The notes under the pieces: model-generated
What the model was told of the DNA's origin: nothing
Database searches by the model: none
The model's input: the letters and a program-made list of their open reading frames with translations, nothing else
Shown: piece after piece, positions 1-64,000 of the stretch
Layout: the number at the start of each line of letters is the position of its first letter
Numbering within the stretch: position 1 is the first letter of the stretch
IMG/VR virus record: IMGVR_UViG_3300025030_000062
Coordinates: 1-64,000 of that record
Strand: one strand, 5' to 3'
Length of the DNA: 64,000 nucleotides
Origin: a virus
Program-made: the position numbers and the translations under genes

Positions 1-251
1 AAACAATATATAAAATATAAAATAATAATAATACTAAATACTTACAACCAGTTTTCTTATAACTCTTCTGTAATTTTGATACTATATTTGTATTAATTTT
101 TCGTAAAATCAAATACTTACGATTTTGCACTTTAGGCACTTTCTCAATAATACTAAACAGTTAGCCAATATCTAAAAAATCACGTATTAATTCGTTAAAT
201 ATTAAAGTATTAAATTGCTGTTAACTTTGTTAAAATTAATGTTTGTCAGGC
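1..251. other. AT-rich gene-free region, possible origin or divergent control region
   Basis: No convincing gene. The stretch is extremely AT-rich compared with the rest of the window and ends exactly where the first rightward promoter begins. Short repeats are visible: AAATACTTAC at about 38-47 and again at about 112-121, and AATACTAAA at about 29-37 and 147-155. An unwinding element, an origin or upstream promoter elements would fit. I see no DnaA-like boxes or iterons regular enough to claim an origin. Confidence 0.4.
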
Positions 252-280
252 TTGACTCCCGACCTTCATTAGATTAGGAT
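252..280 (+). promoter_or_regulatory. sigma70-type promoter for the first rightward gene block
   Basis: -35 TTGACT at 252-257, a 17-nt spacer and -10 TAGGAT at 275-280. The first gene begins at 513, so a transcript starting near 287 would carry a leader of about 225 nt. The same box pair recurs before other gene blocks in this window. Confidence 0.65.
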
Positions 281-500
281 GCGGCTCAGATTCGCGGTGC
301 CTGAAGCTAGACAACGATGAGGCTAATTGTGGGCATAGCTAAAGGCTGCTGACTGAGCCAGGACCAAGTAGGAGGCCGCTGGCAGGGAGATAAGGTAGTA
401 GCGAAGGGTAAGGGCAAGGGTCGAGGCTAAAGGCGGCTCAGAGGGCATCCTTGGGCGGAGTTTTCGGAAGCTGAGAAGCGGCATTAGAAAATATTAAGAA
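281..500 (+). other. Structured, purine-rich untranslated leader
   Basis: Gene-free and clearly richer in G than the flanking AT-rich DNA. Helices can be drawn directly: GGCTCAG (283-289) with CTGAGCC (353-359) enclosing AGCTA (305-309) with TAGCT (336-340), and CTCAG (about 436-440) with CTGAG (471-475). GGCTAA occurs at about 321 and 425. A long folded leader immediately after a strong promoter suggests regulatory RNA, for example a cis-acting antitermination element, but no known family is recognised. Confidence 0.4.
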
Positions 501-512
501 AGGAGAAATGAA

Positions 513-809
513 ATGCGGAGATACGAGACAAAGCCTGTTGAAATCCAGCAGCGAGAAGTTTTGGTTGAAACTATCTGTGATCTTTGTGGCGTTGTTGCTA
601 AAGGTAGTAATTGGGAAACTTCTAGCTACGAAACTGCTGAATCTGAAATAGAAGTTAAAGTTAGGTGTAAAACCGGTTTTGATTGCCCTGAAGGTGGTAA
701 TGGTGACGAAATCATTGTTGATATTTGTCCTAAGTGTTTTAAAGAGAAGCTTGTTCCGTTTCTTAAGTCTCAGGGTGCTGACATTAAAACTATCAATTAT
801 TATTGGTGA
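513..809 (+). CDS. Small zinc-ribbon-like protein
   Basis: A 98-residue protein of unknown function. Cys pairs at the N-terminal third (CDLC) and the C-terminal third (CPKC) are spaced like a zinc ribbon, with two further Cys between them. ATG 513 lies 7 nt after AGGAG and is preferred to the ATG at 508, which runs in another frame. It is the first gene after the structured leader and probably the first of an operon running to the RNA ligase. Confidence 0.7.
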   Translation: MRRYETKPVEIQQREVLVETICDLCGVVAKGSNWETSSYETAESEIEVKVRCKTGFDCPEGGNGDEIIVDICPKCFKEKLVPFLKSQGADIKTINYYW

Positions 810-820
810 GGTGAAATGAA

Positions 821-1084
821 ATGGGAATGTACGATGAGGTAAGTATTAGATGCCCTAATTGCAAACAATACTTTATATTCCAAAGCAAGTGCGGTCCTAA
901 ACGACTTGAAAGCTTTAGTTTAGACAACGCGCCTTTGTTTGTGATTGCCGATATAAACGAAGACGGCGAAAATGGAAAGCTTTGGTGTGAACATTGTGAT
1001 TCACAAATTAAAGTAAAAGTTCGCTTCACTGTGAAAGTTGAATCGCCTGATTGTCTGGAAGCAGAAGATTACAGGGAAGTTTAA
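821..1084 (+). CDS. Small zinc-ribbon protein
   Basis: An 87-residue protein with CPNC near residue 11 and CEHC near residue 57, the two halves of a zinc ribbon. It follows the previous gene by 11 nt and its stop (1082-1084) directly abuts the next start. No enzyme motif is visible; it could bind nucleic acid or a host protein through the metal site. Confidence 0.7.
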   Translation: MGMYDEVSIRCPNCKQYFIFQSKCGPKRLESFSLDNAPLFVIADINEDGENGKLWCEHCDSQIKVKVRFTVKVESPDCLEAEDYREV

Positions 1085-1603
1085 ATGACCATCTTCTCAG
1101 CAACCGGCCATAGACCAAACAAGCTTTACGACGCCTACCCTGAACGTCATGGTTATGATTTGCTTGTTAGCTACGCTGAGTATTGCTTGAAACTGAATAA
1201 CGTTTTGATCATGGGAACTGGCATGGCTCTTGGTTGGGATATGGCTGTTGCTCAAGCTTGTTCTAATCTGCGAATTCCTTATGTTGCTTGCATTCCGTTC
1301 CAAGGCCAAGAATGCCAATGGTCGAAGCGCAGTCAGGAGTATTACAAGTTCTTAGTTTCGCTTGCGTGTCAAGTTGTTTATGTTTGTGATCCTGGTTATG
1401 CTCCTTGGAAGATGCAGAGAAGAAATGAATACATGGTTGATAATTCAACTAAGCAACTTGCGTTGTGGAACGGTACTAGCGGCGGTACTGGTAACTGTGT
1501 TAAGTATGCTAAGAGTAAGAAGGTTAAAGTTGTGAATTGTTGGGATGGTTATATTTTGGGATTGAGAGCGATGGGGATTGAATTTAAGGGAGGTAGAGAA
1601 TGA
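1085..1603 (+). CDS. SLOG-superfamily protein (YpsA/DUF1273-like)
   Basis: A 172-residue Rossmann-like protein. The N-terminus has the Gly-His-Arg-Pro signature (residues 7-10) and a glycine-rich GxxxGxD-type loop (GMALGWDMAV, about 46-55), both typical of YpsA/DUF1273 SLOG proteins. The family is thought to bind nucleotide-derived ligands such as ADP-ribose derivatives or modified nucleotides; no biochemical role is established for this branch. It overlaps the RtcB start by 4 nt (ATGA), so the two are probably translated together, hinting that the SLOG protein senses or handles a nucleotide in the same RNA-repair or anti-defence context. Confidence 0.75.
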   Translation: MTIFSATGHRPNKLYDAYPERHGYDLLVSYAEYCLKLNNVLIMGTGMALGWDMAVAQACSNLRIPYVACIPFQGQECQWSKRSQEYYKFLVSLACQVVYVCDPGYAPWKMQRRNEYMVDNSTKQLALWNGTSGGTGNCVKYAKSKKVKVVNCWDGYILGLRAMGIEFKGGRE

Positions 1604-2694
1604 TTAAACAAGCACACATATACGCCGAAGTTCTTGAAGATTCAGCAAGAGAACAATTTGAAGATGCAATGAAGCAACCGTTTGTTGTGAAAGGTGCTCT
1701 CATGCCTGACGCGCACCAGGGCTACAGCTTGCCAATTGGCGCTGTTGTTGCAACTAAAGATGTAATAGTTCCTGCTTATATTGGCTACGACATTGGCTGC
1801 GGCGTTTGCGCTGTACCTACAACCTTTAAGCGTGCTGATGTTGAAGCAAATGCTAAAGCTATTTACGAAATGATTTACAAAGTTGTCCCTGTTGGATTTG
1901 CCCACAATCAGAAAGATTCGGTTTGGGATGTAACTTTGCCTTGTTCGCCTACTCTCGGTGATATCTTTGCAAAGAACGGACTGAAACAACTCTGTTCACT
2001 CGGCGGTGGAAATCATTTCATTGAGATTGGTTATGACGAAAGCGATGTGATCTGGATTACTGTCCATTCCGGTTCGCGTGGTATTGGTCATGCTGTTGCT
2101 ACTCACTACATGAAACTTGCTTCAGGCGACGGTAAAGCGCGTGAAGGTCATTTTGGGTTTGATGTTAGTTCGCGTGAAGGTCGGGATTACATTACTGATA
2201 TGAACTTTTGCTTGGCGTTTGCTTTGGAGAATAGGATTCAGATTGCAAATCGTGTTGCGCGAGCAATTAAAGAATTCTGTGACGGTTATTGTGAACCAGG
2301 AGAGCTTATCAACCGCAACCACAATCACGCTGAACTGAAAGATGGTCTTTGGATTCATCGCAAAGGTGCTACTCATGCTGAAGCGGGAATGATGGGCGTG
2401 ATCCCTGGTAATATGCGTGACGGTTCGTTTATCGTGCGTGGTAAAGGTAATCCTGACGCTCTTTGGTCTAGTTCGCATGGTGCAGGCCGTGTTAAAGGTC
2501 GGAAGCAAGCTCAGCGCGAAGTTAAGCTTGAGGATTTTGCTGAAACGATGATTGGCATAACTGCTAATGTGGGTAATAATACTTTGGATGAATCGCCTTT
2601 TGCTTATAAGAATATTTATGATGTGATGAAGCAGCAGAGCAATATGGTTGAGGTTATTCATCATGTTAAGCCTATTGTTAATTGTAAAGGATAA
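1600..2694 (+). CDS. rtcB: RtcB-type RNA-splicing ligase
   Basis: A 364-residue RNA ligase that joins a 2',3'-cyclic phosphate (or 3'-phosphate) end to a 5'-OH end using GTP and Mn2+. The family motifs are all present in order: DAHQGY (37-42), DIGCGV (64-69, metal ligand Cys67), GGGNHFIE (His139), HSGSRG (His156, the same 17-residue spacing as the E. coli ligands), NRNHNH (238-243) and SSSHGAGR (290-297), whose His293 should be the guanylylated residue. It is somewhat shorter than the E. coli enzyme (about 400 residues) but complete. In a phage the likely job is resealing tRNAs or other RNAs cut by host ribonucleases. ATG 1600 overlaps the SLOG stop. Confidence 0.95.
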   Translation: MIKQAHIYAEVLEDSAREQFEDAMKQPFVVKGALMPDAHQGYSLPIGAVVATKDVIVPAYIGYDIGCGVCAVPTTFKRADVEANAKAIYEMIYKVVPVGFAHNQKDSVWDVTLPCSPTLGDIFAKNGLKQLCSLGGGNHFIEIGYDESDVIWITVHSGSRGIGHAVATHYMKLASGDGKAREGHFGFDVSSREGRDYITDMNFCLAFALENRIQIANRVARAIKEFCDGYCEPGELINRNHNHAELKDGLWIHRKGATHAEAGMMGVIPGNMRDGSFIVRGKGNPDALWSSSHGAGRVKGRKQAQREVKLEDFAETMIGITANVGNNTLDESPFAYKNIYDVMKQQSNMVEVIHHVKPIVNCKG

Positions 2695-2703
2695 GGAGGC
2701 TAT

Positions 2704-2922
2704 GTGATTAAGGATATGACGAACAAAGAAACAGCAGAACATATGCGAAATTTTATTACAAGAAATCACGGTCCTTTTGCTTGGCCTACTGACGCTTGTG
2801 GTTATGATCAGCATATTAAGTTTGTTAAATACAGAAACGAATTTTGGAATACAAGCTATTCTGGTGACTGGAAACAGTTTGTTAACGAGTACGCAGATAA
2901 GCTTGAGCAGGAGGCTGTGTGA
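2704..2922 (+). CDS. Hypothetical protein, 72 aa
   Basis: A small protein rich in aromatic residues with no recognised domain. GTG 2704 follows AAGGAGG at the end of rtcB. Its stop overlaps the GTG start of the next gene, so it sits inside the same operon as the RNA ligase. Confidence 0.6.
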   Translation: MIKDMTNKETAEHMRNFITRNHGPFAWPTDACGYDQHIKFVKYRNEFWNTSYSGDWKQFVNEYADKLEQEAV

Positions 2923-3677
2923 CAAACCCCTACATACTCTCCAATGACATATTCAAGTCCAGTGAACTAATGGCAATGAAGCTCAAAGAGCGAAAGAGCG
3001 CGGGTTTACCTTTCGACGCGCTTAGACCTGGATACAGTTTCTATGTCAAGATAACAGATATGTCAGAAGCTGCTTTTCGTAGTATGGTAAGTGCTACTTC
3101 TACTCGACATAGAAGGGCGTACAAATGTATCAAGCATAAAGAGCGAGATGTGTTTGAAGTGACTGTTGTTAGTGATGTTGAAATTGAATCGAAACTTGAA
3201 ATGTACGAATCGTCGGCTAAAGCTAAGAACTTGGTCAGACTAGGTAAGCAAGGCCGAAAGATTTATCATTTTGATGTTCTCGAAGAAGGTTACAGTTTCT
3301 CTTATTCTATTGAGGGTAATAGCGAAACTGCTCTTAGGACCGCTTGTAGTTTGTGGTCTAAGAAATTAGGTGTTAGATTCAATTTGTTCAGGCATGATGA
3401 ACTTGGTATCTTCGAGGTTGCGCGGCTTAAACCTTCTCAGCTTACGCATGATCAGCCTATTCCTAGTTCAGCGCGTGCTCTTGCTTATAGAGGTAGGTAT
3501 GATATACCTGAACCTAAACCTAAGCCAGAAATAAAGTTTGAGTATAAATCAGGGCCGTCTCCTATGCTTGTGCCTCTTGTGCCTGAACCGAAGGTTGAGC
3601 CTGAACCACCTCCTGTAGTAAAGCCTGAACCACCACCCAAACCCATGCCTGCTGTTGAATTTTGGAGTGATAAATGA
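2919..3677 (+). CDS. Tandem small-domain protein (DUF7303-like) with Pro-rich tail
   Basis: A 252-residue protein holding two copies of a compact domain that starts with LPFDALRPGYSFYV (about 30-43) or FDVLEEGYSFSYSI (about 118-131) and ends in a (Phe/Tyr)-x-Cys-x-x-His/Phe-type strand leading to F-E-V. The same pattern (PFDxLxxGxSF ... RKFxC/V ... V-x-R-I/L) occurs in the genes at 3674 and 8473, so this is a lineage expansion. Residues from about 195 are Pro/Glu/Lys-rich and probably an extended linker. Start is GTG overlapping the previous stop. It resembles the small phage family DUF7303 of unknown role; DNA or RNA binding is my guess. Confidence 0.7.
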   Translation: MTNPYILSNDIFKSSELMAMKLKERKSAGLPFDALRPGYSFYVKITDMSEAAFRSMVSATSTRHRRAYKCIKHKERDVFEVTVVSDVEIESKLEMYESSAKAKNLVRLGKQGRKIYHFDVLEEGYSFSYSIEGNSETALRTACSLWSKKLGVRFNLFRHDELGIFEVARLKPSQLTHDQPIPSSARALAYRGRYDIPEPKPKPEIKFEYKSGPSPMLVPLVPEPKVEPEPPPVVKPEPPPKPMPAVEFWSDK

Positions 3678-4120
3678 ACCAGATACCTTACATAGAATTC
3701 TTTAATGGACTTAGTGAAGGTCAATGCTTTTTGATTCCCTGTGAGCAACTTGATGCATTAGAACTTGCAAATATTTGTAATAATGCTGGCGAACACTTGA
3801 AAAAGGAATTCGTTTGTGTTAAAAATGGCGGCAACTTTGAGATATCGCTGAAGTCTCAAGCTGAAATTAGTTCTCCTACATTTGGAATTATTAATATTGT
3901 TGATTCGACGCCGTTGATGCTTGCGAATAACACGGCTCGAATAAGCAATAGAAAGTTTCCTTTCGACACGCTTGAAGTAGGTAAAAGTTTCTTCGTCGCT
4001 TTGAGTGAAGAAGGTAATCTAAGAACTCAGGCTAGCCAGTACGGTAAGAAGCTAGGCCGAAAGTTTAGGTGTGTTAAGCATAAAGAACAGGGCTTAATTG
4101 AGGTAGGAAGAATATCTTAA
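3674..4120 (+). CDS. Small-domain protein (DUF7303-like paralog)
   Basis: A 148-residue protein. The C-terminal half (about 96-148) is a clear copy of the domain in the preceding gene: PFDTLEVGKSFFVAL, then GRKFRCVKH and a final EVGRI. The N-terminal half (about 10-60) looks like a diverged second copy (LSEGQCFLI). It overlaps the preceding gene by 4 nt (ATGA), as expected for tandem duplicates. Confidence 0.7.
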   Translation: MNQIPYIEFFNGLSEGQCFLIPCEQLDALELANICNNAGEHLKKEFVCVKNGGNFEISLKSQAEISSPTFGIINIVDSTPLMLANNTARISNRKFPFDTLEVGKSFFVALSEEGNLRTQASQYGKKLGRKFRCVKHKEQGLIEVGRIS

Positions 4121-4142
4121 TGTGGCTAAATAGGAGAGAAAG

Positions 4143-4433
4143 ATGTGTTTATTCTGTGCTGATAAGATGAAGCATGTAAGAGTGCTTCTAGCCGCTAAAG
4201 CGATAGGTTGGTTGCCTAAAGAAGATGACACCGATTTAGAATCTGTTGTTGAGAAAGTGATATGGGATCATGCCAAATTGCACTACAGGTTAAATGAGGA
4301 TGAAGCTGTTGAAGTATATAGATGTTCTGTAATTAGAGCTAATTTGTGCAAAGGAATTCGCAAAGTTTTACCTTCAATTTCAATCGAAGACAGGTTTAGG
4401 CTTGCGTTGCAAGCAGGCGCGGTGAAGCTATGA
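4143..4433 (+). CDS. Hypothetical protein, 96 aa
   Basis: Mostly helical by composition, with Cys2 and Cys5 at the N-terminus. RBS GGAGA lies just upstream. Its stop overlaps the next start by 4 nt. No domain recognised. Confidence 0.65.
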   Translation: MCLFCADKMKHVRVLLAAKAIGWLPKEDDTDLESVVEKVIWDHAKLHYRLNEDEAVEVYRCSVIRANLCKGIRKVLPSISIEDRFRLALQAGAVKL

Positions 4434-4756
4434 CTGTTATTAACATTAATAAAGCACCTAAAGACTGGCGAAATAACCCTGAATATGCTTACATTGGGCG
4501 AACCGGTTACGGGATTGAAGGTTACTTTGGTAATCCGATTGACCACAAAGCACCTTGCTTAATATGTGGGCAAATTCACGGTCTTCCTGGATTAACTTTA
4601 CTTTGCTACGAGACTTGGTTGCAGAACAAGCTTAAGTTTGATGCTGTGTTCAGCGAACGCTTCTATAGGGAACTAAGCGGCAAGATATTGGTTTGCTTCT
4701 GCAAACCTAAGCCTTGCCATGGTAATATTATATTGAAGTATTTGGAAAGGAGATGA
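4430..4756 (+). CDS. DUF4326 family protein
   Basis: A 108-residue protein with the DUF4326 hallmarks: YIGRTGYGIEGYFGNP (about 21-36), a central helix ending in Tyr-x-x-Trp, and the C-terminal CFCKPKPCHG (89-98) with conserved Cys and His. An extra CxxC (43-46) is inserted after the first motif. DUF4326 is common in phages and bacteria and has no established activity; the conserved Cys/His suggest a metal or catalytic site. It is in the same operon as rtcB. Confidence 0.85.
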   Translation: MTVININKAPKDWRNNPEYAYIGRTGYGIEGYFGNPIDHKAPCLICGQIHGLPGLTLLCYETWLQNKLKFDAVFSERFYRELSGKILVCFCKPKPCHGNIILKYLERR

Positions 4757-4759
4757 TGA

Positions 4760-5050
4760 ATGCAACACATTGATGCTTTGATAGATAAGTTTTATTCATC
4801 GAAACCTAAAGTTCTTTGGCGAATGAGTAAGAAGATTAGGAGTACAATCGGTCAGTGGAAAGCGGATAATGGAGCGTATTTGCTTTATATTGCTAACGAT
4901 GAAGAATTGAAGCCTTTCACTTTGTTAGGTCATCCTATTCAAATTATTGAAGAAGATAAGTTGATTTTGCTGTATGTGTTTGCAAATGGAGCAGTCGAAA
5001 TGTTCGACATGACAGACGTGTTAAAGGAGACAACAAATGCAAAGCGTTGA
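4760..5050 (+). CDS. Hypothetical protein, 96 aa
   Basis: No recognised domain. It follows the DUF4326 stop closely, with AAGGAGATG as ribosome site, and overlaps the next gene by 14 nt. The C-terminal half alternates hydrophobic residues ([17 protein letters not shown]), suggesting a small beta fold. Confidence 0.65.
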
Positions 5051-5264
5051 ATATTACAAAAACGGTGAACTTGTACGAGCAATGGAATTCTTTAACGGTG
5101 ATTCTTACCAGGAAGTACAGAGCAAAATGAAAGATAGGCTTAATGGACTCGAAAACGAATTTGAAGTTGTGAGTATGAAGCGTGAAAAAATCGGTCGCAA
5201 TCAAATGTGTCCTTGCGGTAGCGGCGTTAAGTTTAAGAAATGTTGTATCAATAAGAGTCTGTAA
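5037..5264 (+). CDS. SEC-C zinc-binding motif protein
   Basis: A 75-residue protein ending in a SEC-C motif: [18 protein letters not shown] (53-70) with ligands Cys58, Cys60, Cys69 and Cys70/His-equivalent. SEC-C motifs bind zinc and often mediate protein or RNA contacts, as at the SecA C-terminus. The N-terminal half is unassigned. ATG 5037 lies within the end of the previous gene after AAAGGAG. Confidence 0.85.
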
Positions 5265-5273
5265 GGAGAAACT

Positions 5274-5450
5274 ATGAGCGCAAGTAAATTTAACGGAACC
5301 TATGACAATCAAAAAGCACAATGCCGCGAATGGTGGCTGGACGGCATGATGATCTATTGGCAGAGCGCCAAGCTAATAGCCGATATGGGTCGTACCGAGT
5401 TCGGCGGCTTCCCTGACCTTCCGAAGCAGGATAACGAAGCGCGAGGTTGA
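5274..5450 (+). CDS. Small hypothetical protein, 58 aa
   Basis: ATG 5274 follows AAGGAG by a good distance and the frame stays open for 58 codons to TGA 5448-5450. It is Trp- and Met-rich in the middle (residues 20-30) with no recognised domain. Below the usual length cut-off, but supported by the ribosome site and tight spacing to the SEC-C gene. Confidence 0.6.
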   Translation: MSASKFNGTYDNQKAQCREWWLDGMMIYWQSAKLIADMGRTEFGGFPDLPKQDNEARG

Positions 5451-5538
5451 CCTACAGAGGCCGAACGGCGGCAAGGTGAGGCTTGGGTATAGGCCAGGGT
5501 TGAGCTGTCGCTGTTGGCGACATTAGGAGATATTAATA

Positions 5539-5937
5539 ATGGATACGAGCGTCGGTCTGACAGTTGAGGGTTTGGTTGAATTGAAGCGCAAAATGGACGA
5601 ATTAAACAAAGGCTGTCGCCATGAAGCACCGATTTACGGTCATAGCCTTTTGCCTAGTTTGTTTGGTGGCATAGACATCATCAAAAGCAATTACTTGCCT
5701 ACAAGAACCGAAACATACGAAGAAGAGGTTGAACTGACTTTTAGAGAACGCTGGATCGAACCACTGTTGCATGGTGCTACGTTGCCGTTTGAGCCTTGGG
5801 TTAAGACAAAGTGGGTTACTAAGACGCGCCAAGTACCTGAACCGGTGTGCTATATGGTTGGTAATCAGCTTCTTATGAGTAGCTTTGCGTATGGCAGGCT
5901 GCGTAACTCAGGAATTATTTCAAATATTGTTTACTAA
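5539..5937 (+). CDS. Hypothetical protein, 132 aa
   Basis: No recognised domain. Residues 50-70 contain a Glu-rich strand (TYEEEVELTFRERW). RBS AGGAG lies at 5525-5529. The 88 nt upstream are gene-free, purine-rich, and hold a small hairpin GTCGC/GCGAC (5507-5521). A promoter follows the stop, so this is the last gene of the first block. Confidence 0.65.
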   Translation: MDTSVGLTVEGLVELKRKMDELNKGCRHEAPIYGHSLLPSLFGGIDIIKSNYLPTRTETYEEEVELTFRERWIEPLLHGATLPFEPWVKTKWVTKTRQVPEPVCYMVGNQLLMSSFAYGRLRNSGIISNIVY

Positions 5938-5940
5938 TCG

Positions 5941-5969
5941 TTGACAAGCTGAAGTTTGTAATGTATAAG
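5941..5969 (+). promoter_or_regulatory. sigma70-type promoter
   Basis: -35 TTGACA (5941-5946), 17-nt spacer, extended -10 TG-TATAAG (5962-5969). A transcript would start near 5976, which excludes the upstream ATG at 5972 as the start of the next gene and favours ATG 6002. Confidence 0.7.
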
Positions 5970-6001
5970 AAATGAAACTTCAAGTTAAGGAGGTAAACAG
6001 C

Positions 6002-6301
6002 ATGGACGAAATGAAAATGCAATTTAAGCTCCGAGAACCTAAGATCGGAATGCAGATTGTTAGCAAAGGTGATAGATGTTGTTTTGGTATGCCGAAAGGC
6101 GACGTTGGAACGATTGTTGAGATTGAGCCTAACGGATTAGAGTTTACTGTTACGAACTGGTACGGTAAGCGGGAATCTCATTGTGTTCAGTGTGCTTTGG
6201 AGTTACGTGAGGTGACTAAGAAGACTTGGCTTGAAATGTGTGATAAGGAAGCTAAGAGGGTGCGAGGAAATGACAAAAGCTGTACAACGCCGCAATGTTG
6301 A
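6002..6301 (+). CDS. Hypothetical protein, SH3-like barrel
   Basis: A 99-residue protein. The start at 6002 is chosen because TTAAGGAGG (5985-5993) precedes it and the predicted transcript begins after the alternative ATG 5972. Residues 30-65 (KGDVGTIVEIEPNGLEFTV) read like the small barrel of phage proteins that recur in such operons. Three Cys are present but not in paired spacing. The C-terminus overlaps the next gene by 32 nt. Confidence 0.65.
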   Translation: MDEMKMQFKLREPKIGMQIVSKGDRCCFGMPKGDVGTIVEIEPNGLEFTVTNWYGKRESHCVQCALELREVTKKTWLEMCDKEAKRVRGNDKSCTTPQC

Positions 6302-6914
6302 TTTAATTGAGCTTGCAATGATTCAAACCCTATATCCTAGCTTAAGAGTAAAAGAGCGCAAGATACTTCACGGCTTGCTGAAAGAGAAAGACATTGCGCT
6401 TTTCAATGTCGAGCAAGTTTATCCTGTAACTGATAACTTGCTTGGCAGCATCATTCGCCACAAAGAAACAAACTATGAGCAGTTGGTTGCTCACACTGAG
6501 AAGTATAAAGCCAGGGCTATTCTCGGTCCTGTTGTCAGTCAGCGACTCGCTCTTGCTAAGTCCGGTAAAACTTCGATAAACCTTTCCATTGAAACTGGTA
6601 CGCAGGTTAAGGTTGTTGAGGATCGTGAGCCTGAGATTAAGTCATGCGTTGTTTTGGGCCATAATCCTCAATACAGTAACGCTATGTTTAGGGTTAAGAT
6701 GTTGACCAAAGCTGTTCTAAATAGTGATACGTTTATTGATCATAGTGGTGCTAAATTCGGCAAGTTTATAGTGATAGGTTTGTCTGCTCACAGTAAAGGA
6801 AGGTGGGTTGTACGTTGCGAGTGCGGCGAACATGAATTTAGGACTACCAAAGCCATTAAGAATCCGGCGAACACTCAGGATGCTTGTGCTAAGTGTAAAG
6901 GAGGTAAGTTGTGA
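6270..6914 (+). CDS. Hypothetical protein with C-terminal zinc ribbon
   Basis: About 214 residues from ATG 6270, preferred over the upstream ATG 6231 because GCGAGGA sits right before it. The first half is helical; the last 45 residues carry CECG and CAKC, the two knuckles of a zinc ribbon (beta strand GRWVVRCECG). This ribbon is frequent at the C-terminus of phage DNA-binding proteins. The exact role is unknown. Confidence 0.7.
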   Translation: MTKAVQRRNVDLIELAMIQTLYPSLRVKERKILHGLLKEKDIALFNVEQVYPVTDNLLGSIIRHKETNYEQLVAHTEKYKARAILGPVVSQRLALAKSGKTSINLSIETGTQVKVVEDREPEIKSCVVLGHNPQYSNAMFRVKMLTKAVLNSDTFIDHSGAKFGKFIVIGLSAHSKGRWVVRCECGEHEFRTTKAIKNPANTQDACAKCKGGKL

Positions 6915-7075
6915 AACTGAAAGAAACTAACGGCAAAATTGAAGCTCTTGATAATCGTTGGATGTTCATGCACTTTCTGAGCGGCCAAAATGAGCTATTT
7001 TCCGAACCCTGGAACTGGAAATTTATTGAACAAATGTGTGCTGCTCACAATGAGCCGTTTGAGAGGGTGAGATGA
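6911..7075 (+). CDS. Small hypothetical protein, 54 aa
   Basis: GTG 6911 overlaps the previous stop (GTGA) and follows AAAGGAGG; the frame ends with TGA overlapping the ATG of the VRR-NUC gene. Rich in Trp and Phe in the middle (FSEPWNWKFIE). Unknown function, but both overlaps argue that it is translated. Confidence 0.6.
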   Translation: MKLKETNGKIEALDNRWMFMHFLSGQNELFSEPWNWKFIEQMCAAHNEPFERVR

Positions 7076-7473
7076 AACCGGAAGACTTCACCAAGTCAGG
7101 TAGCGAAAGCGGTGAGCAGCGTGCTTTGATGGCATGGGCTGCAATGAATGTGGGTAAATATCCTGAATTACGTTGGCTATTTCATATTCCTAATGGCGGT
7201 ATGCGAGGTAATGATGCAAGAACTAGAGCTGTTATGGGTAACGCACTTAAGGCTGAGGGGGTCAAAACTGGTATAGCTGACCTAATGCTTCCATACCCTA
7301 GAGGCGGTTATCATGGCTTATGGATTGAGATGAAAAAGAAGGGTGAAAAGGTGAAGAAAGGTTCTGACCAGGATAAGTTTGGTAAAGAAATGCTAGCTCA
7401 AGGTTATGGTTGGTGTGAGTGCGATAGCTACGAGAAAGCACGCGACGTACTAATTCAATATCTATCTCAATGA
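7072..7473 (+). CDS. VRR-NUC domain endonuclease
   Basis: A 133-residue stand-alone VRR-NUC nuclease. Motifs in order: SESGEQRALMAWA (Glu15), HIPNGGMRG (38-46), AEGVKTGIADLML (Asp70), GLWIEMK (Glu86-x-Lys88) and Gln100 in the following helix: the PD-(D/E)XK arrangement of this family. Phage VRR-NUC proteins are metal-dependent nucleases proposed to act on branched DNA in recombination or packaging, often paired with an SF2 helicase; one is encoded at 57805-59517. Starts on ATGA overlapping the previous stop. Confidence 0.9.
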   Translation: MKPEDFTKSGSESGEQRALMAWAAMNVGKYPELRWLFHIPNGGMRGNDARTRAVMGNALKAEGVKTGIADLMLPYPRGGYHGLWIEMKKKGEKVKKGSDQDKFGKEMLAQGYGWCECDSYEKARDVLIQYLSQ

Positions 7474-7486
7474 AAGGAGAAACAAA

Positions 7487-7633
7487 ATGAGTAACACTGA
7501 TCCGAACAAAGGCAATAACTGCGGCAACTGTAAACGTGGAAGCAAACCTATGACTGAGCCTGAGTGTGTTGTTTGCGGCAATGTTGAGAACGAGACTAAG
7601 GTTAAGTTTTCGCAATGGGGGGCGAAAGAATGA
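7487..7633 (+). CDS. Small zinc-knuckle protein, 48 aa
   Basis: ATG 7487 after AAAGGAGA. Two CxxC pairs (CGNC at 12-15 and CVVC at 27-30) make a minimal zinc ribbon. The stop overlaps the next start (ATGA). Unknown function. Confidence 0.6.
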   Translation: MSNTDPNKGNNCGNCKRGSKPMTEPECVVCGNVENETKVKFSQWGAKE

Positions 7634-7851
7634 AAGTTTATGTATTTGAATCTGTTGTGTTACTGATAAGTTCAATTTTCTTATTCTCGTCTATTATAGC
7701 TTTTGGTTGTTCGTTTAAATGCGGAGGTTATGACGAAGATGAAAAGTTGAAAGCTCTTTGGTATTTTGCTGCATCAGGAGCCTTTGCGTTGATCTTCGGC
7801 GCTAGAATGATTTATTTGCTTGCTGTAGAAGCTGGAATGAATTTATTTTAA
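7630..7851 (+). CDS. Small membrane protein, two transmembrane segments
   Basis: A 73-residue protein with hydrophobic segments at about 6-27 and 43-66 separated by an acidic loop (YDEDEK). ATG 7630 overlaps the preceding stop and is preferred to the upstream in-frame ATG 7615. Two segments with a charged loop fit a holin, and the next gene is a membrane-anchored transglycosylase, but the endolysin is 2.5 kb away, so the holin call is tentative. Confidence 0.6.
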   Translation: MKVYVFESVVLLISSIFLFSSIIAFGCSFKCGGYDEDEKLKALWYFAASGAFALIFGARMIYLLAVEAGMNLF

Positions 7852-7865
7852 TCTAAGGAGGATTC

Positions 7866-8405
7866 ATGATTTTAAGAAACCGATTTAAGCGAAAACGCTC
7901 CGTTAACGAAATGTTAATCTTCACTTTAGCTATTATGATTGCGGTAGCAATGTTCTCTTCAGCAACTGTATGGCTCACTAAGCGGCCAACTCCGCAATTA
8001 AAGAAATGTCACGGCCCTGGGCTTTCGATAGAAACTCTTAAGTATCAGGCTTACTTTTTCGAGGCTAATGCGGGTATTCATGCGTTAGAAGTTGCTAAGG
8101 CTGTGCAGCAGTCGAAGCGTAAACGGCTTACCGCTGCTATCTGCATGGTTGAATCAGGCGGCAAGAAAACGGCGTATAATCGCAGAACTAAGGTTGATGG
8201 GATGTATCAAGTTAACCCTGCTTTTTGGGGTAAGGTAAACACCAAATCAGCTCTTGCTATGACTGCTCAGCACGACGCTATAATGGATGAACTTTTAGCC
8301 GCTTCTAACGGAAACTTGAAGGTTGCATTGAATCGATACGGCGGCGATTCAACTAAAAAGGTCTACGCTCAAAATATATTGAAAGAAATGGAGCGCACCC
8401 CTTGA
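7866..8405 (+). CDS. Membrane-anchored lytic transglycosylase-like protein
   Basis: A 179-residue protein with a basic N-terminus, one transmembrane or signal-anchor segment (about 16-37) and a lysozyme-like domain: AAICMVESGG (Glu96 as catalytic acid), DGMYQVNPAFWGKV (about 111-124) and ALNRYGGD near 155-163, the order seen in SLT-type domains. It would cleave peptidoglycan from the periplasmic face, either for lysis or DNA entry. RBS TAAGGAGG is strong. The last codons overlap the next promoter. Confidence 0.75.
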   Translation: MILRNRFKRKRSVNEMLIFTLAIMIAVAMFSSATVWLTKRPTPQLKKCHGPGLSIETLKYQAYFFEANAGIHALEVAKAVQQSKRKRLTAAICMVESGGKKTAYNRRTKVDGMYQVNPAFWGKVNTKSALAMTAQHDAIMDELLAASNGNLKVALNRYGGDSTKKVYAQNILKEMERTP

Positions 8406-8430
8406 CATTGGAATTAAGTTTTGCTAGATT
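8402..8430 (+). promoter_or_regulatory. sigma70-type promoter
   Basis: -35 TTGACA (8402-8407), 17-nt spacer, -10 TAGATT (8425-8430). It drives the GTG gene at 8473 and could also read through into the 9188 gene and the structured RNA region. Confidence 0.7.
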
Positions 8431-8472
8431 GCACTCACCGATTAACGAACCAACTAAAAGGAGGAATTAAAA

Positions 8473-9078
8473 GTGGTACTGGAAAACAAAGCTCAGAAGC
8501 TGAAGCGTGAATCTCTCGAAGGTCTTCCGGCAATCGTCGCTGCTACTCAGAGTGAGATTGGTTACATGTTTGCTCCGCTTGAGAACGCGGAATGGCTGAA
8601 TAAGAACGGTCTTGTTGAATTTGATGTAAGTATCACTAACGAAGCGGGATTCATTGCAACCCGCGCAACCACAAAGGGGATTGAAAAAGTTATGAGTGAA
8701 AATGTTCAGGTTGAAGCAGCAGCACCGGTAGCGTCTGGTTATGTGATCGAAGACATCGCAGTTGAAGTAGTTTCCAAGCGTCGTGGTGGTGGTAGGGCTG
8801 GCGTTTCCTACCCGTTTGATGCACTTCAGGTAGGCCAGAGCTTTGTTGTCCCGGCTACTGAGAAGAAGCCGAATCCGGTGAAGTCTATGGCGTCTTCGAT
8901 TACCGCCGCTAATGCTCGTTACGCTACTCCGCTGACTAACGAAGATGGTTCTCCGAAGATGAAAACCATTACCGTTCCGCGTACCGGCGAAAAACGCGAT
9001 GTCCAGGCTACTCAGCTGGTTCGCAAGTTTACTGTTGTTGCTTGCGAAGGTGGTGCAAGGGTGGGGCGCGTGCTGTAA
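8473..9078 (+). CDS. Small-domain protein (DUF7303-like paralog), 201 aa
   Basis: The C-terminal part (about 112-201) matches the domain repeated at 2919 and 3674: YPFDALQVGQSFVVP, then a long basic loop, LVRKFTVVACEGGARVGRVL at the end. The N-terminal 110 residues are a separate unassigned region rich in Glu and Ala. GTG 8473 follows AAAAGGAGG. Codon choice is closer to that of the capsid gene than to the neighbouring small genes, suggesting high expression from the promoter just upstream. Confidence 0.7.
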   Translation: MVLENKAQKLKRESLEGLPAIVAATQSEIGYMFAPLENAEWLNKNGLVEFDVSITNEAGFIATRATTKGIEKVMSENVQVEAAAPVASGYVIEDIAVEVVSKRRGGGRAGVSYPFDALQVGQSFVVPATEKKPNPVKSMASSITAANARYATPLTNEDGSPKMKTITVPRTGEKRDVQATQLVRKFTVVACEGGARVGRVL

Positions 9079-9092
9079 TAGGTAATAACGGT

Positions 9093-9117
9093 ACACTCAA
9101 AGGCCCAAGTTGAGTGT
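9093..9117 (+). terminator. Hairpin, probable weak terminator
   Basis: Perfect 8-bp stem ACACTCAA / TTGAGTGT (9093-9100 with 9110-9117) with a 9-nt loop, 14 nt after the stop of the 8473 gene and followed by TTTAAAT. The U tract is short, so partial termination or RNA protection is possible. Confidence 0.5.
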
Positions 9118-9187
9118 TTAAATGAAGTAAGATTATTTGCCTATACTTCGGCCAAATTATTTAACCTTTAATTGGAGATAAAACCCA

Positions 9188-9346
9188 ATGAAAACCGAAA
9201 TTAAAAACGCAATCAAGCTGTTGGCTCAGAAGATTACTGGTGATGTGAAGGCTGATGAAGCATTGAAGTTCACGCAAGCTGCATTGAATCTTGCTCATGT
9301 AAGTCAGCTTGTTGTTCAGACCAAGATTGTTGAAGGAAAGAACTGA
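9188..9346 (+). CDS. Small helical protein, 52 aa
   Basis: ATG 9188 after TTGGAGA, 52 codons, ending TGA 9344-9346. Lys/Ala-rich amphipathic helices and no Cys. It resembles small highly expressed phage proteins of unknown role. Its last codons overlap the first helix strand of the structured RNA region that follows. Confidence 0.6.
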   Translation: MKTEIKNAIKLLAQKITGDVKADEALKFTQAALNLAHVSQLVVQTKIVEGKN

Positions 9347-9669
9347 GTCAGCACGGAAGGACGTGCGAGATAGCCTTGTGAAAAGACCTCAACCGGATAA
9401 AGCCGTTGGATGGTTCAGTAAACAAGGGTAGCATGTTTGAACAACACGGAACAGGTATCAAGCCCTGTACTCAGTTTAAGCTTTAAACGCCTCGCCGAAC
9501 CTTGAAGATGCTGGTGTTGTTTGGTGCTGTAGGCTTGACCTACAGAGGTAAGGTAGCCGTTTCGCGTTGCGGTCTTATCTGAATATGTAGCGCGGGGCTG
9601 AAAGCCGGGTCACTCGTAAGAAGGCTTGACTTTGCCAGTTTCAGAGTAAATTGGTTGTAGTTTGATTTG

Positions 9670-9761
9670 CAGCAAGTAGCTCAGCGGATAGAGCGTTCGG
9701 CAATTCGTTTTTACGAATGCAGTAATCTGAAAGGTCGTTGGTTCAAATCCAATCTTGCTGC
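9670..9761 (+). tRNA. tRNA-like domain with hairpin insertion in the anticodon arm
   Basis: Canonical pieces: acceptor CAGCAAG (9670-9676) with CTTGCTG (9754-9760), D arm GCTC-AGCGGATA-GAGC (9679-9694), T arm GTTGG-TTCAAAT-CCAAT (9737-9753), 5-nt variable region AGGTC. The anticodon stem TTCGG (9696-9700) pairs with CTGAA (9727-9731), but the loop is 26 nt instead of 7 and contains a 6-bp hairpin ATTCGT/ACGAAT (9703-9718). No U33-anticodon arrangement can be placed, so no isotype is given. Flanking ATTTG and CAAAT extend the acceptor stem to 12 bp. CCA is not encoded. It may be a tRNA mimic or a tRNA with an intron-like insert rather than a decoding tRNA. Confidence 0.6.
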
Positions 9762-9960
9762 AAATTGTTCAGGTTGCGCGGATTCATTAAAGGAAGATCA
9801 GAGCAGTCTTCGCCTGAATAGTAACAGAAGTTAGTTGAAGGTGTTTGCCGCAACGATTTACTGTTTCAAATCGCTAGTACAGTGAGGGCATGATTCGAAG
9901 TTTGAAATATAACCAAATAGCCGAAAAGCCTTTGCATGAGCGACCTGACTACTAGCAACG

Positions 9961-10005
9961 AACCCGCTTTGACAGATTAAAACCTGTTAAAGCGGGTTTT
10001 CTTTT
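9961..10005 (+). terminator. Strong rho-independent terminator
   Basis: AACCCGCTTT (9961-9970) pairs perfectly with AAAGCGGGTT (9989-9998), continued inward by ACAG/CTGT, and is followed by TTCTTTT. It ends the structured RNA region just before the next promoter. Confidence 0.85.
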
Positions 10006-10014
10006 GCCGAACTC

Positions 10015-10043
10015 TTGACATTCATGATTAAGATTTGTTAGAG
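10015..10043 (+). promoter_or_regulatory. sigma70-type promoter for the lysis block
   Basis: -35 TTGACA (10015-10020), 17-nt spacer, extended -10 TG-TTAGAG (10036-10043). It lies directly after the terminator and 42 nt before the first start codon of the lysis region. Confidence 0.6.
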
Positions 10044-10084
10044 TGTTGCCGCAAGCTCCAAAACTTTAGTTTAAGGAGATTCTA

Positions 10085-10177
10085 ATGCAAGAAAGCAAGT
10101 TAACCTGTCCGGTACTGCGTTGGTACGGTCATTGTTACATGAGCGTTGAATGCAAATCTTGTGGAAGATTGCGCTAA
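10085..10177 (+). CDS. Tiny Cys-rich protein, 30 aa
   Basis: ATG 10085 after TTTAAGGAG, 30 codons. Cys at 8, 17, 23 and 26 (the last pair CKSC) could bind zinc. Supported only by ribosome site, promoter position and Cys pattern. Confidence 0.45.
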   Translation: MQESKLTCPVLRWYGHCYMSVECKSCGRLR

Positions 10178-10197
10178 CCAGTTGTCAGGAGGTATAA

Positions 10198-10389
10198 ATG
10201 CCGCCGCAAACTGAAGAATTTAGTCGTGAAAGTGTTAATGCTCTTGTATGTCCTGCTCTTAATATTCTTAGAGCTATTGAACTTGATTTAGCGGGTTGTG
10301 ACTGTATTTATAAGCCGAAGATTCGCAATGCTACTGATAACTTGCTTAAGCTAATGACTCTTGCTAAACGAGGTGATTTGAATGGCTAA
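10198..10389 (+). CDS. Hypothetical protein, 63 aa
   Basis: Strong RBS CAGGAGG 9 nt before ATG 10198. Predicted helical, no transmembrane segment and no domain recognised. It overlaps the endolysin start by 8 nt, so translation is probably coupled. Confidence 0.65.
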   Translation: MPPQTEEFSRESVNALVCPALNILRAIELDLAGCDCIYKPKIRNATDNLLKLMTLAKRGDLNG

Positions 10390-10807
10390 GATAGATACTC
10401 TTGAACCGGATTTTAAGGTTCGAGTTGAAGAACTGATCAAACGAACCGAAGCGGCTACCAACCGCCAATGGGCTATTAGTGACGCTCGCCGCACTATGGC
10501 TCAGCAGCGTGATATTTACGCTCAAGGCCGAACTAAGCCGGGAAAGGTAGTATCGAACGCTAAGCCTGGACAATCGGCGCATAACTTTGCCTTAGCGATT
10601 GATCTATGGCCGCTTAAAGCCGATGGTAAGAACTTTGATTGGGGTGCTAGCCAAGCTTTGTTTAAAGTGATGGCCGACATTGCTGTTGAAATGGGTCTTA
10701 CTTCAGGTTTCTACTTTAAGAGTATTCACGATGCTCCTCATGTTGAACATCCGCGTTGGCGTCAGCAGCAAGCTAAATGGAAAGCTGGTGAGATTCAAAT
10801 TGCGTAA
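10382..10807 (+). CDS. Endolysin, M15-type L-Ala-D-Glu / D,D-peptidase
   Basis: A 141-residue zinc peptidase of the VanY/M15 group, like T5 and ply-type endolysins. SDARRTMAQQRDIYAQGR (33-50) is the substrate-binding helix region, SAHNFALAID (65-74) gives ligands His67 and Asp74, and HVEHP gives the third ligand His123 with catalytic Glu122-type residues beside it. It has no signal peptide, so it needs a holin or other export. It is followed by a lipoprotein and a lipase, forming a lysis cassette. Confidence 0.88.
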   Translation: MAKIDTLEPDFKVRVEELIKRTEAATNRQWAISDARRTMAQQRDIYAQGRTKPGKVVSNAKPGQSAHNFALAIDLWPLKADGKNFDWGASQALFKVMADIAVEMGLTSGFYFKSIHDAPHVEHPRWRQQQAKWKAGEIQIA

Positions 10808-11060
10808 CGTAGCTTTGCTTATAGTTGTATTAATGCTAACCGGCTGTGCTATATTAGGTCAGCGTGAATCTTCAGTACAATTGTCTAATGGCGAAATAGT
10901 AACTATACGATGCCCACATGACGGTAAGGTAGAGTTTAAGCAAGGTGAAACGCAGATTAAAGTTGATCTTCAAGGTAAGCCTGGGCCGATTGATTCATTG
11001 GTAGCTTTAATGTCTTTAGGGTTTGCGAGGCTGTTTACAACAACTGAGGTGGTTAAATGA
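10800..11060 (+). CDS. Small lipoprotein, possible spanin (Rz1- or u-spanin-like)
   Basis: An 86-residue protein from TTG 10800, which overlaps the endolysin by 8 nt and follows GGTGAG. Residues 1-16 form a signal peptide ending in the lipobox LTGC (about 13-16), giving a mature lipoprotein of about 70 residues. The C-terminal third (IDSLVALMSLGFARLF) is weakly hydrophobic. Position after the endolysin and the lipobox fit an outer-membrane spanin. A longer frame begins at 10680 but would overlap most of the endolysin and bury the signal peptide. Confidence 0.7.
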   Translation: MRNVALLIVVLMLTGCAILGQRESSVQLSNGEIVTIRCPHDGKVEFKQGETQIKVDLQGKPGPIDSLVALMSLGFARLFTTTEVVK

Positions 11061-11602
11061 TAAAGCTTTGTGAACAGCTTTGTTATGAGAGCTATTCTGA
11101 CAGCAAAAACTTTACAGAAGTAGGGGATTTGGCCTACGGTTTGTTCTACACACCTTACGGTAAAATTCTATGCATCAGAGGCTCCGAGAATGCCTTGAAT
11201 TGGCTTCGTAACGTCAGGGCCGTACCTTGGCGCACCTGCGGCGGTCATATTGCCCACAAGGGGTTCATACGAGCTTTCCAGGCGCTTTGTAGCGGCGGGA
11301 TGCCTACCGGAGCAGGCGCGTGTGACATCGTGACAGGACATAGCCTTGGCGGGGCCATAGCGACCCTCTACGCTGAGCAGGCCGGATGCAAGGTAGTCAC
11401 CTTTGGCTCGCCTAAAGTGTACTTCAGATTCGCTCCTGCGCCGGTTCTGGATCACATTCGAATAGTGCGTGACGACGATCCTGTTCCCTGGATTCCTGGT
11501 ATGTTCTACAGCCATAGAACTGAAGCTACGGTGAGGAAAGATGACGATCATCATTTGCTTCAGATTGAAGACCACTTTATGAAAGGATACTTGACCAAAT
11601 GA
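11057..11602 (+). CDS. Class 3 lipase-like hydrolase
   Basis: A 181-residue alpha/beta hydrolase of the Lipase_3 type. The nucleophile elbow is TGHSLGGA (93-100, Ser96), Asp in RDDDPVP (about 139-144) is the acid, and a His near the end (DHHL about 164-167 or DHF 172-174) is the base. Family members hydrolyse acylglycerols. In a lysis cassette it probably attacks the outer membrane or membrane lipids at the end of infection. About 11160-11480 is visibly GC-richer with different codon use, pointing to recent acquisition. Overlaps the lipoprotein gene by 4 nt. Confidence 0.8.
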   Translation: MIKLCEQLCYESYSDSKNFTEVGDLAYGLFYTPYGKILCIRGSENALNWLRNVRAVPWRTCGGHIAHKGFIRAFQALCSGGMPTGAGACDIVTGHSLGGAIATLYAEQAGCKVVTFGSPKVYFRFAPAPVLDHIRIVRDDDPVPWIPGMFYSHRTEATVRKDDDHHLLQIEDHFMKGYLTK

Positions 11603-11664
11603 GAACTTTAGCTTTGCTGGTTTGGATAGTGATTCTGTTGACTAGTTCTATTGTGGGTAAATAA
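11599..11664 (+). CDS. Possible 21-aa hydrophobic peptide
   Basis: ATG 11599 overlaps the lipase stop (ATGA) and encodes 21 residues that are almost entirely hydrophobic, enough for one transmembrane helix. Small hydrophobic lysis peptides exist in phages, but this could be chance. Confidence 0.3.
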   Translation: MRTLALLVWIVILLTSSIVGK

Positions 11665-11677
11665 GAGGATAAATTAA

Positions 11678-11755
11678 ATGGCAAGAGATAAGTGTATTTA
11701 CAATCGTCATATCGAATGTGTTAACTGTGAACTTTGTGACAGATACAAGAAATGA
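11678..11755 (+). CDS. Tiny Cys-rich peptide, 25 aa
   Basis: ATG 11678 after AGAGGAT. Cys at 6, 14, 17 and 20 (CVNCELC) could make a zinc knuckle. Support is limited to the Cys pattern and ribosome site. Confidence 0.4.
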   Translation: MARDKCIYNRHIECVNCELCDRYKK

Positions 11756-11795
11756 TGAACTTATTAGGCTGTTGATTCTATTGTTGGGGTGAGTA

Positions 11796-12191
11796 ATGCC
11801 TATTGCGCCTAGAAGACCTTGTTTACAACCTGGATGTGGTGCACTTGGTAATACGCCTTATTGCGAGAAGCACACTATTCAAAAGAAAGAAGAAGTTCGT
11901 ATTAAAGATCGGTATCGTGGTTCTGCTGCTTCAAGGGGCTATACGCACGAATGGAATAAATTTAGTAAAAGATATAGAGAACAAAACCCTTTATGTGTGA
12001 TGTGTGAAAAGGAAGGTAAGTTAGTTTTAGCTCAATGCGTTGACCACATCATTCCTCATAAGGGTGATCAGAAATTGTTTTGGGATTTGAATAACCTACA
12101 GTCGCTATGCCACTCGCACCATTCAGAGAAAACTGCGCGTGAAGATAACGGTTACGGTAATGCAGCAAAAGAACGAGAAAGATTCATCTAA
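11796..12191 (+). CDS. HNH endonuclease (packaging-associated)
   Basis: A 131-residue HNH nuclease. N-terminal CLQPGCG and CEKH form a zinc site; the HNH core is CVMC (67-70), VDHIIPH (82-88), Asn100 and LCHSHH (104-109). In HK97-like phages an HNH protein encoded next to the terminase genes works with the large terminase to cut cos DNA. The immediate downstream position of the small terminase gene fits this. Confidence 0.88.
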   Translation: MPIAPRRPCLQPGCGALGNTPYCEKHTIQKKEEVRIKDRYRGSAASRGYTHEWNKFSKRYREQNPLCVMCEKEGKLVLAQCVDHIIPHKGDQKLFWDLNNLQSLCHSHHSEKTAREDNGYGNAAKERERFI

Positions 12192-12200
12192 GGAACTAAA

Positions 12201-12653
12201 ATGGCGAACACAAGTCTGAAACCCGCGCATTTGAAAGTAGTGGACAAAGCACATGCTCACATGTACGACTATGACAATCCTGAACCGTCTAAGGATTGGC
12301 CTGTTACACCATCTCGCTTGTCACCTAAAGCAGCAGGTATCTTTGAGCGAATGGTATTGCGTATTGCTGAACTTTATCCTCCTTCAGCTTCTCATACCGA
12401 AATTTTAGCAATTTACGCCGAGGCCGAGGAAGATTATCTTGAACTGTCTGCTTACATTAAGTGGAATGGCCGAACTTTCACTACTGAAAATGGACAAATC
12501 AAACCTTATCCTGAAGTAGCAATGAGGAATGAAGCTAAGAATACGATGGAAAAGATACTTAAGGAGTTTGGTCTAAGTCCTGCTTCGTCGCGTAATGTAA
12601 AAGTAACCAAGCGTCAAGAGAAGCGTAACAGCTTTGCGGATTTGGATGATTGA
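12201..12653 (+). CDS. terS: Terminase small subunit, P27 family
   Basis: A 150-residue protein with the P27-type layout: LSPKAAGIFERM helix (about 41-52), a central helical pair, 'TTENGQIKPYP' turn (about 93-103) and the C-terminal FGLSPASSRNV motif (about 123-133). The small terminase recognises the packaging site and stimulates the large subunit. It lies between the HNH gene and, after an inserted homing endonuclease, the large terminase. Confidence 0.88.
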   Translation: MANTSLKPAHLKVVDKAHAHMYDYDNPEPSKDWPVTPSRLSPKAAGIFERMVLRIAELYPPSASHTEILAIYAEAEEDYLELSAYIKWNGRTFTTENGQIKPYPEVAMRNEAKNTMEKILKEFGLSPASSRNVKVTKRQEKRNSFADLDD

Positions 12654-12654
12654 T

Positions 12655-12813
12655 ATGGCTAAGTGCGAACTGGTTATTAGAGTCGAAGTTAAATGGTGGC
12701 TGAAGCTGTATCTTAGCGGCTTGAGTATGGTTTGCTGGATTACTGGCAATGAGCCTGATTGGGATAAGGTTAATGCCTGGGTTAAGCGAGGTATTAAATT
12801 TGAACAGGTATAG
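12655..12813 (+). CDS. Small hypothetical protein, 52 aa
   Basis: ATG 12655, 2 nt after the terS stop; 52 codons. Trp-rich with a partly hydrophobic middle (LKLYLSGLSMVCWIT), possibly one membrane helix. No family recognised. Confidence 0.5.
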   Translation: MAKCELVIRVEVKWWLKLYLSGLSMVCWITGNEPDWDKVNAWVKRGIKFEQV

Positions 12814-12814
12814 A

Positions 12815-12901
12815 ATGCCCACACCTTTACCTCAGTGGTTAATCGAACTGATTGAGCGTTGCAAGCGCGAAAAGGAGAATGGAAAGGTTAACTTAAACTA
12901 A
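12815..12901 (+). CDS. Tiny hypothetical peptide, 28 aa
   Basis: ATG 12815 directly after the previous stop, 28 codons ending TAA 12899-12901. An amphipathic basic helix (QWLIELIERCKREK). Position is the only support. Confidence 0.35.
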   Translation: MPTPLPQWLIELIERCKREKENGKVNLN

Positions 12902-12924
12902 TTTAAGGTTAAGGGTTGCTTATC

Positions 12925-12953
12925 TTGACTTTAAGAACTAATTCAGGTAGGGT
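12925..12953 (+). promoter_or_regulatory. sigma70-type promoter
   Basis: -35 TTGACT (12925-12930), 17-nt spacer, -10 TAGGGT (12948-12953). A transcript starting near 12960 meets a very strong terminator after about 100 nt, before any gene. Confidence 0.6.
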
Positions 12954-13022
12954 GTCGTGCAAATACAGAATGCACTCCGCCAAGTGCTAATGAGATAGGA
13001 TACGGGATACATCTCGTTCCTT

Positions 13023-13060
13023 AAATCCCCTTATCAGATGGCGGTCTGATAAGGGGATTT
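13023..13060 (+). terminator. Very strong hairpin terminator, probably bidirectional
   Basis: A 16-bp perfect stem (13023-13038 with 13045-13060) with a 6-nt loop, A-rich before and TTT-rich after. It lies 70 nt downstream of the promoter at 12925, so it either makes a short RNA or attenuates transcription into the terminase block. Confidence 0.85.
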
Positions 13061-13077
13061 CTAGTTTAGGGGTTTTT

Positions 13078-14010
13078 ATGAATGAAGACTTCAAGTTAAA
13101 AAGTACAAAATGTAAAGATAGACCTACTTATATTTATATTTGTTGTGATCCTAACACTTCAGAATGTAGATACGTTGGTAAAACCATTCGTTCTGTGGAT
13201 TACAGAATCAAAGCTCATGTTAAAGACCTATCTTTAAATCATAGAGCTAATTGGTTTAGACATGTTGGTTTTCCTGACTATTTTGTAGTTGAAATTGTTC
13301 CTCCTGGTGGTGATTGGATCGAAGCCGAGCAATTTTGGATTGCCTATATGAAGAGTTTAGGAGCAAATCTTGTTAATATGACAATAGGGGGTGAAGGTCT
13401 TTCTGGTTGGAATCATTCTGACAAAACTAAACACAAAATCAGGTTAGGCCATTTAGGTAAAAAGAAAGGTCCTATGCCCGATTATCATAAATTTAAAATT
13501 AGTTTAGGAGGTAAAGGTAAAAAACGTTCGGCTGAGACATGCACCAAACTAAGTATTGTTAACACAGGAAAAAAGATAGCTCCTGAAGTTATAGCTAAAA
13601 TAAAAGCCAGTAAAAAAGGTAAAGTTCCTGTGCTGTCGGAAGAGGGACGTGCTAAAATTGTAGCCGCAGGTAGAGCTAGAAAAGGAGTTGCTTTATCTGA
13701 AGAAAGAATAGCAATTATTGCAGAAACTAATCGAAGAAGATGTACCGGTGTGAAGCAGACGCCTGAACACGTTGCTAAATGCGCAGCGGCTAGAACAGGC
13801 CATGAGGTTTCACAAGAAACGCGTGATAAAATAAGTCGCGCTAACAAAGGTACTAATCATAGAGAAGGTACTCGCCATAGCGAAGAGACTTTGGCTAAAA
13901 TGTCACAGTCTGCGAAAAAGAGAGGTGCTTTACAAAGAGCCAAAAGGGAAGCAGAGCTTTTAGCTTTTTTCAGCATGACCGAACCTATTGAATGGTGCGA
14001 AAATGAGTAG
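13078..14010 (+). CDS. GIY-YIG homing endonuclease
   Basis: A 310-residue mobile endonuclease. The GIY-YIG module occupies about 17-100: TYIYI, CRYVGKT (30-36), Arg43 and the catalytic Glu in EAEQFW (82-87). The C-terminal two thirds is a string of NUMOD3-like DNA-binding repeats (Gly-Lys-Lys ... Ser-x-Glu-x-x-x-Lys-Ile), as in intron- and intergenic homing enzymes. Its stop overlaps the large terminase start, so it appears inserted into the conserved interval between the two terminase genes. Such enzymes cut related phages lacking the insert. Confidence 0.9.
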   Translation: MNEDFKLKSTKCKDRPTYIYICCDPNTSECRYVGKTIRSVDYRIKAHVKDLSLNHRANWFRHVGFPDYFVVEIVPPGGDWIEAEQFWIAYMKSLGANLVNMTIGGEGLSGWNHSDKTKHKIRLGHLGKKKGPMPDYHKFKISLGGKGKKRSAETCTKLSIVNTGKKIAPEVIAKIKASKKGKVPVLSEEGRAKIVAAGRARKGVALSEERIAIIAETNRRRCTGVKQTPEHVAKCAAARTGHEVSQETRDKISRANKGTNHREGTRHSEETLAKMSQSAKKRGALQRAKREAELLAFFSMTEPIEWCENE

Positions 14011-15733
14011 GGACTATACCGCTATTTCATATCAATACTGCTTAGATGTCGTCAACGATACACTTCCCAACAGAATAGCATGTAAATTGGAAAAGCTTGC
14101 TTGCCAGCGTCAACTTCGTGATTTGGAACGTCAGCACGATCTTTCATTTCCTTATACGTTTGATGCTTCAAAAGGAAACAGGCATTGCCGTTTCATGGAA
14201 AAATTACCTCATGTTAAAGGGTCGCAACGTGGTGAATTGCTCACATTGGAGCCACATCAGGTTTTCATGCATCATACCTTGTTCGCATGGGTCAAGAAGG
14301 AAACTGGTTTCAGACGTTATACAAAGGTGTACTTCGAGCTTCCCCGTAAGAACGGCAAAAGTTTCAGCTCAGCAGGAATAGGATTATATTGTGCATTTGC
14401 CGAAAAAGAGAAAGGTGCAGAAGTATTTGCTGGCGCAACTTCACTCAGGCAAGCCATGATGGTATTTGAACCAGCGTGGCAGATGGTTTCAATGAGTGAT
14501 GATCTTAAAGACGCATTTGGTTTAACATTAGCTGGTACAGCACGTAACCCTACTTCAATCTACAGAATGGATGACATGAGTCGTTTTGAGCCAATTGTAG
14601 GCAAGGCTTCAGACGGAAACAATCCAACATGTTCAATAATAGACGAATACCATGAACATTCTGATAGTTCATTACCTGATTCACAACTTACTGGTATGGG
14701 AAGTAGACAACAGCCGCTTCTTTTATTTATCACAACAGCCGGATTTGACACTTCATCGCCTTGTTACGAAGAACATTTAGAAGCAATTAAAGTTTTAGAA
14801 GGAACGATAGAGAAGGAAAATACATTTTGCATCATATTCGGAATTGATCCTACAGATGAATGGTCTGATTGGGAGTGTTGGCGTAAGGCCAACCCCAACT
14901 ACGGTGTGAGTATCACAGCCGATTCGTTGAAAGAAACATATCACAACGCAATGACTAGCTTAAAGGATCGTTCGACGCTACTTACAAAGCATCTTAACGT
15001 TTGGATGAACGGCGGTCAAACTGCATTTGATATGTTGGCTTGGGATAAGTGTAAAGATACTTCTTTGAAGTTGGAAGACTTCAAGGGTCAGCGTTGTTTC
15101 GTCGGTATGGACTTAGCTTCAAAGCTGGACCTTTGCGCCGTGATGTTTTTATTTCCGGTAGGCAAGGAAGTCGTTGTATTTGGTAAATATTATTTGCCTA
15201 GTGATACAGTAGATCGTCCAGAGAATAAACATTGGCAATTATGGCGAGACGAAGGTTTGCTTACTGTTACACCAGGAGCTAGAACTGACTACAGGCAAAT
15301 AGAAGAGGATTTGATTCAGGCTGATAAAGAGTTTAAAATCATAGAACTCGCATTTGACCAAAAAGAAGCGTCTTACTTAGTTTCAAATCTTCAGACAGAA
15401 TGTTCATTTGAATGCGTAGAAATTAATCAGTCACCCGCCATGATTTCGGAGCCAATGAAAGAGCTTGAGGCTATGATAATGGAAGCGGAGATTAAACACA
15501 ATGGAGATAAGCTATTAACTTGGTGCATGTCGAACGTCATTAAGAAAACAGCTCGTTCAGGAGGTGATACAAAGCATTATTTTCCAACCAAGCAAAACAA
15601 TTCAATGAAAATTGATCCCGCAGTCGCTATCATAATGGGTCTTAGCAGATTGAAAGTTCATTGCGAAGACGATAAAGATTCATACAACGCTAGAGCAGCA
15701 AGAGGCGAAGAGAATATATTGAGGGTGCTTTAA
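14003..15733 (+). CDS. terL: Terminase large subunit (HK97-type)
   Basis: A 576-residue packaging motor ATPase and nuclease. ATPase: Walker A-like ELPRKNGKS (112-120) and Walker B SIIDEYHE (211-218, Glu215 catalytic). Nuclease: VGMDLASKLD (367-376, Asp370) and later acidic residues near the C-terminus (KIDPAVA). It pumps DNA into proheads and cuts the concatemer. ATG 14003, overlapping the homing endonuclease stop, is preferred over the in-frame TTG 13988. Length is normal for the family. Confidence 0.93.
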   Translation: MSRDYTAISYQYCLDVVNDTLPNRIACKLEKLACQRQLRDLERQHDLSFPYTFDASKGNRHCRFMEKLPHVKGSQRGELLTLEPHQVFMHHTLFAWVKKETGFRRYTKVYFELPRKNGKSFSSAGIGLYCAFAEKEKGAEVFAGATSLRQAMMVFEPAWQMVSMSDDLKDAFGLTLAGTARNPTSIYRMDDMSRFEPIVGKASDGNNPTCSIIDEYHEHSDSSLPDSQLTGMGSRQQPLLLFITTAGFDTSSPCYEEHLEAIKVLEGTIEKENTFCIIFGIDPTDEWSDWECWRKANPNYGVSITADSLKETYHNAMTSLKDRSTLLTKHLNVWMNGGQTAFDMLAWDKCKDTSLKLEDFKGQRCFVGMDLASKLDLCAVMFLFPVGKEVVVFGKYYLPSDTVDRPENKHWQLWRDEGLLTVTPGARTDYRQIEEDLIQADKEFKIIELAFDQKEASYLVSNLQTECSFECVEINQSPAMISEPMKELEAMIMEAEIKHNGDKLLTWCMSNVIKKTARSGGDTKHYFPTKQNNSMKIDPAVAIIMGLSRLKVHCEDDKDSYNARAARGEENILRVL

Positions 15734-15763
15734 TTGTGGGTAATGACTAAAAGGAGAAAATAA

Positions 15764-16000
15764 ATGGAAATGCAATTTCTAACACTGCTTAACGATAACA
15801 ATGATTGGATTGATTGGGCTGAACTTTGGTTTGGTGAACTAGAGGGCTTAGAGACTCCTGTAGAGTTTCCTTGCTACGCTTCACATGAATGCATTGGCTT
15901 TGATGACCTGGAAACTGAAGGTGATTGCATGGGCGATGCTTTGTTCTGGCCTACGTTTCTGTATGAGAAGGATGTTCGTGAGATGTTGGAAAGGATGTGA
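15764..16000 (+). CDS. Small acidic hypothetical protein, 78 aa
   Basis: ATG 15764 after AAAGGAGA. Strongly acidic, with Asp/Glu/Trp clusters (NDNNDWIDWAELWFGELEG), which could mimic DNA or bind a basic partner. No domain recognised. Confidence 0.6.
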   Translation: MEMQFLTLLNDNNDWIDWAELWFGELEGLETPVEFPCYASHECIGFDDLETEGDCMGDALFWPTFLYEKDVREMLERM

Positions 16001-16004
16001 TGTT

Positions 16005-16217
16005 ATGGAACTAGAACCTATTGTCAAAGTAGGCGATCAATATAGAATTTATTATGGTGAAGATAATCTTAATAACGTTCAGCGTTTGCATATTCTTGCA
16101 ATCATAGAACGGCAAGTAATGTTTAAATATTGGACTAGACGTGGTTGGCGATATTGTTTAGAAAGTTCACATTGGTTTAAATTGCTGAATGAAAAAGGTT
16201 ATCTTATTAAACTCTAA
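16005..16217 (+). CDS. Hypothetical protein, 70 aa
   Basis: Start at ATG 16005, following AAAGGATG near the end of the previous gene; longer forms would overlap that gene out of frame. Many Tyr and Trp, consistent with a small beta-barrel (VKVGDQYRIYY, MFKYWTRRGWRY). Unknown function. Confidence 0.6.
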   Translation: MELEPIVKVGDQYRIYYGEDNLNNVQRLHILAIIERQVMFKYWTRRGWRYCLESSHWFKLLNEKGYLIKL

Positions 16218-16233
16218 AAGGAGAAACCAAGAA

Positions 16234-16524
16234 ATGGCAAAGTACAGAAAGAAACCGGTTGAGATTGAAGCAATCACGTTTGATGAACTTGTTGAGCATG
16301 GTAAAGCTAATTGCGGCGGCAACATTGTCAACGGAATGCCTTGGTCGTTTACTTACGAAGGACAAGCAATTAGCCATGAAAATGATGAATGCTATTTGAT
16401 TCCCACACTTGAAGGGACTATGAAGTTCACGCCTGATGATATGTTGATTACTGGCATTAAGGGTGAGATTTATCCATGTAAGAAAGAGATATTCTTTGCT
16501 AGCTATGATTGTGTGGAGGGATGA
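16234..16524 (+). CDS. PGDYG-type phage protein
   Basis: A 96-residue protein with the common phage pattern: MAKYRKKPVEIEAITF at the start, LIPTLEGTMKF (55-65), then FTPDDMLITGIKGEIYPCKKEIFFASY (65-91). The last part matches the PGDYG family (TPDDMLITG in place of PGDYIV). Function is unknown; it occurs widely among small phage genes. ATG 16234 is chosen for AAAGGAG at 16217-16223. Confidence 0.75.
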   Translation: MAKYRKKPVEIEAITFDELVEHGKANCGGNIVNGMPWSFTYEGQAISHENDECYLIPTLEGTMKFTPDDMLITGIKGEIYPCKKEIFFASYDCVEG

Positions 16525-16829
16525 TGAACAGAACTGAGCATCTTTTAACATGCGCGGCTGAAGAATGTAACGAAATTGCTCAACGTGTAAGTAAAGCTTT
16601 GCGCTTTGGACTTGATGATATGCAAGTAGGGCAAGGACTAAGCAATGCCGAGAGAATTGTTCAAGAGTTTCGAGATTTGCAGGCTGTGATGGAAATGCTT
16701 GAAGATGAGTTTATTGTCGAACCTTGTGTTTGGATTCGTGATGTGCAAGCTATTGAAGAAAAGAAAGCAAAGGTTGAAAAGTATCTAAGGTACGCTGAAT
16801 CTACTTGCGGAACTTTAAAGGAGAACTAA
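16524..16829 (+). CDS. MazG-like nucleotide pyrophosphohydrolase
   Basis: About 101 residues of helical protein with the MazG-type metal motif: AAEECNEI (11-18, the EExxE pattern), SKALRFGLDD (23-32) and EFRDLQAV (48-55, ExxD). All-alpha NTP pyrophosphatases hydrolyse NTPs or alarmones such as ppGpp-related nucleotides; phage versions may lower ppGpp or remove damaged dNTPs. ATG 16524 overlaps the preceding stop; an in-frame ATG one codon earlier sits too close to GGAGGG. Confidence 0.7.
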   Translation: MNRTEHLLTCAAEECNEIAQRVSKALRFGLDDMQVGQGLSNAERIVQEFRDLQAVMEMLEDEFIVEPCVWIRDVQAIEEKKAKVEKYLRYAESTCGTLKEN

Positions 16830-17021
16830 ATGCAACCATTTCAAGAAAGAGTTGTTCAAGAGAAAGCTGAATTGGATGAAAAGATTGATAAGCTTGTTTC
16901 TTTTATGAATTCTGCGTTAGCTGTCGTTCCTTTTGAAGAATGGGAAAGATTAAAGCGCCAATACGTTGCTATGACTGAGTATTCTTTAATCTTGGGCGAG
17001 CGCATTGCGGCGTTTGAATAA
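16830..17021 (+). CDS. Small helical protein, 63 aa
   Basis: Follows the MazG-like gene with no gap and has AAAGGAGA as ribosome site. Heptad-like Glu/Leu/Val pattern suggests a short coiled coil. No domain recognised. Confidence 0.6.
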   Translation: MQPFQERVVQEKAELDEKIDKLVSFMNSALAVVPFEEWERLKRQYVAMTEYSLILGERIAAFE

Positions 17022-17057
17022 TTTTAGTACGTACATATTTTCATATTTCGAGGAATT

Positions 17058-17279
17058 ATGACTCACGGTGGCGCAAGACAGGGAGCCGGTGCGCCGGAAG
17101 GCCCTCGGCCTGGAACGGCAACAGAGAGGCACGAAATCCGGCTTACAACGCATGAGAAGCAGGTTCTGAGGCGTCGTGCGGCGGCTCGCGGCATGACTGT
17201 TAGCGAGTTCATCAAGGTGCAGTGCTTGAGCGGGAAGGAGGATTGTGATGTTGTTCTCTATGACACATCTTTACTTTGA
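17058..17279 (+). CDS. Ribbon-helix-helix-like DNA-binding protein
   Basis: A 73-residue protein. The start GGARQGAGAP is a phage signature often preceding a ribbon-helix-helix domain; ERHEIRLTTHEKQVLRRRAA then gives the strand and first helix, and GMTVSEFIKVQ the second (about 28-57). Probably a small transcription regulator. The coding DNA from about 17060 to 17230 is far more GC-rich than its neighbours and uses different codons, so it was probably acquired. RBS GAGGAATT. Confidence 0.65.
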   Translation: MTHGGARQGAGAPEGPRPGTATERHEIRLTTHEKQVLRRRAAARGMTVSEFIKVQCLSGKEDCDVVLYDTSLL

Positions 17280-17427
17280 TTCTGATCCAGAAGTGTTTGA
17301 TGATACTACACCGCCTGCGTGGTTAGTAAGCACAGCGTTTAAATGGTGGTTTGACGACTACGTATGTAAACTACCGGTAGGAGGTAGTATATCTTCAGAC
17401 TTTCGGTTAATAAGCAGAGTGAAGTAA
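17248..17427 (+). CDS. Hypothetical protein, 59 aa
   Basis: ATG 17248 lies 6 nt after AAGGAGGA and overlaps the end of the previous gene. Acidic and aromatic-rich. No domain recognised. Confidence 0.6.
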   Translation: MLFSMTHLYFDSDPEVFDDTTPPAWLVSTAFKWWFDDYVCKLPVGGSISSDFRLISRVK

Positions 17428-17443
17428 CTAAAAGGAGAAACAA

Positions 17444-17611
17444 ATGACTCATCACAAATGCAACTGGATAGCGAACAGTGGTAGAGGCGGCAAACCTGAA
17501 TTTAGGTACAACGCTCAAATGAGCAATCAACCAATTATGCATGTTAATTGTTCTGTTTGTAATGCTAGAACTTGGCTTACTGAAGAACAGTGGGAGGCGT
17601 TGAAGAAATGA
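17444..17611 (+). CDS. Small zinc-knuckle protein, 55 aa
   Basis: ATG 17444 after AAAAGGAGA, 55 codons. Cys6 and the pair CSVC (36-39) with His3/4 could bind zinc. Its stop overlaps the next ATG (ATGA). Confidence 0.6.
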   Translation: MTHHKCNWIANSGRGGKPEFRYNAQMSNQPIMHVNCSVCNARTWLTEEQWEALKK

Positions 17612-17952
17612 GCGAGCTTAAATGGTGGAATGATCCTGAAGTAAAGAAGATGTATGCTGTAGGCCAGAACATGCGAGGTGTTGCCGATGATGGGCAAGTT
17701 AATGGCTGGATGTTAGAAGGTTTGTTTGAGACTGAACAAGAAGCTGTTGAGCATTGCTTGAATGATTGCTATTTTGTAGTTCCCGTTCCTATAGGTTTAA
17801 TGACTGGTACTCAATTGCCGGATGGCATTTGGTGGCCGCGTTTGCAGACTAAAGAAGAAGGTCAAGTTGAGCTTGAATTGTTTAGAGCTAAAGGTCATGA
17901 AATTGAATATGTTAAACCTTTGAACGAATGTAAGGAGAACACAAATGACTAG
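17608..17952 (+). CDS. Hypothetical protein, 114 aa
   Basis: ATG 17608 overlaps the previous stop and is preferred over the in-frame ATG 17590, which would lie inside that gene. Contains two short beta stretches (YFVVPVPIGLM) and many Glu/Trp. No family recognised. Confidence 0.6.
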   Translation: MSELKWWNDPEVKKMYAVGQNMRGVADDGQVNGWMLEGLFETEQEAVEHCLNDCYFVVPVPIGLMTGTQLPDGIWWPRLQTKEEGQVELELFRAKGHEIEYVKPLNECKENTND

Positions 17953-18253
17953 ACCTGAAGCTCACGTTTTACTAGGTTATCTGAAACGCTACAGAACTGA
18001 GCATATCACTTGTGCTCGCAAGTATGATGTTGCTTCTGAAATGATTGCTGAAGTAATGGATATGTTGAACCAGCAAGGCGGGTTAGCTACTGGTAATTAT
18101 TGCGATAAAGAAACTGTTGAAACATTCGCTTTTAATGTTCAAGGAACTGTGACTAAACGATTAGGTGATATGACTGAACCTCAACTTGCTGAGTTCATCG
18201 TTAAAACAGTACAAGAAAGCATCGCCCGTAACGCTCTGCATCCTGACTTCTGA
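17945..18253 (+). CDS. Hypothetical helical protein, 102 aa
   Basis: RBS AAGGAGA precedes ATG 17945, inside the end of the previous gene. Mostly helical with no Cys pairing. Last gene before the promoter of the portal block. Confidence 0.6.
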   Translation: MTRPEAHVLLGYLKRYRTEHITCARKYDVASEMIAEVMDMLNQQGGLATGNYCDKETVETFAFNVQGTVTKRLGDMTEPQLAEFIVKTVQESIARNALHPDF

Positions 18254-18293
18254 ATTAAAATCCTCCAATGCTCAATAATATCTAATAAAGCCC

Positions 18294-18323
18294 TTGACTC
18301 TAGATAGCTGCATGTGATATTTA
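18294..18323 (+). promoter_or_regulatory. sigma70-type promoter for the head gene block
   Basis: -35 TTGACT (18294-18299), 18-nt spacer, -10 TATTTA (18318-18323) with TGTGA just upstream. It precedes a hairpin and then the portal gene pair. Confidence 0.55.
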
Positions 18324-18340
18324 CACTCACAATAGCAACA

Positions 18341-18372
18341 AAGGCTTTCTCGCATGTCGGGGAGAAAGCCTT
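18341..18372 (+). terminator. Leader hairpin, 11-bp stem
   Basis: AAGGCTTTCTC (18341-18351) pairs perfectly with GAGAAAGCCTT (18362-18372), loop of 10 nt, starting about 10 nt after the predicted transcription start. It is not followed by a U tract, so it may be a regulatory or stabilising 5' hairpin rather than a terminator. Confidence 0.45.
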
Positions 18373-18395
18373 AAGACGGTAAACCCAAAAGGTGT

Positions 18396-18596
18396 GTGAC
18401 CGCATTGACAAAAGAAAAACTCCTTTCATTTCTGCCTAGTTTTAGCGACGTACTGTTTTTCATCGGTGCTGCGCTACTCTTCTACGGTACCTACCTTCTT
18501 AGTCCTGCTATCGCATTTATCCTTTTAGGTTGCATATTTATGGCTCCTGGTGTTGCAGGAGTTGTTAGAACTGTTAAGCCAGTGGTGCCTGAATGA
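18396..18596 (+). CDS. Small membrane protein, two transmembrane segments
   Basis: 66 residues from GTG 18396 with hydrophobic segments at about 18-37 and 40-57 (VLFFIGAALLFYGTYLL and AIAFILLGCIFMA). It overlaps the portal start by 4 nt, as similar small two-helix proteins do in other phages. Role unknown; holin activity is possible but the location in the head block is unusual for that. Confidence 0.65.
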   Translation: MTALTKEKLLSFLPSFSDVLFFIGAALLFYGTYLLSPAIAFILLGCIFMAPGVAGVVRTVKPVVPE

Positions 18597-19912
18597 AATG
18601 GCTCAATCGGCTCTTTGAAACACGTTCGTCTGTTCAGCCGTCTTTGCTTGTCGGTGATCCTGCACTATCAGGTTACTTCGGCGGTTCACCTAATACTGCT
18701 TCTAGTCAGACCGTTAACGCTGAAACAGCCGTAAAGATTTCTACGGTGTCTGCTTGTGTTAATCGTAAAGCACTGACTCTTGCAATGCTTCCTTTGCACG
18801 TAATGCAGGAATTACCTGAAGGTGGTCATAAAGTAGCTAAGAATCATCGGCTTTATAAGCAAATGCATGATAAGCCTAATGATTGGCAAACGTCTTTTGA
18901 TTGGCGTTATATGGGCCAAGCTCATAAGATGTTGCGTGGTAACTTTTATAACTACATTCAGTCTACGCCTGGGCGTGGCATTAATCAGTTAATCCCTTTG
19001 CACCCTGATAGAGTGTTTCCGTTTGTGATCACTCCTGAAGGCGCAACGTACTTTATGTATGATAATTCGCCTACTCCGCCGCGTGGTTCAAAACTTTACT
19101 ATCAGTATTTCCCGGTAACAGGACAAAGCGAGATATTCACTGCGAAAGAGATTTTGCATATTAAAGGCTATAGCGACAATGGTATTGTGGGCAAAACTGT
19201 AGTCAAATTGATGGCTGAATCTGTCGGCCTTGCAATGGCAATGGAAGAGCAAGCAGCAAGGCTATTTACTAATGGTGCTCAAATAGCAAAAGTATTTAAG
19301 CACCCGGCTAAACTTGATGATCCTGCTTTTGATAGATTGAAAGCTCAGTTGGATAAATACACTGGTGTTGGAAATACTGGTAAAACTATTATCCTTGAAA
19401 ACGGCATGGACATAAGTAGTTTGAGTATGACTATGCAAGACAGTCAGTTTTTAGAGAATCGAAAGTTTCAGGTAGAAGATATTTGTAGCCATTTGGACGT
19501 ACCGATGATGCTGATTCATCGTTCCGGTGATAAGAATCAAACCTTTGCAAGCGCCGAAGTAGTAATGCAAATGTTTATTACTTTGAACATGCAACCGGAG
19601 TTTGAGAATTGGGAACAACGTCTGAAAATGGATTTGATGTACGACTCTGAAAAGGATTATTACTTCAACTTTGACTTTAATGCTTTGATGCGCGGCGACA
19701 TGGCTGCACAGGCTGCTTACAACAAGTCGAGGTTTGAAACTGCTTCTTGGTCGCCTAATGATATTCGCCGTAACAGTGGTGAAAGTCCTGACAATAGACC
19801 TGAATCCAATGAGGTATATGTTCCGTCAGGTATCTTCCCTGCGAGGTTGGCAGGTAGTCAGTTTAATAAAGGGCCTACAGAACCTAAAGAACCTTCCGCA
19901 ACAAAGGAGTGA
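18593..19912 (+). CDS. Portal protein (HK97 family)
   Basis: A 439-residue portal subunit. The typical N-terminal segment 'TVNAETAVKISTVSACVNRKA' region (about 41-61), the wing region (WRYMGQAHKML), the DGYSDNGIVGK-like stretch (KGYSDNGIVGKT, about 197-208) and the crown-side C-terminus with an extended Pro/Glu tail are all present. Twelve copies form the channel at the capsid vertex for packaging and tail joining. Length is normal for the family. Confidence 0.92.
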   Translation: MKWLNRLFETRSSVQPSLLVGDPALSGYFGGSPNTASSQTVNAETAVKISTVSACVNRKALTLAMLPLHVMQELPEGGHKVAKNHRLYKQMHDKPNDWQTSFDWRYMGQAHKMLRGNFYNYIQSTPGRGINQLIPLHPDRVFPFVITPEGATYFMYDNSPTPPRGSKLYYQYFPVTGQSEIFTAKEILHIKGYSDNGIVGKTVVKLMAESVGLAMAMEEQAARLFTNGAQIAKVFKHPAKLDDPAFDRLKAQLDKYTGVGNTGKTIILENGMDISSLSMTMQDSQFLENRKFQVEDICSHLDVPMMLIHRSGDKNQTFASAEVVMQMFITLNMQPEFENWEQRLKMDLMYDSEKDYYFNFDFNALMRGDMAAQAAYNKSRFETASWSPNDIRRNSGESPDNRPESNEVYVPSGIFPARLAGSQFNKGPTEPKEPSATKE

Positions 19913-19915
19913 TAT

Positions 19916-20683
19916 ATGGAAATTGAAAGACGAACTAATACTGTTGAACTCCGCGTTGCTGTCAAGGCTGATAAACCTGTAATTGAAGGTTACGGTGCTA
20001 AGTTTAGAACTCTTAGCGAGCCTATGCCGATTATCAGGGACGGGGAGAAGATTGGTACTTTCCGTGAGCAACTTATGCCTGGATGCTTTGCTAGTGCAAT
20101 TCCTGTGTCTGATATCCGCTCGCTGTTTAACCATGACCCGAACCTGATCTTAGGCCGTACCGCTTCCGGTACTATGGTTGTTAGTGAAGATGAAACTGGA
20201 CTTTGTTTTGAAGTTGATCCTCCTGATACAACTTATGCTCGTAATTTACAAGTTTCAATGAGTAGAGGGGATATCACACAATGTTCGTTCGGTTTCAACG
20301 TTGCTGAAGGTGGTGATACTTACACCAAAGATACTGCAAATCCTGGCGCTTGGATTAGGTCTATTCATCGTGTAGCAAAGCTTTATGACGTTTCTCCTGT
20401 AACGTATCCGGCTTATGTTGATACTCAGTGTGCAGTGCGCTCGCTGCTCAATGAAATTAAGACTGAAGAAACTGAGCATGAAAAGCGCGTTGCTGCTGAA
20501 CTGGCTGAAGAACAACGCAAAGCCGACGAAGCAACTGCCGCACTTGAAGAAGAACAGCGTGTCGCTGCTGAACTTGCCGAAAAAGAAGAAGTTGAGCGCG
20601 TAGTTGAAGAACAAAGAAAAGCTCAGATTGAAACTGATAATGCAAAAGCAAGATTGAGACTGCTTGAACTGGAAATGAATTAA
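19916..20683 (+). CDS. Prohead maturation protease (HK97/S78 type) with coiled-coil tail
   Basis: A 255-residue protein. The protease domain (about 1-180) shows GYGAKF, PGCFASAI, FNHDPNLILGRT (His catalytic) and ITQCSFGF (Ser catalytic) in the S78 order, then VSPVTYPAY. Residues 180-255 are almost wholly Glu/Ala/Lys/Arg and form a long coiled coil that is not part of the core protease; it could help scaffold the prohead together with the capsid delta domain. Starts 4 nt after the portal stop with AAAGGAG. Confidence 0.9.
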   Translation: MEIERRTNTVELRVAVKADKPVIEGYGAKFRTLSEPMPIIRDGEKIGTFREQLMPGCFASAIPVSDIRSLFNHDPNLILGRTASGTMVVSEDETGLCFEVDPPDTTYARNLQVSMSRGDITQCSFGFNVAEGGDTYTKDTANPGAWIRSIHRVAKLYDVSPVTYPAYVDTQCAVRSLLNEIKTEETEHEKRVAAELAEEQRKADEATAALEEEQRVAAELAEKEEVERVVEEQRKAQIETDNAKARLRLLELEMN

Positions 20684-20750
20684 CAAGGCTGTGTAAGCCC
20701 AAACCCCGCAACACGCTACCGACAAAGACCGGAGCGAAAGGAGAAGCAAA

Positions 20751-21971
20751 ATGGCTAAGAATCTGAAAGAACTCCGCGATCTTCGTGGAAAGGCGTTTGC
20801 CGACGCAAGGGCTATTCTTGACCGCGCTGAAAAGGAAAATCGCGCAAGGAATGAAGATGAAATTCGTCAGTATGACGCTTTCATTGCCGATGTGGACCGT
20901 CTGAAGAAAGACATTGAAGACGAAGAACGCGCACAGGAGCTTGAGCGTGAAATGGCCGCTGAAGCTGTTAGAAACACTCCTGAGCAGCGTCAGGGTAATC
21001 CTGGTGAAGAAGCTCGCTCTGCTGCTTTCCGCAAATTTGTGCTGAACGGTAATGGTGGTCTGAACGCTGAAGAGACTCGTGCGCTGACTGCCGGTACTGA
21101 CACTCAGGGCGGTTTCATCATGACTCCGCAAACCTTCATTGCTCAGTTGATTGCCAACGTGAAGGATATGGTTTTCATGCGTAAGCTGGCAACCATCATT
21201 CCGCTGAATGAAGCGGCATCTTGCGGCGTTCCCACCCTGGATTCCGATGTTGGCGATTCTGATTGGACTCCTGAAGTCAAGACTGTGACTGAAGACACCG
21301 GGCTTGCTTTCGGTAAGCGTGAACTGTCTCCCCACATGCTTACCAAGCTGGTGAAAATCAGTAATAAGCTGCTTCGCAATGCCGCTCTGAATCCTGAATC
21401 CATTGTCAATGATCGTATGGGTTATAAGTTTGGTATTGCAATGGAGAAAGCTTACCTTACTGGTGATGGGGTAGGCAAACCTCTCGGCGTGTTCACAGCT
21501 TCTGCTGATGGTATTCCGACTTCCAGGGACGTTGCAATGGCTGCTGGTAACACTACTGCAATGACCGCAGATGGTCTTATTGCTACCAAGTACAGCCTGA
21601 AAGCTCCTTATATGACTAAAGCACAGTGGCTGTTCCATCGTGACGCAATTTCTCAGATTGCTCAGCTGAAAGATGGTAACGGTAACTACATTTTCAAATT
21701 GGCTGAAAAAGCAGATGTCCCTGATATGCTGCTTGGTAGGCCGCTGATTATGTCTGAGTACGTGCCGAATACCTTTACTGCTTCTCAGTATGTGGGCATG
21801 TTCGCTGACTTCTCGAATTACTGGATTGCTGATTCGCTTGCACTTCAGTTCATGCGTCTGAATGAACTGTATGCTGTGAACAATCAGGTTGGTTTTATTG
21901 CTCGCCTTGAAACTGACGGTATGCCGGTACTGGCTGAATCCTTCTCCCGTATCAAACTGGCTGCTTCCTAA
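20751..21971 (+). CDS. Major capsid protein (HK97 gp5 family)
   Basis: A 406-residue capsid protein. Residues 1-100 are a charged coiled-coil delta (scaffold) domain; the cut site should lie in the segment just before about residue 108 (LTAGTDTQGGFIMTP). The mature HK97 fold follows, with FMRKLATIIPL, SDWTPEVKTV, and the C-terminal ADFSNYWIADS ... FIARLETDGMPV. Codon choice is more GC-rich at third positions than in neighbouring small genes, as expected for a highly expressed gene. Confidence 0.95.
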   Translation: MAKNLKELRDLRGKAFADARAILDRAEKENRARNEDEIRQYDAFIADVDRLKKDIEDEERAQELEREMAAEAVRNTPEQRQGNPGEEARSAAFRKFVLNGNGGLNAEETRALTAGTDTQGGFIMTPQTFIAQLIANVKDMVFMRKLATIIPLNEAASCGVPTLDSDVGDSDWTPEVKTVTEDTGLAFGKRELSPHMLTKLVKISNKLLRNAALNPESIVNDRMGYKFGIAMEKAYLTGDGVGKPLGVFTASADGIPTSRDVAMAAGNTTAMTADGLIATKYSLKAPYMTKAQWLFHRDAISQIAQLKDGNGNYIFKLAEKADVPDMLLGRPLIMSEYVPNTFTASQYVGMFADFSNYWIADSLALQFMRLNELYAVNNQVGFIARLETDGMPVLAESFSRIKLAAS

Positions 21972-22003
21972 TCGAAGCAGTAATGAACTGACAACTTAAC
22001 TTA

Positions 22004-22025
22004 AGCCCCTCTTAACCGAGGGGCT
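22004..22025 (+). terminator. Hairpin after the capsid gene
   Basis: AGCCCCTC (22004-22011) pairs with GAGGGGCT (22018-22025), loop of 6 nt, no U tract. Probably attenuates or protects the capsid mRNA end and adjusts expression of the downstream gene, whose ribosome site follows directly. Confidence 0.6.
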
Positions 22026-22039
22026 ACAAGGAGAAAGCT

Positions 22040-22489
22040 ATGAATCTTAGCAAAAACGTGAAAGTCACTCAGGTGCTCGGCTACTACGCTGCCGGTACTA
22101 CTGCGCGAAAGGCCGATATCATTGATATGGCTAACTATGATGGTGTCATGTTCATCTACGAACTTGGCACTACCATTGAAAACGGCACTGTCGATTGCTT
22201 TGTTAGCGGTGATGCTGCTAATAGCACTTCCGCTATGACTAGGCTGAAAACCACTACCGCTCACACCATTACTGCCGCTAACGCGGCTCTTGCAAAGTCC
22301 TGCATTGTGGTTGATGTGTTTCAGCCTGATCCGGTGCTTCATCGGTATCTCGAAGCACAGCTTACCCCGGCTGTGAGCAACGCTGTAATCCTGGGTATTA
22401 CTGCTATCCAGTACAACGGGCGCGTACATCCTGATACTCAGCCTGCTTCCACTCTGAAATCCACCTTCCTTCAGTCTCCTGAAGAGTAA
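22040..22489 (+). CDS. Head decoration / capsid accessory protein
   Basis: A 149-residue beta-rich protein directly after the capsid gene. The pattern VVDVFQPDPVLHRYLEAQL (about 93-111) followed by AVILGITAIQYNGRVHP is shared by small phage proteins at this position (usually DVxxPxxRYxR ... AiqYG). Probably decorates the capsid; there is no biochemical proof for this family that I can cite. Confidence 0.6.
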   Translation: MNLSKNVKVTQVLGYYAAGTTARKADIIDMANYDGVMFIYELGTTIENGTVDCFVSGDAANSTSAMTRLKTTTAHTITAANAALAKSCIVVDVFQPDPVLHRYLEAQLTPAVSNAVILGITAIQYNGRVHPDTQPASTLKSTFLQSPEE

Positions 22490-22500
22490 TCTGAACTGAC

Positions 22501-22524
22501 AGGGGCGGTGTAACAGCCGCCCCT
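22501..22524 (+). terminator. Intergenic hairpin
   Basis: AGGGGCGG (22501-22508) pairs with CCGCCCCT (22517-22524), loop of 8 nt, followed by TAAAGGAG, the ribosome site of the next gene. No U tract, so more likely an mRNA-processing or attenuation hairpin. Confidence 0.5.
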
Positions 22525-22537
22525 TAAAGGAGAACTT

Positions 22538-22777
22538 ATGTCTTACAATGCTAAGGTTTACATGAAACAGGGCGGCAATGAGCTTGTTGTGAAAGCAGGT
22601 GGCAAGATTACTGCTAACGGCACTCAGGCGACTCACCTCACTGCTCTCAAAGTTGATTATACAACTGGTGATCTTGACGCTGAATCTGAAGTTATTACGG
22701 CGATTAATGCTACTAATACTCGAATTAACGCCATTGTTGCCGCGCTAGAAGGTGTTGGTATTTACGCTGCTAGCTAA
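22538..22777 (+). CDS. Head fibre-like small protein
   Basis: A 79-residue protein. The C-terminal half (SEVITAINATNTRINAIVAALEGVGIY) has the repeated Asn-x-Ile/Val pattern ending in 'aL-G' that closes phi29-type head fibre domains. Predicted beta N-terminus and helical C-terminus. Presumed capsid-associated from position. Confidence 0.5.
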   Translation: MSYNAKVYMKQGGNELVVKAGGKITANGTQATHLTALKVDYTTGDLDAESEVITAINATNTRINAIVAALEGVGIYAAS

Positions 22778-22799
22778 TTCGTTCTGAAAGGACTTTGAA

Positions 22800-23147
22800 A
22801 TGCGAATCCGAATGAACACAACTAAGTGCGGTCCTGTTACAACAGAAAACTGGAACGAAGGTGAGATTAAGAACGTAAGCGTTGAGGAAGCTCGCGCTTA
22901 CGTTACCTCACACCTTGCGACGGTTCTTGAGCCGTTTCCTGAAACTGCTATGCTTCGGCCTCCTGAGACTGCCGTTGTCACGTCTCCTCAGAAAGCCGTT
23001 TCTGGTCCTCCTGAGATTGCAGGGCAGGGCAAGGGTCCAGTCGCCGCGCAAACGCCGCCTGTAGGTCAACCTGCTTCGCCGGTTGCGGCTCCTGGTGCTC
23101 CGGTTGCTGGTAATCTGACTCAGCCGCCGACTTGGGGCAAGAAGTAG
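22800..23147 (+). CDS. Hypothetical head-region protein with Pro/Ala-rich tail
   Basis: A 115-residue protein. Residues 1-42 form a compact region; from about 43 onward it is Pro/Ala/Val-rich with a repeated 'PPETAV' or 'PPEIAG' phrase (PPETAVVTSP, PPEIAGQG) and probably unstructured. Likely a minor virion or assembly protein; no family recognised. Confidence 0.55.
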   Translation: MRIRMNTTKCGPVTTENWNEGEIKNVSVEEARAYVTSHLATVLEPFPETAMLRPPETAVVTSPQKAVSGPPEIAGQGKGPVAAQTPPVGQPASPVAAPGAPVAGNLTQPPTWGKK

Positions 23148-23160
23148 AATAATGCTGAAC

Positions 23161-23192
23161 TTACAGGCAAAGCTTCACGGTTTCGCCTGTAA
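23161..23192 (+). terminator. Hairpin terminator candidate
   Basis: TTACAGGC (23161-23168) pairs with GCCTGTAA (23185-23192) around a 16-nt loop, followed by CTTTATC. A modest intrinsic terminator or mRNA hairpin between head genes. Confidence 0.5.
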
Positions 23193-23224
23193 CTTTATCA
23201 TTGCTCTAACAATAGGAGTTTATA

Positions 23225-23482
23225 ATGATTGATAGCTATTCTTCATTCGGCAAAACACCAGTCTCGCCAATCAGAACCGCCGTTGCTGTAACGCCTCATG
23301 ACACGAATGAACTTGCTCAAGTCAGTAGAATCTTTGTTGGTGTTGCAGGTAACATCTCAGTTATTCTCGCCGATGATAGTTCAGCCGTAACATTCAAAGG
23401 TGTTCAAGGCTTTCTCCCAATGCTAGTTAAACAGGTTAGAGCTACAGGAACTACAGCAACTGATATTGTCGCTTGTAGGTAG
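23225..23482 (+). CDS. Small conserved virion-region protein
   Basis: An 85-residue protein matching a common phage pattern: 'AVTPHDTNEL' then RIFVGVAGNISVILAD and a closing 'PMLVKQVRATGTTATDIVA' segment. Such proteins occur between capsid and connector genes and look like small beta domains, often as fibre or spike decoration. RBS AGGAG. Confidence 0.65.
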   Translation: MIDSYSSFGKTPVSPIRTAVAVTPHDTNELAQVSRIFVGVAGNISVILADDSSAVTFKGVQGFLPMLVKQVRATGTTATDIVACR

Positions 23483-23577
23483 CATTAGAAAATTGTAAGA
23501 AACCACTTTCGCCTTGATTATTACCATTCTTTTATGTTACAGAAGACCGCAGCAAGCAGCTTTCAGGGGTAAACCGA

Positions 23578-24204
23578 ATGGTACTTAAACAAATCACAGC
23601 GCCTTTGACTGAACCAGTGACTATTGAAGAGGTTTGTGGTCAGATTCGCATTGGTGATTTGTCTGAAGAAGTTGCTACGGTTAACCTTTTTATTGCTGCT
23701 ATTAGAGAGCAAGCGGAAGCTATGACTAGGCGAGCACTGATTACTCAGGAATGGGAACTTGTTCTTGACGGCTTTCCTGGCGGTCGAATTCCTATCACCT
23801 TACCTAAAGCACCGGTTCAAAGCATAACCTCAATTAAATATATTGATGTGAATGGTGTTGAGCAGACTCTTGATTCGATAGCTTATAGGCTGTTAGCTGA
23901 TTGTGAACCTTCTGATGTAATTCCTGCTTACGGAATAAGCTGGCCTGCTACTCGTTGTGATAAAGCTGTTGTGCGTGTTAGATTTAAGTGTGGATACGGG
24001 CCGCTTGCTTCAGATGATCCTGAAGACCCTGATAAAGTGATGCCTAACAACGTTCCTAATGGGATTAAACAATGGATGTTGTTGAATATCGGCTCACTTT
24101 ATAGCAACAGAGAAAGTGTAATCGTTGAAGGTAAGCTTAGCCTTATTGAACTAACTACGCTTGCTGACGGGCTGATTGTTAATTACAGGTTGCCTAGACT
24201 ATGA
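23578..24204 (+). CDS. Head-tail connector (gp6/phiE125 gp8-like)
   Basis: A 208-residue protein with an N-terminal helical part (PVTIEEVCGQIRI, then VNLFIAAIREQAEAMTRRAL) and a beta part (ITQEWELVLDGFPG, PITLPKAPVQSITSIKYID), the arrangement of HK97 gp6-like adaptors. It should form the first ring beneath the portal. Overlaps the closure gene by 4 nt. Confidence 0.85.
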   Translation: MVLKQITAPLTEPVTIEEVCGQIRIGDLSEEVATVNLFIAAIREQAEAMTRRALITQEWELVLDGFPGGRIPITLPKAPVQSITSIKYIDVNGVEQTLDSIAYRLLADCEPSDVIPAYGISWPATRCDKAVVRVRFKCGYGPLASDDPEDPDKVMPNNVPNGIKQWMLLNIGSLYSNRESVIVEGKLSLIELTTLADGLIVNYRLPRL

Positions 24205-24527
24205 GAGCCGGAAACAGGCGACATCTTATTTCAATCGAACAACCGATTGTAACCAAAGATAAGTTCGCGGCTAATTCAGTAGAATGGCAATTGTTCAATA
24301 AAGTGTGGGCAAGCATAGAATCGCTCAAAGGGTATGAGAAAACGGTCGCTAAAGCTTCCTGGCCTACAGCGACGGTTAAGATCGGCTTTCCTTATATCAA
24401 AGGTGTATTGCCCACAATGCGAGTGACTTACGAAGGTGTAATTTACTCAATTCTTGATGTTGATGATGTTGATTTGAGGCATCGAGATATCTTTTTGGTT
24501 TGCGAAACTGGTATGAAGGGAGCTTAA
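24201..24527 (+). CDS. Head closure / head-tail joining protein
   Basis: A 108-residue protein with the Phage_H_T_join pattern: MRAGNRRHLISIEQP, a central W-A-S-I-E-x-L (VWASIESLKG), and MRVTYEGVIYSILDVDDVD leading to a C-terminal cysteine strand. It plugs the packaged head and offers the tail docking surface. Confidence 0.85.
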   Translation: MRAGNRRHLISIEQPIVTKDKFAANSVEWQLFNKVWASIESLKGYEKTVAKASWPTATVKIGFPYIKGVLPTMRVTYEGVIYSILDVDDVDLRHRDIFLVCETGMKGA

Positions 24528-24770
24528 ATGTCATCGGGTTTTGATGTTAAAAGAGATGTGAAAGCTACCGACAAGCAAATTAGTGTGGAAGAACTCGGGC
24601 GAAAGCTTTGCAAGTTATTCCATTTGCCTAAGAATACTACATCGTTTGAGCTTAAAGTTGAGTATGCCAAACCGATAATCATCAAATGTGAATACTACCC
24701 TGAAGATAAAGATTTGCAAGGTATTGGACTGGTTACTGCTGAGTTTGAACTTATTGAGCGTGTTAAGTGA
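24528..24770 (+). CDS. Hypothetical protein, 80 aa
   Basis: It begins directly after the closure gene stop and overlaps the next GTG start. Beta-rich second half (SFELKVEYAKPIIIKCEYYP). No family recognised. In this position many siphoviruses encode an HK97 gp10-like protein, but this one does not look like it. Confidence 0.6.
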   Translation: MSSGFDVKRDVKATDKQISVEELGRKLCKLFHLPKNTTSFELKVEYAKPIIIKCEYYPEDKDLQGIGLVTAEFELIERVK

Positions 24771-25192
24771 CAGTCGAAGAAAAAATAGCAGCAATTCTAA
24801 CGCCTGTGTTTGGTGATGAACTATATCCTGTAGTTCATCCTGATCCAGATGGCTTAGAAAACAGCGTGTCTAACCTTTACGCTGTTTATACCAAGATTGG
24901 CGGTAGAAGATTCGGTAGCTTAGAAGGTGATGGGAGTTTAAGGCGAACTAGAGTTCAGGTTTCGATTTACTCTACTAGCTACGGTGAGTTGAAAGCTAAA
25001 GAATCTGAAATAGAAGCTGCTATGCTGGCTGCAAATGTTCTAGCTGGTCAGACTATTGATGCCGGTAATGATCCTCTCGAAGTTTTGTTGGCTCTGCCGA
25101 ATGTTGCTGTTGCTGAGCCGACTGATGATTATGAACCTGATACAAAGCGATTTGCGCTTCATTCGGAGTGGTATTGTTGGTGTCGTTCGTAG
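24767..25192 (+). CDS. Tail completion / terminator protein (DUF3168-like)
   Basis: A 141-residue protein from GTG 24767 overlapping the previous stop. N-terminal helix, PVVHPDPDGLENSVSNLYAVY and RRTRVQVSIYSTSYGELKAKES strand-helix unit match DUF3168 tail completion proteins, which cap the tail tube at the head end. Ends in a Cys/Trp-rich tail (WYCWCRS). Confidence 0.8.
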   Translation: MTVEEKIAAILTPVFGDELYPVVHPDPDGLENSVSNLYAVYTKIGGRRFGSLEGDGSLRRTRVQVSIYSTSYGELKAKESEIEAAMLAANVLAGQTIDAGNDPLEVLLALPNVAVAEPTDDYEPDTKRFALHSEWYCWCRS

Positions 25193-25223
25193 AATAAACC
25201 TATTTGTTCACCAGGAGGTAACG

Positions 25224-25448
25224 ATGCCAGAAATCGGTGCTGTTGTATGGGCAGGAATAGCCGGATTAATTTTAGTTATGCTTACTATCATTGGCTATTT
25301 GATTAAAACTGGTTTCGATGGAATTATGGCTGAATTAAAGACAATATGGGCTAAGATTGAGGCACATCAAGTAGCAGCAACCGAAAATGCATTGGCTATC
25401 AGAGAAATTAATGCTAGGTGTGAGGAACGGCATAAACAACATCACTGA
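25224..25448 (+). CDS. Small membrane protein
   Basis: A 74-residue protein from ATG 25224 (CAGGAGG 8 nt upstream). Hydrophobic helix at about 6-27 then a charged helical tail rich in Glu/Lys/Ala with CEERHKQHH at the end. It resembles small membrane proteins seen in tail regions of other phages; possibly holin-like or involved in exclusion. Confidence 0.6.
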   Translation: MPEIGAVVWAGIAGLILVMLTIIGYLIKTGFDGIMAELKTIWAKIEAHQVAATENALAIREINARCEERHKQHH

Positions 25449-25514
25449 TTCATTAACAATCAATAGTTTGAGCAAAGGGTTCAAACTTCATAAGTTCAAA
25501 AAGGAGAACAAACT

Positions 25515-26168
25515 ATGTCTATCAACGCTCAGTTGGCTCAGTTGACCAAATTCTACATCGCCGGAACTGCTAGTGGTGCAAAGACCATTACAGCCGGTGC
25601 CGCAGGATTCCCCACAATTCTTACTTCGGCTGCTCATGGGCTTGCCAATGGTGACGTGGTAGCAATTGCTTCCATTACCGGCACTATGGGTACTGATGCA
25701 ACGAACGGGCTTAATAGTAAAACCTTTGTTGCTCAGAACGTAACTACCAACACCTTCTGCATTCAGGCTAACACTACAGGTCTTACTTACACCAGTGGTG
25801 GTACAGCAACTCCTAATGCTTGGACGCAGATCAAAGAGGTTAAGGGGCTCAAGCCGTCCGGCGCAAGCTCGTCTAAGATCGATGTCACGGATTTGGATTC
25901 CGTAGCCAAAGAGTACAGAACTGGTCTCGTTGATCATGGTACATTTGGTGCTGAAATTAACATTCTTGAAAGTGATGCAGGACAGACTGCCGTACTTGCT
26001 GCGTTCACTAACTCCACTACCAATAACTACAAGATTGTTACTCCTGCTAAAACTAGAACTTTCAATGCAACTTGCACTAAGTTCCCGACTACGCCTGATG
26101 CTAGTGTAGACAACGTTCAGGTAGGCAGCATGGAGTTTCAGATTAACGGTCTGATTACCGTTTCGTAA
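25515..26168 (+). CDS. Tail tube protein with inserted FCCH-like domain
   Basis: A 217-residue major tail protein. Residues about 25-90 form an FCCH-like insert: ITAGAAGFPTILTSAAHGL, NGLNSKTFVAQNV, TTNTFCIQANTTGLTYTSGG, a phrase often attached to tail tube proteins. The tube fold follows: SKIDVTDLDSVAKEYRTG, then ESDAGQTAVLAAF and a final beta segment FQINGLITVS. Stacked rings form the tube through which DNA is ejected. Strong AAAAAGGAG ribosome site. Confidence 0.85.
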   Translation: MSINAQLAQLTKFYIAGTASGAKTITAGAAGFPTILTSAAHGLANGDVVAIASITGTMGTDATNGLNSKTFVAQNVTTNTFCIQANTTGLTYTSGGTATPNAWTQIKEVKGLKPSGASSSKIDVTDLDSVAKEYRTGLVDHGTFGAEINILESDAGQTAVLAAFTNSTTNNYKIVTPAKTRTFNATCTKFPTTPDASVDNVQVGSMEFQINGLITVS

Positions 26169-26176
26169 GTTCATTT

Positions 26177-26210
26177 AGCGGTTGCGAGTTCCAGTTAGCT
26201 CGCAACCGCT
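26177..26210 (+). terminator. Strong hairpin after the tail tube gene
   Basis: AGCGGTTGCGA (26177-26187) pairs perfectly with TCGCAACCGCT (26200-26210), loop of 12 nt, followed by TCAACTTAG. It probably reduces transcription into the chaperone genes, matching the high need for tube protein. Confidence 0.65.
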
Positions 26211-26254
26211 TCAACTTAGTAGTTCACTCTAACAAAGAAAGGAACACAAAACAA

Positions 26255-26641
26255 ATGGTACTCGACCGTAACAGTTTGATCAATGAGGCTAGGCTTAAAA
26301 CTGAACTTGTAAAGCTTGATGAAGGTGAAGTAATTGTTTCAGAGCTTTCCGGTCCTGATTACATGAAGCTTTACACCGATCCTGCAAACAGGAAAATGGT
26401 TGACGGTGTTGAAACAATGGAAATGGGACGTTTCCAGGCCGCGCTGATTGTCTATGGCGCTGTTGATGAAAAGAATGAGCGTATCTTCAAGGACGAAGAC
26501 ATTGATGCTGTAATGCGTATGTCCAACACCGTGTTCTTTAAGTTGGCTGAAGCTGCTCGTAAAGTCAACGGTATGAGCGGCGAAGAGATAAAAAACTCCA
26601 ACGAGACGGAAGCCGACGATTCCTCTTCCGTCTCTGCTTAG
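26255..26641 (+). CDS. Tail assembly chaperone (gpG-like)
   Basis: A 128-residue protein in the gpG position. Typical start (KTELVKLDEGEVIVSELSGPDYM), central helix (RKMVDGVETMEMGRFQAALIVYG) and an acidic helical tail (NSNETEADDSSSVSA). It coats the tape measure during tail assembly. A -1 slippery heptamer at 26590-26596 lets ribosomes enter the downstream frame and make the longer G-T fusion. Confidence 0.85.
   Translation: MVLDRNSLINEARLKTELVKLDEGEVIVSELSGPDYMKLYTDPANRKMVDGVETMEMGRFQAALIVYGAVDEKNERIFKDEDIDAVMRMSNTVFFKLAEAARKVNGMSGEEIKNSNETEADDSSSVSA
26590..26596 (+). promoter_or_regulatory. Programmed -1 ribosomal frameshift site
   Basis: The heptamer A AAA AAC sits in register with the chaperone frame (codons ATA AAA AAC). 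Slipping back by one base enters the frame that stays open from 26596 to 27009 with no stop in the 26 codons before the first nominal start codon there. This is the classical gpG/gpGT arrangement. Confidence 0.85.
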
Positions 26642-27009
26642 AACTTGGTATAAGACATCCCGACGAACTAATTGTGGGTACGCCTATAACGCTTCTCAGG
26701 ATGCCTCTAGGGACGTGGTTTGGCAAGCCTCGGTGCCTTACCCTTACCTTACCAGGAAAAGCCGGTTTAACAGCCTCGCAGATTAACGATTGGCTTGCTT
26801 ATGATCAGATTGAACCGTTTGGTGAAATGCGAGAAGAGTTGCGGCATGGTCAAATGCTTGCATTACATCTTAATCTGAATCGTGACAGCAAGCAACGAAG
26901 TGAACCGTGGACTGCTTTGGAGTGCATGAATTATGTAGTCAAACCTCCTGAGAAGATTTATACGGTTGAAGAGTTAGAGGCTTACGCAGATAAGATATTT
27001 GGAAAGTAG
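26596..27009 (+). CDS. Tail assembly chaperone, frameshift extension (gpT-like part)
   Basis: Expressed as the C-terminal part of a fusion with the 26255 gene after the -1 shift. Downstream of the shift the frame reads LELGIRHPDEL, then SQINDWLAYDQIEPFGEMRE (about 72-91 of the extension), the gpT-type motif with Trp/Glu-Pro-Phe-Gly. A separate start at GTG 26674 is unlikely. The extension binds the tail tube protein and brings it to the growing tail. Confidence 0.85.
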   Translation, partial: LQRDGSRRFLFRLCLELGIRHPDELIVGTPITLLRMPLGTWFGKPRCLTLTLPGKAGLTASQINDWLAYDQIEPFGEMREELRHGQMLALHLNLNRDSKQRSEPWTALECMNYVVKPPEKIYTVEELEAYADKIFGK

Positions 27010-27025
27010 TGCAAAGGATTAAACA

Positions 27026-27196
27026 ATGGATAGCTTTAGTTTTTGGTTAGGTGTGTTAGCTTGTTATGTTGGGTTTGCGTTGTACTTTGTGTTTAAAAAG
27101 CGCAAGCTTAAGAGTTTTGTCATTGACGCTCGCGTTATGCAACCTGATTCTAAGTTAGCTAAGATGTTTAATAAGAGCCGCGCAAAGGTGAAGTAA
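27026..27196 (+). CDS. Small membrane protein, 56 aa
   Basis: ATG 27026 after AAAGGAT, one hydrophobic helix at about 5-23 and a basic C-terminus. It is the last rightward gene before the bidirectional terminator and the antisense block. Unknown function. Confidence 0.55.
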   Translation: MDSFSFWLGVLACYVGFALYFVFKKRKLKSFVIDARVMQPDSKLAKMFNKSRAKVK

Positions 27197-27216
27197 AATG
27201 GAAGGTTAAGACGCGG

Positions 27217-27250
27217 AAATCCCGTTAGCATTAGGTTGCTAACGGGATTT
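27217..27250. terminator. Bidirectional terminator between convergent genes
   Basis: AAATCCCGTTAGCA (27217-27230) pairs perfectly over 14 bp with TGCTAACGGGATTT (27237-27250), loop of 6 nt, with A-rich and T-rich flanks on both strands. It separates the rightward chaperone genes from the leftward antisense cassette. Confidence 0.85.
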
Positions 27251-27255
27251 GTTGT

Positions 27256-27513
27256 TTACAGCAATTCTAGCTCAGCTTCTAGCTTGGCAATGTCTTTTTC
27301 GGTTTGAGCGATTAAGATTTGCTTTACTAGGTTAAATTCGTGTTCGGAGTCGAATTCAATAGCTTGTACGCCATCAAACACAGTTTGTATTGCAAGAGGT
27401 CTTAATTCATCGGTTTGTGTCATACCTGCTTTTTTCAATGCTCTTAAGACTTCCTTTTTACTGTATATAAGTGAGCAATATTTCTTAGCATGTTCTAAAT
27501 TTTCATATTTCAT
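27256..27513 (-). CDS. Hypothetical helical protein, 85 aa (antisense cassette)
   Basis: A mostly helical, charged protein with no recognised domain. ATG 27513 follows AAAGGAGA on the minus strand. It is the last gene of the antisense cassette, ending 6 nt before the terminator. Confidence 0.65.
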   Translation of the reverse strand: MKYENLEHAKKYCSLIYSKKEVLRALKKAGMTQTDELRPLAIQTVFDGVQAIEFDSEHEFNLVKQILIAQTEKDIAKLEAELELL

Positions 27514-27631
27514 TTAGCGTCTCCTTTACGTTATTCATACACTCTGAGCCGCACTTCAAACATTCGTAATCAGGTTCTCGCAAGTCTGTGGTACTACCAG
27601 TAACCGCAACGGCTATTAGTTGAGCAGGCAC
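27503..27631 (-). CDS. Possible small zinc-ribbon half, 42 aa
   Basis: Minus-strand frame from GTG 27631 encoding 42 residues, with CLKC then C in its last third (YECLKCGSEC). It overlaps the start of the 27513 gene and runs in a different frame from the preceding 27707 gene, whose Cys pairs it complements. It could be the second half of a frameshifted zinc-ribbon gene; there is no clear ribosome site. Confidence 0.35.
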   Translation of the reverse strand: MPAQLIAVAVTGSTTDLREPDYECLKCGSECMNNVKETLNEI

Positions 27632-27707
27632 ATTTAGTAAAGAATCCTATTTGCTTCAGCTTTCGGTGCGGAGTACCGGTTTTGCAGTTCTGGCAATAGC
27701 GGATCAT
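27594..27707 (-). CDS. Small zinc-ribbon protein or fragment, 37 aa
   Basis: ATG 27707 overlaps the stop of the 27913 gene (ATGA). Cys pattern CQNC (5-8), CAC (26-28) and Cys34 suggests a zinc ribbon, but the frame ends early at TAG. A neighbouring frame continues with another CxxC pair, so the gene may be broken. Confidence 0.45.
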   Translation of the reverse strand: MIRYCQNCKTGTPHRKLKQIGFFTKCACSTNSRCGYW

Positions 27708-27913
27708 TTCTGAGTAAGATAAGGAACGTTAGGTACTTCGCCTCTGGCTTTAGCATAAGCCATTTGAGTGTTAAGTGATCCGATGATTTTGCCTAATGCT
27801 CCGCTACCTGCGTTAACTTTAGCTACAGTGGTTTCTTCAGAAAACAGTTTCCTGGTTTCGGCGTCAAGGGCTTCTCTTAGGGTGTCAAGTTGACTTACTT
27901 TAACTTTGCTCAT
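27704..27913 (-). CDS. Hypothetical protein, 69 aa (antisense cassette)
   Basis: A helical protein (SQLDTLREALDAETRKLF) with Gly/Ser-rich turn. Start is within the end of the preceding zinc-finger gene after AAAAGGAGA. Similar short proteins of this type appear next to zinc-finger or HNH proteins in phages; role unknown. Confidence 0.65.
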   Translation of the reverse strand: MSKVKVSQLDTLREALDAETRKLFSEETTVAKVNAGSGALGKIIGSLNTQMAYAKARGEVPNVPYLTQK

Positions 27914-28625
27914 TTAATTCTCCTTTTAGGTATGCACGTACTGTGCGGTTTGCTTTTATTATTGAGCGTTTAGCTTCGATAATCTGAGGGTGAAGGTCTG
28001 AAGTTGGCGTTTTAAATATTGTCGCAACATAGGATGATATTAAATCTTCCCTATCCTTTTTATGTCTAATTGCTTGTTTAGCTTTGACTTCAGTTTGACT
28101 ACGATAAAGTTTAGCTTTGTGTTTGTAGTATTCAGGGTCTTGTGAATAATTTTCTTTCATTTTTGCAAGTATTGAATCTTTATTAATAACATATCTTTCG
28201 GTAACGCAAAGTTTACAGCCTCCTGTATTATTTAAATTTTCAGGAGTTCTTTTATGACCGTTTATGCAAATGTTGCGCTTTTTAATTCGTTTCCCTTCAA
28301 GTCTTCGTTTTTTAGCCGCTTGCTCATTAGAGCATATCTTGCATCTGTTTCTACTTAGCGTGTTTTCAGGAGTTTTCAAATGACCGTTTACGCAAGTATT
28401 TTTGATGATTCCTTTGCGCTGATGTCCTGCTATATATCTATAAGGTTCACCTTTTACTAAGTTTTGACTTGGTATGTTTTGAGAAATAATGTTAGTCTTC
28501 TCACCACACCCACAATGACAGTAACCGTAAGGGATCATTTTTGCAGCCTCAACCTTTTCTTGCAGTTCGGGCATTCCTTCGGGTTCTCCACTCTCGGTTG
28601 CCATTCGTAGTTGCATTTTGGACAT
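27900..28625 (-). CDS. Zinc-finger protein related to phage HNH/homing proteins
   Basis: About 241 residues from ATG 28625, placed after AGGAGG and downstream of the minus-strand promoter (the longer frame to 28691 runs into the promoter). N-terminal YGYCHCGCGEKT and GEPYRYIAGHQRKG form a motif common in phage endonuclease-like proteins; two repeats follow, each C-x-NGH-x-x-TPEN ... CKxC, a zinc-binding unit also tied to HNH proteins. No HNH catalytic triad is visible. The basic helical C-terminus suggests DNA binding. First gene of the antisense cassette. Confidence 0.65.
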   Translation of the reverse strand: MSKMQLRMATESGEPEGMPELQEKVEAAKMIPYGYCHCGCGEKTNIISQNIPSQNLVKGEPYRYIAGHQRKGIIKNTCVNGHLKTPENTLSRNRCKICSNEQAAKKRRLEGKRIKKRNICINGHKRTPENLNNTGGCKLCVTERYVINKDSILAKMKENYSQDPEYYKHKAKLYRSQTEVKAKQAIRHKKDREDLISSYVATIFKTPTSDLHPQIIEAKRSIIKANRTVRAYLKGELNEQS

Positions 28626-28662
28626 TTCATTTATTCCTCCTGTATTGATTAAGTCGGTCGGA

Positions 28663-28691
28663 ATTGTATCGGAATAGGAGGAACAAGTCAA
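28663..28691 (-). promoter_or_regulatory. sigma70-type promoter for the antisense cassette
   Basis: On the minus strand: -35 TTGACT (28691-28686), 17-nt spacer, -10 TACAAT (28668-28663). Start of transcription near 28656 fits the AGGAGG-ATG at 28625. Confidence 0.75.
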
Positions 28692-28731
28692 GACTTTGCT
28701 GATTATATACTTTTAATAATCCATTGGATAT

Positions 28732-28760
28732 TTGACATTGGACCTATGAATGTGTTAAAG
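28732..28760 (+). promoter_or_regulatory. sigma70-type promoter for the tail block
   Basis: -35 TTGACA (28732-28737), 17-nt spacer, extended -10 TG-TTAAAG (28753-28760). It is back-to-back with the minus-strand promoter 40 nt away. Confidence 0.6.
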
Positions 28761-28786
28761 CTAATCATAAATTGCCAATTTACAGG

Positions 28787-28828
28787 AGCCTTGCTAGATA
28801 TTATCGGAATATCAATACCAGCAAGGCT
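28787..28828 (+). terminator. Leader hairpin / attenuator before the tail genes
   Basis: AGCCTTGCT (28787-28795) pairs with AGCAAGGCT (28820-28828) around an inner GATATT/AATATC stem (28797-28813), followed by TTATTAG. It begins about 20 nt after the predicted transcription start and ends 21 nt before the next start codon, so it may control entry into the tail genes. Confidence 0.6.
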
Positions 28829-28849
28829 TTATTAGTGTTTGAGGATTGT

Positions 28850-29308
28850 ATGTCTAACGACGGTTTTTCCCTAACAACTAAAGGAATAAACGAACTAGGT
28901 GCTAGGCTGATGGCTTTTTCTGAAAAAGTTAGCCATAAAGTTATCAGAGACGCTGCTAACGAAGCTGCTACTGTTTTCAAAAAGGAAGCTATAAACAACA
29001 TACTAACTACATGCACAAATGATAAAGTACATAATCTGAAAGTTAGAGGTGTTTATATTAAAATTAAACCTCGAAACTTGTCTAAAAACATAAGAATTAA
29101 AACTTTGAAAAAGATGAAAGACAGAACTATTGAAATGGAAGTGTATTTGAAAAAAGAACATGCCTGGTATGGCATTTTTGTGGAAAGGGGGCGTAGTAAT
29201 ATGGCTGCTAATCCATACATGTCCAGGGCTTTTGAAGCTAAGCGTGATGAAGTTCCTGAAATATTTAAAGATCGAATAGCGTTAGCTTTACGCGAAGGTG
29301 GGTTCTAA
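28850..29308 (+). CDS. HK97 gp10-like minor tail protein
   Basis: About 152 residues from ATG 28850 after GAGGATT; a longer frame to 28772 has only TTG and would cross the hairpin. LTTKGINELGARLMAF (about 8-23), then DAANEAATVFKKEA, and later AHPYMSRAFEAKRDEV-like segment (NPYMSRAFEAKRDEVPEI) match the HK97_gp10 family, which joins connector and tail. In most siphoviruses this gene sits before the tail tube; here it lies after the chaperones, displaced next to the tape measure. Confidence 0.75.
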   Translation: MSNDGFSLTTKGINELGARLMAFSEKVSHKVIRDAANEAATVFKKEAINNILTTCTNDKVHNLKVRGVYIKIKPRNLSKNIRIKTLKKMKDRTIEMEVYLKKEHAWYGIFVERGRSNMAANPYMSRAFEAKRDEVPEIFKDRIALALREGGF

Positions 29309-32300
29309 TGGCTGATGATATCAAGATTAGTATTGGTGCAAATACTGATAACTTTCAAACTGGTATTGACAAGGCGTTTAAAACAGTAAGTGAATTTGGA
29401 AATAAGAACAAAGAATTAGCCTCCCTTACAGATGTTGCTTTTAGGCAGTTGTCTAAAATAGCAGCGTCTACGGCGGGTAGTGTTCAAGCCTCGTTTAACG
29501 AGCTTAGTGTTAAATCCGACGCTTCTATGAAAGCTATGGAAGTTAGTTTAAACAAAGCAAGTGCTGCGTTTAACGTCGCATTTAATAAAATAGTTGCTGA
29601 TGCTAACACTAGTAGTAATGATGTTGAAAGAGCGTTTAGAAAACTAGGCGAACTGAACGCTACCTTGGATGCTTCAACGCTTAAGAATGAGTTTAAGACT
29701 TTAGGTATTGAGTCGGCTGCGTCTATTGAAGCTGCTAAACTCAAGATTCAGAACGCATTCGAAGAAATTAAACTGAGCGGTACTAAATCCCCACAAGATG
29801 TAACTCGCGCTCATGAAGCAATGGTTGCAAAGATTACTGAGCTTGACAATTTATTAGTAACGTCTGCCGAGAAAGTTGCTGCTGCTAGAAAGCTGTCTCT
29901 TCAAGAAATGAAAGCTACTGAGCAAGCCTTGTATGCAACTCAAGGTATGCAAGGTGAATTTGCTGCTAGCAAGTTGATAGGTCAACAGCAAGCAGGTTCT
30001 TCGTTCGCTAACGAACTTAAAGCTCAGATGGAAAGCAACGCTCAGTTTGCAAAACTCGCTGCTGAGAAAGTTAATATTGCTCATGATGAAGCTTTAGCTG
30101 AAATCAAGGTATATGAGCAAGCTGCACAAATGAATCAGAAGTTTGATTACGATAAGATTCGTTCGGCAAAAGCTGTCGCTGATGCGAAGATAAAAGCTTT
30201 GCATGACACAATGCTGGTTGAAAAAGCTGCTTATGCTTCACAGACAATGAGTAGTGCTGACGCGGCTGCTAAATTAATTGGTCAACCGTTAGCAGGTTCT
30301 GGTTTTTCCAATACCTTGAAAACTCAGATGGAAGAAGCTGCTAGATTAAACGAGCTTATGGTTCGTGAAATGGCTTCTTACGCTGCTGCTGCGATGCAGG
30401 GTGAAGCTGCTGCTGCAAAGCTCACAGGTCAATTACAAGCAGGTTCTGGCTTTGCAGCACAGTTGAAAGCTCAGATGGAAGGTGTTGCTCAAGAAACCGA
30501 ACTGAGTGCAAAACGCTTTAAAGAACTCGCTGCTGCTGAAGAATACGCACTTAGAAACAAGGGTGCGAACACCGACAGACTTCAAGGCTCCTTTGACGTT
30601 CTCGGCCTGAAATCCTCGCTGAACATTGAAGCTGAACGTGCTAAGGTTATTGCTGCATTCGATAAGATTAAAGTTTCTGGTGTGGCAAGTGCAAATGAAA
30701 TCAAGCAAGCTCATGTCGCAATGAAGCGTAAGCTTGATGAAATTGAGGGTGTGAAACCTCCTGCTGATAAACATGCTCACAGCATCAATCTTTTAAGTTT
30801 AGCTTCCATTGCAGCAATCGCTAAAGTTCAAATTTTATACTCGTTAATCAATCAGACAATGAGTTTGATTGGTAGCTTACCTAGCACTGCTATAGATGCT
30901 ATTGAAACTTTCCAGTCTTCAATGATCAAAAACGCTGCTGTTATTACCTCTATGGGCGGTGGTGTAGCTGATATTGGTAAAGCTTACCAGGAGAACAAAA
31001 AGTACGCCGAAGCTGTTCAGAACGTGCTTGTTAAGATGGATGCTCACACTATAGCATCTTATAAACAACTTCAATTGATGAATGACGCCTTTGTTAATCA
31101 AGGTGTGTTCATTGACATTAATAACAAGAAACAACTTCAGGGTTATCAGAACACTGCTAACGCCTTGGCTACTATTTCTGCTGGTATGTCAAACCCTGAT
31201 ATGCAGTTCAGCCAGGAAATACGCGGCCTGCTGAACGGTGAAGATAAGCCTACTAACATGCTGTTCAGGCAATTGAAGGCCATTGATCCGCTCTTGAAGG
31301 ATCACTTGGCTGATTGGAAGAAGATTGCTGCTGAAACCGGTAATGCGGGTTACGTGCTTGAGAAGCTTGGGCCGCTGCTTGTTGGTTATGCTGCTGCGTC
31401 CGGTGATATTGATTCGCTTTGGACTACTGTTAAATCTACCATGAGCACTATCAGGGATGAAGTGCTGCGTGGTGGATTGAAAGAAGGGTTTGAAGAGATA
31501 GTTGTTCAGATGAAGGAGATTGCTAAGCAAGCAAATGATAACAAAGAAAAGATTCAAGCAATGCTTAAAGATGGCTTCGGTTGGGCTAAAGTAGCAGCAG
31601 AGTACTTATGGAATGTGGGCAAAGCGGCTGCTTATCTCGCTGAGCCTGCAATTTGGTTAGGTATATCTGCTGGTATTATTAAAGTAGCTACGTCTATGAC
31701 AACGCTTACTTCTGAAATTACTTTAGCTACTGCTGGTTTGAACATATTGGTTGCTGGTTTGATTGCGGCTGCTGCTTATACAGGTAAAGAATATTTTAAA
31801 GCTGAAGAAATGGAGTCGCGGCTTAATAATATTAAATCAATGTCGGTTGATGGTACTAAAGGTTCGCTTGCTGCTGGTTTGCAGCGTGAACGAGTAGATC
31901 GTCTTACTACAACTGATTTAGAAAAGATTCTTAAGTCTAATCCTTTAGCTTCTGATGCAGAAATTGCAGAGTGGGTCAAAGCTGGTGCGATTAAGAAGTC
32001 TTCGTTAGGGGATAAAGGTGACGCTGCTACTATTCTAGGCTCTGTTGGTTTATCTGTAGACCAAAGAGCTATAGAAGCAATGAAAGATGACGCTATTGCC
32101 GCTAAAGCGCCTAAGATTCCTAAAGCGCCGAAAGGCGGCGGTGACGTTACTGATCTTAAAAACAACGCTACATCTGCTGACAATGCATATCTTGCTTACT
32201 CCAAAGCGTTTGATGAAAGAGTTGCGACGCAAACTGAGATTGCTAACAACAATCTTATTGAGATTAACCGTCAAAGTTACGAATGGGGCTTGATTGACCT

Positions 32301-33789
32301 TAAGACTTACTTGAATGAGAAAGCAAGACTTACCGAGTCTTCGCTTCAAGCTGACGTTGAGGCTAAAAGAAGTGAACTTAAAGATGCCGAAACTCATCAG
32401 AAAGAGGCATATTCTAAAGAAATAACTAACAAAAAAGGTGTTAGGAACTTTGACGCTGAAGCTTTAGCACAAACTAAAGCTGATACTAAAGTAGAGCAAG
32501 CTCAAAAGGCGCTTATTGAGGTTGAAGGAAAGCTTGCTGATACTAAGATTAAGAATGCTGATTCTGGAAAGCTTGCTACTATAACTTCTATTCGCGGTTA
32601 TCAGGAAGAACGAATCGCTTTCCTTGAAATGCAGAACGATTTCACAGGTGCTACTGCGATTCGTAAGAAGCTGATGGAAGAAGATGTTCGCAGACTCCAG
32701 ATGGTGGCTGATACTTATAGTGAGAATGATGAAATAAGATTAGTTGCTATTGCTGCACTTGCGGCTGCTAAAGCTTTGGATGCTAATGATACCGATGTTG
32801 CTATTTATAAACAGACTGAAGGTTATAAACAGCTTCAGATTCAAATTCTTGAGATGACTGGACAGTATGAAAAAGCTGCTATTGCAAGGCGTGCTTTTGA
32901 ACAGTCTAGCCCCACTTACAATAACTTAACACCTGAAGAACAAGCAGAGCGCGATAAGCTTTCCGCTTTTGATGTGTCGCAAGGTCAAGCGAAAGATAAG
33001 CAACGTATTTGGGATAACGCTTCTAAAATGCAATCGGCTTTTGGCGGTGCTAACTACGGCTCTCAGATTGCTGGTATTGATAGCGAATACGATGCAGAAA
33101 GTCAGAAGTTGCGTGATACGTATGCAACACAGCTTATTGACAAGAAAAAGTTCGACGAAGAAATGCTTCAACTTGATAAGCAATACGCGGCTCAGAAAGC
33201 AGCGTTAGGTCTGTCTATTGTTGAAAATTCTTTAAACATCGCAAAGCAAGGTTTTGCTGATAGTAAGGCAATGCAAGTTGTTATCTTAGCAATGGAAACT
33301 TCAATTGCAATTGCAAGAATAATGATGAATTCTGCTGTTGCTAAGAGCGCAGCAATCGCATCTGCTCAGATGGCTGGTCCTTTAAGTCCTGCAATGGAAG
33401 CTGCTGCGATATCGCGTATTAGTGCTTACGAAGCAATGTCAATCGGCTTAGTTATGGCCGGTGGCGCGATCCAGGGAATGCAAATCGCAGGAGGCCGCGC
33501 CAACGGTGGATCGGTAATCGCGGGTCAAACTTACGTTGTCAACGAAAATCGTGCGTCTCAGGGTCCAGAATACTTTACTCCCGGTGTAAATGGTGTTATA
33601 ACACCGGCTAGCAAGCTTGGTGGCTCTACTTACGCGCCGGTTTATAACATTGATGCTCGTAACTCTACATTAAATGAGCAACAGATTACTTCAATAGTTA
33701 AAAGAGCGAACGAAACAACCAAAGCTGAAATACTTAATTCAATGAATCGTGGTGGAGAGTTTGCACTTGCTTCAGGGAGGGTACGTTGA
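29308..33789 (+). CDS. Tail tape measure protein
   Basis: A 1493-residue tape measure, which sets tail length and helps DNA cross the cell envelope. The first 490 residues are charged, helical and repetitive: the phrase KL-x-GQ-x-x-AGS-x-F (with a following LKxQME) occurs three times (about nt 29965, 30268 and 30417), and a 'LGxxSxxxIEAxxxKV' unit twice. Hydrophobic segments lie at about 495-525, 770-830 and 1315-1345, as expected for membrane insertion. By the usual 1.5 A per residue rule the tail would be about 220 nm long (rough estimate). Confidence 0.92.
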   Translation: MADDIKISIGANTDNFQTGIDKAFKTVSEFGNKNKELASLTDVAFRQLSKIAASTAGSVQASFNELSVKSDASMKAMEVSLNKASAAFNVAFNKIVADANTSSNDVERAFRKLGELNATLDASTLKNEFKTLGIESAASIEAAKLKIQNAFEEIKLSGTKSPQDVTRAHEAMVAKITELDNLLVTSAEKVAAARKLSLQEMKATEQALYATQGMQGEFAASKLIGQQQAGSSFANELKAQMESNAQFAKLAAEKVNIAHDEALAEIKVYEQAAQMNQKFDYDKIRSAKAVADAKIKALHDTMLVEKAAYASQTMSSADAAAKLIGQPLAGSGFSNTLKTQMEEAARLNELMVREMASYAAAAMQGEAAAAKLTGQLQAGSGFAAQLKAQMEGVAQETELSAKRFKELAAAEEYALRNKGANTDRLQGSFDVLGLKSSLNIEAERAKVIAAFDKIKVSGVASANEIKQAHVAMKRKLDEIEGVKPPADKHAHSINLLSLASIAAIAKVQILYSLINQTMSLIGSLPSTAIDAIETFQSSMIKNAAVITSMGGGVADIGKAYQENKKYAEAVQNVLVKMDAHTIASYKQLQLMNDAFVNQGVFIDINNKKQLQGYQNTANALATISAGMSNPDMQFSQEIRGLLNGEDKPTNMLFRQLKAIDPLLKDHLADWKKIAAETGNAGYVLEKLGPLLVGYAAASGDIDSLWTTVKSTMSTIRDEVLRGGLKEGFEEIVVQMKEIAKQANDNKEKIQAMLKDGFGWAKVAAEYLWNVGKAAAYLAEPAIWLGISAGIIKVATSMTTLTSEITLATAGLNILVAGLIAAAAYTGKEYFKAEEMESRLNNIKSMSVDGTKGSLAAGLQRERVDRLTTTDLEKILKSNPLASDAEIAEWVKAGAIKKSSLGDKGDAATILGSVGLSVDQRAIEAMKDDAIAAKAPKIPKAPKGGGDVTDLKNNATSADNAYLAYSKAFDERVATQTEIANNNLIEINRQSYEWGLIDLKTYLNEKARLTESSLQADVEAKRSELKDAETHQKEAYSKEITNKKGVRNFDAEALAQTKADTKVEQAQKALIEVEGKLADTKIKNADSGKLATITSIRGYQEERIAFLEMQNDFTGATAIRKKLMEEDVRRLQMVADTYSENDEIRLVAIAALAAAKALDANDTDVAIYKQTEGYKQLQIQILEMTGQYEKAAIARRAFEQSSPTYNNLTPEEQAERDKLSAFDVSQGQAKDKQRIWDNASKMQSAFGGANYGSQIAGIDSEYDAESQKLRDTYATQLIDKKKFDEEMLQLDKQYAAQKAALGLSIVENSLNIAKQGFADSKAMQVVILAMETSIAIARIMMNSAVAKSAAIASAQMAGPLSPAMEAAAISRISAYEAMSIGLVMAGGAIQGMQIAGGRANGGSVIAGQTYVVNENRASQGPEYFTPGVNGVITPASKLGGSTYAPVYNIDARNSTLNEQQITSIVKRANETTKAEILNSMNRGGEFALASGRVR

Positions 33790-34394
33790 CCATACTAAGT
33801 TTGCCCACATTTAGTAGAACAGCACCGTCCTTTCAGACATTTTCATTGATGCCTAATACGGCTAGTTTCACTTCTCCGCTCAACGGTGCAGTTCAGACTT
33901 CTGAACTTCCTGGTGCAAGGTGGGTGTCAACATTTGGTTGGAATGGTTTGACTGATTTAGATGTTCGTATTTTGAAAGCATGGCTCAACAAGCTCTCAGG
34001 GCGAGCAGGCCGCTTCTACCTCACCGACTATACGCACAAAACACCGTCAGGAACGGCCCAAGGTTCGCCTGTAGTCAACGGGGCGAGCCAGACAGGTCGT
34101 ACCCTTGTCACGTCAGGATGGACGCCAAATCAGACCGCCTTGCTCCTTCCTGGCGATTATTTTAGTGTTGGCTCTCAGCTTTGCGTGATTACCGAAACTG
34201 CTTCGGCTGACGGTAGTGGTAATGCTACGCTGACTTTTGAACCTCCGCTTAGGTTAAGTCCTAGCAATGCGCTTACTGTCGTAACCGCTTCCCCTAAATG
34301 TATAATGATGCTTGAAGATGATAAACAAGACAACTTTCCGTTTCAGGAAAAGAATAACTCTTCCGTCTCAATCAAATGCTTGGAGATGTTCTAA
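33786..34394 (+). CDS. Distal/minor tail protein
   Basis: A 202-residue protein between tape measure and hub genes. TTG 33786 overlaps the tape measure stop and follows GGGAGGG. Pattern: LPGARWVSTFGWNGLTDLDVRILKAWLNKLSGRAGRFYL-type core then C-terminal beta strands ending in CIMMLEDD. This resembles a minor tail family found between tape measure and baseplate hub. A sub-region at about 33990-34160 is noticeably GC-rich with different codons, perhaps a recent segmental exchange. Confidence 0.7.
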   Translation: MTILSLPTFSRTAPSFQTFSLMPNTASFTSPLNGAVQTSELPGARWVSTFGWNGLTDLDVRILKAWLNKLSGRAGRFYLTDYTHKTPSGTAQGSPVVNGASQTGRTLVTSGWTPNQTALLLPGDYFSVGSQLCVITETASADGSGNATLTFEPPLRLSPSNALTVVTASPKCIMMLEDDKQDNFPFQEKNNSSVSIKCLEMF

Positions 34395-35477
34395 GTGCGA
34401 AGCTTAACTGCATCAGCGAAAAACGCATTTTCACAACTGAACTTTCCATCTTTGGCTCTAGTTGAACTAGACTTTGCTGATGGGTTTGTGAGAGTTTGTA
34501 ATGCTGCTTATACTTTTAATTGGGATTCGAAGGGCAATTTAATTACAGATACTGAAGCTCTTTCTTCTCATACTTTATATACGGTAGGTTTGTCGTCTGA
34601 AATAACTGATTTAGGTTCTAGTATTTCAAACGGCGTTGCTCATGTTTATTTTTCTCGTACCGGTACAAGCGGCTCTGATCGAAGAATAAGAACATCAAAT
34701 GGAAGTTATTCTATATCAGTTGATAAGACTCAAGTTTCCACGCTCACATTTGATTTTAAACAAGTACAGGGTTTTGTTGATTTTTATGCACTAGGTTCTG
34801 CTGTTGACGATCAAGCTAATTCACACTCCCGAATTTTTACGATTGCTTCAAACGGAACAATAACCGCTTATTCAGGGTGCTTGATTTCGGATCAAATTGT
34901 TCTTGAAAATGGATTTACACGCATTTCTGTGAAGATTCCAGCTTCTTTTTGGACAGGTTCGGGTGCAACTTTTTATATTTTTGTAGGTGGTGGTTGGACT
35001 ACTGTTGAGACAAAAGAATATTACTACACTAATCCGACGTTTGTTCAAGACGGAACTCAGTGGCTCGGTATCGGTACGCTAGGTTCAATTGAAGCAATTA
35101 CTGAAGGAACTGCGTTACAAATGTACGGTTGTCAATTAACTCTTTCTGGTATTCCTCCTGAAGTTATCAGTGAGGCATTTACCCAAACTTATCAGGGCCG
35201 TTCTGCTACAATCTGGCTTGCACCTTTGACCGAAGATTATGTTATAATTGCCGATCCTGTTGTAGTGTTCAAAGGTAGAATGGATACAATGGATATTGCT
35301 TTAGGTGAGACTTGTACTGTAACCGTTAGTGTTGAAAGTCGCCTTGTTGATTGGGAGCGTCCTAGAATTAGACGTTTTAACGATGAAGATCAGCGTAGCG
35401 AATATCCGAATGATCGTGGATTTAGATATGTTGATCAGATGATACAGAAAGATTTGAAATGGAACCGGAGTAATTAA
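34395..35477 (+). CDS. Minor tail / hub protein with inserted domain
   Basis: A 360-residue protein. The conserved parts are N-terminal (ALVELDFADGFVRVCNAAYTF, residues 21-41) and C-terminal (LGIGTLGSIEAITEG, LSGIPPEVISEAF, YQGRSATIWLAPL, KGRMDTMDIAL, WERPRIRRFNDEDQ, GFRYVDQM), as in DUF2163-like hub proteins. Residues about 45-215 do not belong to that family: a beta-rich Ser/Thr-rich domain that looks carbohydrate-binding-like, inserted between the first strands. Start GTG 34395 follows the previous stop directly. Confidence 0.75.
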   Translation: MRSLTASAKNAFSQLNFPSLALVELDFADGFVRVCNAAYTFNWDSKGNLITDTEALSSHTLYTVGLSSEITDLGSSISNGVAHVYFSRTGTSGSDRRIRTSNGSYSISVDKTQVSTLTFDFKQVQGFVDFYALGSAVDDQANSHSRIFTIASNGTITAYSGCLISDQIVLENGFTRISVKIPASFWTGSGATFYIFVGGGWTTVETKEYYYTNPTFVQDGTQWLGIGTLGSIEAITEGTALQMYGCQLTLSGIPPEVISEAFTQTYQGRSATIWLAPLTEDYVIIADPVVVFKGRMDTMDIALGETCTVTVSVESRLVDWERPRIRRFNDEDQRSEYPNDRGFRYVDQMIQKDLKWNRSN

Positions 35478-35882
35478 ATGAGACATCAAGATTGGCCTAA
35501 AAGGTTTAATGCTTTGGTTCAATCAGCTTCAAACAGGCCTTTTGTGTGGGGAAAACACGATTGCTGCTTGTTTGCAGCTGATGTTGTTTATGAATTAACT
35601 GGTATTGATCATGCTCAGTTTTTGCGCGGTAGATATAAAACTCATCTAGGTGCAGCCAGAATTGTAAAGAAACTAGGTGGTGTTAAAGCTATTGCTGTAA
35701 ATGCTCTAGGTGATGAAATTCAGCCGTTGTTAGCCCAAAGAGGTGACATTGTGCTTATAAAAACTAAAGAGTTTGGTGATACTTTGGCTGTGTGTGCCGG
35801 TGAATACTGCCTTGCACCTGGATATGATGGCTTAGCTAAGGTTTCTATTAAAGAAGCTGTTGATGCGTGGAGGGTTGTTTAA
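35478..35882 (+). CDS. NlpC/P60-like (DUF6950) tail peptidase
   Basis: A 134-residue protein with WGKHDCCLFAADVV (24-37), where a Cys after HDC should be the nucleophile, and QRGDIVLIKTK (87-97) leading to the later catalytic region. Such proteins at the tail tip open peptidoglycan during DNA entry. Starts immediately after the hub gene stop. Confidence 0.75.
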   Translation: MRHQDWPKRFNALVQSASNRPFVWGKHDCCLFAADVVYELTGIDHAQFLRGRYKTHLGAARIVKKLGGVKAIAVNALGDEIQPLLAQRGDIVLIKTKEFGDTLAVCAGEYCLAPGYDGLAKVSIKEAVDAWRVV

Positions 35883-38800
35883 TGCCTCCTTTAGCGGCGG
35901 CTGTTGCTGCTTATCTATCAGTTTCTACAGCAATGGCATATATGGTAATAGTCAGTGCTGTTCTGACGCTAGCCTCTGTAGCTTACTCAGCTTATATGAT
36001 GGCTACAATGGAAGCGCCTGCTCAACCTGACGCTTCTAAACGCTTGCAAACTGTGCGTTCATCTGTACAGCCTCATAGGGTTATCTACGGCGAGTGCATG
36101 ACAAGCGGGGTGCTCGTCTATGCTCAGACTCATTCAATTGATCCTTCTACTGGCGAACTGGACAACGAAGGTGAGAACAAATACATATCACTAGTTGTTG
36201 CTTTTACTGGTCATGAAGTTGAAGAAATAAAAGAAGTTTGGTTTAACGATAAAATTTCTTCAGATTCTGTGTTCATTAAACATGTTAATGCTGTTCCGGC
36301 TGAAGGATATTTTGTAGGAGGTAGTGATTCTGATCCTATAGGAACTTTTGTCGAAACTAAAGCCGCTATTCCTGAACACGATGAAGTTTACGCTACTGTT
36401 TTCAAATACACTGGTACTGCAACTCAAGAAGCAAATGATTTTCTTATAAGTCTTCCGGCTAAACCTTCTAATATTGTTTCTAAAAACCCAACGTCAGGTT
36501 TAAATGATCTAGTTATTAATAATTTTGATGGTTCTCCTTTAGGTCCTTATAATCAGCAAGGAATGTGTTCTATAACTTTAACTGTTACTGATACAGACCC
36601 TTCAGGCGATACAGTTAGTTGGGTTCAAGATATCTATACTTCAGAAGGACTGGTAGCAAATAACGCTTCTGGTACGTTTGTAATGCCTGGACCTGATACA
36701 GCAATTTCATTGGCTAATGGAATTGTTTTATGGTTCGGTTCTTATGACGGTAGCGGAAACGGCATTAGAAACAATACAGGTCACAGTATCGGTCAAATTT
36801 GGGAAATTCGAGCCTTTGACGGCGCTCCTTGGACTTCGGAATGCAGATTACAAGGAAGATCGTATGTTGTCGCTACTTTGGAGTACAGTGATAAAGCATT
36901 TCCTACAGGCTTGCCTAATATCAAAGCTTTGATAAAAGGTAACAATCAAATTTATGATCCTCGTACTGATACAACAGGTTATAGTGACAATTGGGCTTTG
37001 TGCGTTCGTGATTATCTTACAAAACCTTATGGTTTAAATGCGCCTGTTTCTGATATTAATGAAACAACTGCTATTGCAGCGGCTAACATTTGTGATGAAT
37101 CTATTGAACTTGCTAATAGCGGTAGTCAGAATCGTTATACTATAAACGGTTCATTCACTTTAGATAAAACGCCTACCTCTATCATGAACGAGATTTTAGC
37201 TACTGCTTACGGGGCTATTACTTGGACGCAAGGACAGTACAGAATCCTTCCAGCAGCGTTTTACGCGCCTGATTTGACGTTTCATGGCATGAATGCCAGC
37301 GTACCAGGGCTGACTGAATCTGATCTAAGAGGGCAACTTAAGGTTCGTCCTGCGCCGTCATTGAAAGATAAATTTAATGCCGTTAAAGGAACTTACGTTT
37401 CGCCTGAAACTTGGCAAATGGTGGACTTTCCTAAAGTTGGCAATGAGTTTTATCAGGATCAAGACGGTTATGAAATAGTAAAAGATGTTCAACTTACTTA
37501 CGTTACCAATTCTGTTAGAGCGCAGCGTATTGCTAAAATAATGCTTGAGAAAAGCAGACAAGGAATAATGGTTGATTTCCCTGCTAAATGGTCTGCATTT
37601 CCTTTAGCGGTGGGCGACGTTGTTCCTATTACCATTGCAAAACTCGGTTGGGATCAAAAGCTTTTTACTATAAGAGACTGGAAAATGCATTCTGAAGGAG
37701 GCGTTGACCTTAGTTTACAGGAAGAAGCTGAAGAGTGCTATGATTGGAATTTTGGCGAGGAAACAACTACTGATTTAGCGCAAGATACCTTATTGCCCGA
37801 TCCTAGATACGTTTCATTAGTTACAGGATTGGTGGTAGGAGAAGAGTTATACGCTACCAATGTGGGCAGCATTGTTAAGTCTCGTGTAATTTTAACTTGG
37901 AACAACATGGGACTTAGACAATACGAAGCTAATTACAAACCTTCTAATAATACTATTTGGACTCCACTTCCTTTAACTTTGGATACAACTTGTGTTGTTG
38001 ATGATACGATTCCCGGAACTTATAATTTTAGAGTTAGAGGAATGAACTTTTTAGGCGTATGGGGTGATTGGTCAACTATTAGTTATTTGGTGAAAGGCAA
38101 ACTTGCTCCACCTCCTAATGTTGATAGCTTTTTGATCACACCTCAACAAGACGGTACTAGAACACTAAGTTGGCTGATGCATAACGCTCCTTTAGACTTG
38201 GCTGGTTGGAGAATTAAGTTTAGACGTGGCACTGATGCTGGTTTGTGGTCTACTATGACTGCTTTGCATAGCGGTTTGCTGATATCTTCTCCTTTTGAAA
38301 GTAATCAATTGTCGGCAGGTGATTATGTTTTCGGCATTGTTGCTGTTGATACAACTGGTAACGAATCACTAAATCCGCTCTATATTCAAACTACGCTTCC
38401 TGATCCCCGAATGACAAATGTGTGGACATCATCTTTGAATATGGATGGAGATTGGCCTGGAATAAAGATAAACTGTTATGTAAATAGTGAAGGTGCTTTA
38501 GAAGCAAACGATATTTCTTCTTGGAATACAATACCTGCAACCTGGGCTGAATGGACTAGATGGAATTGGAATTCTTTTACAAGCTTTGTTTATGAAACTT
38601 CGTCTATAGATTTAGGTCATTCTTTATATTTTACACCTCAAGTCACAGCCTTTGGAGTAGGAAATATAACAATAGAAATGATTACTTCTTTGGACAATTC
38701 TTCTTGGAATAGTTGGAGTGTTTTAGAAAAAACGCAAGCTCGCTATGTTAAGTTTAAAGCGTCTGTAATTAGCAATGACGCTGAGTTATTTATTAACTTA

Positions 38801-39616
38801 TTTGCAAATTCAAGAGAATTTAACAACGCAACTTGGGCCAAAGCGCGCAGCTCTATTACGACCAATGCCGCTACCGCTCCTGACGGTACTGTTACCGCTG
38901 AAAAGCTAATTGCTGATACACAAGTAGAGCTTGCACATCATGTAAATCAGAGTGTTTCAGTCACTGCTGGAACATCGTACATTTTGGATGTGTGTGCAAA
39001 AGCCGGAGAATATCAGTATTTAGCGTTGCAGTTTTTGAACACTAACGGAGCATACGCAGGCAGTTTGGCTTATTTTGATTTATTGGCAGGAACGTTCACA
39101 AACTCTTCGTGTGATGCAGCGGGAATTGAGAATTTAGGTGACGGATGGTATCGCTGTTGGGCATCAGAAACAGCGATAGCAACCGTATCCGGTCTTCACT
39201 TGATAATGGTATGTAAGGATTATGCTGATGTATCTTTTACTGGCGACGGTACATCCGGGATATTTATATGGAACGGTCAACTACAAGTAAAACCATCTTC
39301 TGTTAGTACAACCAATCTGATAAATCTGTCTGAACTATCTGCGTACTTGATAGTAAAGCCGGTAATTGAAGAAGTTAACGATTTACCAACATCAAGTTTG
39401 ACTGGTTCGTATCGTATTGGAACCGGTGATGTTAGAATTCCTCTAACTGGTGATTATGATATCTTGAATCAGGTAAGTGTTACACTGCAAAATGTTGGGC
39501 CTGGGTGGAGTTGGCAGTTAATTGACAAAGATACGACATTAGGACCGCGGATTAAGATATTTGACGGACTTGCTGCTGCGGACTGTAATATCGATGCTTA
39601 TATTAAAGGGGTTTGA
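35882..39616 (+). CDS. Tip attachment protein (lambda gpJ-like)
   Basis: A 1244-residue tail tip protein from ATG 35882. Membrane-like N-terminus (AAYLSVSTAMAYMVIVSAVL), then the gpJ core: 'VRSSVQPHRVIYGECMTSGVL', 'SLVVAFTGHEVEEIKEVWFN', 'GLPNIKALIKG', 'DPRTD' and 'LRGQLKVRPAPSLKDKFNAV'. Fibronectin-like domains occupy about 640-860 and a lectin-like domain about 980-1150 (NNATWAKARSSITTNA and following). A segment near residues 190-310 is absent from compact gpJ relatives and may be an insert. It should recognise the host surface receptor. Confidence 0.85.
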   Translation: MPPLAAAVAAYLSVSTAMAYMVIVSAVLTLASVAYSAYMMATMEAPAQPDASKRLQTVRSSVQPHRVIYGECMTSGVLVYAQTHSIDPSTGELDNEGENKYISLVVAFTGHEVEEIKEVWFNDKISSDSVFIKHVNAVPAEGYFVGGSDSDPIGTFVETKAAIPEHDEVYATVFKYTGTATQEANDFLISLPAKPSNIVSKNPTSGLNDLVINNFDGSPLGPYNQQGMCSITLTVTDTDPSGDTVSWVQDIYTSEGLVANNASGTFVMPGPDTAISLANGIVLWFGSYDGSGNGIRNNTGHSIGQIWEIRAFDGAPWTSECRLQGRSYVVATLEYSDKAFPTGLPNIKALIKGNNQIYDPRTDTTGYSDNWALCVRDYLTKPYGLNAPVSDINETTAIAAANICDESIELANSGSQNRYTINGSFTLDKTPTSIMNEILATAYGAITWTQGQYRILPAAFYAPDLTFHGMNASVPGLTESDLRGQLKVRPAPSLKDKFNAVKGTYVSPETWQMVDFPKVGNEFYQDQDGYEIVKDVQLTYVTNSVRAQRIAKIMLEKSRQGIMVDFPAKWSAFPLAVGDVVPITIAKLGWDQKLFTIRDWKMHSEGGVDLSLQEEAEECYDWNFGEETTTDLAQDTLLPDPRYVSLVTGLVVGEELYATNVGSIVKSRVILTWNNMGLRQYEANYKPSNNTIWTPLPLTLDTTCVVDDTIPGTYNFRVRGMNFLGVWGDWSTISYLVKGKLAPPPNVDSFLITPQQDGTRTLSWLMHNAPLDLAGWRIKFRRGTDAGLWSTMTALHSGLLISSPFESNQLSAGDYVFGIVAVDTTGNESLNPLYIQTTLPDPRMTNVWTSSLNMDGDWPGIKINCYVNSEGALEANDISSWNTIPATWAEWTRWNWNSFTSFVYETSSIDLGHSLYFTPQVTAFGVGNITIEMITSLDNSSWNSWSVLEKTQARYVKFKASVISNDAELFINLFANSREFNNATWAKARSSITTNAATAPDGTVTAEKLIADTQVELAHHVNQSVSVTAGTSYILDVCAKAGEYQYLALQFLNTNGAYAGSLAYFDLLAGTFTNSSCDAAGIENLGDGWYRCWASETAIATVSGLHLIMVCKDYADVSFTGDGTSGIFIWNGQLQVKPSSVSTTNLINLSELSAYLIVKPVIEEVNDLPTSSLTGSYRIGTGDVRIPLTGDYDILNQVSVTLQNVGPGWSWQLIDKDTTLGPRIKIFDGLAAADCNIDAYIKGV

Positions 39617-40818
39617 TGATGGAAGAACTTAATATAGGAACAGTTGAAGGGGATGGAACAGGTGATACTTTTTACGATTTGATGCTGAAAACTAAGGATA
39701 ACTTTGTTGAAATAGCTAATGATTTAAACGGTATTGTGAATGTTCGTAATTTTGGTGCAGTATGTAATGGAGTGACCGATGATACTACTGCGGTGCAAGA
39801 TGCTTTAGATGCATCGTTGTACGTGTTAATTTCAGGATGGTGTAAGATTTCAGCTTCTCTCACATTGCGTGAAGGTCATCGTATTTTTGGGATTTGCCCG
39901 TTAACTTCAGGATTTATAAAAACTAATTTTAACGGCCCTGTGTTGTTAGGTGTTGATACAGATTGGGTTTATCTTGCTGATTTTGGGATAGACGGTCCTG
40001 GTCAGTGGACTGGAACCGGAAATAAAGGTATTGATATTCATGTTAACTCCCAAGAAATATTAACTAACCTAACTGTTAGAAATGTTCATCTTAGATATCT
40101 TAATGACATATCGCTGTACGTAGGCACTGGGGCTTTTTGTACTTATGACCAAGTTAAAGTTTTTCAGGGCGGTTATGCTGGGATTTATATAGATGGTGGC
40201 GATGGTCATACTTTCATTAGTCCAAGTGTGCGAGACATTATTTTGGGAGTTTATTTACATGGGCCTACGACTGTTAACGTAATCGGTGCTTATGTAGAAC
40301 AAGCAGGGTTAGGTTTTTGGTTGGATGGTGCTAATGCTGTTACGATAAGCGGAAGTGGTGTAGAGGCGAATATTAATAGGTCTACTGACTTCCCTGGTAG
40401 AAGTTATCGAATCTCCGGTGGGGAAGGCAACAGTATTATTTCAGGTATGTCAAGGCAGGACACTATTGGTGCAGCAGCTGCTGCAAATGCTCAACACTTA
40501 TTGATTGATGATAATGCTTCACGAACTACTATATTAAGTTTTCGCAAGGTTAATTCTGCTACATACATCCCTACTACAGAAGTCGATGTTTCGGGAGCTT
40601 TAGATACTGTTTTAATGGGGCCTCATAATTTTGATCCTTCAAAGGTCGTAGGCGGGGCAAAGTTTGGTGATTATGGCACTACAGCTTTTCCTCCATCATC
40701 AACAACTCCTGTTTTAAATGGTCAGATGGTTTTTGAATTAACCTCTAACACTTCGTTGACGATAAAAGTAAAAGGTTCGGATAGCGTAGTAAGATCGACA
40801 ATTCTAACTTTGTCTTAA
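39616..40818 (+). CDS. Tail spike with pectate-lyase-like beta-helix
   Basis: About 400 residues from ATG 39616 (overlapping the gpJ stop). The 'NVRNFGAVCNGVTDDTTAVQ' phrase (about 42-61) is the standard opening of phage right-handed beta-helix depolymerases (Pectate_lyase_3). A long stack of short strands follows, and the last 60 residues form a separate C-terminal domain. It probably degrades or binds a surface polysaccharide. Confidence 0.85.
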   Translation: MMEELNIGTVEGDGTGDTFYDLMLKTKDNFVEIANDLNGIVNVRNFGAVCNGVTDDTTAVQDALDASLYVLISGWCKISASLTLREGHRIFGICPLTSGFIKTNFNGPVLLGVDTDWVYLADFGIDGPGQWTGTGNKGIDIHVNSQEILTNLTVRNVHLRYLNDISLYVGTGAFCTYDQVKVFQGGYAGIYIDGGDGHTFISPSVRDIILGVYLHGPTTVNVIGAYVEQAGLGFWLDGANAVTISGSGVEANINRSTDFPGRSYRISGGEGNSIISGMSRQDTIGAAAAANAQHLLIDDNASRTTILSFRKVNSATYIPTTEVDVSGALDTVLMGPHNFDPSKVVGGAKFGDYGTTAFPPSSTTPVLNGQMVFELTSNTSLTIKVKGSDSVVRSTILTLS

Positions 40819-40828
40819 GGAGAATAAA

Positions 40829-42766
40829 ATGGACCCTCTTCAGCCGATACCCACAACTAACCTAGATGCAGGTAGTGATAGCCCTTTATCCGCTCAGACT
40901 GATTTACTTGAGGTTGTTCAGCGAATGAATGGTATAGGACTTGTACCTTGTTCGCAATATGGAACGCTAAATCAAGCTGTTATTGCAATCGGGTCTTTGA
41001 AGCGAACATTAGCTTACGGGGCTGATGTTACAGTTTCTGCTAATATTACAATTCCTTCTAATATTGAATTGTTACCTTACAACGATGCTGTTATTAATCA
41101 TTCTACTTATACAATTTCGTATTCAGGTAGCACTGAAAGATGGAACATGAGTAAAAAATTCAACGGTACAGGAGCTATTACTGGATTTAGCGAGGTTCGC
41201 CCTGAATGGTTTGGGGCAAAAGGCGATGACTCTACTGATGACCGACAGGCGTTTATTTGTGCAGCTGCTTCTGGTGGTGAAATAGTTTTAAGAAGCAAAA
41301 CTTATTGGGTGAGCAGTAATATTCCAGTAACCGGCATTTTGCGAATAAGGGGTGTTGGAGAAAATTCTTCTATTCGGTGCAACGGATACGCGTTTACAGT
41401 TACCAACGGTCATTATTCTCATTTGGATAATTTCGCGTTTTTGGCTCCTACTGGCGCGTATATGGTAAACAGATGGGCTGCTAACGGTGATTGGCTCGGT
41501 ACACCTGTTTACGGATATAATTTGACTGAAGGTTATCAAATGACCGGGAATGATCCTGAATGGGAAGGGTTGACAGCGCCTCAAAAGACGTATGTAGTCA
41601 CCGGAATTAAGTTCATTACGTCTAACAAAGTTAAAGTTTCGCGCATATACGGGCGATTTGTGAGTTTGTGGCTAAGTGATAGTAACGATTCTTCAGTGGA
41701 GCGTTGCAGGTTTCATGGTGGAGCTACCACTTACGGAGGTATTTATTTTGGGGCTACCGCTGCTACAAAATTACAAGGAAATAAAGCTCACGGCAATACG
41801 GTCATGTATTCATCTAATTGCGGGATAACTTATGAAGGTCAAGATGGAATAAGCATTACAGGAAACACAATCAGAATGTGTGGTGAATCTGGCATTAAAC
41901 AGATGCAGAATACTTACTCTAGTCTGTATTCGTTAGTATCGGATAATATCAGTAATTCTAACTATTATGACGGCATAGATTTATTAACCAACTTTCCCGT
42001 TACAGGTTCGGCTTCTCCGTCAGCTTGTGTTGTAAGCAACTGTGCTAAAAACAATAGATTGTCGGGTATTAATATAGAAGGTACTGGAAATTTAATACAA
42101 GGAGGTGTTATCTCAGGTAATGGTGCTTTTGGAATATGGGGTATTGTGTCATACTCTACGATCATGGGCGTAATGTTACCTAATAATAATAAAATCGCTA
42201 CGGCCGGATACGCTTCTTTGTATGTAGAAGGTAATAACAATACAATAGCAACTAACAGCATAAATAATACTGCCGCTGGTTATTTAGTAAACAACTGCAT
42301 GTTTGTTAAGGGTAATAATAATAAGTATTACAATAACGATTTGTATACCAGTAATACTACGTCCCTTTATGTAGAAGGAACTAATAACATCGGTTGGGCC
42401 AATAAAGGGCTAAAAGCGGTTAACGGAACCTCTCTTGATAGGTATAACCGGCTTATAGTTGATAATATGGAGCAAGCAGGTGATGATGTGGGTATTGACT
42501 TTGTAGTGAGATGGGGTATGCGAAAACCTACAGGTAGTATTAAGTCATTGTTGACTAATGGTGTTCCTGGTAGCGAATATTCCAATATGTATTTTTATAC
42601 ATTAGGTAACGGTACTGAAATCAATCCTCTTATTTTAGGCGGTGACGGTTATATTAGTATGCCAGCTATGCCTGTTTATGCCGATAATGCAGCTGCTGTT
42701 GCTGGTGGCAGAGCAGCGGGTAACTTGTATCGAACTGCCGCAGGGGATTTGCGAATAGTGTATTAA
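40829..42766 (+). CDS. Tail spike with right-handed beta-helix, 645 aa
   Basis: Second spike. An N-terminal head domain (1-125) is followed by SEVRPEWFGAKGDDSTDDRQ (about 121-140), again the beta-helix opening, then a solenoid with clear Asn ladders (GNNNTIATNSINN, KGNNNKYYNN, EGTNNIG near 470-530). The C-terminal domain is short. Two adjacent spikes suggest branched or dual polysaccharide recognition. RBS TTAAGGAGAA. Confidence 0.85.
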   Translation: MDPLQPIPTTNLDAGSDSPLSAQTDLLEVVQRMNGIGLVPCSQYGTLNQAVIAIGSLKRTLAYGADVTVSANITIPSNIELLPYNDAVINHSTYTISYSGSTERWNMSKKFNGTGAITGFSEVRPEWFGAKGDDSTDDRQAFICAAASGGEIVLRSKTYWVSSNIPVTGILRIRGVGENSSIRCNGYAFTVTNGHYSHLDNFAFLAPTGAYMVNRWAANGDWLGTPVYGYNLTEGYQMTGNDPEWEGLTAPQKTYVVTGIKFITSNKVKVSRIYGRFVSLWLSDSNDSSVERCRFHGGATTYGGIYFGATAATKLQGNKAHGNTVMYSSNCGITYEGQDGISITGNTIRMCGESGIKQMQNTYSSLYSLVSDNISNSNYYDGIDLLTNFPVTGSASPSACVVSNCAKNNRLSGINIEGTGNLIQGGVISGNGAFGIWGIVSYSTIMGVMLPNNNKIATAGYASLYVEGNNNTIATNSINNTAAGYLVNNCMFVKGNNNKYYNNDLYTSNTTSLYVEGTNNIGWANKGLKAVNGTSLDRYNRLIVDNMEQAGDDVGIDFVVRWGMRKPTGSIKSLLTNGVPGSEYSNMYFYTLGNGTEINPLILGGDGYISMPAMPVYADNAAAVAGGRAAGNLYRTAAGDLRIVY

Positions 42767-42781
42767 ATATTTTTAACCTTC

Positions 42782-42810
42782 TTGACTTGAGAACTTTTTA
42801 ACTATATTAT
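42782..42810 (+). promoter_or_regulatory. sigma70-type promoter for the fibre block
   Basis: -35 TTGACT (42782-42787), 17-nt spacer, near-consensus -10 TATTAT (42805-42810). A start near 42817 gives a leader of only about 23 nt before ATG 42840. The strongest promoter in the window by eye. Confidence 0.75.
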
Positions 42811-42839
42811 GTGCCGCGAGAAGGGAATTAGGAGCGCCT

Positions 42840-43184
42840 ATGCCAGCACTTGAACACGATGTAACAATAGAGCAAGGCGCTGATTTTCAGCGGGAATACA
42901 CCGTTACTAACCTTGACGGTTCAAACGTAACCGATTTAGGTTCGTTTCAATTCAGCGGTCAACTCAGAACTAATTACGGAACACTGGTAGCTGATTTTAC
43001 AATTACACCTACTAGTGTTAAAACCGTACTTGCTGCGTTAACTGCCGCTCAGACGACTTTAGCAAAAGCTTCAACTTGTTATTCCCACAATTATGACATA
43101 GAAGGTGTTTCACCTCAAGGTATTGTTTATCGTATAGCAAAAGTACGCGCTAAAATTTCAGCAGAACAAACTAAAACAGCTTAG
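42840..43184 (+). CDS. Small tail appendage protein (BppU N-terminal-like)
   Basis: A 114-residue protein with the pattern 'HDVTIEQGADFQREYTVTNLDGS', a beta strand carrying 'FSGQLRTNYGTLVADF', and LAALTAAQTTLAKAS near 63-77. This resembles small beta domains that anchor fibres in other phages. Its own promoter lies just upstream. Confidence 0.65.
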   Translation: MPALEHDVTIEQGADFQREYTVTNLDGSNVTDLGSFQFSGQLRTNYGTLVADFTITPTSVKTVLAALTAAQTTLAKASTCYSHNYDIEGVSPQGIVYRIAKVRAKISAEQTKTA

Positions 43185-43225
43185 GCTAAGAACTTAAGCT
43201 CTCAGTTCACAAAGGAGAACTAACA

Positions 43226-43633
43226 ATGGCTAACAATCTTAAACTCAGTAACGCAACGGTAGATGTTCAGGGTGATGCAACTGCAACTCTGTTCGACAAC
43301 GGTTATCTTCGTATCTATGATGGTAGTCAGGCTGCAACTGCTGATACCGCCGTAGGCGCACAGGTTCTGCTTGCCGAGCTTCGTTTTGCGGCTACCGCAA
43401 TGAGTTCCAGCACTAACGGTGTGCTTACTGCTGCTGCGCTTACCGCTGATTCTTCGGCCAATGCTACCGGTACCGCCTCTTGGTATCGTTGCCTGAAGTC
43501 TGACGGTACTACGGTTATTTGTGACGGCTCTGTGGGTACTTCTGCTGCTGATCTTATCCTTAACTCTGTTGCTATTAGTTCCGGCGCAGCTGTTTCGGTT
43601 TCCTCGTTCACTCACACTATTCCTAAAGCGTAA
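43226..43633 (+). CDS. Small virion protein, beta-rich, 135 aa
   Basis: A 135-residue Ala/Ser/Thr-rich protein: NGYLRIYDGSQAA near 27-39, LLAELRFAATAMS, TGTASWYRCLKSDGTTVICDGSVGTS then a closing 'ISSGAAVSVSSFTHTIP'. This layout is a common small phage structural family. Codons are third-position GC-rich, as in the capsid gene, suggesting high expression. Confidence 0.7.
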   Translation: MANNLKLSNATVDVQGDATATLFDNGYLRIYDGSQAATADTAVGAQVLLAELRFAATAMSSSTNGVLTAAALTADSSANATGTASWYRCLKSDGTTVICDGSVGTSAADLILNSVAISSGAAVSVSSFTHTIPKA

Positions 43634-43642
43634 GGAGCTGTT

Positions 43643-45301
43643 ATGGCGCTCCACCATCTAACTGAATACAACGTCGATGGTGGAGCTTGGATACAGGCTT
43701 ACGCCGACGAAGAAGCAGGGCCGGGGAAGTCGCTTGTTATTAGCGGCTTAGCGCCTGGAACCTACCAAGTCAGACTCAGGATCACTCCCTTAACCGGGGG
43801 TGGTCCTGCTGTCGTTTCTAACCCTGTTGAAGTGGTTATTACACAAGACGTTGTAAATCAAACCCAAATCAAACAAATTCAAGCCATTGAATCTGCTTTA
43901 CAGTTTATCGCTTCAGGTGCTCAAGTGGCGGCTGTTCAGGTAGGTTCTGTGCTTGGTTCAATGTTATTCTCTGGTGTCGTTGAACAAACTCAGCCAATTC
44001 AGGTTGAACTTTCGTCTGCTTCTGGTGTTAATACAGGTGATTTGGCAGAAACTCAGATTGTTCAAAGCAATAGTTCTACTGGCTTACTTGAATTTGTTGG
44101 CGTAGTTGATAATTATCAAACATTGCAAAGTTCGGTTATTAACAGTATTGTTGAGTTTATGGGTACTTCTGTTCAAACTCAAACAGTACAGTCTGAAGCA
44201 ATTTCAGGCGGCGATGTTATAACCGGTAGTGTGTTGGCCTCACAGGTCATTCAGGCTAATAACATTGCAGCAATTATTGAGTTTGTAGGTAGTGCAGCAA
44301 TTCAACAGCTTGCTCAAAATGAATTGGTTGAAGGCGAACAGTCTGTTCCAATTTCAGGTACAGTTGTTGTGAATCAAGCAGTGCAGAATGAAGCTAACTC
44401 TGCTACGTTAGTGTTCTATGCGACTTCGGAACAGAATCAATCTGTGCAGAGTGAAGTGAATAGTGGAACATTGTCCTTTAGCGGTAGTATTACAGAGAGC
44501 CAAATAAAGCAGATTGAAGCTATTAGCGCAAGTGTTAGCGAACCGTCACCCGCCCAAGTGACAGGACTCTCGGTATCCAACTCCCCCGCCCAACTCACTG
44601 CCACATGGGCTGACCTTTCCGACGAGACTAGCTATGAGCTGTTCTACTCGACCGACCCCGACCTGGACGAGACCACGGACGGTCTGACGGGTTACGTTAG
44701 CACGGTTGCCTATCCCTCGGCTCCAACTTCCGCCGTTTCTGGGCACATCACAGGGATTTCGGTGGGACAACTGGCGTACACGCTTAACGGGATGTTAACG
44801 GCAGGGGTCACCTACTATGTCAGGGTGGCTGGCAGAAACGCCGCTGGGCTTGGAACGCTTTCTGCCGCCGCTGCTGCGTCTCTCAATTATTACACGCAAG
44901 GTTGGGAGGCTGGAGTTGACACAGATGGGTTGATTGCTGTAGCAGGCGGGGGGCATACAGGAGATTGGTTTGGGGTCAAGGCTGGGGACCACGTAAGTAA
45001 TCAGTATACTGTAGCTTTTACAAAAACACTCACCGTAGCTGATGGAACTGGCGAGTTTTACTATTCAATAGAGGTTGAGCATAGCTCCACAGAGATCAGG
45101 GTGTACCAAGGTGCTACTTTACTACATGCTGAGAACTCAATCAATGACAATACCTGGCATAAGATGGAATTTGTGACAGCTTCGGAGAGTGATGTAGAAA
45201 TCAAAATAGGTAGAGTATCTGGTGCGTATGACTATGGTGGGGGCGACATCGGTTCGTCTGCTAGTATGAGCATAGATGATGTAAAGATAAGGATACCGTG
45301 A
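43643..45301 (+). CDS. Fibre protein with 21-residue Gln repeats, FN3 and lectin-like C-terminus
   Basis: A 552-residue protein. Residues 1-66 form an FN3-like start. From residue 75 to about 300 there are eleven units of 21 residues (one of 23) in which Gln recurs at position 1 and 4 of each unit (for example TQPIQ, TQIVQ, YQTLQ, TQTVQ, SQVIQ, QQLAQ, NQAVQ, NQSVQ, SQIKQ), usually followed by a Phe-x-Gly turn. Then a FN3-like domain (about 303-420) and a lectin-like C-terminus (about 430-552). DNA switches abruptly to GC-rich near 44545, at the end of the repeat array. Confidence 0.75.
   Translation: MALHHLTEYNVDGGAWIQAYADEEAGPGKSLVISGLAPGTYQVRLRITPLTGGGPAVVSNPVEVVITQDVVNQTQIKQIQAIESALQFIASGAQVAAVQVGSVLGSMLFSGVVEQTQPIQVELSSASGVNTGDLAETQIVQSNSSTGLLEFVGVVDNYQTLQSSVINSIVEFMGTSVQTQTVQSEAISGGDVITGSVLASQVIQANNIAAIIEFVGSAAIQQLAQNELVEGEQSVPISGTVVVNQAVQNEANSATLVFYATSEQNQSVQSEVNSGTLSFSGSITESQIKQIEAISASVSEPSPAQVTGLSVSNSPAQLTATWADLSDETSYELFYSTDPDLDETTDGLTGYVSTVAYPSAPTSAVSGHITGISVGQLAYTLNGMLTAGVTYYVRVAGRNAAGLGTLSAAAAASLNYYTQGWEAGVDTDGLIAVAGGGHTGDWFGVKAGDHVSNQYTVAFTKTLTVADGTGEFYYSIEVEHSSTEIRVYQGATLLHAENSINDNTWHKMEFVTASESDVEIKIGRVSGAYDYGGGDIGSSASMSIDDVKIRIP
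43865..44542 (+). repeat. Coding repeat array, 21-residue Gln units (first array)
   Basis: Eleven units of 63 nt (one of 69) in the 43643 gene. Gln codons fall at unit positions 1 and 4, and a Phe/Ile-x-Gly pair near position 15. The DNA is not identical between units, so the repeat is old and kept at the protein level. Confidence 0.75.
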
Positions 45302-48249
45302 TGCTAGTCATCTATTGTTCCCCCAACGGTATCGGGGATGGGCAACTGACCAGTCCTTGCTCATTTCTAGCCGCGAAGCAGATGGTTATCGACTCCGCTC
45401 ATGATGGCGACATCGTGGTACGTATGTTTGGGGGCGTCTACGAATTTGACGCCACGGTGACGTTTACCTCCGCCGACTCGGGAAAGAATGGTCATAAGGT
45501 ATATTGGGTGGCCCATGATCCAGCTAATCCACCGGTTATCTCCGGCGGCAGAGCTATAACTGGTTGGGAGCTGGATACTAGCGCAAGGGCGACTGGTAAG
45601 AATATCTGGAAGGCTCCAGTCCACGTGGACGCAGCCAAAAATTTTTGCGTCAATGACCACCAAGCGAAGATAACCAGCAGGTTTGTGCAGCCTCAATACA
45701 CTATACCTTACATCGATGGCTTACACGAATTCATCTTCACCATAAACGACGCCTCGTTCCCGGAACTGTCACGTCCCACAGATGCCTCGCTTTGTGTCTG
45801 GACCATGGTATGGAGCAGATCGACAGCAGCTCTCACAACATATAGCAGATCGGGAGACGTGACCACGTTCCGGGTGGACCGGGGCTTCTCCACCAATATT
45901 GCGGAGAACGTGGACGGGATAGACGAAAACGTCCCTCTTGATGCCGCCAACCGCACAGCCATAGAAAATGCTTTCGAGTTTCTTTCCGCTGACACCAAAG
46001 GGTATGGCTACATAGACACCACCGATCACGTGGCCTACTACGTACCTCTGGACGGCGAGGACATGACTCAGGCGACAGCCCATGCAGGTATCCGGGAGAA
46101 AGCCTTAACCTTGAATGGGGCAGTGGGTGTCTTCTTTGGCGGAGTGCAGTTTGCCCACACTAAATGGAATCCTTCGGCGTGGTTTGGGGGAGTGGGAAAC
46201 CCTACCGTGCCACTTGACGGGCCTCTCTGGGCGGAACTGTTCTTTGAGTTAGGTTACACGGCTGATCTTATGCCACCTGCTGTTGTGGAATGTAGATATT
46301 CGGAACATATTGGATTTCAGAACTGCCGTATTAAACACGGCGGCGGCGACGGTTTGGCAATTCTTGAGGGGTCCAAACACGTAGACCTGAGACATTCCTT
46401 AGTGACCGAGATATCTTCCAATGGCATTACTGTGGGAACACGCCTCAGCACCACCCCTCAGACATCTGACCAGGTTAGTTTCATAGCAATTGCGGATAAT
46501 ATCGTCACTAAAACCGGTTATGGCTATCTCGGTGCTCTCTCCATCTTCACAACTGTTATGGACCACGTGACTATACTTCGTAACGAGGTATCTTACGCAC
46601 CGTACAGTGGGATTGGATGGGGCCAGGGCGGGCCGGTCTGTTATACCAACAACATCGAAATAGCCTACAACAAGATACATCATATATTTGACCACCCCAC
46701 CATAGCTGACGGCGGGGCCATATATGGCAATAGTCAAACGGATGCTGTGGCTATCCATGACAATTACCTGTACGACAACTTTGCCATCTCGGAATATCAG
46801 TTCGGAAATGCGTTGTATTTCGATGAAGATGCATCTGGCGTCACCTACTACAACAACGTCATAGTAGAATCAGCCGCCATCGCAGCCATAGCGCCTGTGG
46901 GGGAGCACGTCTGGCTGGGCGGAAACAGCGCGGGGGTGATAGCGTACAACAACTATGCCTCGAACCATATGATCCTTAACTGGCCTCCGTGGGTAGGGGA
47001 AGTTCCGACCGCCGACGAGGCTATCCAATTAACGGGTATTGATCCCGCAAACTGGCCTGTGGCAGCACGCAACATTGCTCTTGCCTCCGGCCCGTCGCCA
47101 CTGCCGGAAGTCAGTTTGTTTATCCTTCCCGATTCCGCCACTACCCTAACCGTCCCTGCCACTTCGTTCACCGCCACGGACGATGTGGCCGTGACAGGCT
47201 ACTTGATAACCGAGAGCAGCACCCCGCCGCTAGTTACCGATCCGGGGTGGAGCGCGACTGCACCAACAGAGTTTACTTTCGCAGGTTACGGCAACCGCAC
47301 CGCATGGGCCTGGGTTAAGGATGGCGATGACAACGTGTCGGCGGGGGTGAGTGCGAGCACAACTATAACTTCATCGCCTTATACAATAGCTTTTGCTCAA
47401 CAACCAACAATTCAATATATCGTTGATGATATCGTAACATTAAGCTATGATACTATTACTTTAGGTGCTGAACAAGTTCAAAGTATTCAAACTCAAGTCA
47501 CAACAGCAACTCAAAGCTTTATTGGAACTTTAGCACAATCGCAAGCTAAACAAACTGAAGCTGTTGTAAGCTTGCAAAGTATTGCGGGTTATGTTGCCAC
47601 AACTCAAGCTAAACAATCCGTTACAATAGCAGGAACACCACAATTTAACGGAGTTATTGCCCACAATCAACCTATACAAATAACACAAGCTTCAACTCAA
47701 CAAACTATAACAGGCTCAGTTACAACAGTTCAACCAATAGCTTCACAAACAGCAAACGGTTCTTCAGCCGCTGAGCCGACATTAGCTTTCGGCCAACAGC
47801 CTGTTTTCAGCAACGGTATTATTTATTACGGCACTGAGGATTTATTTGCTGGTTTTGAAGGTACGATAATTCAACTTACGCCGGTTCAGCAGCAGATAGT
47901 TGAAGCAAGCTTAGGATTTACCGGAACCGTCGCTGAAAGCCAGAAATCAGCCGCTCAGAATGCCCTAGGGAGCCAAGTTTTTACCGGAGCCTTATCAGGG
48001 TATCAGCTAATTCAGGAGCAAGCGGCCTTGGCGCTGCCTGAAGCCGTAACGCAAGCGCAGCCGACTCAGCAGCAAGCAGTAATTAGCACTTTGAGCTTTA
48101 TGGGAGTTGTGAGCCAAGGTCAAGCGGTTCAATTGCAGCGGATTACCAGGATTGCTGAAGCTTTAGACTTGAAGATTAGCGTTCGTGATCCATTAACGTT
48201 GAAGATTTCTGTTCGTGATCCATTACAGCTTAAGATAACAGTGAATTAA
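45301..48249 (+). CDS. Beta-helix glycoside hydrolase-like fibre (GH141-like) with Gln-repeat tail
   Basis: About 982 residues from ATG 45301. Residues 1-570 form a right-handed beta-helix enzyme: 'VISGGRAITGWELD' near 76-89, 'KAPVHVDAAKNFCVND' near 101-116, a long solenoïd with 'DNYLYDNF', 'YNKIHHIFDHP' and 'DGGAIYGNSQ'. This resembles GH141-type hydrolases. A domain of FN3 type follows (about 600-700). Residues about 720-960 return to the 21-residue Gln repeat of the preceding gene (VQSIQ, SQAKQ, TQAKQ, NQPIQ, SQKSAAQ, YQLIQ, QPTQ, GQAVQ), and the C-terminus ends with three short 'LKISVRDP'-like repeats. The DNA is GC-rich until about 47370 and AT-rich afterwards. Confidence 0.75.
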   Translation: MLVIYCSPNGIGDGQLTSPCSFLAAKQMVIDSAHDGDIVVRMFGGVYEFDATVTFTSADSGKNGHKVYWVAHDPANPPVISGGRAITGWELDTSARATGKNIWKAPVHVDAAKNFCVNDHQAKITSRFVQPQYTIPYIDGLHEFIFTINDASFPELSRPTDASLCVWTMVWSRSTAALTTYSRSGDVTTFRVDRGFSTNIAENVDGIDENVPLDAANRTAIENAFEFLSADTKGYGYIDTTDHVAYYVPLDGEDMTQATAHAGIREKALTLNGAVGVFFGGVQFAHTKWNPSAWFGGVGNPTVPLDGPLWAELFFELGYTADLMPPAVVECRYSEHIGFQNCRIKHGGGDGLAILEGSKHVDLRHSLVTEISSNGITVGTRLSTTPQTSDQVSFIAIADNIVTKTGYGYLGALSIFTTVMDHVTILRNEVSYAPYSGIGWGQGGPVCYTNNIEIAYNKIHHIFDHPTIADGGAIYGNSQTDAVAIHDNYLYDNFAISEYQFGNALYFDEDASGVTYYNNVIVESAAIAAIAPVGEHVWLGGNSAGVIAYNNYASNHMILNWPPWVGEVPTADEAIQLTGIDPANWPVAARNIALASGPSPLPEVSLFILPDSATTLTVPATSFTATDDVAVTGYLITESSTPPLVTDPGWSATAPTEFTFAGYGNRTAWAWVKDGDDNVSAGVSASTTITSSPYTIAFAQQPTIQYIVDDIVTLSYDTITLGAEQVQSIQTQVTTATQSFIGTLAQSQAKQTEAVVSLQSIAGYVATTQAKQSVTIAGTPQFNGVIAHNQPIQITQASTQQTITGSVTTVQPIASQTANGSSAAEPTLAFGQQPVFSNGIIYYGTEDLFAGFEGTIIQLTPVQQQIVEASLGFTGTVAESQKSAAQNALGSQVFTGALSGYQLIQEQAALALPEAVTQAQPTQQQAVISTLSFMGVVSQGQAVQLQRITRIAEALDLKISVRDPLTLKISVRDPLQLKITVN
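47467..48165 (+). repeat. Coding repeat arrays, 21-residue Gln units (second and third)
   Basis: Two arrays in the 45301 gene: about 47467-47760 (four units of exactly 21 residues between Gln residues) and about 47880-48165 (four units, one shortened to 18). Same Gln-x-x-Gln and Phe-x-Gly-x-Val signature as in the upstream gene. Confidence 0.7.
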
Positions 48250-48288
48250 ACTAAAGCCCTCGCTAAGCATTAGGAGGGCTTTAGTTTA
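48247..48288. terminator. Bidirectional terminator between the two genome arms
   Basis: A 13-14 bp perfect stem (48248-48261 with 48274-48287), loop of about 12 nt, with T tracts on both strands. It ends the rightward virion genes and the leftward arm, whose last gene stops at 48286 inside the hairpin. Confidence 0.9.
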
Positions 48289-48564
48289 TGCAAAGTATTC
48301 GCCTTTCTCGTAGAACATTTCTCCCTCATATTGTCCTGCGCCATTGGACGGAAACTGTATTGCTGTTGGATCGCAAATGCTTCCGTCAGGTCTAACTGTC
48401 CACCAATGAGGTTGTGGTTCATCGTCCCAAACAGGACAAACATAATAACCCCAAACCAAAGCTAATGTAGCGTCGTTTTGCACTGCTTTGTTTGAGTATT
48501 CGAAGCATTTGCCAGTGAAGAACAACGCTTCTGGTAGTACAATTCCGTTGTCATTTATTAGCAA
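48286..48564 (-). CDS. Conserved phage protein (HWW family), 92 aa
   Basis: A 92-residue protein with CFEYSNKAVQNDATLALVWGYY, then QPHWWTVRPDGSICDPTAIQFPSNG (about 52-76). A clear paralog is encoded at 59537 (QPHWWTTRQDGTVYDPT). The conserved Cys, His-Trp-Trp and Asp-Pro-Thr suggest an enzyme-like pocket; the family is widespread in phages without a known role. Confidence 0.7.
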   Translation of the reverse strand: MLINDNGIVLPEALFFTGKCFEYSNKAVQNDATLALVWGYYVCPVWDDEPQPHWWTVRPDGSICDPTAIQFPSNGAGQYEGEMFYEKGEYFA

Positions 48565-48573
48565 AGCTTACTC

Positions 48574-50625
48574 CTAAAAGAACTTGATTTGTTGCTCACG
48601 TTTGTAAAACCCAATATCGAAAAGTATGCCGTTAGTAATGCTTATATACTTCTCGTAATCAACATCCGTAGGAAACTCTTCAGGTAAATCCATACAAGGT
48701 CTACCGCCTTCTGAATTTGCTACTTTGTTACCGTTAGAAATGTAGCTTATACAGCCTTGCTGATATTTAGCGTAATAATATCTTACAACCTTGCCTAAGT
48801 AAAAACCATCTTTCTCAGCACCGCCTTTTACGTTCATAAGTGAAATAAACCGTCTGATATCAGTACAACTTTTAATAGTTTCCTCTACAGGTATATTGTG
48901 GGTAAGCAAAGCTATTACTGCGTCAGAACAAACTAAATGTTGCGGGTTTTTAGATAACACGCTATTTAAAGCTGAACCGCGTTCGGCGTAGCGGCCTTTG
49001 ACCTTACAACCCATTCTATCGTCAAAGAATTCAGCCTTAGCATCACCTTTCTCCTTAATTGCGAGATAATTGTTAACATCAGCTGAATATATGGCTTTAT
49101 AGCGCGTTTCTTCTGTTTCAAAACCAGTTTCTTGTTCCCATTGTTTAATAACTTGAAGTAGTTCGTCATACTTTTCAACAGGACATTTCATTACTATTCC
49201 ATCTGTATTTCCAGACACTACAGGTATGCCTACAAGTTCGATCATTTCAATTAGCATTAATAACGAAAGTTGACCAGTAAGCGTTACTGTGATCATAAGC
49301 TTCGGTGAATAGAAACGCGAATATTTAGAACCTAAAAGACCGAATCCTGCATTGATTACAATTTTCTTGGAATCTGTTTCAACCTTAGCTTTCTTCAACT
49401 CAGCTTTTATAGTTTGGTTCTGTTCTATTATCTTTTTAAGCTTGCCGACTTTATCTTTAGCATCTAACCTTTGTCTAACAATCGAACTGTAAACTGTAAG
49501 AAAGGGAAGACCCATGTTTTCAGGAAACAATTTCAGATTCAGAACTATATTAGGATAAAAGCTTGCAGCGTCAACGTCAAGAAGCAACACTTCTTCAGTA
49601 GCCACATGAGATGCGGAACTTTCAGTGCTATGAAGACCGCCTATCGTTAAGTTGTAATTCGATATTCCTATTGATAATTGCAAATTATCAATGCTTTGTG
49701 GAATTAAAACTTTACCTGTATCTCTTACTACAAATTCGGCATCGCGTACAACTTCAAGCATATGCTGCAATACCGGAGTTTTGTATTTAATAAAGCCGGG
49801 AATGTCATATTTGAAAGTAGTTCCAGGTTCAACTGTTTGACGTTTAGGATTGCGTCCGGTGATTTTAGCAACTTCTGAACACACGACAGTTTCCGAAATC
49901 TGTGCGTCACCTTTCGATCTTAAATCCATTCCGTAATAAAGACTAAGTTCTGCTCTAAGTTCCAATTGTGGGCACAATTCTTTAAGCAAAAGCGAAGTAC
50001 ATTCAAGATCGTTTATGCAATAAAGGCGTACTGTATCACGCTGAGCTTGAGTTAGATAAGTGTTAGGATTATAAGGAAGGTCTTGCAATCTAGGTGCATG
50101 TAAACGTCCAGCGTATGTTTTCAAAGAAGCCGAAAGAGGGGCTACTTCAATAAGGTCGATATGGTTGATTTTGCCGCATTTGAATGAATATGCTTGTTCA
50201 ATATCTCTTATGCGCCAATTACCTTTAATTATAAAATCAGTTACGTTTTTAAGTGCCTCGTTATTAGCACCTTGGAGCGCAAGCCATAATAAGGGTAAGT
50301 CGAAATTAGCTGAGTTAAAACCTACATGACATCCATTGTGCAATAGCCAAAGCAACTTGTGTTTATCAAAATCTTTTTCAGGAGTTCGTTCGAAATAAAC
50401 AACTTGTTTAGTGGCGTAGCATTGAAAAGCTGCTAGGAAATACCCCGGATAAATTTCAAGGTCGTAAACAAACACGTTTCCTTTTGCTTCGTATAACTTT
50501 TCATCTGTAAATTCAGTAAAGTTTATTTCTTTACGCTCTAATGCAACTGTTAGTGTTTTACCTTGTCTTTTAATAGGAACAAGTTCTTCATCGGTAAAGA
50601 ACTTGTTAGGAGCTAATCGGTTCAT
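48574..50625 (-). CDS. Family B DNA polymerase
   Basis: About 683 residues from ATG 50625 (AAAGGAG 6 nt before; the in-frame TTG 50631 is less likely). Exonuclease: DLE (55-57) in VYDLEIYP, VGFNSANFDL (101-110), YCINDLE (202-208). Polymerase: motif A DVDAASFYP (350-358), motif B KIVINAGFGLLGSKYS (421-436), motif C SGNTDGIV (471-478). It replicates the phage genome with proofreading. No primase is visible in the window. The upstream HNH gene overlaps its start. Confidence 0.93.
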   Translation of the reverse strand: MNRLAPNKFFTDEELVPIKRQGKTLTVALERKEINFTEFTDEKLYEAKGNVFVYDLEIYPGYFLAAFQCYATKQVVYFERTPEKDFDKHKLLWLLHNGCHVGFNSANFDLPLLWLALQGANNEALKNVTDFIIKGNWRIRDIEQAYSFKCGKINHIDLIEVAPLSASLKTYAGRLHAPRLQDLPYNPNTYLTQAQRDTVRLYCINDLECTSLLLKELCPQLELRAELSLYYGMDLRSKGDAQISETVVCSEVAKITGRNPKRQTVEPGTTFKYDIPGFIKYKTPVLQHMLEVVRDAEFVVRDTGKVLIPQSIDNLQLSIGISNYNLTIGGLHSTESSASHVATEEVLLLDVDAASFYPNIVLNLKLFPENMGLPFLTVYSSIVRQRLDAKDKVGKLKKIIEQNQTIKAELKKAKVETDSKKIVINAGFGLLGSKYSRFYSPKLMITVTLTGQLSLLMLIEMIELVGIPVVSGNTDGIVMKCPVEKYDELLQVIKQWEQETGFETEETRYKAIYSADVNNYLAIKEKGDAKAEFFDDRMGCKVKGRYAERGSALNSVLSKNPQHLVCSDAVIALLTHNIPVEETIKSCTDIRRFISLMNVKGGAEKDGFYLGKVVRYYYAKYQQGCISYISNGNKVANSEGGRPCMDLPEEFPTDVDYEKYISITNGILFDIGFYKREQQIKFF

Positions 50626-51415
50626 AATCAACTCCTTTATTGTCTCTATTTCCTTTGCTAACGTTGCAACCTAAGTGCGCAAGCTGAACGTTTTCCGCGC
50701 AGTGCAACCCGCCTTTAGATAAAGGAATTATATGGTCGATTGAAGGGGATAATGGATTTGGAAACTTAAAACTAACATCAACTTGTTTGCCACATAGTTT
50801 GCAGATAAATCCATCACGTTCGTAAATTTTATTGTGATTTATGTTTTCAACGAATTGAGCTTTACGTTTAGCTCTACGTTCAGCGGAATATTGCGCGAAC
50901 TTTAAAGCATTAGCGATTCTATAGTTCTTACCTTTAGTTTTAATCTTATCAGGATGTTTAGCACAAAATCTTTTTTCTTTAGCTTTAACTTTTTCAGGGT
51001 TTTCTTTATTCCATTTTACAATTCCGGCTTTTACTTTTTCTTTGTTTTCATCTCTATACTTTTTAGCTTGCGCTCTGGATTTTTCTGGATTTTCTTTTCT
51101 ATATTTTTTACTATATTCTGAAGCATAATTTGGATTCAGTTCTCTATAACGTTTGTTGCGTTCGTTATACTCTTCGAGTTTATTCAATCTACGTTCTCTT
51201 GCTTTGACTGAACATTCTTCTTTATTAAGTTCGTAATGTTTTTTACGGTATTGTTTTAATTTTTCTTTATTATTTTCTCTATGCTTCTTTGCTTTTTCTG
51301 CATTGCGAATTTTACATTTTTCACATACAGTTATTCCTGGCAAAGCTTCGTTTTTGCATCTGGTACATTTACGAAATACTAATTCAACTACTGGAATATC
51401 TTCGATTTTGAACAT
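50606..51415 (-). CDS. HNH endonuclease with long basic helical arm
   Basis: A 269-residue protein. N-terminal zinc knuckle (CTRCKNE, CEKCK), a very long Lys/Glu/Arg helical region (about 40-185) with a repeated 'KYRxENPEK' phrase, and an HNH domain (about 200-260): CKLCG, SIDHIIPLSKGG, NVQLAHLGCN. It overlaps the polymerase start by 20 nt, the position expected for a homing endonuclease adjacent to an essential gene. Confidence 0.85.
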   Translation of the reverse strand: MFKIEDIPVVELVFRKCTRCKNEALPGITVCEKCKIRNAEKAKKHRENNKEKLKQYRKKHYELNKEECSVKARERRLNKLEEYNERNKRYRELNPNYASEYSKKYRKENPEKSRAQAKKYRDENKEKVKAGIVKWNKENPEKVKAKEKRFCAKHPDKIKTKGKNYRIANALKFAQYSAERRAKRKAQFVENINHNKIYERDGFICKLCGKQVDVSFKFPNPLSPSIDHIIPLSKGGLHCAENVQLAHLGCNVSKGNRDNKGVDYEPISS

Positions 51416-51432
51416 AAAGCGCCTCTTTTGAA

Positions 51433-51636
51433 TTAAATTGAAAGTTTAACTGGACTTAAATAGTTGTATAGAGTTACAATTTTGTCAGAACCTGAATCTT
51501 TATCATTACCTCTTTGTAAAAATGAACGCAGCCATTCTACTTGTAATCCGGTATCTATGGCTATTTGAGTTAGTTTTAAACTAATATGTCTATTTTTTAG
51601 TAATGACCAAGTTTTAAGACGAAGTTCTATATTCAT
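51433..51636 (-). CDS. Small HTH regulator
   Basis: A 67-residue protein with a likely helix-turn-helix: 'SLKLTQIAIDTGLQVEWLRSF' (about 19-39) followed by a wing-like end. RBS AAAGGAGA. The promoter upstream overlaps a 9-bp inverted repeat, an attractive autoregulatory operator. It could control the DNA polymerase operon downstream. Confidence 0.65.
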   Translation of the reverse strand: MNIELRLKTWSLLKNRHISLKLTQIAIDTGLQVEWLRSFLQRGNDKDSGSDKIVTLYNYLSPVKLSI

Positions 51637-51659
51637 AAATATTCTCCTTTAAAATGAAA

Positions 51660-51698
51660 CTGAGGCGTATCCTAGCATAAACAGGACGCCTCAGTCAA
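51660..51698 (-). promoter_or_regulatory. Promoter overlapping an inverted-repeat operator
   Basis: Minus strand: -35 TTGACT (51698-51693), 18-nt spacer, extended -10 TGCTAGGAT (51669-51677). CTGAGGCGT (51660-51668) and ACGCCTCAG (51686-51694) form a 9-bp dyad spanning the -35 edge and the region just downstream of -10. It can serve as operator for the adjacent HTH protein and also as a hairpin terminator for the 51741 gene. Confidence 0.65.
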
Positions 51699-51740
51699 TG
51701 AGATTTTACTGATATTGATGAAAAGTTACGTTAAAATATT

Positions 51741-52784
51741 TTAAGCACGAACCCCCATTAAAGCCCCGCGCACCTTAATGCTATTTGCTTCACCAAAGAA
51801 CATAGCGTAGTTATTAGAATAGAAATCAACAACCTTAATACAACTTTCAATACGTTTCAATTGCTTGATGTTAAAGCAAGGACCGAAATGTATTCCAGGT
51901 ACATCGAACACAGCACCTTCGCCCTTGTCTCTATGTGATTGCAAGCAGTTCTCGCCAAAGTACACATTACCTGATTTGCTGAACGGCTCAATAGCAACTA
52001 GAGCTTTATAAAAGCCTATAGGTAGCGGTTGCGGATTACAAGCTACGTTTAAGATATTGTCAATGTTAGGATAAGCTTCTTCGTAAAGCTGCGTTTTGAC
52101 CCATGAGTTATCGTCGTAGAAAAAGGTAACAGAGTTGTTAGAAAATCCTAATTCCTTGAGCGATTTATCGGTGTCGAGCACAGCTGAGATGAATGACTTT
52201 GGCAACAAGAGGGTAGGCAGGTTCATACCGTGCCATACTTCCATGATTACAACAGCATCAGTGCTGATTAGAGAATTCTGACGCAACAATACAGAGCCAA
52301 GGATGACTTTCTTGGCGTCTTCTTTGCTGAAGGGTGCTGCGATATCCATTCCTGCCTTAATCGCGTCAGAAACGGCAGCACAGGGCGCGTCCGGTGCGAA
52401 TCCCGGCGACTCTTCCGGTAAACAAGGAATCGCGGCTGAGAACTTGTCTGCTTTAACAAAAAGCTTGCCAGGATCAACCTGAGTCATGGCAAACTCGGTA
52501 GGACAGTTGCGAATAGCCTCAAGCAGATGCATGATATGCGGCCTAGAGTTCAAATCAACATCAGTCCTAATGCCAGCTGAGATGACGTTGTTTGAAGCTG
52601 TCAATCGTCCGTTATTAAAGCAACAATGTTGTTGTTGGGGCGTACCTGATTTATCAAAGACAACGGAGATAAATTCAAGTTCCTCAAACAGCTTGACAGA
52701 GCGGTTAGCTTTCGGCTTTTGAGTCTTAGTTTGCTTGACTGGCTTAGGCTGCTTAATTGATTTGGAGATAACTCTAGCTGGCAT
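51741..52784 (-). CDS. Unidentified protein, 347 aa, possible sliding clamp-like
   Basis: Not confidently recognised. N-terminal 30 residues are basic (PKPVKQTKTQKPKANRS). The rest has repeated strand-rich segments: GRLTASNNVISAGIRTD (59-75), KADKFSAAIPCLPEE, and NYAMFFGEANSIKVRGALMGVRA at the end, reminiscent of phage beta-clamp-like processivity proteins. It lies upstream of the polymerase genes, which favours a replication role. Codons are third-position GC-richer than in neighbours, suggesting strong expression. Confidence 0.5.
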   Translation of the reverse strand: MPARVISKSIKQPKPVKQTKTQKPKANRSVKLFEELEFISVVFDKSGTPQQQHCCFNNGRLTASNNVISAGIRTDVDLNSRPHIMHLLEAIRNCPTEFAMTQVDPGKLFVKADKFSAAIPCLPEESPGFAPDAPCAAVSDAIKAGMDIAAPFSKEDAKKVILGSVLLRQNSLISTDAVVIMEVWHGMNLPTLLLPKSFISAVLDTDKSLKELGFSNNSVTFFYDDNSWVKTQLYEEAYPNIDNILNVACNPQPLPIGFYKALVAIEPFSKSGNVYFGENCLQSHRDKGEGAVFDVPGIHFGPCFNIKQLKRIESCIKVVDFYSNNYAMFFGEANSIKVRGALMGVRA

Positions 52785-52793
52785 TTTAATACC

Positions 52794-53030
52794 TCACAGG
52801 TTGCGTAGCAAATCGGTTTTGTCAATCAAACGCCGTAACAAGATAGCAATATTGCTTCCACATAAACAACCGCGATCAACTTGTTCAACATGTGTAGTAT
52901 TACTTACTCTGAATCTATCACCTCTCCAAGTGAACCTAATTGCGTCAGGTTCACTTACATCTATATCTTTAATTTGCTCAGGATAAGGAAGTGACGTAAT
53001 AACAAGTTCAAGAAGTTCTTCGTTTTTCAT
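52794..53030 (-). CDS. Hypothetical protein, 78 aa
   Basis: Small protein with a Cys-x-Cys pair (GCLCGSN) and a beta stretch (AIRFTWRGDRFRVSN). RBS AGGAGAT lies just before ATG 53030. Overlaps the preceding stop by 4 nt. Confidence 0.6.
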   Translation of the reverse strand: MKNEELLELVITSLPYPEQIKDIDVSEPDAIRFTWRGDRFRVSNTTHVEQVDRGCLCGSNIAILLRRLIDKTDLLRNL

Positions 53031-53260
53031 ATAAAATCTCCTTCAATCAAAGCTTCAGTTGCGATACAAACAGGGCAATCACAGTTCTTGTTGCTTACGC
53101 CAAGTCCGTTACATTCGCAATCGCGGTCTGTTATGCGTTCTAGGGCGATTTTGTAGATAGAGAGTTTAGCAGCCATCGATTTATACTCTTCAACTGTTCT
53201 AGCGGTCATTGAGCGCATAGGAGGTTGACCGTTGATTTCTAATGTTTCTTCTAAATCCAT
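53027..53260 (-). CDS. Small Cys-rich protein, 77 aa
   Basis: CECNGLG and CDCPVC in the C-terminal half form a DnaJ-type or zinc-knuckle-like pattern. It starts within the end of the neighbouring 53424 gene after TTAGGCAATG-type context with AGGAGG upstream. Confidence 0.6.
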   Translation of the reverse strand: MDLEETLEINGQPPMRSMTARTVEEYKSMAAKLSIYKIALERITDRDCECNGLGVSNKNCDCPVCIATEALIEGDFI

Positions 53261-53424
53261 TGCCTAACCTCCTTCGGCCTATCAGACACATCTTCGCCAT
53301 TAGCAAGCTTATGTTTGTAAATCTTATACAAGCTGTCGCTTACTACCCATTTGGGGATCATCGGACCTAGTTCGCAATCCATACATTGTTCAGCAAGATA
53401 TTGCCCACAATTTGTACAGTTCAT
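53251..53424 (-). CDS. Small zinc-finger protein, 57 aa
   Basis: Start set at ATG 53424 because it overlaps the upstream stop (ATGA) and follows GGAGG; longer forms lie inside the upstream gene. CTNC then CMDC (within the first 18 residues) form a zinc ribbon top. Remaining residues are helical. Confidence 0.6.
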   Translation of the reverse strand: MNCTNCGQYLAEQCMDCELGPMIPKWVVSDSLYKIYKHKLANGEDVSDRPKEVRQWI

Positions 53425-53726
53425 TCTAAACATCCTCCGCAAAGGTCACAAACTTTGTTCTCAGTGTCGCACATCTCAGCATCTTCGTCGTGTAACTCAG
53501 GATCAACCATTTCAACAACCTTGTTAAGCTCAGCGGCAGCTGCTTCGTATTTGGCTTTAGCAAGGTCGTAAGCAGCTTGAGCTTCAGTTTTCAGGAAAGC
53601 GTGCGCTTCGGTCCAGGTGTTGAACCATTTACACCACTTAGTATTAATAGCTCCAAATCCATAATTAAATTCTTCCTTAACTATTTCAGGCGTGTAAGTC
53701 CCAAGCATTGCGCCGTACTTTATCAT
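53421..53726 (-). CDS. Hypothetical protein with C-terminal zinc knuckle, 101 aa
   Basis: A long Ala/Glu/Lys helix (about 43-76) and a C-terminal CDLCGGC. RBS CGGAGAAATG. Unknown function; overlaps the next gene by 4 nt. Confidence 0.6.
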   Translation of the reverse strand: MIKYGAMLGTYTPEIVKEEFNYGFGAINTKWCKWFNTWTEAHAFLKTEAQAAYDLAKAKYEAAAAELNKVVEMVDPELHDEDAEMCDTENKVCDLCGGCLE

Positions 53727-53754
53727 TTCATTTCTCCGCTAGAGGGAACTAGAG

Positions 53755-54183
53755 TTAAATTAGAAACAAGTATTCGGAGTGATCTCTTGCGTGATGCAAT
53801 GCACAATACCACTTAACCTCAAGAGGTTTGCTGTAGTCTTCGTGGTGCGCCAATACAGGCGTAGCTCCGCAAATTTCACAAGGTAATTTTATTAATTTGC
53901 CTGTTTTAACGGCATATTGGACGGCTCTATGCGCTTCGTGCTTTTCAGGATTACGTCTGCGCCAATCAGCAGTTCTCTCAGTTTTGTTCTCTTTACGTTT
54001 AGGGTCTTCCCGATAGCGTCTCGTATCATATTCTCTAACACTATCGTTGTTAATGCGATGAACTCTGACATCTTTCTTAGTACAATCTTTACACTTATTA
54101 AGATGACCGTCTCCCATTTGAGGATGTTTGTAGAATTCGGAAAGCGGTAGATGCCTATTACATTTAAAGCATGTCTTGCGCAT
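53755..54183 (-). CDS. HNH-like zinc-finger protein
   Basis: About 142 residues from ATG 54183, which follows AGAGG. N-terminal CFKCNRHLPLSEFYKHP ... CKDC zinc unit, and a C-terminal CEICGATPVLAHHEDYSKPLEV... CALHH region in which the His-His and Asp replace the usual HNH residues. Such proteins are common among phages and may be recombination or homing nucleases; catalytic activity is uncertain. Confidence 0.7.
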   Translation of the reverse strand: MRKTCFKCNRHLPLSEFYKHPQMGDGHLNKCKDCTKKDVRVHRINNDSVREYDTRRYREDPKRKENKTERTADWRRRNPEKHEAHRAVQYAVKTGKLIKLPCEICGATPVLAHHEDYSKPLEVKWYCALHHARDHSEYLFLI

Positions 54184-54193
54184 AATTAACCTC

Positions 54194-54454
54194 TCAAAAG
54201 GGACATTCCGCGTAACTCCAATCACCACAAGCCTTAACTATTATCCTAACAGGAGGTCTAGCATTAAAAGCTTTACATAATTCAGCTTGTTCATCAAATT
54301 TCTCGCAATTTAAACACGAACGCATGTTCTTGTCAAGGATATCTATCACTTGAATGCATAATTGATCAGCCAGCTTGTTAATTGCTTCTTGTCTTGATAC
54401 GTATGTATTGTGGGAACGGTCATGCATTTCGGTTGCTGTCATTCCTTCGCTCAT
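54194..54454 (-). CDS. Hypothetical protein with Cys pairs, 86 aa
   Basis: CLNCEKF and later C, C (AECPF) suggest metal binding. N-terminal 20 residues are polar. Overlaps the next gene's end by 4 nt. No family recognised. Confidence 0.6.
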   Translation of the reverse strand: MSEGMTATEMHDRSHNTYVSRQEAINKLADQLCIQVIDILDKNMRSCLNCEKFDEQAELCKAFNARPPVRIIVKACGDWSYAECPF

Positions 54455-54723
54455 AATTGCTCCTTCGTGGGTCGGTAGTTCGTAATTAGGTGCTCTAAGA
54501 CTTGATCAAAGGTTTCATTCTCAAGAGTTAAAATTGAGATTGGCTTAACCGTGCCTGCGAAAGTCTTAAGTCTATATTCAACCACATCAACTTTAGGGTA
54601 AGTATGAAATTCGACAACACCAGGCTCAGGTTCATTTAATACAAGAACTCTTAAGTATGTCCCGTTAATCATGACCCGTTGACCATCCAGTGGTCCGCCT
54701 ACGCACATGTAGCCTTTCAACAT
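54451..54723 (-). CDS. GGPLDGQ-family phage protein, 90 aa
   Basis: Starts MLKGYMCVGGPLDGQRV; the Gly-Gly-Pro-Leu-Asp-Gly motif marks a family of small phage proteins built as a beta barrel. A shorter paralog is encoded at 54891-55046. RBS GAGAGGATATT before the ATG. Confidence 0.7.
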   Translation of the reverse strand: MLKGYMCVGGPLDGQRVMINGTYLRVLVLNEPEPGVVEFHTYPKVDVVEYRLKTFAGTVKPISILTLENETFDQVLEHLITNYRPTKEQL

Positions 54724-54759
54724 AATATCCTCTCCAATCGCTCCATATCCGAACGAGCG

Positions 54760-54894
54760 TTATTTAAGAAATCCCAAGGTTCCGTTAGGGCAAGGTATCC
54801 AAGCTGTACCAATAACTTGCTCAACGTAGTACATGCCTTTAATCTTCCTGATTCTAAGCTTCTTGCTCTTAGAATACTCAATACCTTCTTTCAT
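54760..54894 (-). CDS. Small hypothetical protein, 44 aa
   Basis: Starts at ATG 54894 overlapping the stop of the 55046 gene (ATGA). Basic N-terminus (KSKKLRIRKIKGMYYVEQ), then a beta-like end. No domain recognised. Confidence 0.5.
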   Translation of the reverse strand: MKEGIEYSKSKKLRIRKIKGMYYVEQVIGTAWIPCPNGTLGFLK

Positions 54895-55046
54895 ATTGCC
54901 AAACCTCGCATTACAAATTTATTCAGTTCTTTGTCGAGAATGTAAGTGTAAGTACGGCAATTAATAGAAGAGGTGAACGAGCTTATTTCAGAACTAAACT
55001 CAACTTCTTGATTGTCAAGTGGACCGCCTATGCAGAGTAGTTTCAT
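54891..55046 (-). CDS. Small GGPLDNQ protein, 51 aa
   Basis: ATG 55046 after AAAGGAG; begins MKLLCIGGPLDNQEVEF, the same opening as the 54451 gene, then YTYILDKELNKFVM. A truncated or minimal paralog of that family. Confidence 0.6.
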   Translation of the reverse strand: MKLLCIGGPLDNQEVEFSSEISSFTSSINCRTYTYILDKELNKFVMRGLAI

Positions 55047-55058
55047 TTGTTGGCTCCT

Positions 55059-55703
55059 TTATTCAGCTATAAACACGCAGAGTTTGTTATTAACAGTTTC
55101 GGTTCTTAGTTCAGGAATCACAGTACCTATAAAGCCGCGCAAGCACGATTTTGCACTAGATAAACTGCTATAATGATGGTCAAGCACCTTAATAAGTTCG
55201 TTGAATTCAACTCCTGGTTTAGCGCGTACTAGATTAACCAACTCTCGGCAAGTACGTTTGAAAGGAGTCCATTGACCACCTTTACTCGATCCCGCCTCGC
55301 AAAACGTTTTCTGTTCTTCGTGCAATTTCAGCAAGTGCGGTTTGCGATTGAGTTTAGGTTTAACGCTTTCTTCAACTAAATCTCTATCTATTTCAATCCT
55401 AATAACACCAATTCCGTAATCTTTGCACACATTCTTAGCTAAACCTCTGTAGCCTGCTGATTTCCAAGGAACTGCTACTGAACTGTAATGGCAATGTCTA
55501 CGCCAATTGTAAGCTTGTTCGATAACAGGAAAGCCAAATGAAAGCTTAGCTTCAATTGCCCATTGAATCTTGTCGCGGGTAGCAACGATATCAACTCTAC
55601 CACCTGGACCTTCAACCTCTTGATAGATCGTCCAGCCCCATTCCTGAAGGTTCTTTATCAAGCATTGAGCTAGTTCTTGTTCGGTTATTTTAGGTTGTTT
55701 CAT
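55059..55703 (-). CDS. PD-(D/E)XK endonuclease-like protein
   Basis: A 214-residue protein. The nuclease core reads VEGPGGRVDIVATRD (Asp38), then WAIEAKLSF (Glu51-x-Lys53), with a helix before (LIKNLQEWGWTIYQE). The C-terminal half is a helical DNA-binding-like region. Comparable phage proteins are restriction-like or Holliday-type nucleases; exact role unknown. RBS AAAGGA. Confidence 0.7.
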   Translation of the reverse strand: MKQPKITEQELAQCLIKNLQEWGWTIYQEVEGPGGRVDIVATRDKIQWAIEAKLSFGFPVIEQAYNWRRHCHYSSVAVPWKSAGYRGLAKNVCKDYGIGVIRIEIDRDLVEESVKPKLNRKPHLLKLHEEQKTFCEAGSSKGGQWTPFKRTCRELVNLVRAKPGVEFNELIKVLDHHYSSLSSAKSCLRGFIGTVIPELRTETVNNKLCVFIAE

Positions 55704-55712
55704 ATTGTTCCT

Positions 55713-55949
55713 TTACACAAATTCAATTTCAGTTTCAAAGGGAATTGTGCAGCCGTTAGTTAGTTCAGGTCCGAATACATGCATAACTTCATGCATTTGC
55801 ATTTTAAATCTTCCGTCGCGTTGCAAATACATTTCAACGTAAGGCGACGGGTCAAGTCCTAGTTCTTTGTAATACTTATTAAATATCTCTTCGCCGCGCT
55901 TAGTTACTTTTATCAAAACTTGGTCATTAACGTTAAATCTCACGCTCAT
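55713..55949 (-). CDS. Hypothetical protein, 78 aa
   Basis: Small beta-rich protein (FNVNDQVLIKVTKRGEEI at the start, QMHEVMHVFGPEL). No enzymatic motif. Similar short proteins occur in leftward arms of many phages. Start overlaps the preceding gene by 4 nt. Confidence 0.6.
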   Translation of the reverse strand: MSVRFNVNDQVLIKVTKRGEEIFNKYYKELGLDPSPYVEMYLQRDGRFKMQMHEVMHVFGPELTNGCTIPFETEIEFV

Positions 55950-56242
55950 TGTTCAGTCTCCTTTAACGCCGTAGCTAGATACTCAGACTTAATTTCAAGT
56001 ATCTCAGCTTCTAACTCTTTAACTTTCTCTTTCAACTCTTTGTTAATATAGTCAAGTTCTCGAATCTGATCTTCCTTGCAACTAATCTGATTCTGAAGAT
56101 CATCCCATTCCTCAGAGCAATTACCTTCAAGCACCTCAATAACTCGCAATACAGCTTCATCAGTTATCGTGTGCTTGTAAGCTTCAAGCCAATCTTTTAC
56201 GTCTTCGTAAGTTTCAATTAAAGCTTCGTCGCGCCTAGACAT
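55946..56242 (-). CDS. Coiled-coil protein, 98 aa
   Basis: About 60 residues of Glu/Lys/Leu heptads (IRELDYINKELKEKVKEL). RBS GGGAGG. Probably an oligomeric helper; no domain recognised. Confidence 0.6.
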   Translation of the reverse strand: MSRRDEALIETYEDVKDWLEAYKHTITDEAVLRVIEVLEGNCSEEWDDLQNQISCKEDQIRELDYINKELKEKVKELEAEILEIKSEYLATALKETEQ

Positions 56243-56246
56243 TACA

Positions 56247-56915
56247 CTACCTCCCTATTTCCACGTTAGCCGGAATAACCCTTTGCAGTTCACCAGCAAG
56301 CAGATATCTAACAAGCTGTTCTATATCAGAAGTACTCACTTCAGCTTCTTTAATAGCGTTGTACTCAGCATCGGTAAAGGAAAGAGTGATTGCAGTAGGC
56401 GCTTTAGGAGGGTGAAGCAGTTTTGCAAGAGTATCTTTAGGCATAATTTCCTCGCTAGGTGTTTGGTTAAAGACGAATAAAGGACGATTCTTAATTTCAC
56501 ACACGCTGCATCTCGGTCCTGCTCCGCGTACATTAACAGTACATCTTTCGCTGTTTTCAAGCATTGCTTCACATTGTTTACTTATTTTCATATTTTCCTC
56601 CAAAGTTTCAATAGCTCCCAAAGAGCATTGTCTATTTAGAAGCACTACAGGATCAATAACCTCTCCGCATAGTGGACATTGCCAAGCGTCAAAGTGTCTT
56701 ACAAAGTCATAAAATCTTTCCTGGCGCATAGGCGCTTTGCAGCGAGGACATTTCATTATTCTTCCTTGATAAACTTCGCAAAGTTGAGCATTCATCATCC
56801 TGATATTATCAGACTCACATAACCCTTCTTCGTCCATGCAAACGTATCTCTTGGTTAACTTGTAAGTAACACAGTCGATCATTAAAGCAGCAGGTCTTTC
56901 AGTGTCAGCAAACAA
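56247..56915 (-). CDS. Multi-zinc-knuckle protein, start uncertain
   Basis: Up to 222 residues from TTG 56915. CPRCKAPM and CPLCGEVID (about 55-86) form a Com-like zinc ribbon; a second group (CEAM, C, CSVC) follows at 114-140, then a helical end. TTG has no ribosome site. An ATG at 56941 does follow AGAGG, but its frame closes after six codons; one extra A in the AAAA run would join that ATG to this frame as M-K-N-P-I-K. This suggests a real or sequencing frameshift. Confidence 0.6.
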   Translation of the reverse strand: MFADTERPAALMIDCVTYKLTKRYVCMDEEGLCESDNIRMMNAQLCEVYQGRIMKCPRCKAPMRQERFYDFVRHFDAWQCPLCGEVIDPVVLLNRQCSLGAIETLEENMKISKQCEAMLENSERCTVNVRGAGPRCSVCEIKNRPLFVFNQTPSEEIMPKDTLAKLLHPPKAPTAITLSFTDAEYNAIKEAEVSTSDIEQLVRYLLAGELQRVIPANVEIGR

Positions 56916-56941
56916 ATCAGTTAGCTTAATAGGGTTTTCAT

Positions 56942-57391
56942 TTACCTCTCATAGTTATAAACATGAATATCAATTTGATGCTCGTTGCTAACATGTTCAA
57001 GAATCTGTAACACTATATTCCAATCACCACCAGCGTTATTGCAGCCCATTCCTAGCGGCAAGCCAAGCTTAAAAGGTTGTTGCAATTGCTCTGCTAAGGA
57101 ATGTAAAGCATTGTGAAGTGCATCATAATCTGTATAGCGTTTATCCCTACCGTAGCGAAATTGGCCGTACAAGTGAGTTACCTTCTTGCTCCCTAGTTCA
57201 TGACCTATCAAGCACGTTCCAAGGCGCTCGTTTACAGGCCTTTTGTCTTCGAAGTAGGGTAGACATGCCCTTGGAAAGAGTTTACTGATTCTGAGGGCAA
57301 TTCCGGCTCCCATTTTCGCTTGACAGTTGACTTGGTGAGCGATCACCGTGCAGTCACTGGCTAGAAGGTCTTCGTTGTGGTAGATGATCAT
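56942..57391 (-). CDS. Macro-domain protein (ADP-ribose binding)
   Basis: A 149-residue macro domain. IAHQVNCQAKMGAGIA (17-32) is the ligand loop, LGLPLGMGCNNAGGDW (about 109-124) the second. Close to the phage/bacterial ADP-ribose-1''-phosphate hydrolase type. It may remove ADP-ribose from proteins or RNA, or hydrolyse ADP-ribose made by host defences (NAD-consuming). ATG overlaps the preceding stop by 4 nt. Confidence 0.85.
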   Translation of the reverse strand: MIIYHNEDLLASDCTVIAHQVNCQAKMGAGIALRISKLFPRACLPYFEDKRPVNERLGTCLIGHELGSKKVTHLYGQFRYGRDKRYTDYDALHNALHSLAEQLQQPFKLGLPLGMGCNNAGGDWNIVLQILEHVSNEHQIDIHVYNYER

Positions 57392-57579
57392 ACCAGCTTC
57401 TCAATTTGTTCGATAATCTCTTCAAGAGCAAAGCAAACATCACAAATATAATTAACTTCTCTATCACATTTGCATTGTTTATCGTTGCTATAACTGTAGA
57501 TTATTTCAAGAATTTGCTTTTTAGCCGCGTTATATCCTTCGTTGCAAGCTCTAACTTCTATCTGTTGTTTACTAAACAT
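57388..57579 (-). CDS. Small Cys-containing protein, 63 aa
   Basis: Helical protein with KCKCDREVNYICDVC near the middle, a compact four-Cys site. RBS GGAGG. Overlaps both neighbours. Confidence 0.6.
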   Translation of the reverse strand: MFSKQQIEVRACNEGYNAAKKQILEIIYSYSNDKQCKCDREVNYICDVCFALEEIIEQIEKLV

Positions 57580-57788
57580 ATTACCTCCTTACCCAACCTC
57601 TCACACAACTCAACAGCCTCCTGTTCGCTGAACTCACCTGAACCAGCGGCAACCAATGTTACAGGACCGACGCAAATGGACTTAATTGAAGCATCACAAC
57701 CTCTCAACTGTTCGAACAGTAGTATTTGATTCTTAGCAAACTGTTTGGTATTCATGTTAAGGTACTTGTACTCAACAAGCTCACTCAT
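57558..57788 (-). CDS. Hypothetical protein, 76 aa
   Basis: ATG 57788 follows AAAGGAGAC. Leu/Glu-rich, no metal motif. Position between the helicase and the zinc protein suggests membership in the replication operon. Confidence 0.6.
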   Translation of the reverse strand: MSELVEYKYLNMNTKQFAKNQILLFEQLRGCDASIKSICVGPVTLVAAGSGEFSEQEAVELCERLGKEVICLVNNR

Positions 57789-57804
57789 TTATGTCTCCTT
57801 TGAG

Positions 57805-59517
57805 TTAATCCCACTCAACACCAGTAACTTCATAATACTGACCGGTTTTCATTACCTTGATTCGCTTTGGCACACGTAACTGAGATACGTAAAGTAAAGC
57901 TTCGTCAGTGCTAGTAGGCGGTTCTGATGCATGGCGTTGACGCCACCAGTTTTTGAATCTTGTTAGAGCAAATCCCTTGTGTTGTGGGCATTGCCACTCT
58001 GAAAACTTTTGCAGTCCTGAGTAATACGAAACTTTGATACTAGGTTCTGAGCCAATCTTAGTATGCTTGTGGTAGATAACCCTTGTTACTTCTTTGATTT
58101 CTTCTGTTGGAACTTCACCGGCAAGCACAGGTGCTGTTCCTGATGTACTAAGTAACTTTGTTTTGAATATAAACTCTGCGCCACAACCTTCATCAGAACG
58201 ATATGGTTTACCGCCGCAATAACGAGCTGAAGGATGGTTGTATATTCCACATATAACACCATCATGAACAGCTTCGCATGTTTTGATTGGCATTTCACCA
58301 ACCTTATCACCTTTCTTGCGAGGTAAACGTGGATCATTTATTGGACCCAACCGCTTAGTGTTCGCTGCGAAGTCTAAAATACGACAATTTCGCTTAGTAT
58401 ATTCGAATCCTGCTATGTACTGTTCAGGATTATTGCAATCATAAGGTCTAGTTCCCCTTCCGTATTTCTGAACATGGTTGCCGGTTGAAACGGTAGGGTA
58501 AAGATCAATAATCATGTCAATTGGAGGGTGATCAAACCCTTTAACAAGAACCTTGTAGCCAACCAATGCTTTAATCTTAGCCGTTTTAAATGCTTCGAGC
58601 CGTTCCTTACGTTGTTCCTTGGTGATCTTCGAATGAACAAATGTAGCAGATATGCCTAAGCTTTGAAGCATTTCGGCAATGTGTTCGCAATGTTCTACAC
58701 CTGAAGCGAAAACTAACCAGCAATGTCTGTTATCTTCATAGCCAATCTGAACCGACTCGCGCAGTGCTGCAAAGGTAATTTCTTGTTTATCAACAGCTTT
58801 TTGCAATGTACCTTGAGCGAAATCACCTTTGCTCATGCCCACATTAGAAACATCCAACTCAAAGGATGTGGGGCGCGCTATCGGCGGCGACAAGTATCCT
58901 TCTGCAATAAGCCTGTTGAACGGGTGAAGCTGTGTAATGTCAAAGCAAACGTCATCAAATAGCCTGTTATCGCCCTCAGTGAGCAATCCTTGACCCATTC
59001 TGTAGATCGTCGCGCTAAGACCAACTACGCGAAGGTTTGGATTAATTTCGTTCATCTGACTAACTATTTGACGATAACCTGTTTCTTCATCAGGAGAAAC
59101 ACCCTGAACTTCGTCTATGATGATAATGTGACGAAACCCGAACGCTGGAATATTGTTTCTAACGCTACCTAGCGAACCAAAGATAATAGGATAAGCTATT
59201 TCCTTTTTATCTAATCCTGCGCAATAAACACCAGCAGGAGCATTAGGCCAAAGCTGAAGAAGTTTCTTATGGTTCTGTTCAACTAGCTCTTGACTATCTA
59301 CCAATTGCATGATTCGCATATGTGGAAAGTAGCTAAGCAATAACTGGATTAGACCAGCTATTACAATCGCTTTGCCACTACCTGTGGGCATGGCTGCGAT
59401 TGTGTTTCCTGTCTCATTTTCATAGAGATAATTCAAGAAAGCATAAATGCATTCAATTTGATAGTCACGCGGAACTAACGCTGGTTTTTCAAATGAAGTT
59501 CTTTCTGAAGCTGACAT
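57805..59517 (-). CDS. SF2 DNA helicase
   Basis: A 570-residue helicase. Motif I MPTGSGKA (43-50) has Ala where Thr/Ser is usual; motif II IIIDEVQG (132-139); motif III LSAT (167-170); motif VI QKYGRGTRP (near 350). A C-terminal zinc-binding stretch (CEAVHDGVICGIYNH, CGGKP, CGAEF) resembles other phage helicases of this group. Probably unwinds DNA for replication or recombination, possibly with the VRR-NUC protein. Confidence 0.88.
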   Translation of the reverse strand: MSASERTSFEKPALVPRDYQIECIYAFLNYLYENETGNTIAAMPTGSGKAIVIAGLIQLLLSYFPHMRIMQLVDSQELVEQNHKKLLQLWPNAPAGVYCAGLDKKEIAYPIIFGSLGSVRNNIPAFGFRHIIIIDEVQGVSPDEETGYRQIVSQMNEINPNLRVVGLSATIYRMGQGLLTEGDNRLFDDVCFDITQLHPFNRLIAEGYLSPPIARPTSFELDVSNVGMSKGDFAQGTLQKAVDKQEITFAALRESVQIGYEDNRHCWLVFASGVEHCEHIAEMLQSLGISATFVHSKITKEQRKERLEAFKTAKIKALVGYKVLVKGFDHPPIDMIIDLYPTVSTGNHVQKYGRGTRPYDCNNPEQYIAGFEYTKRNCRILDFAANTKRLGPINDPRLPRKKGDKVGEMPIKTCEAVHDGVICGIYNHPSARYCGGKPYRSDEGCGAEFIFKTKLLSTSGTAPVLAGEVPTEEIKEVTRVIYHKHTKIGSEPSIKVSYYSGLQKFSEWQCPQHKGFALTRFKNWWRQRHASEPPTSTDEALLYVSQLRVPKRIKVMKTGQYYEVTGVEWD

Positions 59518-59536
59518 GTTTAGCCTTTAAATGAAG

Positions 59537-59890
59537 TTAAATCCCAACACACCGACAAACGCACTCGCCTGAACAGAAAGCAAAGTTACCATAAAACGTA
59601 GCGTCATCTTCATGAACTTCTTTACCGCATTGCTCGCAACTAACAGTTCCATTGAACGGAACGTATTCGCCGATACCTTTAGAGGAAAACTGGTTCTTAG
59701 TAGGGTCATAAACAGTACCGTCCTGGCGCGTAGTCCACCAATGCGGCTGCTTGCCCCAAAGAGGACAGTGATAGTGACCGCGAACCAAAGTAAGGCTAGG
59801 ATCGGCTGCTACGGCTGCTTCTGACATCTCCTTGCACTTGCCGCGATACTTTAAGTAGTCGTTTAGTTCAGTGGCGTTTAGTTCAGTCAT
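59537..59890 (-). CDS. HWW-family protein with C-terminal zinc ribbon, 117 aa
   Basis: Start ATG 59890 overlaps the upstream stop (ATGA). Same family as the 48286 gene (QPHWWTTRQDGTVYDPTKNQF), here fused to a zinc ribbon (CEQCG ... CSGEC). Found in many phages; role unknown. Confidence 0.65.
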   Translation of the reverse strand: MTELNATELNDYLKYRGKCKEMSEAAVAADPSLTLVRGHYHCPLWGKQPHWWTTRQDGTVYDPTKNQFSSKGIGEYVPFNGTVSCEQCGKEVHEDDATFYGNFAFCSGECVCRCVGI

Positions 59891-60114
59891 TTCAACACCT
59901 CGCCTACAACTACGCCGCATTTGCATTGTGCTTTAGGTCTATGATCCAGTTCACGGTAGAGTTTAAGCAGACAGTAAATACAAAGATCATCTACATAACT
60001 AATTTCAACTTTAACTTTCTTGTATTGTCTGCTAGCATCAGACTTGAATTCCTGGTTAGCGTTAGTGTCTGTTGTAATCTCAGTATCGCAAATATCGCAA
60101 AAGCGTTTAATCAT
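59887..60114 (-). CDS. Small zinc protein, 75 aa
   Basis: CDIC (7-10), CIYC (47-50) and CKCG (67-70) give three Cys pairs. RBS AAGGAGAACTGAG-type context near 60120. Unknown function. Confidence 0.6.
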   Translation of the reverse strand: MIKRFCDICDTEITTDTNANQEFKSDASRQYKKVKVEISYVDDLCIYCLLKLYRELDHRPKAQCKCGVVVGEVLK

Positions 60115-60115
60115 C

Positions 60116-60307
60116 TCAGTTCTCCTTTATGATGTGTTTACCAAAGCTAACTAGCATCAGCGCAATACGCATTTCATCTTCGCTCATAAGGCTAAGTTCC
60201 TCAACAGAAAGCTCACCCTTAGAAGCTTTAAGGCTTCTTTCTCCTAAAGGGCTACCAAGGAATTCGACAACTTCAACAAGCATTTGGTTGAGCTTTTCGT
60301 TCATCAT
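60116..60307 (-). CDS. Hypothetical helical protein, 63 aa
   Basis: Starts at ATG 60307 or 60304 (adjacent Met codons) after AAGGA, overlapping the preceding stop. Two or three amphipathic helices, no Cys. No family recognised. Confidence 0.55.
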   Translation of the reverse strand: MMNEKLNQMLVEVVEFLGSPLGERSLKASKGELSVEELSLMSEDEMRIALMLVSFGKHIIKEN

Positions 60308-60432
60308 TCCTTCACCTCAGACATAAGGTTATCTAACTCAAGCAAGCGTAGAAACGTTTCAGGCGTATCTTCACCTTTAGTGATAGTTTCTTCGATAGCT
60401 TTCAGTTCTTCGTATATTTCGGTGCGGGTCAT
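60304..60432 (-). CDS. Small acidic protein, 42 aa
   Basis: ATG 60432 after AAGGAGA; 42 residues, mostly helical and acidic (ELKAIEETITKGEDTPETF). Too short for family assignment, supported by ribosome site and both neighbours. Confidence 0.5.
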   Translation of the reverse strand: MTRTEIYEELKAIEETITKGEDTPETFLRLLELDNLMSEVKE

Positions 60433-60434
60433 GT

Positions 60435-60743
60435 TTAGTTCTCCTTACAAGCCGGTGCCGCGTGATAAACAGGTCGATCTGCACCACCAGCGGCTGAACA
60501 TGCTCGACAACAAACTGTGTCAAACGGTACGCACTCGCTAACACCTTCCCATTCTCTTTCAAGATCATCAATCAATTCTTCAGCGGAATGAGCACCGTAT
60601 GCTTGTTCTTCATTATCTTCATCCTTAACAGTTAAATCCCAACCACCAGTTTCATATTTAATTGCGGGATTGTAAGTAAGACTGATGATTTGCAAGCCTA
60701 GTTCTTTGCATTTTTGTTCAATCTTGTTTCGGTTGCTTACCAT
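60435..60743 (-). CDS. Hypothetical protein with Cys-rich C-terminus, 102 aa
   Basis: Acidic core and a Cys-rich end (CCRACSAAGGADRP, AACK). RBS TTAGGAGGTTAAG is strong. No family recognised. Confidence 0.6.
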   Translation of the reverse strand: MVSNRNKIEQKCKELGLQIISLTYNPAIKYETGGWDLTVKDEDNEEQAYGAHSAEELIDDLEREWEGVSECVPFDTVCCRACSAAGGADRPVYHAAPACKEN

Positions 60744-60757
60744 TCTTAACCTCCTAT

Positions 60758-61291
60758 TTAATTAAAACTACGACTAATCTTAGGAACGTCTACAGGACTC
60801 GGTTTTTCTTTCTGGCTGGCTTGTATTTCTTCCTTTGTCAACACAGGAATAGCATCGCCTTTCAGTCTACGAATGTCAAAGTCACAGAACTCAATAGCAG
60901 CACCAGTTTTCTCTAGCTTGCCGCTAGGCTGAACATCGACATGAACGCAACCGCTTATATGCAGGCACAAAGACACGGCAGTTCCAGTAAAACCGGTAGC
61001 GATGTCAGTAACCTGAGTACCTAACACATTCAGCGGCAAATCAGGTTCGGGTATCCTAGTTCCACCTTCAAGGCGTTCTTCAACAACCCATATCTTTTTG
61101 ACAGGATGACCGGTTTCAGGGTTAATACCTTGCGGTTGAAACAGGTAAAGGCGGTTGTTGTTAATTTCAACTTGCATGTGAGTAACCATACCTTTAGAGC
61201 CGGTTGCCTTTTCAAACACAATAGAGCCGAGTTCAATCATTTGTTTCTCCTTTACGTGAATAGGTGCGGGGTTATATGCATTAGTTGTCAT
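60758..61291 (-). CDS. Hypothetical protein, SH3-like (MIELGS family)
   Basis: About 177 residues from ATG 61291 (AAGGAG 9 nt before). Two tandem segments with GSIVFEKATGSKGMVTHMQ and GTQVTDIATGFTGTAV read like duplicated small barrels; this opening (IELGSxVxDxxTGxxG) is common in phage proteins next to replication genes. Role unknown. Confidence 0.65.
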   Translation of the reverse strand: MTTNAYNPAPIHVKEKQMIELGSIVFEKATGSKGMVTHMQVEINNNRLYLFQPQGINPETGHPVKKIWVVEERLEGGTRIPEPDLPLNVLGTQVTDIATGFTGTAVSLCLHISGCVHVDVQPSGKLEKTGAAIEFCDFDIRRLKGDAIPVLTKEEIQASQKEKPSPVDVPKISRSFN

Positions 61292-61302
61292 TCGGTTACT
61301 CC

Positions 61303-62310
61303 TTAAATGATAGATTCCCACATACTACAAGCATTAGGTATAGCTTCCTTCGGTACTATAGCATTCCATTGTTCACAGAACCAATTAGCATCTTCGACAG
61401 GTCTGCATTTGATACAACTACGACAATTGACATCAGCAGGTTCGTTAAAGAAGCAAGGATTACGATGATCACAATAAGTACATTCAAAGAACGCAGGACT
61501 CATGCTAATACCACTCGGCGGCGTTTGAGAAAAGATTATCATCCCCGCTTTGCGTTCCAAGGCCTCACCTAGCGCGTGATCTAGCTTAAGCACTTCGATA
61601 TGCAATTCATCATCGTTCTTGTTCACAGCCATGTAAATACCGTAGTTCAAGTTCAGCTTATACCCGTAAATTGACATTTGCCGATAGTGCTGAGCTTTCT
61701 TTACCTGCATTCCCTTAGCTACAAGTTCATCAAAGTTCTTACCTTTCTTGCCAACTCCGTTAGTCTTAAATTCGTCCAAGAAAACAACATCTTCGCTAAT
61801 ACCGTATTGTGCGGGTAACGTACACATTCCATCAATAGAGCCGCCGAAATGACCTTGACAGGCTGATATACGAATTTGCCGCTTCCCTTTGTCTAGGATT
61901 ACTCCGCGTTTCTCAGCTTCAACTTCGTGAACAGCAATACCTTCAACAAGATCAGCTTCAATGGCTTGGTTAGGGTTAGCATAAAAATATTCGTCACTAG
62001 GAGCATGATAAAAAAGCACCTTATCAAACATCGTAACCTTGCAACCAATCCCCTCAAGGTAACTCACAAAGCGAGGTTCTTCAAAGTGACCGCGCTGAAA
62101 CAGCCGATATTGCCTACCGTCATGAACAGTGTGCTTAATCCAGCGAAAGCTGTACCATAAATGGCGGCAACAGTCGTGACCGATTAAGCTAGCTCCAAGA
62201 TGCGAACGCGGCCCTTCGTTGTAGCGTTTGACACAATAATCATCAATATCAGACTTAATGCGCCGTGCTAGTGCCGGTAGTGCGCCTGGGGATTCGAGGT
62301 TGAGGGTCAT
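61303..62310 (-). CDS. Cas4-like exonuclease (PD-(D/E)XK)
   Basis: A 335-residue nuclease. Cys47-Cys48 and a C-terminal cluster (CTYCDHRNPC, later CRSCIKC) can hold an iron-sulphur cluster as in Cas4/AddB. Nuclease core: GHFGGSIDGM (His154, Asp160), FLDEFKTNG (Glu180-x-Lys182), KAQHYRQMSIYGYKLN (Gln-x-x-x-Tyr). Single-strand-specific 5'-3' exonuclease activity is known for the group; here it may supply recombination ends with the polymerase and helicase. Confidence 0.85.
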   Translation of the reverse strand: MTLNLESPGALPALARRIKSDIDDYCVKRYNEGPRSHLGASLIGHDCCRHLWYSFRWIKHTVHDGRQYRLFQRGHFEEPRFVSYLEGIGCKVTMFDKVLFYHAPSDEYFYANPNQAIEADLVEGIAVHEVEAEKRGVILDKGKRQIRISACQGHFGGSIDGMCTLPAQYGISEDVVFLDEFKTNGVGKKGKNFDELVAKGMQVKKAQHYRQMSIYGYKLNLNYGIYMAVNKNDDELHIEVLKLDHALGEALERKAGMIIFSQTPPSGISMSPAFFECTYCDHRNPCFFNEPADVNCRSCIKCRPVEDANWFCEQWNAIVPKEAIPNACSMWESII

Positions 62311-62486
62311 TTACTCACCGGTTCAATAAAGCGAACGTCTGTAGTTTCAATATCGGTGACTATATACTGCTTACCTTCCATTTGACTAACATCAGTCCAG
62401 CGAATGTTAAGCGCATAAATAACAACACCATGCTTCGCAGCAATGTTCTCTAAACAAGTAGCAAGTTCCTCGTTGATGCTGTTCAT
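62307..62486 (-). CDS. Small hypothetical protein, 59 aa
   Basis: ATG 62486 after AAAGGAGTAAAGG, overlapping both neighbours by 4 nt. Beta-rich end (QYIVTDIETTDVRF). No family recognised. Confidence 0.6.
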   Translation of the reverse strand: MNSINEELATCLENIAAKHGVVIYALNIRWTDVSQMEGKQYIVTDIETTDVRFIEPVSK

Positions 62487-62647
62487 CCTTTACTCCTTTC
62501 CAGCCCAACCAAAGCAAGCGCAATTGGACCGTTCTCGTAGCTATCAACAAGCTCGTTCAGCTTGGTAACACATTCGTTAATTGCAGCTTGATCTTCAGGA
62601 GACATCATTGAAATAGCGCCTTTGAGCATTAGGATTTGGTTTTGCAT
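62483..62647 (-). CDS. Small hypothetical protein, 54 aa
   Basis: ATG 62647 after GGAGA; Met-rich N-terminus then acidic helices. Overlaps the next gene (ATGA). Unknown function. Confidence 0.55.
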   Translation of the reverse strand: MQNQILMLKGAISMMSPEDQAAINECVTKLNELVDSYENGPIALALVGLERSKG

Positions 62648-62826
62648 TTGCATTCTCCGTTTTCCATGTTGTTAGCCAATTGTCGTAACGCCGCTATTAT
62701 GTTAGCAGCGTAGCCTGAATTCGTGCGTTCGTTAGTATTCGTGTCATATAAAGCAACACAAATAAGATTTGAATCTTTGCATTTGTAAAGATCAAGAGCC
62801 AGTTCTTTACCTTTAAGGTTGATCAC
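62629..62826 (-). CDS. Small hypothetical protein with C-terminal Cys, 65 aa
   Basis: Starts GTG 62826 after GAGGAGGGT. Ends CKCKTKS. Possibly metal binding. Confidence 0.55.
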   Translation of the reverse strand: MINLKGKELALDLYKCKDSNLICVALYDTNTNERTNSGYAANIIAALRQLANNMENGECKCKTKS

Positions 62827-62828
62827 GT

Positions 62829-62993
62829 TTAACCCTCCTCAATAGGAACCCAACCGTCGCCAATACTGTAAGCAAGGTCAAGTTCTTCTATGGTATGACC
62901 TCTAGGAATCTTTACTTTGATGCTAAATCCTTCACACTGAATATAAACTTCTTCAGTCCACATTTCAGATTGATGATAGGTAGGCGTTTGCAT
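62829..62993 (-). CDS. Small hypothetical protein, 54 aa
   Basis: ATG 62993 after GAGG; beta-strand rich (SIKVKIPRGHTIEEL). Overlaps nothing, with 2 nt to the next start. Confidence 0.5.
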   Translation of the reverse strand: MQTPTYHQSEMWTEEVYIQCEGFSIKVKIPRGHTIEELDLAYSIGDGWVPIEEG

Positions 62994-62995
62994 CC

Positions 62996-63208
62996 TCAAC
63001 CCTCCTTCAAAAGTTTAGCCAACTCAGTCTCAGCAATCTTAACTTCAGCCTTGTTAGCTTGACGAATCAGAACAGTTTCACCTTTGTTAATAGCGTGTCT
63101 GATAAACTGCCAATCGCGCCTACCGCCTTTGGTATCGTAGAATTCACCGATACGCGAGCCGCTTTCCTGGTAGTATTTCGGGCCTAGGTAGAAGAGTTCT
63201 ATTGACAT
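62996..63208 (-). CDS. Hypothetical protein, 70 aa
   Basis: Small charged protein, ATG 63208 overlaps the stop of the upstream gene. Two helices with a Lys/Glu surface. No family recognised. Confidence 0.55.
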   Translation of the reverse strand: MSIELFYLGPKYYQESGSRIGEFYDTKGGRRDWQFIRHAINKGETVLIRQANKAEVKIAETELAKLLKEG

Positions 63209-63378
63209 ATCAAACCCCGCTTAAGCATTTCAGCTTCAAACACTTTAACCATTTCGGCGCAATATTCAACGCCGAATCTCCCAGCTTTGCTTGCTGCTCC
63301 ATCAGGTAAGAAAGAGTTTCGAGCTTCAACTAAGCGTATATCACCTAGCTCGGATATCTTAACTTTATTGATCTTCAT
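63199..63378 (-). CDS. Small hypothetical protein, 59 aa
   Basis: ATG 63378 overlaps the preceding stop (ATGA) and is preceded by GGAAAG. Mixed helix-strand composition, one Cys at the end. Unknown. Confidence 0.5.
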   Translation of the reverse strand: MKINKVKISELGDIRLVEARNSFLPDGAASKAGRFGVEYCAEMVKVFEAEMLKRGLICQ

Positions 63379-63539
63379 TCAGCTTTCCTTTCTTGCAACT
63401 TCACAACCGCTAACACTTCATCGTCGCTGACATAATAGCAAGCCGAAATGTGTTCACCTAGTTGAATACCGTCTTTAACATATACGTTATAAATTGAGCC
63501 ATCAGCATCGCGCTTAACTATCATGAATTCGGCTTCCAT
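63375..63539 (-). CDS. Small hypothetical protein, 54 aa
   Basis: ATG 63539 after AAGGAGG. Beta-rich middle (SIYNVYVKDGIQLGEHIS). Overlaps the next gene by 4 nt. Unknown. Confidence 0.55.
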   Translation of the reverse strand: MEAEFMIVKRDADGSIYNVYVKDGIQLGEHISACYYVSDDEVLAVVKLQERKAE

Positions 63540-63568
63540 CGCATTGCCTCCTTATAATTGTGGGTAAA

Positions 63569-63937
63569 TTAATGATCAGGTTCGGCGTTTTCATCAATTC
63601 GAGCACCTTCAGGCAAAGCGATATCATCAAATTGCTCAGCAAACGCACAAGCTTCCTGATAAGTTTCAGCAGTAGGACAAGCACCGTCATGTTCATCCAT
63701 CCACATGACACAAAGACCATCTAAAGCATTCTGCAAAGGGCAATCATTACAACCAACTTCGTCATTACCGGCAAATTCAGGATTTTCAACTTTCATTCGG
63801 TTTCTCCTTTGGGGGTTAAAGTAGCCTACTGGAATTGGTTCAAGGTCAGGAGCGCCACATTCTCTGCACTCAGTAGCATCAGCGTCGTTATCAGCTTCAC
63901 ACCATTCGCAAACTTTAAAGTCAATTTCCGGTTGCAT
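63569..63937 (-). CDS. Zinc-ribbon protein, possible internal start
   Basis: 122 residues. N-terminal CEWC and CREC zinc ribbon (about 10-27), then a second region with CNDC and several Cys. Inside it, AAAGGAGAA precedes an in-frame ATG at 63796, a perfect ribosome site; the upstream 47 residues would then be a separate or fused gene. The acidic C-terminus suggests a second function. Confidence 0.55.
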   Translation of the reverse strand: MQPEIDFKVCEWCEADNDADATECRECGAPDLEPIPVGYFNPQRRNRMKVENPEFAGNDEVGCNDCPLQNALDGLCVMWMDEHDGACPTAETYQEACAFAEQFDDIALPEGARIDENAEPDH

Positions 63938-64000
63938 AACTTCTCCGCTCCTTCATCTTAAACTTTTGCCCCTCAGTACAAGGACCGCAATGTTCGCCAA
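63921..64000 (-). CDS. Partial gene running out of the window
   Basis: The visible C-terminal 26 codons (GEHCGPCTEGQKFK...) include a CGPC pair and end with TGA overlapping the next start by 17 nt. The gene continues past the window edge. Confidence 0.5.
   Translation of the reverse strand, partial: GEHCGPCTEGQKFKMKERRSYATGN

What the first reader, a model, noticed from the sequence alone, without database searches (positions are those of the whole stretch)
9341..10005. Large structured noncoding RNA carrying a tRNA-like domain
About 660 nt between the 9188 gene and a strong terminator hold no convincing gene but many nested helices, an 8-bp closing helix for the first domain, and a tRNA-like domain whose acceptor stem continues outward to 12 bp, so the tRNA body is built into the larger fold. 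Giant ornate phage RNAs (GOLLD, ROOL) lie near or contain tRNAs and form large multimers; this could be a new member or a new class. Short helices alone can occur by chance.
Basis: partly seen in the sequence, partly recalled or inferred. Interest (0 to 1): 0.85.

Follow-up and report, generated by a model that had tools for sequence, protein, structure and literature searches.

The report
Phage RNA built from tRNA-shaped modules
This virus carries a non-coding RNA with two tRNA-shaped domains, one of which belongs to a widespread family of phage RNAs, absent from the RNA family library, that keeps a nearly constant tRNA-like frame while swapping what sits where the anticodon arm would be.

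Summary
The anatomy is real, and it led away from GOLLD/ROOL. Window 9342-9475 folds as a tRNA-shaped cloverleaf: 7-8 bp acceptor-like helix, D-like arm, a ~84-nt insert in place of the anticodon arm, and a T-like arm abutting the acceptor strand. The insert is 78-82% identical to phages with quite different acceptor, D and T stems. One such element lies inside the tRNA array of a 155-kb phage; others lie between Q and the lysis genes of prophages. The core of this element family covaries strongly: 9 of 16 pairs change on both sides, 0/500 shuffles. Its arm sequence occurs in 213 phage records, among them P1 (two copies), HK620 and D3. Rfam 15 has no match. 53 distinct elements carry 32 unrelated insert types, and nearby tRNAs cluster on the same strand. 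The second domain (9665-9765) is a tRNA body with a 12-bp acceptor stem, a hairpin in the anticodon loop and no CCA; one other phage, next to such an element, has a similar design. The linkers between domains fold no better than shuffled sequence, so one giant ornate fold is not shown. Likeliest role (inferred): a trans-acting tRNA mimic carrying an exchangeable module, perhaps a decoy for tRNA-directed host defences. No expression data.

The parts
9341..9476 (+). Domain I: tRNA-shaped element. Acceptor-like helix 9341-9348/9469-9476, D-like arm 9351-9366 (GCACG-GAAGGA-CGTGC), insert 9367-9450 in place of the anticodon arm, T-like arm 9451-9468 (ACAGG-TATCAAGC-CCTGT) directly abutting the 3' acceptor strand
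   Evidence: MFE cloverleaf; 0/60 shuffles score as high; 81% identity over 78 nt to E. coli/Klebsiella prophage elements, E 1e-8; 78% over 100 nt to L102
9367..9450 (+). Conserved insert module of domain I (GAGATAGCC...CCTCAACCGGxTAAxGCCGxTGGATGG...TTGAAC)
   Evidence: Shared by L102, L103, L002, L062, L066 although acceptor, D and T stems differ
9665..9765 (+). Domain II: tRNA body with 12-bp acceptor stem (9665-9676/9754-9765), D arm 9679-9694, hairpin inserted in the anticodon loop, canonical T arm 9737-9753, no 3' CCA
   Evidence: Rfam tRNA 48.5 bits; ARAGORN calls it tRNA-Thr(cgt) although the anticodon arm holds an inserted hairpin; similar architecture in L052 next to a family element
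9477..9664 (+). Linker between domains I and II, structure uncertain
   Evidence: MFE z-score -0.28 for 9476-9660
9766..9959 (+). 3' linker, structure uncertain
   Evidence: MFE z-score -0.38 for 9771-9958
9960..9999 (+). Terminator-like hairpin with T-rich tail; likely 3' end of the RNA
10015..10044 (+). Promoter-like site TTGACA-18-TAGAGT, candidate start of the next (lysis) operon
   Evidence: 10 of 12 matches, but shuffles average 2.0 such sites in the region
9188..9346 (+). 52-aa ORF just upstream; stop codon lies in the acceptor-like helix
   Evidence: no PHROG match

Best explanation
The region encodes a phage non-coding RNA with at least two tRNA-shaped domains. Domain II is a tRNA body altered so that it should not decode: extended acceptor stem, hairpin in the anticodon loop, no CCA. 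Inferred mechanism: the RNA is transcribed with the late region and acts in trans as a tRNA mimic. Tertiary contacts and RNase P-type processing make it stable, and the module engages a factor that normally handles tRNAs, most plausibly as a decoy for tRNA-directed host defences or as a modifier of translation. Shown by computation: shape, homology, covariation, linkage to tRNAs. Inferred: expression, processing, trans action, target.
For: Covariation in 32 members with the window left out: 98% of cells pair, 9 of 16 pairs change on both sides, 0/500 shuffles, slid controls far lower. Domain I cloverleaf beyond shuffles. Insert homology at E 1e-8 across changed stems. 53 elements fall into 32 insert types on one frame. 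Of 18 tRNAs in the tallied bins around 66 elements, 16 lie within -500 to +1000 nt and all are on the same strand. In HC6 the element and tRNA-Ile sit between oppositely oriented genes, and in L102 inside a tRNA array, which favours a trans role. The window phage also encodes an RtcB RNA ligase, consistent with a tRNA-damage setting but no proof.
Against: No transcript data. Model R1 does not find the window domain: its loops diverged and its insert is long. The D-like/T-like loop complementarity of the main family (GCTGAT/ATCAGC) is lost in the window and L102. Most elements have no detectable tRNA within 700 nt (56 of 66). No tRNA-repair gene is annotated in the stretches read around the P1 and HK620 copies. 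The decoy step has no direct support.
Confidence: 0.5

Rival explanations
1. Cis-acting late leader: the elements sit in the 5' leader of late transcripts and act as antitermination or RNA-processing signals for the downstream lysis and packaging genes.
For: In HK620 the element lies between the annotated pR'/qut and the tQ terminator; in phiEt88 and the Klebsiella/E. coli prophages it lies between Q and the lysis genes; in Aeromonas phage 2_D05 just before terL; in the window just before endolysin, terS and terL.
Against: Elements inside the tRNA array of a 155-kb phage, beside early genes in Burkholderia CSP3 and facing convergent genes in HC6. In the window a terminator follows and a new promoter-like site begins.
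Confidence: 0.22
2. GOLLD/ROOL-like large RNA that self-assembles into a multimeric cage.
For: Similar length and association with tRNA islands (Nature 2025, PMC12286853). Complementary D-like and T-like loops in most family members could also pair between molecules.
Against: No Rfam GOLLD or ROOL match. Linkers fold no better than shuffles. Loop complementarity is absent in the window. Elements occur alone as units of about 75-260 nt.
Confidence: 0.1
3. Decaying tRNA island: degenerate tRNA genes with no function.
For: Domain II is a tRNA that should not decode; other odd tRNAs occur nearby in some loci.
Against: Strong covariation of the core and a conserved insert across phages whose stems have been replaced require selection.
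Confidence: 0.08
4. A bacterial Y RNA (YrlA-like) that tethers an Rsr/nuclease complex.
For: YrlA also mimics tRNA and lies beside rsr/rtcBA (PMC7790460); the window phage has rtcB.
Against: YrlA model finds nothing in G000 at E<=10. R1 finds nothing in true YrlA loci. In YrlA the T-like arm comes before the D-like arm, the reverse of this element.
Confidence: 0.03

Closest known systems
YrlA bacterial Y RNA (Rfam RF02553)
   Same: Non-coding RNA with a tRNA-mimicking domain, found next to rtcB
   Different: Order of the D-like and T-like parts is reversed; no cross-match between models
GOLLD and ROOL RNAs
   Same: Large phage RNAs often near tRNA islands, function unknown (PMC12286853)
   Different: No match in Rfam 15; this RNA is made of small tRNA-shaped units
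tmRNA
   Same: tRNA-like domain with a large insert where the anticodon arm would be (own knowledge)
   Different: ARAGORN finds no tmRNA; 32 unrelated inserts; D-like arm is a full stem; usually no encoded CCA
Phage-encoded tRNAs (Rfam RF00005)
   Same: Domain II scores as tRNA; some elements sit among phage tRNAs
   Different: Domain II has a 12-bp acceptor stem, a blocked anticodon loop and no CCA; domain I has no tRNA score
Lambdoid pR' late leader RNA / put-type RNA antiterminators
   Same: Genomic position in HK620-like phages
   Different: Also found outside late leaders; resemblance to put sites was not tested

Membership tests
GOLLD or ROOL RNA | Match to the Rfam covariance models | tested here: not met
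   Only tRNA at gathering score; neither among matches at E<=10 on 9180-10060
GOLLD or ROOL RNA | Homo-oligomeric cage | not testable with these tools
   Needs native gel or cryo-EM
YrlA Y RNA | Match to RF02553 | tested here: not met
   0 matches in G000
YrlA Y RNA | YrlA order of tRNA-like parts and match to the present family | tested here: not met
   R1 gives no match in L132-L134; YrlA has the T-like arm first
Functional tRNA | Rfam tRNA model | tested here: met
   Domain II 48.5 bits, cut-off 29
Functional tRNA | 7-bp acceptor, free 3' CCA end, 7-nt anticodon loop | tested here: not met
   12-bp acceptor, no CCA, hairpin in the anticodon loop
Present phage tRNA-like element family (core model R1) | Cloverleaf with T-like arm abutting a covarying acceptor helix | tested here: met
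Present phage tRNA-like element family (core model R1) | Sequence homology to members | tested here: met
   81% over 78 nt, E 1e-8; 78% over 100 nt to L102
Present phage tRNA-like element family (core model R1) | Detection by core model R1 | tested here: not met
   No hit in the window; the model was built with trimmed inserts and scored its own divergent member L102 only 18.8 bits
Present phage tRNA-like element family (core model R1) | Complementary D-like and T-like loops (GCTGAT/ATCAGC) | tested here: not met
   Window loops GAAGGA and TATCAAGC are not complementary; L102 shares this variant

The most novel reading that the evidence does not exclude
A distinct class of phage RNA: a tRNA-shaped scaffold that displays fast-turning, exchangeable modules, made in arrays with tRNAs and pseudo-tRNAs, and used in trans against host systems that act on tRNA or translation. 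The 660-nt RNA of the window would be a multi-domain version of it.
Probability: 0.35. Interest if true: 0.88.

Novelty: new variant of a known kind. Interest (0 to 1): 0.72.

Why it matters
Laboratory phages such as P1, HK620 and D3 appear to carry this element, not annotated as an RNA in the records read here (P1, HK620), so its expression and role can be tested directly. A constant tRNA-like frame with many unrelated inserts is the pattern expected of an arms race or a modular cargo, and it bears on why phages carry tRNA islands and odd 'undetermined' tRNAs.

Tried and rejected
GOLLD, ROOL, group I/II introns, tmRNA and riboswitches: no Rfam match. YrlA: rejected. Relatives of the whole RNA: nothing in the phage collection beyond short matches to tRNA genes; an exact pattern from the domain II 3' half gave no viral contig. 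TerL and endolysin relatives: the closest, L109, breaks off at the terminator, and the others have no similar RNA at that place. The R1 search of the window failed. A 26-nt match in a podovirus exonuclease gene was set aside as chance. The loop-loop pairing between D-like and T-like loops shows no changes on both sides and is not claimed. The Kuttervirus match lies in the HK620 insert only; R1 finds no element there. Library searches found no description of the element, but subscription journals are not held.

Full report
Observation. The stretch 9341-10005 has no ORF of 60 aa or more on either strand and ends in a 16-bp terminator-like hairpin. Two tRNA-shaped cloverleaves are present. Domain I, 9342-9475, folds without constraint into a 7-bp acceptor helix (8 bp with the outer A-T pair), a D-like arm, a long arm in place of the anticodon arm, and a T-like arm that abuts the acceptor strand. 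A cloverleaf scan finds only this and the tRNA body; domain I scores 44 against a best of 37.8 in 60 shuffles. Domain II, 9665-9765, scores as tRNA but has a 12-bp acceptor stem, a hairpin in the anticodon loop and no CCA. The linkers fold like shuffled sequence, so the claim of one large ornate fold is not upheld. The energy z-score of the whole (-5.4 over 9342-9999) appears to come largely from the two domains and the terminator. In the MFE of the whole stretch domain I is not closed; it closes when folded alone.

Homology of domain I. The insert of domain I is 81% identical over 78 nt to sequence between Q and the lysis genes of E. coli and Klebsiella prophages, and 78% over 100 nt to an element inside a tRNA array of a 155-kb phage, L102. 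In the E. coli record a hypothetical protein is annotated across part of it. The acceptor strands are ACTGAGT/ACTCAGT in the window, TGTGGTG/CACCACA or CACCACT in the prophages, and AGCGGT/ACCGCT in L102. They differ in sequence but pair in each, as do the D-like and T-like stems, apart from a mismatch in the D-like stem of the L002 type. The window and L102 share the T-like loop TATCAAGC.

The family. The prophage elements belong to a much larger set with the core GTGAATGC-CAGGCTGAT-GC ... GCCGG-AGATCAGCA-CCGGC-CAC. A pattern scan of IMG/VR gave 87 stretches, and the arm sequence occurs in 213 phage records of Klebsiella, Escherichia, Pseudomonas, Aeromonas, Erwinia and others, including P1, HK620, HK629, HK633 and D3. 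In 32 aligned members (window excluded) 98% of cells pair, 9 of 16 pairs change on both sides, and no shuffle reaches this; the acceptor-like helix carries most of it. The model R1 recovers P1 (two copies), HK620, HC6, phiEt88, Kintu and CSP3 and finds 14 of 198 genomes of one Enterobacteriaceae sample. In unconstrained folding 35 of 51 members show all three arms. Rfam 15 gives no relevant match.

Frame and module. 53 distinct elements carry 32 unrelated insert types, 31 to 174 nt long, while the frame is nearly invariant. The members were found with a pattern that fixes part of the frame, so its invariance is partly by selection; the insert diversity is not. Within the window's type the insert is conserved although the frame has been replaced. 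This indicates a functional module rather than drift.

Link to tRNA. Of 18 tRNAs found in the tallied 500-nt bins around 66 distinct elements, 16 start within -500 to +1000 nt, and all 18 are on the element's strand. Canonical T arms are enriched in the same way. Some tRNA-like bodies lie inside the insert (L046, L098). The tRNA in L052, next to an element, has an extended acceptor stem and an extended anticodon arm like domain II. In P1 a tRNA-like body with an extended stem precedes the first element (sequence).

Setting. The window phage (94.9 kb) has RtcB at 1600-2694, endolysin at 10382, terS at 12201 and terL at 13988. The RNA therefore sits at the head of the late region, as in HK620, phiEt88 and Aeromonas 2_D05. 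Other carriers place it in tRNA arrays, beside early genes or against convergent genes, which argues for action in trans.

Mechanism. The identity of domain I as a tRNA-shaped member of this family is well supported (I would put it near 0.85). The further claim, that the RNA is a trans-acting tRNA mimic whose module engages a tRNA-handling factor, is inference. The decoy version fits the arms-race pattern of the inserts and the RtcB gene, but nothing tests it directly. A cis late-leader role is the main rival.

Limits. R1 misses the window domain, and the complementary loops seen in most members are not present there. No homolog covers the linkers or domain II of the window. Alignment A1 used inserts trimmed to 16 nt. 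Paper searches cover open-licence texts only.

Noticed in passing
L095 2925-3600 (phage P1, OP279344 about 65550-66230): Largely unannotated stretch after tRNA-Asn and tRNA-Thr with two family elements and a tRNA-like body with a 10-bp acceptor stem; an annotated hypothetical CDS (3167-3340) lies between the two elements.
   Followed up: partly
window 1085-2694: Phage-encoded RtcB RNA ligase (1600-2694), preceded by a YpsA/SLOG-family protein (1085-1603).
   Followed up: no
window 13078-14010: Homing endonuclease with NUMOD3 motif between terS and terL.
   Followed up: no
L046 5788-5920, L098 3995-4132: A tRNA-like body lies inside the insert of the element (nested tRNA in a tRNA-like frame).
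   Followed up: partly
L052, 101 nt upstream of the element: tRNA body with acceptor stem extended by 8 pairs whose outer part is the element's own 5' acceptor strand, so the two folds compete.
   Followed up: no
G107 (genome of the Enterobacteriaceae sample): Seven R1 matches at scattered places in one chromosome.
   Followed up: no
L109 1-431: Closest relative of the late region; its contig ends at the terminator of this RNA, as an assembly break at a sequence shared between phages would give.
   Followed up: no
L096 2978-3063 (Salmonella phage GG32): Annotated 'tRNA-Undet' that resembles the insert of the HK620 element, although R1 finds no element there.
   Followed up: no
NZ_CP079635.1 (L002): A 1.04-Mb circular record filed as a Klebsiella plasmid with only 5 annotated features carries a prophage region; the record may be mislabelled.
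   Followed up: no
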